A stretch of 32,028 nucleotides of DNA from contig DASYZR010000080.1 of assembly GCA_035945995.1 (NCBI GenBank), positions 1 to 32,028 of the forward strand, read 5' to 3'. The notes beneath the pieces are model-generated. The model saw nothing but the letters and a program-made list of their open reading frames with translations, had not been told where the DNA came from and ran no database searches. Position numbers and translations under genes: made by a program. This document shows positions 1 through 32,028 of this stretch, one piece after another. Positions within the stretch are counted from its first letter, which is position 1. Every line of letters begins with the position of its first letter. Source of the stretch: a bacterium (lineage in GTDB: Bacteria; Sysuimicrobiota; Sysuimicrobiia; Sysuimicrobiales; Segetimicrobiaceae).

Positions 1-236
1 TTTCCCGCTCCAGACCTAGTAAAATAAGGACTTTCGCAACCTAGCCAGCCGGGAAATGGGCCAGAAAAGCAGAGGCTCACCCCGGATAGAGAACTAATCG
101 CCGAGGCGCGCACAAGTCCCTTATCCTCGGCTCCTGACGACGGTGCCCCAGGGGACGGGGCGCAGGGAGCCAGTATGCGCGGCGACCACGACCCGTGGCC
201 GGACGATGTCCACCTCGCCGCCTTCAGCGCGGCCAC

Positions 237-250
237 TGTGATAATATAAG
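237..250 (+). promoter_or_regulatory. Extended -10 promoter close to the start codon at 256
   Basis: TG at 237-238, one base, then GATAAT at 240-245, overlapping a second hexamer TATAAG at 245-250. The start codon lies 10 nt after GATAAT and no Shine-Dalgarno sequence is present, so the transcript would start within a few bases of the ATG. The stretch is AT-rich against a GC-rich background. Same geometry as the sites before the genes at 13288 and 31824. Confidence 0.4.
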
Positions 251-255
251 CTGAA

Positions 256-423
256 ATGGGCAGACAGGTAGCTGTCGTGTTTTACGTGGTGGCGATGGCA
301 GCGGTCATAGTCGGTGTAGATTTCATGTTCTTCAGAAACCGATTCTGGGAACGGCTGACAGTGAATATTGGCATTGTCTTGGTGTTCGCAGCTTTCTACT
401 TGAGATTCCTCAGGCGTCCATGA
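256..423 (+). CDS. Small two-helix membrane protein (55 aa)
   Basis: A 55-residue protein starting MGRQVAVVFY. It has a hydrophobic segment at about residues 4-22, a charged loop containing FFRNRFWERL, a second hydrophobic segment at about 36-49, and a basic tail (FLRRP). Two hydrophobic helices joined by an Arg/Trp-rich loop and followed by a basic C-terminus fit a small inner-membrane protein with two transmembrane segments. The pattern recalls uncharacterised short membrane proteins of Gram-positive-like phyla; no function is known to me. It is short enough to be missed by a 60-aa cutoff. The start is supported by the -10 element just upstream rather than by a ribosome binding site, implying leaderless translation. 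Coding confidence comes from the regular hydrophobic pattern and clean stop, not from a confirmed homolog. Confidence 0.68.
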   Translation: MGRQVAVVFYVVAMAAVIVGVDFMFFRNRFWERLTVNIGIVLVFAAFYLRFLRRP

Positions 424-440
424 ACAAGGCGCGATAGCAT

Positions 441-623
441 TTAACGGAAACTGCCACATTCAAATGCTCGAAGCTGTTCCTTGTCGAGGACGTTATTCCT
501 CGTTAGGTCGACTGGAGCCTTGAGAACAGGATCGCCATAATCTACGTCCAAGTGGAAATTTTCGATAAATGTGTCTCGAATACTATTTAGCCTCCGCTCT
601 TGAACATTCACTCCCCCCGACAT
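441..623 (-). CDS. Hypothetical 60-aa protein
   Basis: An open frame of 60 codons with ATG at 623, starting MSGGVNVQER and ending FECGSFR. The product is hydrophilic and mixed in charge, without membrane segment or recognisable motif. Base composition is lower in GC than the neighbouring genes. Only a weak purine stretch precedes the ATG; an internal GTG at codon 5 is an alternative start. The frame remains open upstream to 728 but that part overlaps the plus-strand gene at 674 and looks non-coding. I do not recognise it. It is included because the residue composition looks like a real soluble protein; it could equally be a chance frame. Confidence 0.33.
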   Translation of the reverse strand: MSGGVNVQERRLNSIRDTFIENFHLDVDYGDPVLKAPVDLTRNNVLDKEQLRAFECGSFR

Positions 624-673
624 TGCTCGCCGTGAATCCAATTTGACGGCAGAGATTCGGGAGGAGAACGCGA

Positions 674-1156
674 ATGACGGGATTGCCCGAGCGGATTGAC
701 CGGGCGCTCCGCATAGGCCCGGGGCCACTCACGGCCGGAGAAATTGCTAGGGCCATTCATGCTCATGAACCATCGGCAAGGACAACTCTTACCAAGATGA
801 AATCCGTGATTAGGGTCCAACGAAGACGTGGTCGGAGCCGCGAGACGACCTGGGCGGCACGACCCCATTGGATTTCTCCGGAGTTCAGGTCTCTCCAGGC
901 AAGACGTCACGACGTGATCGGGCAAGGAGCGGCAGCCGACCCGACGGTCCTCGCTATGTGCCTTCGGGTTGGGCGTTCGTTCGGCAGGGAGCGCGCCCAG
1001 CCGGTGCAAGTCGCCATCACCGCGAGAACGCGACGGCGCGATGTTGATCTGGGAATACGGACGTTCTTGATCGACGTGCAGATGGACGCCATCGACACGG
1101 TGGCGGGCCACGGGTACAACGTCGTGCCGCAGCGCGCGCGGCTCGTCGCGTGGTAG
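674..1156 (+). CDS. Hypothetical protein with winged-helix-like N-terminus
   Basis: Preceded by a strong Shine-Dalgarno sequence (GGGAGGAG, about 8 nt before ATG). The 160-aa product begins MTGLPERIDRAL; residues about 4-60 have the helix pattern of a winged helix-turn-helix domain (ERIDRAL, then LTAGEIARAIHAH, then TTLTKMKSV followed by Arg/Lys-rich strands), consistent with DNA binding. The remaining ~100 residues are Arg-rich and do not match any family I know; the change in character after about residue 65 could reflect an old frameshift. No operon partner is visible: the next 560 nt contain no gene. A transcriptional regulator is the best guess, held loosely. Confidence 0.48.
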   Translation: MTGLPERIDRALRIGPGPLTAGEIARAIHAHEPSARTTLTKMKSVIRVQRRRGRSRETTWAARPHWISPEFRSLQARRHDVIGQGAAADPTVLAMCLRVGRSFGRERAQPVQVAITARTRRRDVDLGIRTFLIDVQMDAIDTVAGHGYNVVPQRARLVAW

Positions 1157-1716
1157 AGTGCTTAAACGATTCAAACCGCGTCCCCGGGGCATCTGCAGCG
1201 GGTCTTCGAGGCGTTCCCCATGAGGGACGGCGACAACCCGCGGGTCGCGTCCCGCAAAATGGAGGCTCCGCCGCCGTGACCGAGGCCCATGACGTGCCCG
1301 GGCGCCTGTAGGTGCCGCACCCCGGTATTATCTACCAGGCCGCGCAAACACCGCGCGGCGGTACACAAGGGTGCCTGTCGAGCAGGATTGGACGTCGGGG
1401 AGGCCGAACGCCCTCCGCTGACACTAGCCGCTCCTGATTGTGCATTCACAACCCACCTCGGACCTGCCCCAATGGTTTGGAACACAAGGCTGATCGCCGC
1501 TACGATTCGCTCCATCGGACGCGGGGGGCGGGGACAAGTCGATTTGGAACGCTATCGCGAGCCGCGTCCTTTCGGACGCGATGATCCGCCGCCCGTAGAT
1601 GGTCGCCTGGGCGGCGGGGAGCGAATGGCGAACCCGGCCGGAACCCAGGTGCCGGGTTTTTGGCTTTTCGGTGAGAGGTGGACGCTGGGTCACGGCGTGC
1701 GAGGGAGGAGACGCTC
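1157..1716 (+). other. Gene-free, hairpin-rich stretch before the gene at 1717
   Basis: No convincing coding frame on either strand in 560 nt. It contains perfect hairpins: 1339-1345 with 1353-1359 (7 bp, GCCGCGC), GCGTCC/GGACGC around 1562-1577 with a TTTC loop, and CCGCCGCCC/GGGCGGCGG around 1588-1619 (9 bp, 14-nt loop), then the terminator at 1631-1661. A short frame at about 1187-1279 contains VFEAFPMRDGDNPRV but is too short to call. The stretch may encode a structured RNA or leader; I recognise no known riboswitch or RNA family in it. Confidence 0.35.
1631..1661 (+). terminator. Intrinsic terminator
   Basis: AACCCGGC at 1631-1638 pairs perfectly with GCCGGGTT at 1651-1658, leaving a 12-nt loop, followed by five T and then TGGCTTTT. 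This is a good rho-independent terminator on the plus strand, ending transcription 56 nt before the gene at 1717. It needs a plus-strand transcript upstream: either the gene at 674 or an RNA made from the hairpin region. Confidence 0.6.
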
Positions 1717-2283
1717 ATGAGCCTGACGCCTGAGGACAGACTCCGACTTCATGTCGTGGAGGGGCCGGATGCGACAGAGTCGCACGTGTACGACGCCGAG
1801 GGGGGGCAGCAGGGAGGAGCGCGGTTGGGCAATGTGTTGAACACGATCAAGGCCTACTGGCACGATGGGGGATGGGTGTTCGACGATTCGCAAAGAGGGC
1901 TCTGGGCGAAACCGTTCGTCGCGCGGGCGCCAGAGATTATCGATCGGGTCCTTCAAGGGGCGGGGTTGCGGCCGCGGCAGCCGTTCACGGTGACGTTCGG
2001 CGACCACGAGAGCCCCGGGTTGGGGTACCGATTCGTCCTGGAGTGGGCGCGCGAGGATCGCGAGGGCCACTGGTACCGGTCGGGAGGGATGGAGGGACTA
2101 TGCCCGGCACTCGTCCGGTATTTCGATGCGGCGCCCAAGCATATCTATTGCCAGGTCACTGCTCGGAGAACTCCTTTCTCAGTATTGCATGCGGCTCAGG
2201 TTGAGGGGCTATGGGGGGCTACGTCGCGGCCTACATTGTCGCGCTCGACGCGGACACGCTCCAGCCCGCGTGGTATCTTGTAG
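1717..2283 (+). CDS. DUF6717-like protein of unknown function
   Basis: The start ATG at 1717 (MSLTPEDRLR) follows GGGAGGAG with good spacing; an in-frame ATG 39 nt earlier has no such site. Residues about 40-145 carry the series WVFDDSQRGLWAKPFV, APEIIDR, a central YRFVLEW strand, GHWYRS, MEGLCPALVRYFDAAPK and IYCQV. This matches my memory of a small domain of unknown function (DUF6717), in which WVFDD, the GNWYR strand and the LCPALxxYFDxAPxxIY ending are conserved. The last ~40 residues (Ser/Arg/Thr-rich) are probably a non-conserved extension; another frame at 2211-2309 reads more protein-like, so a frameshift near the 3' end is possible. Soluble; no role can be assigned from context. Confidence 0.7.
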   Translation: MSLTPEDRLRLHVVEGPDATESHVYDAEGGQQGGARLGNVLNTIKAYWHDGGWVFDDSQRGLWAKPFVARAPEIIDRVLQGAGLRPRQPFTVTFGDHESPGLGYRFVLEWAREDREGHWYRSGGMEGLCPALVRYFDAAPKHIYCQVTARRTPFSVLHAAQVEGLWGATSRPTLSRSTRTRSSPRGIL

Positions 2284-2406
2284 TCACAATATATAGGCAT
2301 GAACAATAACCTCCGCAGTCGGTGGGCCGTTCCGACTCCTGCGCTGGCCTCTCACGTGAAACCTGCCCAGAGCCACGTCGACGGTCCGGAACCCGACACG
2401 ACCAGC

Positions 2407-2631
2407 TTAATGGTGCGCGCCGGTGATCACGGCGTGGGTTGTCGGGATGAAGGCGAGTGTACTGTGGGCGAAGAGCCTGAGGAAGGACGAGACCGGGTGA
2501 GCCGGGTGCCCGTAGAAGTGGTAGGCGAGGAAAGCGATTCCCGCCAGCAAGAACAGCACCCTCGTGGTGTCCAGCTCGTAGAATCCCAGCATCTCCCCCA
2601 CCAGGAGTCCAGCGAGCACGACAATCGCCAC
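2407..2631 (-). CDS. Small membrane protein (74 aa), possibly 5'-truncated
   Basis: Begins at a GTG at 2631 (MAIVVLAGLL) and has strongly hydrophobic segments at residues about 2-18 and 22-42, with a further amphipathic segment near 50-70. His/Tyr-rich turns (AYHFYGHPAHP) lie between them. This is the clearest coding frame between the DUF6717-like gene and the SWIM gene. No Shine-Dalgarno precedes the GTG. The frame stays open for 10 more codons upstream, reading HGLLHTSP before a TAG, and those residues look like part of the protein, so the true 5' end may be lost or the start may lie elsewhere. I do not recognise the family. It may be a remnant of a larger membrane protein. Confidence 0.5.
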   Translation of the reverse strand: MAIVVLAGLLVGEMLGFYELDTTRVLFLLAGIAFLAYHFYGHPAHPVSSFLRLFAHSTLAFIPTTHAVITGAHH

Positions 2632-2721
2632 CGTGGGCGACGTATGGAGGAGCCCGTGCTATCACGCTCCCTATCTGTACACGGATACTGTACTGAAATG
2701 TCGGCCTTGGGATCAATACGG

Positions 2722-3654
2722 TCAACGGCCGTGGGGTTCGCTACCTGTCATCCTGCCGTTGCCGGCGAGAGCGAGGTGTCGGGCCAGAGTGCCCCCCGCT
2801 TCGTACGCGGCGCCGAGAGCCTCCGCGGGGGATTCATGAAGCGACCACGAGGGCGGCGCACTGAGCTGGCGTAGGACAGCCGCATGGACCGCTGGTGCGT
2901 CGATCCGAAAGCGAAGTGATGTGAGGCGCGCGCGGAATCGCTCAAAGCCCTCGGCCGCGGTCTTGTCCAGTGACACGCTTGTGGCGGCGGTCGCACGACC
3001 CTTGGCCCGCTCGGTTGCACCCGCGCCGGCCCGCAGCCGGCACAGCGCGTCGAGCACCTGCGCCCGGGTCTGCCCGCGGAGCTCGAACAGGAGAAAGGGG
3101 TCTCTGTCGAACGCTTCACCCAAGACGTAATGCGTCGCCGCAACGTGCTTGCACGGGTTCGCCCAATCCGGACAGGAGCATTCGGTCTTCAGATCGTCCC
3201 GCTTGACGGGGAAGAGGCTGACGCCGACGGCCTGAAATGCCTTGTCGATGTCCTTCGGCATCTCCCCCGCGAGGAGCTGGGCGGCGAAGATCGCCTCCCT
3301 GGCCATTGCGGCCAGGGCCTTGGCCCAGACGGCGGAGGAGAAACTGCGAAGGTGCAGCGTCACCCTGTACGGGGTCGGCCGCGAGCCGGTGACGTGCGCG
3401 GAGACTTTGCCCGAGGCGATCTCGAGGTCGTGCACGCGGCCGGCGCGGGCATACGTCCGGCCTCGCGCGAGGCGATTCGCGTACTCCCGCGAGACCTTCT
3501 CCAGCGCCTCGATCCAGCGCTGGCCCCACCAAGTCGTCGCGATTTTCTTGACCTTGATGCCGTGCGCAGGAGGAGGCTGCTTCGGCGGTGCCGGCGGATA
3601 CCAGCCCGAGCCGTCCCAGGGCTCCCAATACTCGGTGCGGCCACGTCGGCTCAC
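2722..3654 (-). CDS. SWIM zinc finger family protein
   Basis: 310 aa starting at GTG 3654 (VSRRGRTEYWEP). A SWIM zinc finger sits at residues 159-170: C159-x-C161 ... C168-x-H170 (ECSCPDWANPCKH). The N-terminal segment (WWGQRWIEALE, ARGRTYARAGRVHDL) and the segment after the finger (DPFLLFELRGQTR) are typical of bacterial SWIM proteins found beside SNF2 helicases. SWIM domains bind zinc and are thought to mediate DNA or protein contacts. The start codon overlaps the stop of the SNF2 gene (GTGA, 3651-3654), so the two proteins are probably translated in a coupled way and act together on DNA or nucleoprotein. The open frame continues far upstream inside the helicase gene, but that part is out-of-frame shadow. 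Confidence 0.9.
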   Translation of the reverse strand: MSRRGRTEYWEPWDGSGWYPPAPPKQPPPAHGIKVKKIATTWWGQRWIEALEKVSREYANRLARGRTYARAGRVHDLEIASGKVSAHVTGSRPTPYRVTLHLRSFSSAVWAKALAAMAREAIFAAQLLAGEMPKDIDKAFQAVGVSLFPVKRDDLKTECSCPDWANPCKHVAATHYVLGEAFDRDPFLLFELRGQTRAQVLDALCRLRAGAGATERAKGRATAATSVSLDKTAAEGFERFRARLTSLRFRIDAPAVHAAVLRQLSAPPSWSLHESPAEALGAAYEAGGTLARHLALAGNGRMTGSEPHGR

Positions 3655-6600
3655 GACGAAACCCTCGCGGTGAGGCTGGGGCGGCGGGCTCGCCGGCGCG
3701 GTGCCGGCGCACGCCGTAGGCTCAGCGAATTCGCGGGCCGGGGCGCGCGGGCGGACGCTCCGTTCCCCTCGTCCGCCGCCACGACGGCGTCGGCCGACAG
3801 GGTGAAGAGCTCGCGCAGCGCGGCGTCGTCCAGCTCCGTGATCCAGTGCTCGCCCGCGCCCACGATCCGCGAGGCGAGATCGCGCTTGTCCTCCAGCATG
3901 CGATCGATCTTCTCTTCCACCGTGCCGGCGGCAAGGAGCTTGTACACCTGGACGGCCCTCTTCTGCCCGATCCGGTAGGCACGGTCCGTGGCTTGGTCCT
4001 CGACTGCGGGGTTCCACCAGCGATCGAAGTGGAACACACGGGTCGCTCCGGTGAGGTTGAGCCCCGTTCCGCCGGCTTTGAGTGAGAGTACGAAGACGCG
4101 CGGGCCCCGCTCATCCTCCTGGAAGCGCTGCACCATCCCCTCCCTCGCCGCTCGCGGGACACCGCCGTGCAGGAACAGCACCTCCGTCATGAGCAGGTCG
4201 CTGAGGTAGGCGACCAGCCGGTCGCCCGTCTCGCGAAACTGGGTGAAAATGAGCGCGCGGTCGCCGCCGGCGAGGACTTCCTCCAGCATCTCCCCAAGCC
4301 GGGCGAGCTTGCCGGATCGGCCGGCGAGCGGCGCCGACTCGCCCAGGTACTGCGCGGGATGGTTGCAGATCTGCTTGAGGGCGGTGATGAGCGCGAGCAC
4401 GCGGCCTCGCCGCTGGATGCCTTCGGATTCCTTGATCGTCCGCATCGCGTCGTCCACGGCCGCCCGGTAGAGCGTGGCCTGCTCCCTGGTCAGCGAGCAG
4501 ACGACCTTTATCTCGTTCTTAGGCGGCAGGTCCTGGATCACCGCCGGGTCGCTCTTGAGCCGGCGCAGGATGAACGGGTGGACGATCCGCCGGAGCCGCT
4601 CCGCGGCTTCCTCGTCCCGGTACCGCTCGATCGGCACCGCGTAGTGATGGCGGAACGTCTCGAGGCGGCCGAGGAGCCCCGGTGTGGCAAATTCCAGAAT
4701 GGACCAGAGTTCTGCGAGCCGGTTCTCTACCGGCGTGCCGGTCAGCGCGAAGCGATGCTGCGCGCGCAGCGCCCGCGCCGTCCGGGCGGTGTGGGACGCC
4801 GCGTTCTTGATGCTCTGCGCCTCATCGAGCACTGCCACCGCCCAGTCGACCGCGGACAACACCTCGGCGTCGCGGCGGAGCAGGCCGTAGGTGGTCAGCA
4901 CGACGGCTCCGGCCTGACCGTCTGCGAACGCCTCCGGAGACCGTGCGCGCTCCGTCCCGTAATGGCGCAAGATGGGCAGCGATGGAGCGAACCGGGTGAG
5001 TTCACGCTCCCAGTTCCCCACGACGGACGTGGGACACACAATCAGGTTGGGCTTGGCGTCCTCCGGCGCCGCCTGCCGCCGCGCGAGCAGGAATGCGAGC
5101 ACCTGGACCGTCTTCCCAAGGCCCATGTCGTCGGCTAGGCACGCTCCGAGACCCAGCGATGCCAGCGACCACAGCCAGGCGACACCGCGCTCCTGATAGG
5201 GACGCAGCGTGCCGTGCAGGCCGTGCGCGGCCGGTAGTGTGATGTCGCCGGCTCCGGCCTGCAACCGGCTGAGCACGCCCGCGAAGTCACCGTTCGGCAC
5301 GACGTCAACCGGGATGGCCGTGGAGGCGCTTCGGGTCGACCCGGCGAGTGCCGCCGAGAGCGCATCCGCAGCAGGCAACCGGCCCTCTCCCTCACGCAGG
5401 AACCGCTGAGCCTCCTTGAGTTCCGAGGGATCCACCGCGACCCACTGTCCCCGCCAGCGCACGAGTGGCGCCTTGAGCCGGGCGAGCGCAGCCAGATCGG
5501 CCGGAGAAAGCGCGTCATCCCCGAGCGCCGCCTCCCACCGGAAGGCGAGTAGCCCTTGGAGCGAAAGGCCGCGTGCAGCTCCAGCAGCGACGCCCGCCGG
5601 TGCGGCTCCGCCGCTGATCCGCATGCGGAGCCGGAGGCGCCGCCGTCCCGAACGCGTGAATTCGGCCGGCAGGATGACGCCGAAGCTGGCCTCGCCTAAA
5701 ACCGGCGCGGCCTCGGTCAAGAATGTCCAAGCCTCTCCGGAGTCCAGCATCACCCCCGCCGGTCGAGTCTCGCGAAGGCTTCGCTCGATCGGTGGGAACA
5801 CGCGCGCCGCAATGGCCAAAGCCCGGAGGAGACGCTCCTGCGGTTCCTCAAAAACGCGCCCCAGGTGTCGCAACGCCTTCCCGCGCGTGTTCCAGATTTC
5901 GCCGGCCGGGACAAGGAGGCTGGGGTCATCGGGCGCCTGGAGGAAATAGCGGAGGTGGAACGGGCCGGCGGCGCGGCCGTCCGGGGATCGGGCTGCGTCC
6001 GTCTTGTCTCCTTTAACTTCCGGCAGCTCAAGCCGCAGGCATGCGCGTGCAGCGCCGGGCTCGACGCCGAGCGCCGGCCGGCTCCAGTTCATCACCTCGT
6101 CGAGCAACCCGCGGTCGCGGAAGCCGACCGTCTCGAACGCTGCGTCTCTCGACGTCAGCGCGGCCACGAATCTCTGTTCCCATGGAAGCGGGGCCGCCTC
6201 GCGTTTCTGCCGGGGTGCTCCACCGTGCCGCGTGCCGCCCGGTACAGCAGCCGCGCGCAAGATCCCGTCCGCCGCCATGTCGAGAAAGGTGCGGAGGAGT
6301 GCGTCCGGCGCCCAGACCGGGACCCGCGTGGCGGAGCCCGTTCGGCCGCGCCCACGCACGGCCGGGGCCTCCGCCACCACGGGCACCGCGTGGGCCGCAG
6401 GCGGAAACACCTGTGCCAGCGTCTTCGCGCGGTCGGCATCGTTGGACAGCGAGAGCGCGATACCCCAGCGCGCCTCCATTCCGCCGTCTGGTCGCGGCTG
6501 CAGCCGCGGCACCACGCGCTCGCGTCCGATGAGTTCAAGGGCGAGTTTCGCGGCGTAGCTCCAGGCTGCGACCGATGCCGGTGCGCGCTCGGCTTCCTCG

Positions 6601-6740
6601 CTCGTCACGGCGGCCAGGAGAGGGAGCGCCTCGAGCAGCGGGATCGTCGTCCCTTCGTGTTCTCGTGCGGCAAGGGACTCGTCTACGATCCTAGCCTTTG
6701 CCGGAGTTCCATGGACCAGGAGAGCTGAGACGGCAGGCAC
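3651..6740 (-). CDS. SNF2/RapA-like DEAD/DEAH-box ATPase (helicase)
   Basis: 1029 aa from the GTG at 6740. The C-terminal half is a complete Swi2/Snf2 motor: Q-motif region LRPYQERGVAWL (512-523), Walker A DMGLGKT (538-544), DEAQ box (639-642), TGTPVENRL (667-675), then the second RecA lobe with LSLKAGGTGLNLT, DRWWNP and the motif VI stretch QATDRAYRIGQ. The N-terminal ~500 residues correspond to the SNF2-associated region of bacterial homologs. Such proteins use ATP to translocate on duplex DNA and remodel nucleoprotein, for example during repair or transcription recycling. The partner SWIM gene follows with a 4-nt overlap. The reading frame stays open to 6896 and the ~35 codons just upstream of 6740 look homologous in style (PRFFLW), but no ATG, GTG or TTG lies there, so the true N-terminus is uncertain. 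Confidence 0.95.
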   Translation of the reverse strand: MPAVSALLVHGTPAKARIVDESLAAREHEGTTIPLLEALPLLAAVTSEEAERAPASVAAWSYAAKLALELIGRERVVPRLQPRPDGGMEARWGIALSLSNDADRAKTLAQVFPPAAHAVPVVAEAPAVRGRGRTGSATRVPVWAPDALLRTFLDMAADGILRAAAVPGGTRHGGAPRQKREAAPLPWEQRFVAALTSRDAAFETVGFRDRGLLDEVMNWSRPALGVEPGAARACLRLELPEVKGDKTDAARSPDGRAAGPFHLRYFLQAPDDPSLLVPAGEIWNTRGKALRHLGRVFEEPQERLLRALAIAARVFPPIERSLRETRPAGVMLDSGEAWTFLTEAAPVLGEASFGVILPAEFTRSGRRRLRLRMRISGGAAPAGVAAGAARGLSLQGLLAFRWEAALGDDALSPADLAALARLKAPLVRWRGQWVAVDPSELKEAQRFLREGEGRLPAADALSAALAGSTRSASTAIPVDVVPNGDFAGVLSRLQAGAGDITLPAAHGLHGTLRPYQERGVAWLWSLASLGLGACLADDMGLGKTVQVLAFLLARRQAAPEDAKPNLIVCPTSVVGNWERELTRFAPSLPILRHYGTERARSPEAFADGQAGAVVLTTYGLLRRDAEVLSAVDWAVAVLDEAQSIKNAASHTARTARALRAQHRFALTGTPVENRLAELWSILEFATPGLLGRLETFRHHYAVPIERYRDEEAAERLRRIVHPFILRRLKSDPAVIQDLPPKNEIKVVCSLTREQATLYRAAVDDAMRTIKESEGIQRRGRVLALITALKQICNHPAQYLGESAPLAGRSGKLARLGEMLEEVLAGGDRALIFTQFRETGDRLVAYLSDLLMTEVLFLHGGVPRAAREGMVQRFQEDERGPRVFVLSLKAGGTGLNLTGATRVFHFDRWWNPAVEDQATDRAYRIGQKRAVQVYKLLAAGTVEEKIDRMLEDKRDLASRIVGAGEHWITELDDAALRELFTLSADAVVAADEGNGASARAPRPANSLSLRRAPAPRRRARRPSLTARVSS

Positions 6741-7113
6741 GGGACCGATCGGATTTGCCGGGGAGGCCGACCACAGGAAGAACCGCGGGGCCGTAGGCTC
6801 CGGGAGGAAGGTCAGATGATTCGCGTGGACGACAGGTACGGTCGCGTCAGACCCCGCTGTCCGCTCCTTTCGGTTATCTTTGGCGATCGTGTGGTGTCAC
6901 CTTCTTGCCCGCACCCTGGCGGTGATCGGCAGTGCGGGCGAAGCTGGTCGCCGCTGGACCGTCACGTGCACGAATGGATTGGCTGCAAAAGATTTGAGGG
7001 ACCGCTCGGGGCCCCTCTCATGCTCAGCCGCATGTTTTCCGCGCTGGCCGGCATCTTCCTGGTCGACTTCGGCGGCCAGGCGCGAGGAGCGCGAAGCATA
7101 ACGGCTGCACCCG
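6741..7113. other. Intergenic stretch without a recognisable gene
   Basis: Between the SNF2 gene and the end of the M20 gene. The first ~150 nt may belong to the N-terminus of the SNF2 protein. The rest holds only low-quality frames on both strands. An imperfect hairpin at about 6997-7019 (GAGGG...CCCTC) has no T-tract. I see no tRNA, repeat array or clear promoter. Confidence 0.4.
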
Positions 7114-8550
7114 TTAGTCATCTGCGCGTCCACGTAGGCGCCGCAGCGGGGGAGGTACCACCTCGTCGGGAATCGGGCACCTGTACCCCCCACCGCCGAC
7201 CCGCTCCTTGAGCTCGGCTTTGGCGCGCTGCAGCAGGGCGGGGTCGCGGATCGCGTCCAACGCGGTGGCCGCCATCACTTTCGCCGCGTGGACCATGCCC
7301 TTGTGAGCGGCGGGCGACATGCCCTGCGCCACGAGCTGCCAGGAGTGGCCCGGCGTCCCGACCGCAAAGCAGGCGCCCCACATCTGGACGGTCGGCACGA
7401 TCCAGCTGACGTCGCCAACGTCGGTGGAACCGCCGAGGAGACGCGGGGTGGGATCCAGCGGCACCGGTGCGCCGTAGAGCACGGCCGACGCGGCTTCCGG
7501 GGTCCCGTACATCTCGATGCTGTGGGCGACGTGGTCCGGGGTTAGCGTCGCCCTGATCCGCTCCGCAAAGGCGACGTCCTGTGAGTCGAACGGGACCGTG
7601 CCGATGCGTGTCAGATTGTCGTGCATCGCCGCGGCCAGCGTCATGTTGGGCACGATGTTGGAGCAGGCCTTGTCGATCTCGAGATCGACTTCTGTCTCGG
7701 TCATCAACGCGGCCCCGTCGGCGATCTTGCGCACGCGGTCGAACAGCGTCCGGGCCTGCCCGACCTCCGGCGCCCGGATCAGGTACAAAACCTCCGCCCG
7801 CGGCTGCACCACGTTCGGCGACACGCCGCCCGCGTCGGTGATCGAATAGTGGACGCGCGCGCTCGCCGGCATGTGTTCCCGCAGGAAGTTCACGCCGATG
7901 TTCATCAGCTCCACCGCGTCGAGCGCGCTGCGCCCGAGGTGCGGCGCGCCGGCGGCATGGGAAGCGCGCCCGGCGAACCGCCAGTAGACTTGAAAGTTGG
8001 CCAGCGAGCTCCGCGACATGACCCCCACGAAGCAACCTGGATGCCAGGAGACCGCGGCATCCAGGTCGTCGAAGGCGCCGGCGCGCGCCATGAACGTCTT
8101 GCCGGAGCCGCCCTCTTCGGCCGGACAGCCGTAGAATCGGATCGTGCCTTTGATCCCGGCGGCCATCAGGCAGTTGCGCAACGCCACGGCGGCGAGTGCG
8201 GCCCCGGCGCCGAGCAGGTTATGGCCGCAGCCGTGGCCGACGGCCCCGGGGGTCGAGGTCTGCGGCTCGGCAACCCCGGCGTCCTGACTCAACCCGGCCA
8301 ATCCGTCATACTCGCCGAGGAACCCGATCACCGGACCGCCTCCGCCGGATTCCGCGACAAAGGCAGTCTCCATTCCGGCCAGGTTCCGGGTAATGCGAAA
8401 GCCTTCTTCTTCCAGTGCCGCGACGTGCGCGGCGGCGGACTGGTGTTCATTGAAACGGATCTCGGCGAGTCGCCAAATCCGGTCCGCCAGCGCCACGAAG
8501 GCATCGCGCTTGCCGTCCACGTGCCTCGCGATCTCCTCGAGCCTGACCAT
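7114..8550 (-). CDS. M20 family metallo-amidohydrolase (AbgB-like)
   Basis: 478 aa from ATG 8550 (MVRLEEIARH), which follows GGGGGAGG; the frame extends further upstream but that part lacks a binding site. Family signatures: GEYDGL (79-84), GHGCGHN (105-111) and EEGGSGK (145-151), which carry the metal ligands and catalytic acid, and GRASHAA (194-200) at the start of the dimerisation lid. A C-terminal GGSTDVGDVSW segment supplies another ligand region. The layout matches p-aminobenzoyl-glutamate hydrolase subunit B and related M20D amidohydrolases, which cleave amide bonds of N-acyl amino acids or aminobenzoyl-glutamate in the cytoplasm. Substrate cannot be fixed from sequence. A possible -10 (TACAAT, minus strand 8599-8594) lies 43 nt before the start. 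It is monocistronic as far as visible. Confidence 0.93.
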   Translation of the reverse strand: MVRLEEIARHVDGKRDAFVALADRIWRLAEIRFNEHQSAAAHVAALEEEGFRITRNLAGMETAFVAESGGGGPVIGFLGEYDGLAGLSQDAGVAEPQTSTPGAVGHGCGHNLLGAGAALAAVALRNCLMAAGIKGTIRFYGCPAEEGGSGKTFMARAGAFDDLDAAVSWHPGCFVGVMSRSSLANFQVYWRFAGRASHAAGAPHLGRSALDAVELMNIGVNFLREHMPASARVHYSITDAGGVSPNVVQPRAEVLYLIRAPEVGQARTLFDRVRKIADGAALMTETEVDLEIDKACSNIVPNMTLAAAMHDNLTRIGTVPFDSQDVAFAERIRATLTPDHVAHSIEMYGTPEAASAVLYGAPVPLDPTPRLLGGSTDVGDVSWIVPTVQMWGACFAVGTPGHSWQLVAQGMSPAAHKGMVHAAKVMAATALDAIRDPALLQRAKAELKERVGGGGYRCPIPDEVVPPPLRRLRGRADD

Positions 8551-8729
8551 AGCGGCCTCCCCCCTTCGCATCCACGGCGCACCCGTTAGCCAAATTGTAG
8601 CCAAACGGCTGCACAGACGTACCAAGACCTGAACGGATTCCAAGCAGAGGGGCGCGGATTACGGGGATACTGTACTTGTGTAGCATGGACTGAAGGCGCA
8701 ACACGGGATGGCATCTCATGGAGACGCGG

Positions 8730-9407
8730 ATGGAACCTCGGCAACCGCCGCGCGCCGCCGCGGCGCTGGCTCTGGCGCTCGCCGTGACGGTGTGCATCCT
8801 CCAGGCCGGCCCCGTGCCGGCCGGCGGGGCTGCCGTCCCCACGCCCGACCAGGTTCTGAATCGCGTACTCGCGGCGCAGGCGCACGCGCCGGCGACGGCG
8901 TCCGCCGACGCGGCCCTCAAGCTCCGGATCCACAAGCCCGTGACCGCCGCGCCGGACTGCGAGTTCCGCGGCACGCTGCAAATCGAGGGCGGCCGTCAGA
9001 CCCTCACGGTCAATCAGGGGGGGTCCAGCGCCATGTGCTGGGTTGCCAATCGGATGGCCGTGGGACAGCTGTTCGAGAGCAGCCAGCCGCTCGAGGCGGT
9101 CTTGGCCCAGTTCAATTTTCAGGTGACGGGCGAAAGAGAAGTGGACGGACGTCGATATTATCTGGTCCAGGGGACGGCCCGAAACCCTTCCGACAACGTC
9201 AAGTCACTGACGGCGTGGGTCGACTACGATCGCGGGCTCGTCACCTCGGGGACGGTGGAGTACGGATGGGGCCGCCTCGACGCGGAACAGCGGTTCACGA
9301 GAATGAACGAAACCTGGATCCTCACCCACCAGTACCTGTACACACCGAAGTTCGACGCGTCGCTGGAGATCGACTACACGAACTTCCGGCTCGGCCCCGG
9401 GCGGTAA
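8730..9407 (+). CDS. Exported LolA-like protein
   Basis: 225 aa from ATG 8730 (MEPRQPPRAA), chosen because GGAG lies 6 nt upstream; an ATG at 8718 adds four residues. An N-terminal signal peptide is obvious: basic start, hydrophobic run AAAALALALAVTVCIL, then AxA-like sites near residue 28. The mature part has alternating beta strands (YYLVQGT, LTAWVDYDRGLVTSGTVEYGW, ETWILTHQYLY, SLEIDYTNFRLG) like the half-barrel of LolA/outer-membrane lipoprotein-sorting proteins and DUF4292-type relatives. These bind lipid or lipoprotein acyl chains outside the cytoplasmic membrane. Two Cys residues (ascribable to APDCEF and AMCWV) could form a disulfide. The family call is from fold-like pattern only; no neighbour supports a Lol pathway. 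Confidence 0.72.
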   Translation: MEPRQPPRAAAALALALAVTVCILQAGPVPAGGAAVPTPDQVLNRVLAAQAHAPATASADAALKLRIHKPVTAAPDCEFRGTLQIEGGRQTLTVNQGGSSAMCWVANRMAVGQLFESSQPLEAVLAQFNFQVTGEREVDGRRYYLVQGTARNPSDNVKSLTAWVDYDRGLVTSGTVEYGWGRLDAEQRFTRMNETWILTHQYLYTPKFDASLEIDYTNFRLGPGR

Positions 9408-9446
9408 GTCAGCCCGTCGCGCTCACATTCCCATAATGCCGACGAC

Positions 9447-9995
9447 TCAAATCTCGTACTGACAAGTCTGGTCGGCCTGTCCCAAGCCTAACATCTCCAC
9501 AAGCTTGCCAAATCCGTCGGCGAACGCCATGGACGCGCCGAGTTCGATCAATTCCTCGTCGCTGAAATGCTCTTTCCAGCGCTCCATGTGCTGATCCCCG
9601 ATGGCCCGGTAGTCCTCGGTGAACATCGTGGCCATCTCCAGGGCCGCGCGTTCGCGTCCGGTGAAGATCGGATCACGCGGGTCCCAGGTCGCGTCGATCT
9701 TGGCCTGATCAATGCCCATTTGCTCCGCCACGGCGGAGCGGACGCCGCTTCAATACCCGCAGTTCCGAAGGCGCGCCATCCGAACGCGCATCAGCTCCTT
9801 CAGCGGATGGTCGACGATCCCGCCGTAGAACGTCTCCTGCCAGCCAGCGTAAAACGCATTGAGCGCGCCGGGGTGCCGGGCAAGGATCCGCAGGAGCGCC
9901 GGATTCGGTGCACCGCGCCTGGCCGCGTCGTCGAACGCCTGCTGGACATCCGAGGTGACGACGCGGGCGTCCACCGGAAGAATGCGGACCGCCAT
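9447..9995 (-). CDS. AhpD/carboxymuconolactone decarboxylase-like selenoprotein (in-frame UGA at 9752-9750)
   Basis: Two ORFs in the same frame, separated only by one TGA, make a single 182-aa protein. The start ATG at 9995 (MAVRILPVDA) follows GGGGAGG. The upstream part ends KELMRVRMARLRNCGY and the downstream part begins SGVRSAVAEQMG. AhpD/CMD proteins have a redox CxxC here, commonly written as CxYCSxVRS in this subgroup, so the TGA falls on the second cysteine: C79-G-Y-U82. A hairpin meeting bSECIS rules follows directly. The rest (FTGRERAALEMATMFTEDY, SDEELIELGASMAFADGFGKL) is the normal helical CMD tail, so the part after the TGA is under selection. Expected role: thiol/selenol peroxidase or disulfide-type redox protein in the cytoplasm. 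Last gene of an operon with DUF1326 and DUF2182 (35-nt gap). Alternative: a point mutation or sequencing error turning TGC/TGT into TGA. Confidence 0.85.
9722..9739 (-). promoter_or_regulatory. Candidate bacterial SECIS element
   Basis: On the minus-strand RNA, ten bases after the UGA, GCUCCGC pairs perfectly with GCGGAGC around the tetraloop CGUG. The apical loop therefore starts 17 nt after the UGA and has G as its second base. As I recall, bSECIS elements need an apical loop about 16-37 nt from the UGA with a G among its first two bases; both hold. The element lies inside the coding sequence (residues about 86-91), where bacterial SelB-binding hairpins sit. Confidence 0.65.
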
Positions 9996-10030
9996 GTGAT
10001 CAGCCTCCCCTGCCGCAGTTTGCTGCCAGG

Positions 10031-10813
10031 CTACATCGCGGGCACACGCAGAAGATACAGGGCCCACGCGATCAGCGCGATGCCCGTGACGCGGCCGGGC
10101 CAGGGACCCCGTAGCGCCGTCTTTTCCAGGAGGACGAAGATGGCAAGCACGGCGACCCACAGCAAGTTCATCACCCCAACCACGAACAGCACACCCATGA
10201 GCGCCCAGCAACACCCGACGCAGTAGGCGCCGTAGCGGACGCCCATCAGCGCGGCGCCCCAAGCACCGCTTCGCCACCGTGTAAACAGGAAGCCGAGCGG
10301 CGATTGGCATCGGGCGAGGCATGCGTGCTTGACCGGCGTGAGCTGGTAGAGGCCGGCCACGACGAGAAACGCGGCGGCGAGAGGGAGTCGCGCCACCGTC
10401 AATTGCGGGGTCAGGACGAGACCCGCCTGCAGCGCCCACTGGAGTCCGGCCGCGAGCCAAGCCCAGGCGCCCCACATCAAGAGAAATCCGGCCGCAAAGA
10501 GCCCCGCCGAAATTCCGATGGCTCCCGCCCGTTGCTGCGCGCGCTGCGCGCCGGAAAAGAAGAGCAGCATCGGCGTCGCCGAGGGCAGCATCATGGCGAC
10601 CATCATGACGCTCCACATGGCGCCGGCGGCCAGGAGATCCGGGATGCTCCAGGCGATCGCACTCGGCATAACCATAACCATACTCACGCCCATGCCGGGA
10701 TCGTGCGTCATCTCGCCGATCCGGCGCCAGAGGTCAAGCCACGCGAGCGCCGTCAGCCCTGCGATGCCCGCGACAACAACGGACCGGTCACGCGAGAAAA
10801 TGGCCGCCTGCAT
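10031..10813 (-). CDS. DUF2182 integral membrane protein
   Basis: 260 aa, start ATG 10813 (MQAAIFSRDR), with about six hydrophobic segments. The family signature MWSVMMVAMMLPSATPML is at residues 66-83 and the second signature GAYCVGCCWALM lies near 195-206. DUF2182 proteins are described as predicted metal-binding membrane proteins; the Met-rich and Cys-rich motifs are the likely ligands. The upstream neighbour encodes DUF1326 (32-nt gap) and these two families are commonly encoded together; the downstream neighbour is the Sec-containing AhpD-like gene. The trio suggests a membrane-linked metal or thiol redox function. Biochemical role is unknown in the literature I can recall. Confidence 0.9.
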   Translation of the reverse strand: MQAAIFSRDRSVVVAGIAGLTALAWLDLWRRIGEMTHDPGMGVSMVMVMPSAIAWSIPDLLAAGAMWSVMMVAMMLPSATPMLLFFSGAQRAQQRAGAIGISAGLFAAGFLLMWGAWAWLAAGLQWALQAGLVLTPQLTVARLPLAAAFLVVAGLYQLTPVKHACLARCQSPLGFLFTRWRSGAWGAALMGVRYGAYCVGCCWALMGVLFVVGVMNLLWVAVLAIFVLLEKTALRGPWPGRVTGIALIAWALYLLRVPAM

Positions 10814-10845
10814 CAGCCTGGGCTCCGCTACCTACAGGGCTTCCG

Positions 10846-11454
10846 TCACGCGGCCCACGAAAACGGCGCGGAGTGGCCGTTCTTGCCGTCGTTTGAGAAT
10901 TCGAGGCCGAAGGCTTTGACCCGCGACGTCGTGGCCCTGGCGATCGTCAACGTCGAGTTGGCGGGATGGAATAGTCCGGTGAGCTTCGAGACCTCGCCCG
11001 TGTTGCTGTGCGGCGGGACGAAATCCTCGATCTCGATGTCGACGGCGCTGCCGATCGTGACGCGATGCCGGCGGCCGTCGTCCTGATAACGGATCGGCAC
11101 CGTTTCCACGCCCAGCATCTCCCCGATCAGCGGGACGAGGCCGGCCATCGGGCCGCCCAATTGTCCGGAGAACACGGCGCCGAGTTTCTCGGCCTGCTGC
11201 GGCGACGCCGCGGCATCCATGAACACACCGACGCGCCACTTGCCGCTCAGCATCTCTCGGGGCGTGTCGGCGAGCACCGCCACACTCAGATTGCCGACGT
11301 CGACCCCGTCAACTTTGCCGGAGTCGACGTGGAACGCGAGCACGACCCGGCACCGTTCATTGTCGGCGGGCATGGTGAGCCCGGAGGTAGTACACGGGCA
11401 GACCATATTGCAGTTGCAGTTCTCAAAATAGGTGCCCTTGAGGGACCACGCCAC
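10846..11454 (-). CDS. DUF1326 domain protein
   Basis: 202 aa from GTG 11454 (read as MAWSLKGTYF), chosen because AGGTGG lies 5 nt upstream and family members begin just before W-x-L-x-G; in-frame TTG 11487 and GTG 11463 are longer options. The hallmark Cys cluster FENCNCNMVCPC gives C13, C15, C19 and C21. Then come the family blocks CRVVLAFHVDSGKVDGVDV, WRVGVFMD, QQAEKLGAVFSGQLGGPMA and the C-terminal GLEFSNDGKNGHSAPFSW. No signal peptide or membrane segment. The Cys cluster probably binds a metal ion. First gene of the minus-strand operon with DUF2182 and the CGYU protein. Function unknown; a metallochaperone-like or redox role with DUF2182 is inference. Confidence 0.9.
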   Translation of the reverse strand: MAWSLKGTYFENCNCNMVCPCTTSGLTMPADNERCRVVLAFHVDSGKVDGVDVGNLSVAVLADTPREMLSGKWRVGVFMDAAASPQQAEKLGAVFSGQLGGPMAGLVPLIGEMLGVETVPIRYQDDGRRHRVTIGSAVDIEIEDFVPPHSNTGEVSKLTGLFHPANSTLTIARATTSRVKAFGLEFSNDGKNGHSAPFSWAA

Positions 11455-11692
11455 GTTCGCCACCTGCCTTCCGGGCTTCGGCTCCAAAGTTCATCGGCTC
11501 GGACCCGCGGATTTGCCCAATTACGGGGCGACGCTTTCGATTCCCTTTCGGCGGCCGTCTTGCTACGACGCCTGAATAAGCCCGTTGAACCGGCCAGCCA
11601 TTCGTGTTCGCTCATCGGTCACATTCTCTGGTCGAGATCCGTCATCATAGGGACGAGCGAAACCCAATCGATGTGATAAGGGGGAGTATTTC

Positions 11693-12031
11693 ATGGATCA
11701 GGGCATCAGATTGCTCGTCTTTCCCGTCAAAGACGTGGCCCGGGCAAAGACACTCTACAGCCGGCTCTTGGGTGCAGAGCCTTACGTGGACGGGGCATAT
11801 TACGTTGGCTTCAGAGTGGGAGAACAAGAGATAGGTCTAGATCCCAACGGCCACAGCAAAGGCATGACGGGGCCCGTCGGCTACTGGCAAGTCACCGACA
11901 TCAGGAAGAGTGTGCAACTACTCCTGGACGCCGGCGCGCAATTACAGCAACCGGTCAAAGATGTCGGCGGGGGTAAGTTGACGGCATGGGTAAAAGACGC
12001 AGACGGTAACATCATCGGGCTCATGCAGTGA
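11693..12031 (+). CDS. VOC (glyoxalase/bleomycin resistance) family protein
   Basis: 112 aa, start ATG 11693 preceded by GGGGGAG. One vicinal-oxygen-chelate domain of two beta-alpha-beta-beta-beta units: IRLLVFPVKDVARAKTLYSRLLGAEPYVDGAYYVGFRVGEQEIGLDP, then GPVGYWQVTDIRKSVQLLLDAGAQ and the closing TAWVKDADGNIIGLMQ. The length is that of a single-domain member that works as a dimer. The usual metal-binding His near the start of strand 1 is not evident (F/V instead), so it may bind a small ligand without metal chemistry. It is the last intact plus-strand gene before the decayed segment that follows. Confidence 0.88.
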   Translation: MDQGIRLLVFPVKDVARAKTLYSRLLGAEPYVDGAYYVGFRVGEQEIGLDPNGHSKGMTGPVGYWQVTDIRKSVQLLLDAGAQLQQPVKDVGGGKLTAWVKDADGNIIGLMQ

Positions 12032-12067
12032 CAGCGTCGTGAGGGGACACGCGCTAGGGCTTATTTA

Positions 12068-12307
12068 TCTTGGGATTCCGGTGGCGGAGGGAGTAGGAGC
12101 TTCTACAGGCTGCTGAAGAACCCGAAGAAGGATTTCAAGCTGCTCACCAAGGAGGACATGCGCGGGGAGGTCCGGGGAGCACGGCCCGACCTGGAGGGAG
12201 TGGAGAGAGTACTGGCCAACCGTGGCCTCAACTCCAGTGTCCTTCCTCATATCGGTTTCGTTAGAAAGTGGCGTGGATTGGACACACCTGAGGTCGTTGA
12301 AGCATGA
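12068..12307 (+). pseudogene. Unrecognised gene fragment, C-terminal part
   Basis: A continuous frame reads SFYRLLKNPKKDFKLLTKEDMRGEV and on to WRGLDTPEVVEA, then TGA at 12305-12307. Composition looks protein-coding. The stop overlaps the ATG of the DUF1801 gene (ATGA at 12304-12307), the classic coupling arrangement, so this was probably the upstream member of a pair. No good start: the frame runs back to the VOC stop at 12029 and the only internal ATG (12158, after GGAGGAC) would give 49 aa. I do not recognise the family. Likely 5'-truncated. Confidence 0.35.
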
Positions 12308-12781
12308 AGAAGAGTGAGAAGAACCCATCTGCACAAGTGGACAAACTTTCGCTGACCTTACCGACTGGCGCGACAAACGTTTCGAAGAGATCCGTGCCAT
12401 CATCCACCAGGCGGATCCTGAGATCACAGAGGAATGGAAGTGGATGGGTACTCCCGTGTGGGAGCACTATGGAATGGTCGCGATTGCAACCCCGCACAAG
12501 GGAAAGGTGAAGCTGACTTTTGTTCATGGCGCTAGCCTGCCTGATCCAGACAAGCTCTTCAACGCCGGCCTCGAAGGCAATCAGTGGAGGGCGATTGACT
12601 TCTTCGACATGATAAAATGAATGAGCGAGCACTAAAGGCACTCGTCCGGAAGGCAGTTGAGTACAACCAGGCCAATCGAAAGGGGAAGACCACGAAGCCC
12701 CGTAACACGCATCGTAAGGGAGGGGCGCAAGTTCGGGTTCGGTTTGGCGATATCAACCCAGCTCGTGCAGGACCTCCCTGA
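12304..12781 (+). pseudogene. DUF1801 family gene with two frameshifts
   Basis: Reading across three frames restores a DUF1801 protein: MKKSEKNPSAQVDK in the first, FADLTDWRDKRFEEIRAII ... EEWKWMGTPVWEHYG ... KVKLTFVHGASLPDPDKLF ... GNQWRAIDFF in the second, and HDKMNERALKALVRKAVEYN in the third. One base is missing near 12347-12350 and another near 12606-12609. The conserved family blocks (EEWKWGxPVW, KLTFxxGASLPDP, RAIDF, NERALKALVRxAVxYN) are all present, so the breaks are recent or are sequence errors. DUF1801 (YdhG-like) proteins are small cytoplasmic proteins of unknown function. The sequence after about 12700 is no longer family-like. Confidence 0.8.
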
Positions 12782-12837
12782 TGCGGTCCTCGGAAACACA
12801 TCCCTCAAGTTTTTGCACTCATACAACGAACCCCACG

Positions 12838-13018
12838 CATCCCACGCGCCGCACAGCCGGCGCTCGTGAACGGAGCCGCGGGACTCGTGTGGGCTCCCGG
12901 CGCACGGCCGAGTGTCGTCTTCAGCTTTGCGATTGCCCGCGGGAGGATCGTCACCATCGACCTCGTCGCCGACCCCGAGCGTCTTCGCGGCTTCGACCTG
13001 ATGATGCTCAACGACTGA
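12838..13018 (+). pseudogene. C-terminal remnant of a SigJ-type ECF sigma factor
   Basis: About 55 codons ending at TGA 13016-13018 read QPALVNGAAGLVWAPGARP, then SVVFSFAIARGRIVTIDLVADPERLRGFDLMMLND. This is the ending of SigJ-like ECF sigma factors with a SnoaL-like C-terminal domain (ALVNGxPGxV ... GRIxxIDxxADPERLxxLD). The sigma2 and sigma4 regions are absent: upstream sequence is the DUF1801 tail. So the gene lost its 5' end by deletion or rearrangement. No function can remain. Confidence 0.72.
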
Positions 13019-13040
13019 CACGCCCGGCCCTCAAAGAAGA

Positions 13041-13066
13041 AGCGGGTCAGGAGGTCCTGACCCGCT
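13041..13066 (-). terminator. Perfect 12-bp inverted repeat, intrinsic terminator of the minus-strand gene at 13100-13288
   Basis: AGCGGGTCAGGA and its exact complement TCCTGACCCGCT are separated by two bases. On the minus strand the stem is followed by TCTTCTTT, making an intrinsic terminator 34 nt after the stop of the small membrane-protein gene. On the plus strand it lies just after the sigma remnant, but no T-tract follows. Confidence 0.65.
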
Positions 13067-13099
13067 CGCCGCGCCGGTCCTACCCTGGGGGAGGAGTAA

Positions 13100-13288
13100 T
13101 TACCGCGGGTTCAGACCGGCGGCCCAGGCGCCGATGTGTCGGATGGCGTACGCGATCGGGTTTCCCAACACCGCGGACACCATGACCAGAACGAACATGA
13201 ATCCAAGGCCCAGCAGTACGTAATCCGAGGCCACCTGTTCCTGTTCGCCCTGGCCGTCCTGACTGTCCATGCTTAGGTCAATGCCCAC
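13100..13288 (-). CDS. Small single-pass membrane protein (62 aa)
   Basis: From GTG 13288 the product begins MGIDLSMDSQDGQGEQEQ: an acidic, Gln-rich N-terminal tail, then a hydrophobic helix at about residues 24-42 (VLLGLGFMFVLVMVSAVLG), then an amphipathic C-terminus ending AAGLNPR. This is a single-pass membrane protein with both ends hydrophilic. Neither start (GTG 13288 or ATG 13270) has a Shine-Dalgarno; the -10 hexamer 9 nt before the GTG favours a leaderless GTG start. It has its own terminator. It stands alone, opposite and directly upstream of a truncated permease gene, and is intact while its neighbours are broken. I know no function for it. Confidence 0.62.
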   Translation of the reverse strand: MGIDLSMDSQDGQGEQEQVASDYVLLGLGFMFVLVMVSAVLGNPIAYAIRHIGAWAAGLNPR

Positions 13289-13297
13289 GTGGATCGG

Positions 13298-13303
13298 ATT
13301 CTA
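13298..13303 (-). promoter_or_regulatory. -10 element for the minus-strand gene starting at 13288
   Basis: On the minus strand TAGAAT (13303-13298) ends 9 nt before the GTG start, giving a 5' leader of only a few bases. A TG lies a few bases upstream of the hexamer; no convincing -35 is seen. Geometry matches the sites before 256 and 31824. Confidence 0.35.
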
Positions 13304-13332
13304 GACAAGATTCATGGAACATTAATCGCACG

Positions 13333-13612
13333 CGCTTCCGCGTCGTCGTCCGGCACGCGCTGCGGAACGCGCTCACGCCGATCGCGACCGTCTCCGGCAT
13401 CCTGGTCGCGGACGTCGTCACCGGGTCGTTCATTCGTCGAGACCATCACGCGGGTTCCGGGCATCGGCCGCTACTTCGTCACCGCGACGACGGGGCGCGA
13501 CTACCCCGTCCTGCTGGCGCTCGCCCTGCTCTTCGCGGTCATCATCATCACCATGAACATCCTCGTCGATCTGTCCTACGCGCTGCTCGACCCCCAGGTG
13601 CGGTACGGCTAG
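13333..13612 (+). pseudogene. 5'-truncated, frameshifted DppB-type permease
   Basis: Only the last ~92 residues of a peptide-type ABC permease remain: RFRVVVRHALRNALTPIA (the EAA-like coupling loop), SGILVADVVTGSFI, then after a frameshift VETITRVPGIGRYFV, YPVLLALALLFAV and the typical end DLSYALLDPQVRYG. The sequence TTCATTCGTCGAG has one extra T at about 13433 relative to the expected TTCATCGTCGAG. Some 200 N-terminal residues are missing. It is a different paralog from the intact permease at 25949. Confidence 0.85.
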
Positions 13613-14373
13613 CTCCCTGCTCCGGTCCGGCGGTCCCGCGGCGGGCGCCAATCCCCGGCGGGGGCACCGCCGCGCGCTGGCGCGATTCGCGCGGCACCGC
13701 CTGGCCGTGGTCGGGGCGGCGTTTCTTGCCGTCGTGCTGCTGGTCGCCGCCGGGCCCCCACGCTCGCTCCCTACCGCTCCGACACCCAGGATCTTCTGGC
13801 GACGTATGCGTCGCCGGACCGGCATCATGTCGCGGGAACCGACGCCCTGGGCCGCGATCTGCTGAGCCGGCTCATGTACGGCGCGCGGGTCTCCATGAGC
13901 GGCTGATGCGCGTCGTCGACATCGTGTACGCGATCCCGTACCTGCTGCTGGTCGTGCTCCTGCAGACGTTCTTCACCGCGTTTCTGCCGGCGGTGCGCTC
14001 GGGCCCGCTGGCCTGGCTGCGGTCCCTGAACCAGAGTACGGGCGGCGTCGCGGCGATCATTCTGGCGCTTTCGCTGGTCGGCTGGCTGGACGTCGCCCGC
14101 GTGGCCCGCGGGCAGACGCTCGCCCTGCGGCACCGGGAGTTCGTCCAGGCCGCGAAGAGTCTCGGCGCCTCGGAGGGGCATGTCGTCGTCGCGCATCTCT
14201 TGCCCAACATCGTCGCGCCGATCATCATCATGGCGACGTTGCTGGTGCCCACGTTCATCATCGCCGAAGCGGGGCTGAACTTCCTCGGCCTCGGGGTGCA
14301 GCCGCCGACGCCGAGTTGGGGACTCATGATCGCCGAAGGCGTCGACGCGCTCGACCCGTCGACGCAGCACTGA
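13613..14373 (+). pseudogene. Frameshifted, internally deleted DppC-type permease
   Basis: Directly follows the DppB remnant. Recognisable blocks: RHRLAVVGAAFLAVVLLVAA (first helix), then a one-base loss near 13751-13759, APYRSDTQDLLATYASPDRHH and VAGTDALGRDLLSRLMYGARVSMS (the GTDxxGRDxxSR signature). The next ~40 residues, normally helices 2-3, are deleted, ending at TGA 13904. The sequence resumes in another frame with MRVVDIVYAIPYLLLVVLL, the EAA loop HREFVQAAKSLGASEGHVVVAHLLPNIVAP, and AEAGLNFLGLGVQPPTPSWGLMI. The final ~35 residues are replaced by DALDPSTQH. Non-functional. Confidence 0.85.
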
Positions 14374-14379
14374 CCCCGG

Positions 14380-15015
14380 TCAATCGCGTCTCGCACCCGC
14401 CGCGCCCGCGTCTGTCACGAGGCGCACCATGAGCTCCACCGCCTGATCGTCGCTGAGCCCGTGGTCGCGGACCAGCGAACGCCACGTCGTGAAATGGAGC
14501 GCGTGGCCGAGGGCCGCCTGAAACACCGGCTCGCATTCATGATCAATAGTCCAACCTCCGGTCAGCGCCGATCGCACGCGGGAGAGCATCTTGCCATACC
14601 CGACCCCGACAAGGCCGGGCGCGAGTCGCGCATCCCTGGTGACGTTTTCCAGCATCCGTTCGGTTCGGCCGTAGAAGGCGTAGAGGTCCGTGAGCGCCTC
14701 CCTCAGGCGCGCCCTGGGATCCGCAATCCCGCTCCAGCGCCGGGGATCCGGTGCGGGGTTGTGCGTGAAGAACAGCGCGGTGCAGGCCTCGAACAGGGCG
14801 TGCTGATCCGGGAAATGGGCGCGTACCGTGAGCCGCTCGACGCCGGCGCGGCGCGCGATCGCGCTGATGCTCGCGGCAAGCGGTCCGAGGCTCTCATGCA
14901 GGGCCACGGTCGCCTCGACGATGCGCCGGCTGGTTTCTTGCTGCCCCTCAGCCCGCCGTTTCAGTACGTACTTCCTTTTTTTCCTAACTTTCGATGATCG
15001 GCTATGTATTCCCAT
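14380..15015 (-). CDS. TetR/AcrR family transcriptional regulator
   Basis: 211 aa, ATG 15015, GAGG about 11 nt upstream. After a very basic N-terminal tail (RKKRKYVLKRRAEG) comes the TetR DNA-binding domain at residues about 25-75: RRIVEATVALHESLGPLAASISAIARRAGVERLTVRAHFPDQHALFEA, with the helix-turn-helix in ISAIARRAGVERLTVRAHF. The C-terminal ~130 residues form the helical ligand/dimer domain (YAFYGRTERMLENVTRD). Divergent from the cupin gene with 81 nt between the start codons; the shared region holds a sigma-70-type promoter toward the cupin gene and the palindrome TACACCTGTGTA. It probably represses the cupin gene and perhaps itself. Ligand unknown. Confidence 0.92.
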   Translation of the reverse strand: MGIHSRSSKVRKKRKYVLKRRAEGQQETSRRIVEATVALHESLGPLAASISAIARRAGVERLTVRAHFPDQHALFEACTALFFTHNPAPDPRRWSGIADPRARLREALTDLYAFYGRTERMLENVTRDARLAPGLVGVGYGKMLSRVRSALTGGWTIDHECEPVFQAALGHALHFTTWRSLVRDHGLSDDQAVELMVRLVTDAGAAGARRD

Positions 15016-15016
15016 A

Positions 15017-15045
15017 TTGACGCCGTCCTCAAAATCTGCTAGATT
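15017..15045 (+). promoter_or_regulatory. Promoter of the cupin gene
   Basis: TTGACG at 15017-15022, a 17-nt spacer and TAGATT at 15040-15045. The expected start site is near 15052, which is the first base of the palindrome 15052-15063. It begins two bases from the TetR start codon on the other strand. Confidence 0.5.
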
Positions 15046-15051
15046 TCAGTA

Positions 15052-15063
15052 TACACCTGTGTA
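15052..15063. promoter_or_regulatory. Candidate TetR operator
   Basis: TACAC-CT-GTGTA, a perfect 5-bp inverted repeat with a 2-bp centre, placed over the predicted transcription start of the cupin gene and in the TetR/cupin intergenic region. Position fits repression by the adjacent TetR protein. Short arms leave room for chance. Confidence 0.4.
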
Positions 15064-15096
15064 GTCTAAAAATCCAAGCCGTGAGCGGGGGGCGCG

Positions 15097-15615
15097 ATGC
15101 CGGAGACCGAGCGGGGGCCGTTGATCGTCGGACCGGATGAGGGCAGAAAAGCGGATCTCGGCGGCCTCGGCGTCGACTTCAAGATCTGGGGCGCGAGCAC
15201 CTCCGGCGGACTCTCGATCGTGGAACACCCCATGGAACCGGGGCGCCTTGTTCCGCCGCACGTCCACCGCAACGAAGACGAATTGTCCTACGTAGTGACG
15301 GGTACTTTTGGGATCAGGATCGGCGACGCGATCGCTACCGCCGGTCCGGGGAGTTACGTCTTCAAACCTCGGAACGTTCCCCACACGTTTTGGAATCCCG
15401 GGCCCGGGCCGGCCCGCCTGATCGAGCTCATCTGGCCGGCCGGGTTCGAGCGATTCTTCGGGCAACTGGACGAGATTGCCCACGCGGCCACGGGACCCGA
15501 GGATTTCGCCGCACGCCGTGACGAGCTCGGCCGCCGGTACGGACTCGAGTTCCTGCCGGAGTGGATTCCCGAACTCAAAGCGAGATACAACCTCAAGGTC
15601 CTCGGCGAGCCGTGA
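15097..15615 (+). CDS. Cupin domain protein
   Basis: 172 aa, ATG 15097 preceded by GGGGGG. A single cupin barrel spans residues about 25-115. Motif 1 is PPHVHRNEDELSYVVTG with H55, H57 and E62 as likely metal ligands, and motif 2 is PGSYVFKPRNVPHTFWN with H96. After the barrel a helical tail (FERFFGQLDEIAHAA ... EFAARRDELGRRYGLEFLPEW) matches many quercetinase/isomerase-like cupins. These bind Fe, Mn or Zn and act as dioxygenases, isomerases or sensors; the substrate is not evident. Divergent from and probably controlled by the TetR gene. The cupredoxin gene follows after 84 nt in the same direction with its own ribosome binding site. Confidence 0.9.
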   Translation: MPETERGPLIVGPDEGRKADLGGLGVDFKIWGASTSGGLSIVEHPMEPGRLVPPHVHRNEDELSYVVTGTFGIRIGDAIATAGPGSYVFKPRNVPHTFWNPGPGPARLIELIWPAGFERFFGQLDEIAHAATGPEDFAARRDELGRRYGLEFLPEWIPELKARYNLKVLGEP

Positions 15616-15699
15616 AGGCCCGGCGCGGGCATCGAGCCGGACCGCGCCGCCACCGGACCGCGGGCAAGGAAGACCGAAATCGTAAAAGGGGGGAGACGC

Positions 15700-16710
15700 A
15701 TGCGCGTGTTCGTCGCAATCGTGCTGATGGTCAGTGCCCTACTGCTGGTTCCCGTACCGCCCCGGGCACACGCCGCGAGGAGCTGGAACGTAGAGGTCGG
15801 GGCCGCGACCTCAAGCCTGGCCGATCAGGCCCTGCGCTTCCTCCCGAAGGAGATCACCATCGACGCCGGCGATACCGTTCACTGGAACCTGGCCGCCTCC
15901 GAGCACACCGTCTATTTCCCGGCCGGACAGACGCCGCCGGACCTGATGATTCCCGGAAAGACCAAGGGCCAGCTCCTGTGGAACTCCGCCGTGTTTTTCC
16001 GATCGCCGGAGAAGATCTATAACGGCGCAGGGCCCATCAGCGGCGGCGCCCTGCTCACCGACCCCAATGCTCCAAAGACGTTCACGCTGACCTTCACGAA
16101 GGCCGGCACCTACAAATATCTATGCATGTTCCATCCGGGAATGGGGGGCACCGTCATCGTCCAGCCGGCGGGGAGCCCGTACCCGGCGACGCAGGCGCAA
16201 TACGACCGTGTGGCCGCCGCGGAGGCGCAGGCGGCTCTGGCCAAGGCCGCGGCGCTTCGCACGACGGCCGCCAAACCCGTGGTCGCGGTGGCCGGTGGAC
16301 GGCGCGTCTACGCGCTGAGCCTTGTCGGTTCCACGAAAGACGGCGCGACGGTCTACCGGTTCCCCATGCAGACCCTGACGATCAATCGAGGGGATACCGT
16401 GACCTGGCTGATGCAGGATCCGACCGAGTTACACACCGTGTCCTTCGGGGTGGGGAAGCGGTACTTCGACATCGCGACGATGCGGCCGCAACCGCAGGGC
16501 CCGCCCACGCTGCTTGTGACCCCGGACGTCATGGCACCCTCCGGCGGGGGCGTTCACCGCGGCGCGGGGTTCTACAATTCCGGGTTCATGCTGACCGACG
16601 GTCCTGGGGTGAGGCGTTACTCGCTCACGTTCACGGAAAAGGGGACGTTCGAGTACACGTGCGCCGTACACGACCAGTTCGGCATGAAGGCCGCGATCGT
16701 GGTGCGGTAG
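15700..16710 (+). CDS. Secreted double-cupredoxin (plastocyanin-like) copper protein
   Basis: 336 aa, ATG 15700 after GGGGGAG. A signal peptide (MRVFVAIVLMVSALLLVPV ... AHA) is cleaved near residue 25. There are two cupredoxin domains. The first, about residues 28-156, has type-1 copper ligands H69 (SEHTVYF), C142, H145 and M148 (LCMFHPGM). After an Ala-rich linker (170-195), the second, about 200-336, has H245 (LHTVSFG), C321, H324 and M329 (TCAVHDQFGM). Both sites therefore look complete. Such proteins carry electrons or bind copper outside the membrane. Fusion of two blue-copper domains without an oxidase or nitrite-reductase trinuclear site is notable. Convergent with the small membrane protein gene, 5 nt apart. 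Confidence 0.9.
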   Translation: MRVFVAIVLMVSALLLVPVPPRAHAARSWNVEVGAATSSLADQALRFLPKEITIDAGDTVHWNLAASEHTVYFPAGQTPPDLMIPGKTKGQLLWNSAVFFRSPEKIYNGAGPISGGALLTDPNAPKTFTLTFTKAGTYKYLCMFHPGMGGTVIVQPAGSPYPATQAQYDRVAAAEAQAALAKAAALRTTAAKPVVAVAGGRRVYALSLVGSTKDGATVYRFPMQTLTINRGDTVTWLMQDPTELHTVSFGVGKRYFDIATMRPQPQGPPTLLVTPDVMAPSGGGVHRGAGFYNSGFMLTDGPGVRRYSLTFTEKGTFEYTCAVHDQFGMKAAIVVR

Positions 16711-16715
16711 CACCT

Positions 16716-16955
16716 TCAGGACACGCGCAGGCTCACAATCCCGACAACAACCAGCACCACCGCGACGGCGCCGACGGTGATCAGCGTGGCGGCCGGACCG
16801 GGGGCCGCGAGCGCGGGCACCGCGTGCGGGGGGATCAGTCGCGCGAACGGACCGACCACCGCGGCGTAGATGTGGGAGGCCATGTCGTCGAGCATGCGAA
16901 ACGCCGGCACAGCCGCCTGCGCGACGCCGGAGAAAACCACCAGTGTGTACTCCAT
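16716..16955 (-). CDS. Small membrane protein (79 aa)
   Basis: ATG 16955 (MEYTLVVFSG) with GGAAGGG upstream; longer in-frame starts lack support. Residues about 1-40 form an amphipathic, moderately hydrophobic region (VVFSGVAQAAVPAFRMLDDMASHIYAAVVGP). A Pro/Ala-rich turn follows, and then a strong C-terminal transmembrane helix (ATLITVGAVAVVLVVVGIVSL) with a short basic end. A tail-anchored or single-pass arrangement is likely. I do not recognise a family. Neighbours: convergent with the cupredoxin gene and divergent from the GYD-domain gene. Confidence 0.62.
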   Translation of the reverse strand: MEYTLVVFSGVAQAAVPAFRMLDDMASHIYAAVVGPFARLIPPHAVPALAAPGPAATLITVGAVAVVLVVVGIVSLRVS

Positions 16956-17152
16956 CGGACACCCTTCCTGCTCCGAACCGACTTGGACGACGCCGCCGGC
17001 GGCGCGCTCTTCGGGCCGCCGGCGCGCCGGACTCCGGGTAAAGGACTGTGGTTCGGCGTGACGCTCCCGTTTCCTTTCGCCCCGGAGGTCCTCCGAGAAC
17101 AAGCCCGAAGCACCTGCGAGCAACCCACACGCAGTCCCAGGGAGGGACGGGC

Positions 17153-17446
17153 ATGCCTACCTACATCACGCTCCTTCGATACACGCAAAAAGGCGCGCAG
17201 GAGATCAAGGGAGGTCCAGGCCGCCTCGAAGAGGCGAAGAAACGGGCCAAACAGCGGGGCGCCGAGATAAAGGCGTTCTACTTGACGATGGGCCAGTACG
17301 ACGGCGTGCTGATCACCGAGGCCCCGAACGATGAGGCGATGGCCGCAGGAGCCCTCGGCGCCGGCGCGATGGGCTACATCCGGACCGAGACGCTGCGGGC
17401 GTTCACGGAGGAAGAGTTCAAGAAGCTCGTACAGGCGCTGCCCTGA
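17153..17446 (+). CDS. GYD domain-containing protein
   Basis: 97 aa, ATG 17153 preceded by GGGAGGGACGGGC. Matches the GYD family throughout: MPTYITLLRYTQKGAQEIKG, then RLEEAKKRAKQRGAEIKAFYLTMGQYDGVLITEAPNDEAMAA and GYIRTETLRAFTEEEFKKLV. The name-giving G-x-Y-D is MGQYDGV at about residues 44-50. Such proteins fold like ferredoxin-type dimeric barrels and have no firmly known reaction. The stop is 1 nt from the convergent AMIN-domain gene, so the two 3' ends face each other. Confidence 0.9.
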   Translation: MPTYITLLRYTQKGAQEIKGGPGRLEEAKKRAKQRGAEIKAFYLTMGQYDGVLITEAPNDEAMAAGALGAGAMGYIRTETLRAFTEEEFKKLVQALP

Positions 17447-17447
17447 G

Positions 17448-18374
17448 CTACGGGCCGGGGTGCGGCTGCACCACGTCGATGCGAAACACGACGGTGTGGG
17501 CCGCATTCCCGGCGTTCGACCGGACGCTGAACCATGCCCCCAGGGCATCGTACATGAGGGTGTTGCTCTCGCCCCCGGACGTGACCGCGAGGGTCCACGA
17601 CGGCGCGCCCAGCGCGGCGCGGACCTCGACCTCGGTGCTGCCCACGTGAAGGCCGTCGCGCGTCCGATAGGCTATGTCGTTGAGGACCCAGATCTGCCGG
17701 ACCAGGCCGGCGTCCGTCACCCGGATGCCGAGGCCTGACGGCGAGGAAGGCGCATACCAGGTGTAGTCGGCACCGACGCCTGGCAACGCCGCCGTGTTCT
17801 TCGCGGGCCCCATCGCCGCGACGACGTCGGCCAGTGCCATGCCCAAGCGCACGCCGCCGATGCTCCGGCCGGGAACGATCGTGGTCACGCCGGTCGCGGT
17901 ACCTGCCGCAGCGGCCGGGGCTCCGGCCGGGGCCCCGACCGCCGGCGCTCCACTCCCGTGCGGAATGCCGACGACGACACCGCCCGCCCCCGGAGCCGCC
18001 GTCACGTGGAACTGCACGGGGTGCGCGCACTCCACGACCACCCGCACGACGTCCGGGGCAAACTGCCCGACCCGGACGCGCTCGACCACCCCCTGCGCGC
18101 TGTGTACGGTGCCCGCGGGCAGGCCCAGCCGGGCGGCGAGAACGTCGATCACGATCCAGTCCGGGCGCACGGTCTGCAGCTGATACCGGACGGGCGCCGA
18201 GGTCCGGATGACGACCTCGAGTTCGTCCCGGCTCGCCTGCGTGACGATACCGGTCACGGTCGCCGGCTCGTCCGGAAGGGCCCCGGTGGGCGACCCGACG
18301 GCCGCGAGCAGCACCGCGACGCCGAACGCGGTGGCGACGAGATGCACCCGCGTGCCGCGCGACCGTCCCGGCAC
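17448..18374 (-). CDS. Exported AMIN-domain protein
   Basis: 308 aa from GTG 18374 (VPGRSRGTRV), chosen for GGGGAGG about 8 nt upstream; the frame extends further but without support. A signal sequence (RVHLVATAFGVAVLLAAVG) comes first. Residues about 38-140 are an AMIN domain (VTGIVTQASRDELEVVIRTSAPVRYQLQTVRPDWIVIDV ... VVERVRVGQFAPDVVRVVVE), as at the N-terminus of AmiC amidases and PilQ secretins, where it binds peptidoglycan or targets the protein in the envelope. A Pro/Ala/Gly linker (about 145-170) precedes a ~135-residue C-terminal domain (GRSIGGVRLGMALADVVAAMG ... LHVGSTEVEVRAALGAPSW), with SmpA/BamE-like repeats. No amidase or secretin domain follows, so it is a stand-alone envelope adaptor of unknown partner. 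Confidence 0.82.
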   Translation of the reverse strand: MPGRSRGTRVHLVATAFGVAVLLAAVGSPTGALPDEPATVTGIVTQASRDELEVVIRTSAPVRYQLQTVRPDWIVIDVLAARLGLPAGTVHSAQGVVERVRVGQFAPDVVRVVVECAHPVQFHVTAAPGAGGVVVGIPHGSGAPAVGAPAGAPAAAAGTATGVTTIVPGRSIGGVRLGMALADVVAAMGPAKNTAALPGVGADYTWYAPSSPSGLGIRVTDAGLVRQIWVLNDIAYRTRDGLHVGSTEVEVRAALGAPSWTLAVTSGGESNTLMYDALGAWFSVRSNAGNAAHTVVFRIDVVQPHPGP

Positions 18375-18513
18375 TTCACCCCTCCCCGTGCGCCGTCCCT
18401 TGTGGTGCGGGAATTGGCGTGACCGTCCTCGTCCTCCTGCGCACGCAGGGCGCGGCCGGGCGGCGCTTGAAGGTGCCGGGAGACGCGATTGAGGCCCGAC
18501 GGAGGATGTGGAC

Positions 18514-20190
18514 ATGGCTCTGCGGGGGGCGCACCTGCTGCTCCGGTGTCTGGCGCTCGAAGGCGTTCGGAAGCTCTTTACGATCGTCGGAGACACCATT
18601 CTGCCCATCTGCGATGCCGCGATCGACGAAGGACTGGATCTCGTGGACACCCGGCACGAGGCATCGGCGCTGCATATGGCGGACGCGTGGACCCGCGTCA
18701 CCGGAGAGCCGGCCGTCGCGCTGGTCACGGGCGGTCCCGGCTTCGCCAACGCAATCTCGGCGCTGCCCGCGATCTACGCGAGCGAGAGTCCCGTGATCCT
18801 GATCGCCGGATGCGGAGAACTCGCCGAGCGAGGGATGTATGCGTTCCAGGAAATCGATCAGGTCGGCCTCGCCGCGCCGGCCGCGCGCGGATCGTGGATG
18901 GTCCTCGATCGCCGCCGCATCCCCGACATGGTCGCGACCGCGTTCCGCACCGCGCTGGAGGGGCGACGGGGCCCGGTGCATCTCACGATCCCGATCGACA
19001 TCCAGGAGCAGGCCGCCGGCGAGGAGGACCTGCCGCGGTATTCTCCCCGTGAATACAGGGAGGCCGGCCGTTCCGCCGGCGACCCCGCGGCGGTCCAACG
19101 CGCGGTGACGATCCTCCGGCGCGCCGCGCGGCCGGTGGTGATCGCGGCCAACGCCGCGCGGCACAGCGTCGGCCCCGCCGCCCTCCGGGAGTTCGTCGAA
19201 ACGACGATGCTGCCGTGCTTCACGGTCGAACAGGCGCGCGGGCTCCTGTCGGACGATCATCCGCTGTGTTTCGGCTACGCGGATCCGGCGCTCAACGACG
19301 CCGCGAAGCATTTCCGCGAGGCCGACGCGATCCTGCTGCTCGGCAAGCGTCTCGACCACCGGTACCGCTACGGCATGCCCCCGTTTTTCCACCCCGGCGC
19401 CAAGCTGATTCAGGTCGACGCGGCACCGGCGGACATCGGCCGGAACCGAGGCGTCGAGGTGGGAATCGCCGGTGACGTCGGCGCGGTCGTCGCGCAGATG
19501 ACGGCCGCAGCGCGCGAAGGCACGTGGACGAACGTCGCATCATGGACCCGGGAGCTCGCGGCCGCCCGGACCGCGCAGCGCCGCCGGTTCGAGTCGCTGG
19601 CCGCGGACGATGCGCCCCTGCATCCGATGCGCGTCCTGCTCGACGTCGAGAAATTTACGACCGGCGAGACGGTGATCGTCGTCGACGGCGGGGATTTTGC
19701 CGGGTGGGCGCGGAGTTACCTGAAAGCGCGGAACCCCGGCGGGTGGCTGCGCCTCGGGCCGCTGGGACAGCTGGGCTGCGGCGTCCCCTATGCCCTGGCC
19801 GCCAAGCTCGCCCGGCCGGAGGCCGACGTCCTGCTCCTCATCGGCGACGGCTCCTTCGGCTTCTATGGCATCGAGTACGACACGGCCGTCCGCCACGGTC
19901 TGGCCTTCACCGCGGTGATGGGGCACGACGCGGCCTGGAGCATTGACCGGAACTTCCAGTTGGCCTACTACGGCAGAGCGGCGGGGACTGATCTCCGGCC
20001 GGCCCGCTACGACGCCGTGGTGGAGGCGCTGGGGGGCCACGGCGAGCACGTCAACGAGCCCGCGGGCATCGCCCCGGCCATCCGCCGGGCCCGCGAATCC
20101 GGGAAGGCATCCTTGGTGAGCGTCGCCATCCGGAACGCCCCGTGCCCGCTGGCGGACGCGATGATCGCCCGGAAGACCGGCAGAGAATAA
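18514..20190 (+). CDS. Thiamine diphosphate-dependent enzyme (acetolactate synthase-like)
   Basis: 558 aa from ATG 18514 (MALRGAHLLL), which has GGAGG 8 nt upstream; GTG 18508 is too close to that site. It has the three domains of the ALS/oxalyl-CoA decarboxylase/benzoylformate decarboxylase group. In the pyrimidine domain the catalytic Glu is E49 in DTRHEASALHMADAW. A central domain follows (DPAAVQRAVTILRRAARPVVI, ILLLGKRLDHRY). In the diphosphate domain GDGSFGFYGIEYDTAVRHGL starts at residue 444. The second Mg/ThDP ligand position, normally Asn in N-D-A-A-W or N-N, is H471 (MGHDAAW). Reaction unknown: decarboxylation or ligation of a 2-oxo acid is expected. No small ALS subunit is adjacent. 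Confidence 0.88.
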   Translation: MALRGAHLLLRCLALEGVRKLFTIVGDTILPICDAAIDEGLDLVDTRHEASALHMADAWTRVTGEPAVALVTGGPGFANAISALPAIYASESPVILIAGCGELAERGMYAFQEIDQVGLAAPAARGSWMVLDRRRIPDMVATAFRTALEGRRGPVHLTIPIDIQEQAAGEEDLPRYSPREYREAGRSAGDPAAVQRAVTILRRAARPVVIAANAARHSVGPAALREFVETTMLPCFTVEQARGLLSDDHPLCFGYADPALNDAAKHFREADAILLLGKRLDHRYRYGMPPFFHPGAKLIQVDAAPADIGRNRGVEVGIAGDVGAVVAQMTAAAREGTWTNVASWTRELAAARTAQRRRFESLAADDAPLHPMRVLLDVEKFTTGETVIVVDGGDFAGWARSYLKARNPGGWLRLGPLGQLGCGVPYALAAKLARPEADVLLLIGDGSFGFYGIEYDTAVRHGLAFTAVMGHDAAWSIDRNFQLAYYGRAAGTDLRPARYDAVVEALGGHGEHVNEPAGIAPAIRRARESGKASLVSVAIRNAPCPLADAMIARKTGRE

Positions 20191-20238
20191 ATCCCGACGA
20201 GGTGCGGGCGTTGACGTAGGCACCCGCATCTCGCGACG

Positions 20239-20616
20239 TCAATCGCCCGCGAACTCCTTCGCGCGGACCCGGCGGACGGTGTAGGAAATCCAAAACACGT
20301 TCCAGGCCGCGAGCAGCATGGCGCCCAACACGAGCCGGGTCACGTCGAGGATGGGTTTGACCTTGGTCTCCGTCGCGCCGACCTCGAGGACGGCGACCGG
20401 CCGGACGGACGCGCCCGCACCGCCGCCACCCTCGTCCGGCTCGCCGTGGGCCTTCTCCGCCCCGTTGCGGCGCCCCAGACCGAACCCGAAACCGTAGCGG
20501 ACCCGGGCGACCGGAATGATGGTGCGGCCGTTCACCTGGTAGGGTTCACCAAACACCGTCTTGACGCCGGCGCGCTCCTGCGCCGCGCTAATGCGGGTCA
20601 ACATCTGCTCGAGCAT
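20239..20616 (-). CDS. GerW/YtfJ family sporulation-like protein
   Basis: 125 aa from ATG 20616 (MLEQMLTRIS), with GAGGAGG 8 nt upstream. The N-terminal part is a GerW domain: RISAAQERAGVKTVFGEPYQVNGRTIIPVARVRYGFGFGLG, then a Gly/Glu-rich loop and VRPVAVLEVGATETKVKPILD. A transmembrane helix follows (LVLGAMLLAAWNVFWISYTV) and a basic tail. In Bacillus, YtfJ/GerW is a spore protein affecting germination, but the family is widespread in non-sporulating bacteria; this C-terminal membrane anchor differs from YtfJ. Convergent with the ThDP gene and divergent from the FAD oxidase gene. Confidence 0.82.
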   Translation of the reverse strand: MLEQMLTRISAAQERAGVKTVFGEPYQVNGRTIIPVARVRYGFGFGLGRRNGAEKAHGEPDEGGGGAGASVRPVAVLEVGATETKVKPILDVTRLVLGAMLLAAWNVFWISYTVRRVRAKEFAGD

Positions 20617-20755
20617 CTTCGTCGCCTCCTCGGGAGGACCGGCCGGCCCCCCGATCTCATCATACCCAGCGGTATCCGGCAGTTGTTCTCCGCTCCGGCG
20701 TCGAAGGCACATTCGGGGAAGGACGGTAGGGTTTCATCGGGGGGAGGAAGATCGA

Positions 20756-22168
20756 ATGGACGGTGGATCGGGGGGCGTGCCGGTCGATGAGTTGAGAGGA
20801 CAGTGCGCGGGTGAGGTCTTCGCCCAGGGCGACCCCGGCTACGATGCCGCCCGCGCCGTGTGGAACGGATACATCGACAAGCGACCCCTTGTCGTCGCGC
20901 GGTGCCGGGGCGTGGCCGACGTGCTTGCCGCGGTCCGGTTCGCCCGCGCCCACGATTTGTTGACGGCGGTGCGGGGCGGCGGACACAACGTCGCCGGATT
21001 CGGCACGTGCGACGGGGGCATCGTCATCGATCTCTCGCCGATGAAGGGCATCCGGGTCAACCCAGAGACGCGCACCGCCCGGGCCCAGCCGGGCCTCACC
21101 TGGGGAGAGTTCGACCGCGAGACCCAGGCGTTCGGACTCGCCACGACCGGTGGGCTGGTGACGACGACCGGGATCGGCGGGTTCACGCTCGGCGGGGGCA
21201 TCGGGTGGCTCATGCGTAAGCACGGGCTCACCATCGACAATCTGCTCTCCGCCGACGTCGTCACCGCCGACGGGCGGCTCCTGACGGCAAACGCGATGAG
21301 CCACCCGGACCTGTATTGGGCGCTGCGCGGGGGCGGTGGAAACTTCGGCATCGTCACGTCGTTCGAGTACCGGCTCCATCCGGTGGGGCCGGCCGTGATC
21401 GGCGGCGCCGTGTTCCATCCCGCGGCCGCCGCGGGGAACGTGCTGCGGTTCTATAACCAATGGGTCGCCACGCTGCCGGACGAGATGACAACCATGGCGG
21501 CGTTCATCACCGCGCCGCCCCTGCCGTTCATTCCGGCGGCGCTGCACGGGACCCCGATGCTCGCGGTGGCGCTGTGCTACGCGGGCCCGCCGGCCGACGG
21601 CGAGCGGACGGCGCGGCCGCTGCTCTCGTTCGGGCCGCCCGCGGTCGCCCACGTCGGACCGGTGCCGTACACCATTCTCCAGGGCATGTTCGATGCCAGC
21701 GCGCCGTACGGCATCCATTCCTACTGGAAGACGCACTACGTCCCGGACCTGTCCGACGCGGCGATCGACGCCCTCGTGGCGCAGACCGCGCGCATGTCCT
21801 CGCTCTCGCCGTTTACGACGCTCCACATCCACCATCTCGAGGGCGCGGTGAGCCGCGTGGACCCCGAGGCAACGGCCTTCCGGCACCGCACGCCGCGCTA
21901 CGCGATGAACATCGTCGGCCTGTGGACCGGCGGGGAGCGGGCGGAGCCGCACATCGATTGGGTGCGCGGGACGTTCGACGCCGTGCAGCCGTTCGCCACC
22001 GGAGCGCCCTACCTCAACTTCCTCGGCGATGAAGGCCAGGACCGGGTGCGGGCGGCCTACGGGGCGGCGACGTACGACCGGCTGGTGGCGGTGAAGAACC
22101 GCTACGATCCCACGAACCTCTTCCGGGTGAATCAGAACATCCGGCCGACGGCCGCGGCGACCGCGTAG
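20756..22168 (+). CDS. FAD-linked oxidoreductase (BBE-type, VAO/PCMH fold)
   Basis: 470 aa from ATG 20756 after GGGGGGAGG. The FAD-binding domain (about 1-220) has RPLVVARCRGVADVLAAVRFAR and RGGGHNVAGFGTCDGGIVIDLSPM; H77 is the usual site of 8-alpha-histidyl FAD. GLVTTTGIGGFTLGGGIGWLMRKHGLTIDNLLSADVVTADG follows; the Cys used for a second flavin link in berberine-bridge enzymes is Thr here, so the flavin is probably linked through His only. The C-terminal BBE motif YDPTNLFRVNQNI closes the protein. No signal peptide. Likely oxidises an alcohol, sugar or amine substrate with O2. First gene of a plus-strand cluster (14 nt to the next gene). Confidence 0.92.
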   Translation: MDGGSGGVPVDELRGQCAGEVFAQGDPGYDAARAVWNGYIDKRPLVVARCRGVADVLAAVRFARAHDLLTAVRGGGHNVAGFGTCDGGIVIDLSPMKGIRVNPETRTARAQPGLTWGEFDRETQAFGLATTGGLVTTTGIGGFTLGGGIGWLMRKHGLTIDNLLSADVVTADGRLLTANAMSHPDLYWALRGGGGNFGIVTSFEYRLHPVGPAVIGGAVFHPAAAAGNVLRFYNQWVATLPDEMTTMAAFITAPPLPFIPAALHGTPMLAVALCYAGPPADGERTARPLLSFGPPAVAHVGPVPYTILQGMFDASAPYGIHSYWKTHYVPDLSDAAIDALVAQTARMSSLSPFTTLHIHHLEGAVSRVDPEATAFRHRTPRYAMNIVGLWTGGERAEPHIDWVRGTFDAVQPFATGAPYLNFLGDEGQDRVRAAYGAATYDRLVAVKNRYDPTNLFRVNQNIRPTAAATA

Positions 22169-22182
22169 GAGGATCGGAGAGC

Positions 22183-23229
22183 GTGCCGGACGCGGACGCA
22201 AAGCTGCTGACCGTCGGGGAGGCGATCGACAGCCTCTGCTCCATCGAGATCACAGGCCGCGGCGTGGTGCGCGCGCTCTACTCCGCCGCACGCGCGGCGC
22301 AGCACGGCCCGTTGTGTCTTGCGGCGGCGCGGGAGTTGACGCGGCGGGTCCGGCCGGGCGACGCCGTCGTCATCGCGACCGGGCTGCCGACGTACCCGTG
22401 GTTCTTCGGCGAGCAGGACGGACCGGTCGGGACGGCCACGCTGGCCCGCGCGCTGGTCCTAGGTTTGGCCGCCAGACCCGTGATCGTGACGGAAGCCACC
22501 CACGTCGAGATGTGCCGCGCCGCGGTCCGCGGGGCCGGACTCTATGCGCGCGGCCTGGACGAGACGCTGCGGCTGCCGACGACGGCGGGGGTCATCGCGT
22601 TCCCGACCGACCCCGAAGAGGCCGAGGTCCTGGCCGCGGATCTGGTGCAGCGGGTGCGGCCGAAGGCGATGATCGCGATCGAACGCCCGGGCGCGAACGA
22701 GCACGGCCACTATCACGCGGCCAAGGGGTTGCGGCTCACGGACCACTGCGCCAAGGTGGACGTGCTGTTCGCGAAGGGGAAGGCCGCCGGTGCATACACG
22801 GTCGGTATCGGCGACGGCGGCAACGAGCTGGGCTGCGCGATCATCAAGGACACGGTCGTCGCCACGGTGCCCTATGGCCGGAAGTGTCAGTGTCCCTGCG
22901 GCGGCACGGTGGTGCCGGCGTTCATCCCGGACCACCTCGTGATCGCGGCGATCTCGAATTGGGGTGCGTACGGCATCGAGGCGGCCCTCGCGCTTGTGCT
23001 TGAGCGCCGCGAGATCCTCCACGGCCGCGACATCGACCGGCGGGTACATGACCTGTGTGCGGCCGCCGAAGCCAACAACAACGGGCCGGGGCTGCTTGAT
23101 CCCGGGACCGACGCCGTCCCCGCCGAGATCCACGGTGCTTTCGTCGCGCTCTTAGGCTGCATGATCCAAAACGGCTTGGACTTTGGGCGCCTCTACAAGG
23201 AGCCGCGCTATCCCTGGCTCGCCGTCTAA
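22183..23229 (+). CDS. D-glutamate cyclase-like protein (DUF4392)
   Basis: 348 aa from GTG 22183; GGAGG lies upstream. The sequence matches the DUF4392 / D-glutamate cyclase domain: GDAVVIATGLPTYPWFFGEQDGPVGTATLARAL (about 58-90), PVIVTEATHVEM, MIAIERPGANEHGHYHAAKG, VGIGDGGNELGCAII and PAFIPDHLVIAAISNWGAYGIEAAL. The mammalian relative (DGLUCY) turns D-glutamate into 5-oxo-D-proline; bacterial members are assumed to act on D-glutamate or similar. A Cys-rich CQCPCGG stretch lies near residue 230. It sits between the FAD oxidase and a D-cysteine desulfhydrase-like gene, which supports a D-amino-acid theme. No 5-oxoprolinase is visible in this window. Confidence 0.88.
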   Translation: MPDADAKLLTVGEAIDSLCSIEITGRGVVRALYSAARAAQHGPLCLAAARELTRRVRPGDAVVIATGLPTYPWFFGEQDGPVGTATLARALVLGLAARPVIVTEATHVEMCRAAVRGAGLYARGLDETLRLPTTAGVIAFPTDPEEAEVLAADLVQRVRPKAMIAIERPGANEHGHYHAAKGLRLTDHCAKVDVLFAKGKAAGAYTVGIGDGGNELGCAIIKDTVVATVPYGRKCQCPCGGTVVPAFIPDHLVIAAISNWGAYGIEAALALVLERREILHGRDIDRRVHDLCAAAEANNNGPGLLDPGTDAVPAEIHGAFVALLGCMIQNGLDFGRLYKEPRYPWLAV

Positions 23230-23261
23230 GTCCGGGCGGCGCGAACGGGAGAAGGAGGGGC

Positions 23262-24344
23262 ATGAGCCGCATGGCCACGACAGTGTACACCACCGTTGAT
23301 CTCCGGCAGCGCATCGCGGCGATCCCGCGCGTCCGCCTCGGCTTCCTGCCCACGCCGATCCAACACTGCCCCAACCTCTCACGCGATCTCGGCGTCGATC
23401 TGTGGGTGAAGCGAGACGACCTCATCGGCCCGGCGTTCGGCGGCAACAAGATGCGAAACTTGGAGTGGCGCATGGCCGAGGCGCAGGCGTCAGGCGCCGA
23501 CGTCCTCGTCTTCGGGGTCGAAGCGACCTCGAACTCGGCCCGGCAGACGACCGCCGCAGCCAACATGCTGGGGCTGCCGCTCGTGCTGGTCCTGCGCGGG
23601 ACGCCGGGCGCGGAACCGCAGGGCAACCTGCTCTGCGACCTCATCCTGGGCGCCGAGGTGCGCCTGCTCGACCTGCCGACTTATCACGATCTCAGCCGCG
23701 CGGTTCAAGACGTGGTGGAGGAACTCCGCGCGCGGGGCCGGCGGCCCTGGAGCCTCAATCATGGCAAGATGTTCGAATGCGGAGCGGCGCTGGCGACCCT
23801 CGAGAATTTCCTCGAAATCCTAGATCTGCTTGAAGCCCGCGACCGGCGGCCGGACGCGATCTACATTTCGTCCGGCGGGAAGGGGCTCGCGGGGCTCGTC
23901 ACCGCCAGGAAGGCGCTCGGCCTGCCCGTGCGCGTGTTCGGTATCGCGTCGACGAGCAACGAGGACCCCTGGCGGTACGCGGCGGAGACCGCCACCGCGA
24001 CCGCCGCGCTGCTGGGGGTATCCATCACCGTGTCGCCGGAAGAAATCGAGGCGACGTACGACTACATTGGCCCCGGCTACGGCATCCCAACACCCGACGG
24101 CCTCGACGCGATCCTCCTGTTCGCCCGGCGCGAGGGCATCATGCTGGACCCTGTGTACACGGGGAAGGCCGCGGCGGGCCTGCTGGATCACATCCGCAAG
24201 GGTCTCGTGCCGCCTGGCGCGACGGTCGTGTTCGTCCACACCGGCGGACAGCCGGCGCTGTTCGCGCAGAGCCGGGCAATCCTGGATCATATTCGGGAAC
24301 GTCAACGCACCGGCGCCTCGGGAGGCGGGGAGGGAAGAGCATGA
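23262..24344 (+). CDS. PLP-dependent D-cysteine desulfhydrase / ACC deaminase family enzyme
   Basis: 360 aa, ATG 23262 with GGAGGGG upstream; ATG 23271 is a possible alternative. Fold-type II PLP enzyme: LWVKRDDLIGPAFGGNKMRNLEW with the Schiff-base lysine K63, ATSNSARQTTAAANMLGL for the substrate carboxylate, SSGGKGLAGLVTARKALGL as phosphate-binding loop, YGIPTPDGLDAILLFARREGIMLDPVYTGKAAAGLLDHI, and FVHTGGQPALFA at the end. These features are shared by D-cysteine desulfhydrase, ACC deaminase and related D-amino-acid lyases; sequence alone does not separate them. Its stop overlaps the start of the binding-protein gene (ATGA), so enzyme and importer are one operon. Confidence 0.92.
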   Translation: MSRMATTVYTTVDLRQRIAAIPRVRLGFLPTPIQHCPNLSRDLGVDLWVKRDDLIGPAFGGNKMRNLEWRMAEAQASGADVLVFGVEATSNSARQTTAAANMLGLPLVLVLRGTPGAEPQGNLLCDLILGAEVRLLDLPTYHDLSRAVQDVVEELRARGRRPWSLNHGKMFECGAALATLENFLEILDLLEARDRRPDAIYISSGGKGLAGLVTARKALGLPVRVFGIASTSNEDPWRYAAETATATAALLGVSITVSPEEIEATYDYIGPGYGIPTPDGLDAILLFARREGIMLDPVYTGKAAAGLLDHIRKGLVPPGATVVFVHTGGQPALFAQSRAILDHIRERQRTGASGGGEGRA

Positions 24345-25924
24345 GCGCCCGGGTGGGCGTGGCACTGATTGTCGCGGCGGTCCTCCTGCTCGCGCCGCTC
24401 ACCACGGCACAGACCGAGCGGCCGCTCGTCTACGCGCAGAACGTCCCCGTGACGGCCATGGATACCGCGGGCTCCTCCATCGGGACGGTCTACCCGGCGG
24501 GCTACGAAGCGATGTACCTGATCTACGACGGGCTCGTAGCGTTCAACGACCGGATGCAGATCACACCGCAACTGGCGACGAGGTGGTCGGTATCCAAGGA
24601 CGGCCTGACCTGGACCCTCACGCTCCGGCGCGGCGTGACGTTCCAGGACGGCACACCCTTCAACGCCGACGCCGTCGTCTTCCACATCCAGCGCCAGGCG
24701 GATCCCAAGGTCAACCAATCCAACCGGCCGCTGTGGGACCCCGTCGCCTCCGTGCGCAAGATCGATGACGACACGGTGGCGATCATGACCCAGAAGCCGT
24801 TCGGCGCCCTGCTGAACACGCTCGCGCACGGATCGGGGGGCATCGTCAGCCCGACGGCGGTGCGGCGGCTAGGCGAAGGATTCGCGCGTGCGCCGGTGGG
24901 CGCCGGGCCGTACATGGTCGAGCGGCTCGACACCGGCAGTCAACTTGTCCTGCGTCGCTTCGACCGCTATTGGGGCGGACGGACGGGGTACCCCGGCATC
25001 GTCCTGCGAAACGTGCCCGATCCCACCACCCGTATCGCCTTGTTGCAGTCGGGCCAGGCCGACGTCATCGGCGCCATCCCGCCGGAGAACGTCGCACCGC
25101 TCGAGAGCAGCGCCGACGTCGACGTCATCTCAAAACCCGCGCTCCGGACGTTCGGATTCGCCTTCAACTTGAACCGGCCGTTCTTCCAGGACGTCCGCGT
25201 GCGCCGGGCGTTCAACTACGCGATCGACCGCGGCCCGATCATCAAGGCGATCTTCAAGGGCTTCGCGACGCCCATCGACTCTCCGCTCTCGCCGTTCACT
25301 ACCGGGCACGCGTCGGCGGGGACCTATTCGTACGACGTCACCAGGGCGAAGGCGTCCCTGGCCGAGGCCGGGTGGACGCCCGGACCGGGCGGCGTGCTCC
25401 GGAAGGGGGGGCAGCCTTTTGAGATCTCCGTCCTGACGCCGATCGGCATGCTCCCGAAGGACATCGAGGTCACGCAGGCATTCCAGGACTTCCTGCGCAA
25501 CATCGGCGTGCGGGCGTCGATCAACCGCGTGGAGCCGGCCGCGTTCTGGGACTATCTCCGCGTCCCGCCGGACCGCCTGCGGTGGGATATGGTCCTCTTC
25601 GGGTTCAACCCATCCAACGGCGACGGCGCCTACCACATGGCGTCGTTGTTCCAAAGCAACCCGAGCCGCGGGGCACCCCCCAAAGTCTGGAATTTCACAT
25701 GGTACGCGAATTCCAAGGTGGACGCGCTGCTCGACGGCGCGGACGCGACGGTCGACCAGGCGAAGCGGAACAGCCTGCTGGCCCAGGCCCAGCGCATCGT
25801 CTGGAACGACGCGCCCTACGTCTGGCTCTACGCCGAGAACGTCATCGTCGCCAAGCGGAAGGCCGTCCGGAACGTCGTGGTCCTGCCCATCGTCTTCACG
25901 ATTCTGCGCAACGCGAGACCCTAG
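24341..25924 (+). CDS. ABC transporter substrate-binding protein, peptide type (SBP family 5)
   Basis: 527 aa, ATG 24341 in a 4-nt overlap with the preceding gene. A signal peptide (MSARVGVALIVAAVLLLAPLTTAQ) without lipobox Cys implies a soluble or loosely held exported protein. Family 5 landmarks: the MYLIYDGLVAFNDRMQITPQLATRWSVSKDGLTWTLTLRRGVTFQDGTPFNADAVVFHIQR signature near the N-terminus, GAGPYMVERL, VRRAFNYAIDRGPIIKAIFKGFATPIDSPLSP, and a C-terminal lobe ending NVVVLPIVFTILRNA. Family members bind oligopeptides, nickel, opines, gamma-glutamyl compounds and others. Adjacent D-amino-acid enzymes suggest a ligand of that class. Confidence 0.95.
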   Translation: MSARVGVALIVAAVLLLAPLTTAQTERPLVYAQNVPVTAMDTAGSSIGTVYPAGYEAMYLIYDGLVAFNDRMQITPQLATRWSVSKDGLTWTLTLRRGVTFQDGTPFNADAVVFHIQRQADPKVNQSNRPLWDPVASVRKIDDDTVAIMTQKPFGALLNTLAHGSGGIVSPTAVRRLGEGFARAPVGAGPYMVERLDTGSQLVLRRFDRYWGGRTGYPGIVLRNVPDPTTRIALLQSGQADVIGAIPPENVAPLESSADVDVISKPALRTFGFAFNLNRPFFQDVRVRRAFNYAIDRGPIIKAIFKGFATPIDSPLSPFTTGHASAGTYSYDVTRAKASLAEAGWTPGPGGVLRKGGQPFEISVLTPIGMLPKDIEVTQAFQDFLRNIGVRASINRVEPAAFWDYLRVPPDRLRWDMVLFGFNPSNGDGAYHMASLFQSNPSRGAPPKVWNFTWYANSKVDALLDGADATVDQAKRNSLLAQAQRIVWNDAPYVWLYAENVIVAKRKAVRNVVVLPIVFTILRNARP

Positions 25925-25948
25925 TCGGGGGACGCGCGCGCCGCCGCG

Positions 25949-26869
25949 ATGGGCCTCTTCGCGGTGCGCCGCCTGATGCTGCTGCTCCCGCAGGGGCTCG
26001 GCATCGTGACCCTGATCTTCGTACTGTTTCGAGTGGTCCCGGGAGACCCCGCGCTGATCGTCGCCGGGCCGAACTCGACTCAGGCGCAGGTGGACGCGAT
26101 CCGCCACGACCTCGGCCTCGACCGGCCGGTGTACGTCCAGTACGGCCGGTTTCTGCGCGACCTGGCGCGCGGCGACCTCGGCACCTCCCTCAGCCTGCGG
26201 ATCCCGGTAACGACCGTGATCCTCGGCCGGTTGCCGGCCACGTTCGCGCTGATGATCGCCAGCCTCGCGGTGACGATCGCACTGGCCACCCCCACGGGTG
26301 TCATCGCGGCCGTCCATCCGCATGGCTTGCTCGCGCAGGTCATTACCGGGACATCGGTCCTCGCCCTGTCCATCCCGAATTTCCTGCTCGGGATGATCCT
26401 GATCGAGTACCTGGCCGTGCGACTGCGGCTGTTCCCGGCGGCCGGGACCGGCGGCGTCGCCTTCCTGATCATGCCGACCCTGGCCATCGCCGCCCGCCTT
26501 GTCGCCCTGGTCAGCCGGACGACCCGCGCAAGCGTCATCGAGGTTCTGGGCGAAGACTACGTCCGCACGGCGCGCGGCAAAGGCCTGAGCGTTCGCGCCG
26601 TCCTCTACCGCCATGCCCTCCGCCCGGCGGTCGTGCCCATTATCACCATGATCGGCCTGCAGGCCGGGTACCTGCTGGGCGGCTCGATCGTCGTCGAGAC
26701 GTTGTTTGCGTACCAGGGGCTGGGGCAGGCGATGATTACGGCCGTCTCGCTGCGCGACTACTTCCTCGTGCAGGGGATTACCGCGGTCTACGTCGCCGGC
26801 TTCCTCCTGATCAATCTCGCCGTCGATCTCTCGTACGCGGTCTTTGATCCCCGTGTCCGGTACGCGTGA
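25949..26869 (+). CDS. Peptide-type ABC transporter permease, DppB-like
   Basis: 306 aa, ATG 25949 with only a weak GGGGGA site. Typical DppB features: N-terminal MGLFAVRRLMLLLPQGLGIVTLIFVLFRVVPGDPA with first helix and the GDPA turn, VDAIRHDLGLDRPVYVQYGRFLRDLARGDLGTSLSLRIPV, five further helices, the EAA coupling loop VLGEDYVRTARGKGLSVRAVLYRHALRPAVVPI, and the ending DLSYAVFDPRVRYA. Forms the membrane channel with the next gene, with which it overlaps by 4 nt (GTGA). Much better preserved than the remnant at 13333-13612. Confidence 0.95.
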   Translation: MGLFAVRRLMLLLPQGLGIVTLIFVLFRVVPGDPALIVAGPNSTQAQVDAIRHDLGLDRPVYVQYGRFLRDLARGDLGTSLSLRIPVTTVILGRLPATFALMIASLAVTIALATPTGVIAAVHPHGLLAQVITGTSVLALSIPNFLLGMILIEYLAVRLRLFPAAGTGGVAFLIMPTLAIAARLVALVSRTTRASVIEVLGEDYVRTARGKGLSVRAVLYRHALRPAVVPIITMIGLQAGYLLGGSIVVETLFAYQGLGQAMITAVSLRDYFLVQGITAVYVAGFLLINLAVDLSYAVFDPRVRYA

Positions 26870-27714
26870 CGGCCGCGGTGCGTAAGCGTCTCGGCCGCTT
26901 GCTCCACGTCCCCGCCATGGCGGTCGGTATCGGCCTCGTCACGGGGTACGTCCTCCTCGGGGCCGTCGCGCCCCGGATCGCGCCCTACGATCCCAACACC
27001 CAGAATCTCGCGGCCTCGCTGCAACCGCCGTCGCCGCGCCACTGGCTCGGCACGGACGACCTGGGACGCGACCTCGCGAGCCGGGTCATCGTGGCGGCGC
27101 GCGCGGACCTCGCCATCGTCGTGCTGGGAATGGCCATGGCGACGGCGCTGGCAGTGCCGGCGGGGCTCGTCGCGGGCTTCGCCGGGGGCGCCACCGACCG
27201 GATCCTCACCGGCGTGTCGGACGCCGCCTTGACGTTTCCGTCGCTGGTGCTTGCGGTCGTGCTCGTGAGTCTCTTCGGCGCGGGGTTGCAGAGCGTCGTG
27301 CTGGCGGTCGGGCTCACGACCGCCCCGGCGCTTGCGCGCTTGATCCGAAGCCTCGCCTTGACGACGGCGGGCGCCGAGTACGTGCACGCCGCGCGGGCCC
27401 TCGGCGCCGGTCCGCTCCGCCTCCTGCGCCGGCACGTCGTGCCCAACATCGCGGGCCGCGTGATCGTCTACACAACGCTCATGGGCAGCTATGCGATGCT
27501 GACCGTCACCGCGCTCGGCTTCCTGGGGCTCGGCGTGCAGCCGCCCGCGGCCGAGTGGGGCAACATGCTGGCGACGACCCGCACGTACGTCGCCACGGCG
27601 CCCTGGCTCCTGGCCGCGCCGGGCATCGCGATCGTGCTGTTTATCTTCGGCGTAAACTCGCTCGGCGACGCGCTCCGCGACCTGTTTGATCCGAAGCTCC
27701 TGTGGCGCCCCTGA
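26866..27714 (+). CDS. Peptide-type ABC transporter permease, DppC-like
   Basis: 282 aa from GTG 26866 (read VTAAVRKRLG), overlapping the DppB stop. Features: first helix MAVGIGLVTGYVLLGAVAP, APYDPNTQNLAASLQPPSPRHWLGTDDLGRDLASRVIVAARADL (the GTDxxGRD signature), the EAA loop AEYVHAARALGAGPLRLLRRHVVPNIAG, FLGLGVQPPAAEWGNML, and the usual end GDALRDLFDPKL. Complete. No ATP-binding genes (DppD/DppF) follow: the next gene is on the other strand, so the importer must use ATPases encoded elsewhere. Confidence 0.95.
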   Translation: MTAAVRKRLGRLLHVPAMAVGIGLVTGYVLLGAVAPRIAPYDPNTQNLAASLQPPSPRHWLGTDDLGRDLASRVIVAARADLAIVVLGMAMATALAVPAGLVAGFAGGATDRILTGVSDAALTFPSLVLAVVLVSLFGAGLQSVVLAVGLTTAPALARLIRSLALTTAGAEYVHAARALGAGPLRLLRRHVVPNIAGRVIVYTTLMGSYAMLTVTALGFLGLGVQPPAAEWGNMLATTRTYVATAPWLLAAPGIAIVLFIFGVNSLGDALRDLFDPKLLWRP

Positions 27715-27737
27715 GGCTCAACCGCCTAAGGAGCCTC
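27713..27737. terminator. Hairpin between convergent operons
   Basis: GAGGCTC (27713-27719) pairs with GAGCCTC (27731-27737) around an 11-nt loop, exactly between the stop of the permease gene and the end of the glycosidase gene. No T-tract follows on either strand, so termination may be weak. Confidence 0.35.
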
Positions 27738-28820
27738 GAGCGGCCACAGCACCAACGCGTTCGCCACCGGCCGGCCGGGGTGGACGAGGTAGGTCCCGCC
27801 GCAGACCAGGCTGCTCGACGCGTTGTCGTCGAGATTCATCGCGTCGACCGCGCCGAGCCCGAGGGCGGCCTCCGCGGCCTCGGGGATGGTCACCGACCCG
27901 ACGACGGCCAGCAGCACCTGCCGATCGGCGGTGATCCCGATGATCGACCGCGTCCCTCGATACGCGAGAATCTTCGGATCGTGAAATCCTTCGGCCGCCG
28001 CGTCGACCACGGCGGCGCCGTCCGCCACGAGCCGCGGCCCCGCGCTCAGGCTGAACCGCGTGCGCAGCGGCTCGCCGTCCTGCACCGCCGCGTACGCGAT
28101 GCGCTGTCCGGGGCGGAACTTCCAGCCGAGCACGTCCACCTCTCGGCCCTCGAGCGCCAGCACAAACCCGTTCGGCGGAATCGCCACGTCCGCGTCGCGG
28201 GCAATCGAGACGATCCGGCCCCCGAGCGCCGTGATCGCCAGATCGGCCGCAAATCCGAGGGCCGGGCCGCGGTCGGGCGTGTAGATGTAGGCGCCGGTGG
28301 CCGAAGTCGGCGTCTGGTTGAGGTTGTACGCGTACCAGTTGTCGGGATACGCGTCGTTCCCGTCGAGGGACCCGCGGATCTGCAGGCGGTCGGGCACCAG
28401 CCGGACGCGTCCGTCGTCGAACACGTCGAGGCGCGTTCCGAAGTCACCCAGATGGACGAGCCGGCCGTCGATCACGAGGGTCCCGTACGGCTCGCGCGTC
28501 TCCCCCGCGTAGGCGGCAAAGAAGGTCCCGTTGATGGCGCAGGCCGCGCCCGAGGACCGGGCGATCGACGCCAGCCACGCGTTGTCGCCGACCCGGGTGC
28601 CGGCCAACGCGACGCCCAGGCGGTAGCGCGACAGCGGCGCCCGCACAACGATCGCGGAGACGAGGCGGCCACCCGCGCTCACCGTCACGCGCTCGTACTC
28701 CCTCGAGTAGGCGGGTGCGCAGAGCAGCGCCGTCGCGAGAGTCAAAGCGGCGATGAGTGCGATACGTTGGACGAACCGGCGATGCGGCGCGGACATCCCG
28801 GACCGACGCGCGGCCGGCAT
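27726..28820 (-). CDS. Exported phosphodiester glycosidase family protein (NAGPA/DUF2233)
   Basis: 364 aa, ATG 28820 with GGGGGAG directly upstream. N-terminal signal sequence (FVQRIALIAALTLATALLCAPAYS). The mature protein has the DUF2233/NAGPA fold: SGAACAINGTFFAAY (the INGxFF motif, about 88-102), GTLVIDGRLVHLGDFG, GPRLVADGAAV, RGTRSIIGITADRQVLLAVVG and AVDAMNLDDNASSSLVCGG with the D-D-G/S active-site block. The human relative uncovers mannose-6-phosphate by removing GlcNAc from a phosphodiester; bacterial ones act in the cell envelope or on exopolysaccharide. 65 nt downstream of the SpoIIE-type regulator on the same strand, so possibly cotranscribed. Confidence 0.9.
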   Translation of the reverse strand: MPAARRSGMSAPHRRFVQRIALIAALTLATALLCAPAYSREYERVTVSAGGRLVSAIVVRAPLSRYRLGVALAGTRVGDNAWLASIARSSGAACAINGTFFAAYAGETREPYGTLVIDGRLVHLGDFGTRLDVFDDGRVRLVPDRLQIRGSLDGNDAYPDNWYAYNLNQTPTSATGAYIYTPDRGPALGFAADLAITALGGRIVSIARDADVAIPPNGFVLALEGREVDVLGWKFRPGQRIAYAAVQDGEPLRTRFSLSAGPRLVADGAAVVDAAAEGFHDPKILAYRGTRSIIGITADRQVLLAVVGSVTIPEAAEAALGLGAVDAMNLDDNASSSLVCGGTYLVHPGRPVANALVLWPLEAP

Positions 28821-28885
28821 GGTCTCCCCCCGATTGTCTTACCGACTTGCTCCTCGTACGTACGCGTCGTGCCTGGGGTTTCCGA

Positions 28886-31723
28886 TCACCCTTCGCGGAC
28901 GCGCGCCGCCGTGATCGCATCCCGCAGCGAATCGAAGACCGGCAGCATGCTCGAGACCCCCATCGCGGTGAAGACCGGACGTAGCCGGGCGTCGGGCGGC
29001 AGGACAAGCACGAGCATGCACCGGATGGTCCGCAACCGCCGCGCCACCTGCAGCAGCGTCCGAAATCCCTGGCTGTCGAAATACCGCGCCTCGCTGAGCG
29101 CCAGCACGACCGTTCCCCCCAACGCCTGCTCCGCGGCCTCCTGCAGCAGCGTCTTGAACCGGCCGGCGTTGTCCAAATCTACGTCGCCCGACACCTCGAG
29201 CACCGGCACGTCGTCGACGCGGCGGATCTGCCAGTGGTCCCAGTCGACCTCCAGCCGCCCGGACTCGCGCGCTACTGCCACACGACGCACGGGGGCCGCC
29301 GCGGGTTTGATGGACGGAGGCGCGGGGGCCGGCGGCGGCGCGGCGCGGGGGCGCAGCGGCAACGAAAACGTCACCGTCGTGCCGCCCGGCCCCGGCACGA
29401 CCTGCACGTCGTCGGCCAGGGCGCGAATGAGATCGAGGCCCCGCCCGCCGTCCGTATGCGCGCGTCCCGGCCTCCACGTCCCCCGATCCCGGATCTCGAC
29501 CCGCACCGCGCCGTCCTCGCGCTGCACCCGTAGGAACACCATCCCCGGCGACGCGCCGTAGGCGTGTTCGATCACGTTGTTGGCCGCCTCGCCCGAGGCG
29601 ATCATGAGCGCGGAGACGACGTCTTCATCGAGATCGAGACCCCGGCTCAACTGCCGGAGGGCGTGCCGAATGAGCCGCAGGCTCGACGGCTGCGCCGGGA
29701 GCGTGAGGTCCAGGTGGTCCACGGGCTGTGGATCGACGGCGAGCGTGACGATCGCGACGTCGTCGGGCGCCGCCGTCCCGACCATGCGGGCCAGGATCGC
29801 GCGGGCCGCATCCGGCGAGCGGTCCCGTGCTTCCCGCGCGACGGTCTCGAGGAGCGCCTCATGTCCGCCGGCCGGATCACGGGTCGATTCGATCAACCCG
29901 TCGGTAATGAGCACCAGCAGCGAGCCGGGCGCGAGATCGGCCGTCCACGATGGCGCGGCGGCCGCCTCCATGAACCCCAGGGGCAGCCCGCCCGACGGCA
30001 GCGCCCGCGCGCCGTCGGGCTCGGCCAGGATCGGCGCGGGATGGCCGGCGGTCGCATAGGCGAACACGCCCGTCACGGGATCGAAGGTGCCGAAGATCGC
30101 CGTCGTCATACCCTCGTGCTCGTGGCTGAGCTTCAGCACCTGGCTCGCGATCGCGAGCACCTCGGCCGGAGGGTGGCCCTCCAGCGCCGCGGCCCGCACG
30201 GCCTGACGGACCTGACCCATCACCACCGCGGCCTCGACGCCCCGGCCCACGACATCACCGATCGCCAGCGCCACACGGCCGTCGGGAAGCCGGAAGACGT
30301 CGTACCAGTCGCCGCCCACGGCCGGCGCGCCCTCGCTCGGCACGTAGACGGCGCGGAGCCGTACCCCGGGAACGTCCGGCACCTCCGTCGGCAGCAGCGC
30401 CCGCTGCAGAGTCGCCGCCATCTGGTACTCGTTCGCATAGAGCCGCGCGCGCTCGAACGCCTGGGCGCACTGCCGGCCGAGCGCCAGCAAGAACTCCGCC
30501 TCGCCGCCGTCGGCTCGCGACAAACCGGCAACCCGGAGTGACAACACACCCGTCGCCGCTGAGTGCAGCCGCAGCGGCACGGTGGCGCCTCCCCCCTCGC
30601 GGCCCGCCGGGGGGTCCGCCCGGGGATGGTCCTCCGCGGGGGCGATATCATGCCACACCACCGTGCCCGTCCTCACCGCCTCCTCGAGATGACGGTCCTG
30701 ACCCGGCGCCACCCGGCGCCACCGATCGGCGAATTCCTCCGTATACCCCATCGACGCGATCAGCTCGAAGGTTCCGTCCTGCGCCACGAGCCACACCGCG
30801 GCCGCCGACGCGCCGAGGACGCTCATGGCGCGCCCCACGACGGCGCGGGCGACCTGGCCTGGCGTGACCGCTTCGGACAGCGCCGCGCTGAGATCGACAA
30901 GCAGCCGCTGCCGGCGCCCAAGACGCGCGCGGCGCGAAATATCGTGCTCGATCATTGACGTGGCGATGATGCGCCCGCGTTCGTCCTTGATCGGTGAGAT
31001 CGTGAGCGACACCTCGACCTGAGTGCCGTCCTTCCGCATCCGCACGGTCTCGAGGGGCGTGATGACGTCGCCCTCCCGCAGGCGCACCAGACCGCGGGGG
31101 ATTTCGTCCGTCCGGCCGGCCGGCGTCAGCATCGCCAGCGGCCGGCCCACGGCGTCGCCCGGCGTGTAGCCGTAGACGCGCTCGGCGCCGCGGTTCCACG
31201 ACAGGATGACGCCCTCCATGCTTGTGCTGAAGATCGCGTCGTCGGAGGACGCGGCGATGGCGGCGAGATGCGCCTGCGCCCCCGCCGCGGCGCGCCGCCG
31301 GCGTTCCGCCTCATGGGCGCGCGCGAACCCCTCGGCGGCCCCGAGCGCCGCGATCCCAAAGGCCCCAAGCGTCGGCAGCGCGTCGCGGAGCGCCGGCCAC
31401 GACGCGTCGTGGGGCACGAGGAAATGCCAGGTCGCGATCATGGAAAGCAGCGCGGCGCCGTACCCGACGTCGCGGCCCGCGGCGTAGGCCAGCGCGGCAA
31501 TCAACGGGATATAGAGGAAGAACCCGGGCCCGCCGATGAGGTGGGCCCGGAGCTGCACGGCCAGCGCGGTGACCCCGATGACCACCCCCACCATCAGCGC
31601 GAACTGGGCGATCGCCAGAGCGTAGTGCCGCCGGGAGGCGCGAGTCCGGACAGCCTGGACCGGCGCCCGGCTCGCTGAGCCGTCCGTCGGAGGCAATTGG
31701 GCAGACACGGGTTGCACGCTCAT
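28886..31723 (-). CDS. Multidomain sensor: membrane, PAS, GAF, SpoIIE phosphatase, RsbW-like kinase and STAS
   Basis: 945 aa from ATG 31723 (MSVQPVSAQL); AGGG lies upstream. Domains in order: three or four membrane helices (about 33-130, with FFLYIPLIAALAYAAGRDVG typical of DUF4118/KdpD-like sensors); PAS 150-265 (DDAIFSTSMEGVILSWNRGAERVYGY); GAF about 275-425; PP2C/SpoIIE phosphatase 440-665 with metal-binding Asp in GGDWYDVF (470-477), IGDVVGRGVEAA (488-499), TDGLIES (607-613) and PDDVAI; HATPase_c 680-790 with N-box GEAANNVIEHAYG (711-723), DRG (746-748) and GGRGLDLI (759-766); Pro-rich linker; STAS 828-940 with FDSQGF placing S884 at the phosphorylated serine. This holds all parts of a partner-switching system that controls sigma factors. 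Probable role: signal-dependent control of a general-stress-type sigma factor. Confidence 0.93.
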   Translation of the reverse strand: MSVQPVSAQLPPTDGSASRAPVQAVRTRASRRHYALAIAQFALMVGVVIGVTALAVQLRAHLIGGPGFFLYIPLIAALAYAAGRDVGYGAALLSMIATWHFLVPHDASWPALRDALPTLGAFGIAALGAAEGFARAHEAERRRRAAAGAQAHLAAIAASSDDAIFSTSMEGVILSWNRGAERVYGYTPGDAVGRPLAMLTPAGRTDEIPRGLVRLREGDVITPLETVRMRKDGTQVEVSLTISPIKDERGRIIATSMIEHDISRRARLGRRQRLLVDLSAALSEAVTPGQVARAVVGRAMSVLGASAAAVWLVAQDGTFELIASMGYTEEFADRWRRVAPGQDRHLEEAVRTGTVVWHDIAPAEDHPRADPPAGREGGGATVPLRLHSAATGVLSLRVAGLSRADGGEAEFLLALGRQCAQAFERARLYANEYQMAATLQRALLPTEVPDVPGVRLRAVYVPSEGAPAVGGDWYDVFRLPDGRVALAIGDVVGRGVEAAVVMGQVRQAVRAAALEGHPPAEVLAIASQVLKLSHEHEGMTTAIFGTFDPVTGVFAYATAGHPAPILAEPDGARALPSGGLPLGFMEAAAAPSWTADLAPGSLLVLITDGLIESTRDPAGGHEALLETVAREARDRSPDAARAILARMVGTAAPDDVAIVTLAVDPQPVDHLDLTLPAQPSSLRLIRHALRQLSRGLDLDEDVVSALMIASGEAANNVIEHAYGASPGMVFLRVQREDGAVRVEIRDRGTWRPGRAHTDGGRGLDLIRALADDVQVVPGPGGTTVTFSLPLRPRAAPPPAPAPPSIKPAAAPVRRVAVARESGRLEVDWDHWQIRRVDDVPVLEVSGDVDLDNAGRFKTLLQEAAEQALGGTVVLALSEARYFDSQGFRTLLQVARRLRTIRCMLVLVLPPDARLRPVFTAMGVSSMLPVFDSLRDAITAARVREG

Positions 31724-31804
31724 ATCTACCCTGCTCGCGCGGCGCGGAAACCCGCACCCGGCCCGGCGGCTAGCGGCGCCGCGGCGTGGGTACTTGCCGT
31801 TCTG

Positions 31805-31813
31805 TGTTACAAT
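31805..31813 (+). promoter_or_regulatory. Extended -10 promoter for the gene at 31824
   Basis: TG at 31805-31806, one base, then TACAAT at 31808-31813, ending 10 nt before the ATG at 31824. No Shine-Dalgarno lies between, so a leader of only about 4 nt is predicted. Confidence 0.45.
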
Positions 31814-31823
31814 CGTCCTTACC

Positions 31824-32028
31824 ATGACGGCCGACTCGAACCTCGGGACGACGCGCCACTGCCCGGCGTGCGGCGGCGCCCGCGAGCCGTTTTTCGACAG
31901 CCCCTGCGAAGACCCGGTGGCCTGGCTGTGCCCGCCGTGCGGCACGGTCGAAATGGAAATGCCCCGGATGAGGCTGTCGCCCGAGGCGCGTGCCGAACTC
32001 GTGGCGCTGGAGGCCTTCATGCGGGCCG
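31824..32028 (+). CDS. Small zinc-ribbon protein, cut by the window end
   Basis: The frame from ATG 31824 (MTADSNLGTT) runs open for 68 codons to the window edge. It contains two Cys pairs, CPAC (residues about 13-16) and CPPC (about 39-42), spaced as in a rubredoxin-like zinc ribbon, then a helical part (MRLSPEARAELVALEAFM). A zinc-binding role is therefore likely; function unknown. Divergent from the large sensor gene with 100 nt between start codons. No ribosome binding site; the -10 site suggests a leaderless transcript. Confidence 0.62.
   Translation, partial: MTADSNLGTTRHCPACGGAREPFFDSPCEDPVAWLCPPCGTVEMEMPRMRLSPEARAELVALEAFMRA

Follow-up and report, generated by a model that had tools for sequence, protein, structure and literature searches.

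This locus raises the question of whether a TGA codon inside an AhpD-like reading frame ends the protein or is translated as selenocysteine (Sec), and which kind of enzyme would result. The window, that is, the whole analysed stretch of 32,028 nucleotides, carries on its minus strand a frame from 9995 to 9447 with only one internal TGA (local sequence NCGY-U-SGVRS, C79-G-Y-U82). The original prediction had put this TGA on the second cysteine of a CxxC motif, behind a strong ribosome binding site and ahead of 100 family-like residues free of further stops, and all three points were confirmed. The conventional gene caller output consists of two pieces, 9447..9731 and 9750..10616. The features of the gene are as follows.

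9447..9995, minus strand: ahpD-like gene, predicted to encode a selenoprotein of 182 residues including Sec82; ATG at 9995-9993, stop TGA at 9449-9447; Pfam CMD (PF02627)
9750..9752, minus strand: in-frame TGA, codon 82, predicted from the orthologue comparison to be translated as Sec82, which occupies the second Cys position of the CxxC motif
9759..9761, minus strand: codon of Cys79, putative partner (resolving) cysteine, invariant in the alignment
9795..9797, minus strand: codon of Glu67, which corresponds to the Glu of the proton relay and precedes the first Cys by 12 residues (cf. AhpD Glu118/Cys130)
9738..9740, minus strand: codon of Arg86, in the place of the AhpD relay His, four residues past the second Cys in the alignment with homologues
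9722..9739, minus strand: bSECIS-like hairpin with a 7 bp stem and a CGUG loop
10004..10011, minus strand: Shine-Dalgarno sequence AGGGGAGG, 8 nt upstream of the ATG

The TGA was retained in all eight family orthologues (75-86% identical), none of which has TGC or TGT, and the codon aligned with Cys in homologues of the CxxC type (in PA0269, with the second Cys), as expected if position 82 were Cys or Sec. In the six full-length orthologues, amino acid identity averaged 0.74 before the TGA and 0.78 after it, and on either side of it conservation was far higher at codon positions 1 and 2 than at position 3. A sequencing error, or a mutation disabling a normal AhpD gene of the CxxC type, as the split of the frame by the gene caller might suggest, was excluded as virtually without probability, since the same TGA occupies the same codon in eight genomes and purifying selection acts both before and after it. 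Regulated termination, with a truncated protein of 81 residues as the main product and read-through minor or regulatory, would suit the selenium dependence of UGA read-through by SelB; however, conservation downstream of the UGA is no lower than upstream of it, and more than half of the CMD fold lies downstream, which makes this explanation very improbable. Only one named relative was obtained, in the contig scan: its protein is 77% identical and lies in 'Terrabacteria group bacterium ANGP1' (contig VBAO01000017.1), which now bears the name Candidatus Segetimicrobium genomatis and belongs to the phylum Ca. Sysuimicrobiota. Among plasmids, the only relatives were CMD proteins at no more than 33% identity, some of them unannotated at the match, and no relatives were found on viral contigs.

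The hairpin (GCUCCGC-CGUG-GCGGAGC, 9739-9722) starts 10 nt past the UGA and fits the bSECIS constraints published in PMC13188914: a loop of 4 nt with G second and then U, a UGA-to-loop distance of 17 nt, and a stability of -12.4 kcal/mol. In a single sequence it does not exceed chance (z -0.33 for 52 nt; P about 0.07 by synonymous-codon shuffling), and hairpin stability was therefore rejected as evidence in single sequences. Such a hairpin is not rare in a GC-rich gene of this kind. The signal comes from the comparison of orthologues, where pairwise synonymous identity reached 0.84 in codons +1 to +11 past the UGA versus 0.52 over all other codons of the gene (P 5e-5 by permutation). A peak of synonymous constraint right after the UGA was also present in two paralogue clades (P 0.005 and 0.012, the second clade comprising three sequences), whose stems are quite different and lie in the same place. 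Among the orthologues, the stem varied only once (L020), and this change affected both sides together (C-G to U-A). Thus, of the proposed bSECIS-like hairpin at the right distance, the agreement with the published rules stood, and synonymous constraint in three clades supports a role for the element; significance in the single sequence was not reached.

The genome was also expected to encode the machinery of Sec insertion, and selA, selB, selC (tRNA-Sec) and selD were all found in the same assembly.

C155:1953-2043: tRNA-Sec with anticodon UCA, 70.8 bits
C155:3862-5733: selB
C155:5846-7204: selA
C5:47185-48105 (L047): selD, with its own in-frame TGA near the N-terminus (residue 11 of the matched stretch), itself likely a selenoprotein gene

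A strong tRNA-Sec together with selB was detected in seven of the eight family genomes with the gene, the exception (G011) being 68% complete. The same assembly contains a likely further selenoprotein gene, an AhpD-like paralogue with a CPFU...N motif (G000:C112:1945-2409, L110). ECEYU paralogues with a TGA occur in G031 (C44, L029) and G034 (C317, L028), where strong tRNA-Sec and selB were not found (94% and 72% completeness); their sister genome G028 has a tRNA-Sec, and the lack may reflect either assembly gaps or a loss of Sec decoding. Genome G008 (contamination 6%) contains two different tRNA-Sec and selB pairs (C34:5051-7033 and C11:65169-68679), which may mean either that a second Sec system is present or that the bin is mixed.

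The UGA could also be read with another amino acid, Ser or Cys, inserted by a differently charged tRNA with a UCA anticodon. A second tRNA of this kind is indeed present in the assembly, on a contig of 5 kb (C24, L061). It gave 56.6 bits with the Rfam tRNA-Sec model, has no encoded CCA, and adjoins an unusual tRNA (long variable arm, anticodon UGC) that is absent from the Rfam matches (4245-4331 and 4355-4441); possibly, the two represent an allo-tRNA pair or a contaminant contig. Against such charging, the tRNA-Sec, selA, selB and selD set of the genome is complete, and no second score like that of the C24 tRNA was obtained in the other genomes keeping the TGA, except for the duplicated tRNA-Sec/selB in G008. 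Weaker hits of 51-54 bits occurred elsewhere, and the five inspected were tRNA-Ser(UGA). The synonymous constraint after the UGA fits SelB-dependent decoding, and insertion of Ser or Cys appears very improbable. Judging from the UGA conserved in the orthologues, the absence of a Cys form among them and the Sec machinery, codon 82 is almost certainly read as selenocysteine, and the likely CxxU selenoprotein of the original prediction was borne out; the computations support Sec coding. In the remainder of the window, a scan of TGA-joined frames, judged by eye and by third-position GC only, revealed no other convincing read-through gene.

The protein belongs to the CMD family by Pfam (PF02627, 35.5 bits versus a gathering cut-off of 23, E 1e-8). 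An AlphaFold model built from an alignment of 28 sequences (mean pLDDT 86, pTM 0.82) matched AhpD-like PDB structures, namely Bmp8, 2prr, PA0269 (2ijc and 2o4d) and the D. radiodurans protein 6k40. The closest fold over the whole chain was that of the tetrabromopyrrole debrominase Bmp8 (6ohj/6ohi; E 3e-7, TM 0.86; identity 16-17%), an enzyme of marine natural-product metabolism that relies on Cys rather than Sec. PA0269 matched with a TM by query length of 0.66-0.67, and the fold match to M. tuberculosis AhpD was weak (1gu9, E about 1). In both of these proteins, the same helix pair carries Glu, Cys, Tyr and Cys in register with the protein studied here, in which Sec replaces the second Cys and Arg replaces the relay His. 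Altogether, it is highly probable from the sequence comparisons that the gene codes for a Sec-containing redox enzyme with the CMD fold, and the fold assignment is supported by computation.

None of the NCBIfam cut-offs was reached. TIGR01926 gave 40.2 bits versus a curated cut-off of 81.8, and NF041238 gave no match. The best NCBIfam match was NF053654 (75.1 bits, E 5e-21, versus a cut-off of 310), the 'YciW-related (seleno)protein' family, whose name implies Sec; the protein is not a member of it, and the CPFU-N paralogues (L045) are nearer to this family (136 bits). Because the protein lies below every NCBIfam cut-off that it touched and breaks the His rule of AhpD, it was classed as a Sec-containing variant of the CMD superfamily and not as AhpD proper. 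That AhpD-like selenoproteins had already been reported is correct: CxxU proteins of the AhpD-like or CMD-like type have appeared in catalogues from the Sargasso and GOS surveys onwards (PMC1088965, PMC2398784, PMC13188914), including AhpD-like 1 (COG2128) and AhpD-like 2 (PF02627) in the GOS survey (PMC2398784) and rows for TIGR01926, PF02627 and NF041238 in the catalogue of PMC13188914. These selenoproteins belong to the same superfamily and have Sec at the second CxxC position, whereas the residue four positions after Sec is Arg here and not His. The catalogues quoted state only the CxxU motif for these proteins, and the branch may coincide with one of their entries. The CxxU class as such is thus known, and the branch with Arg may be new, as far as one release of family models and a limited literature search indicate.

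The relay described for PA0269 comprises Glu36, Cys48, Tyr50, Cys51 and His55, with His invariant among the structures compared (PMC3141380). Alignment with PA0269 gave Glu67, Cys79, Tyr81, Sec82 and Arg86 as equivalents, and the computations support the positions assigned to Glu67, Cys79, Sec82 and Arg86. The definition of an AhpD-like peroxidase in PMC3141380 requires a CxxC motif, a His four residues on and a relay Glu, and the protein has Arg86 instead of this His. Among the Sec proteins sampled, 35 had Arg at residue 86, 15 had Asn and 7 had His, while the CxxC proteins sampled had His in 14, other residues in 7 and Arg in none of 21. All 35 sampled members of the Arg86 type, which come from two bacterial groups, contain Sec; these are not independent events, because some rows are near-copies and two proteins of bacterial group f144 (from G316 and G179) were counted twice. 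In a tree computed without the motif columns, the Arg proteins fell into two groups, the clade of the window (SH-aLRT 99) and a second one (SH-aLRT 96), which joins ECEYU paralogues and proteins of f144. A single origin of the Arg proteins does not follow, since the deep order of the tree is unsettled. Judging from the sampled members, the Arg branch is so far known only in the Sec form, for which the computations provide support.

In f144 (18 genomes), AhpD/CMD-like proteins are strongly expanded: a genome gives as many as 14 matches, of which most contain a single in-frame TGA (L118 on G179:C32, and L124-L153); one f144 genome may carry about ten AhpD-like selenoproteins. In most f144 genomes, a CxYU-R selenoprotein gene is directly followed by a paralogue with Asp and Phe in place of Cys and Sec (DTYF...R), as in L118:1913-3155 and L063:1501-2718. 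This conserved pair of an active and a dead protein perhaps forms a hetero-oligomer. An aminotransferase-like gene, as read from the translation, lies upstream of the pair in G179 and G316. A further reading, which can be offered only tentatively and is more doubtful than probable, is that of an obligately Sec-dependent CMD/AhpD branch (approximate signature [DEG]HxxKE[LI]xxV...CxYUxxxRS), in which the relay His would have been swapped for Arg so that the remodelled active site requires Sec and could not revert to Cys, the substrate would be other than peroxide, and a catalytically dead DxxF paralogue would be paired with the enzyme in one bacterial group.

In ordinary AhpD, His is part of the thiol-activating proton relay (PMC3141380). 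In the protein studied here, codon 82 is most probably decoded by SelB with Sec-tRNA(Sec), and the hairpin just past the UGA would direct this step. By analogy with AhpD, we infer the chemistry, substrate and electron donor of the enzyme as follows. Sec82 would act as the nucleophile on an oxidised substrate, for which a peroxide is the likeliest candidate; Cys79 would then resolve the product to form a Cys79-Sec82 selenenylsulfide, which a cellular thiol system would reduce. The pKa of a selenol is near 5, and a selenol would need no His base. Arg86 in place of His would be tolerated because at neutral pH the selenol has already lost its proton, and a role of Arg86 itself may lie in holding the selenolate or in binding a substrate that is an anion. 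Most likely, the protein acts as a Sec-dependent thiol-peroxidase or as a reductase that forms a selenenylsulfide. Because the relay His is absent, peroxidase activity of the AhpD type cannot be taken for granted, and the arguments for and against peroxidase as the actual activity appear about evenly balanced.

The same scaffold could serve a different chemistry, with Sec82 and Cys79 removing a halogen or another leaving group in a reductive dehalogenase like Bmp8 or in some other reductase. The best PDB fold match and the missing relay His of peroxidatic AhpD point in this direction, and a parallel has been drawn between Bmp8 and thyroid deiodinase, which is a selenoenzyme. However, the identity to Bmp8 is low, other AhpD-like structures had close fold scores, and no halogen-related genes were recognised nearby; this function is a plausible rival but seems unlikely.

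Two genes lie upstream of the selenoprotein gene in the window, on the same strand.

10031-10813, minus strand: PpoB2/DUF2182, directly upstream of the selenoprotein gene
10846-11487, minus strand: DUF1326, adjoining PpoB2/DUF2182

Both DUF2182 and DUF1326 are linked to copper delivery in Marinomonas (PpoB1/PpoB2). A copper-handling redox operon, which these two genes had suggested, was rejected, as DUF2182 and DUF1326 were not near the gene in the seven other genomes, where some contigs are short. The neighbours there, as read from translations, included ABC substrate-binding proteins, a DJ-1/PfpI-like protein together with a glyoxalase-like one, an allantoinase-like protein and a short-chain dehydrogenase. 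The operon had been thought to deserve a close look, and its neighbours proved to differ among relatives; the gene thus stands on its own, and no substrate can be read from the genes around it. Elsewhere in the window, a c-di-GMP-II riboswitch aptamer was detected at 1565-1648 on the plus strand (62.3 bits).

Ca. Segetimicrobiaceae, to which the window most likely belongs, is an abundant soil family of the phylum Sysuimicrobiota (PMC11604079), and the description of this phylum does not mention selenium. The finding points to selenium use in Sysuimicrobiota. Standard gene callers would cut the gene in two, and an active redox enzyme from an uncultured phylum abundant in soil would then be missed. 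The Arg branch would offer a direct test of whether, with Sec, the enzyme can do without the His by which its Cys counterpart is activated.
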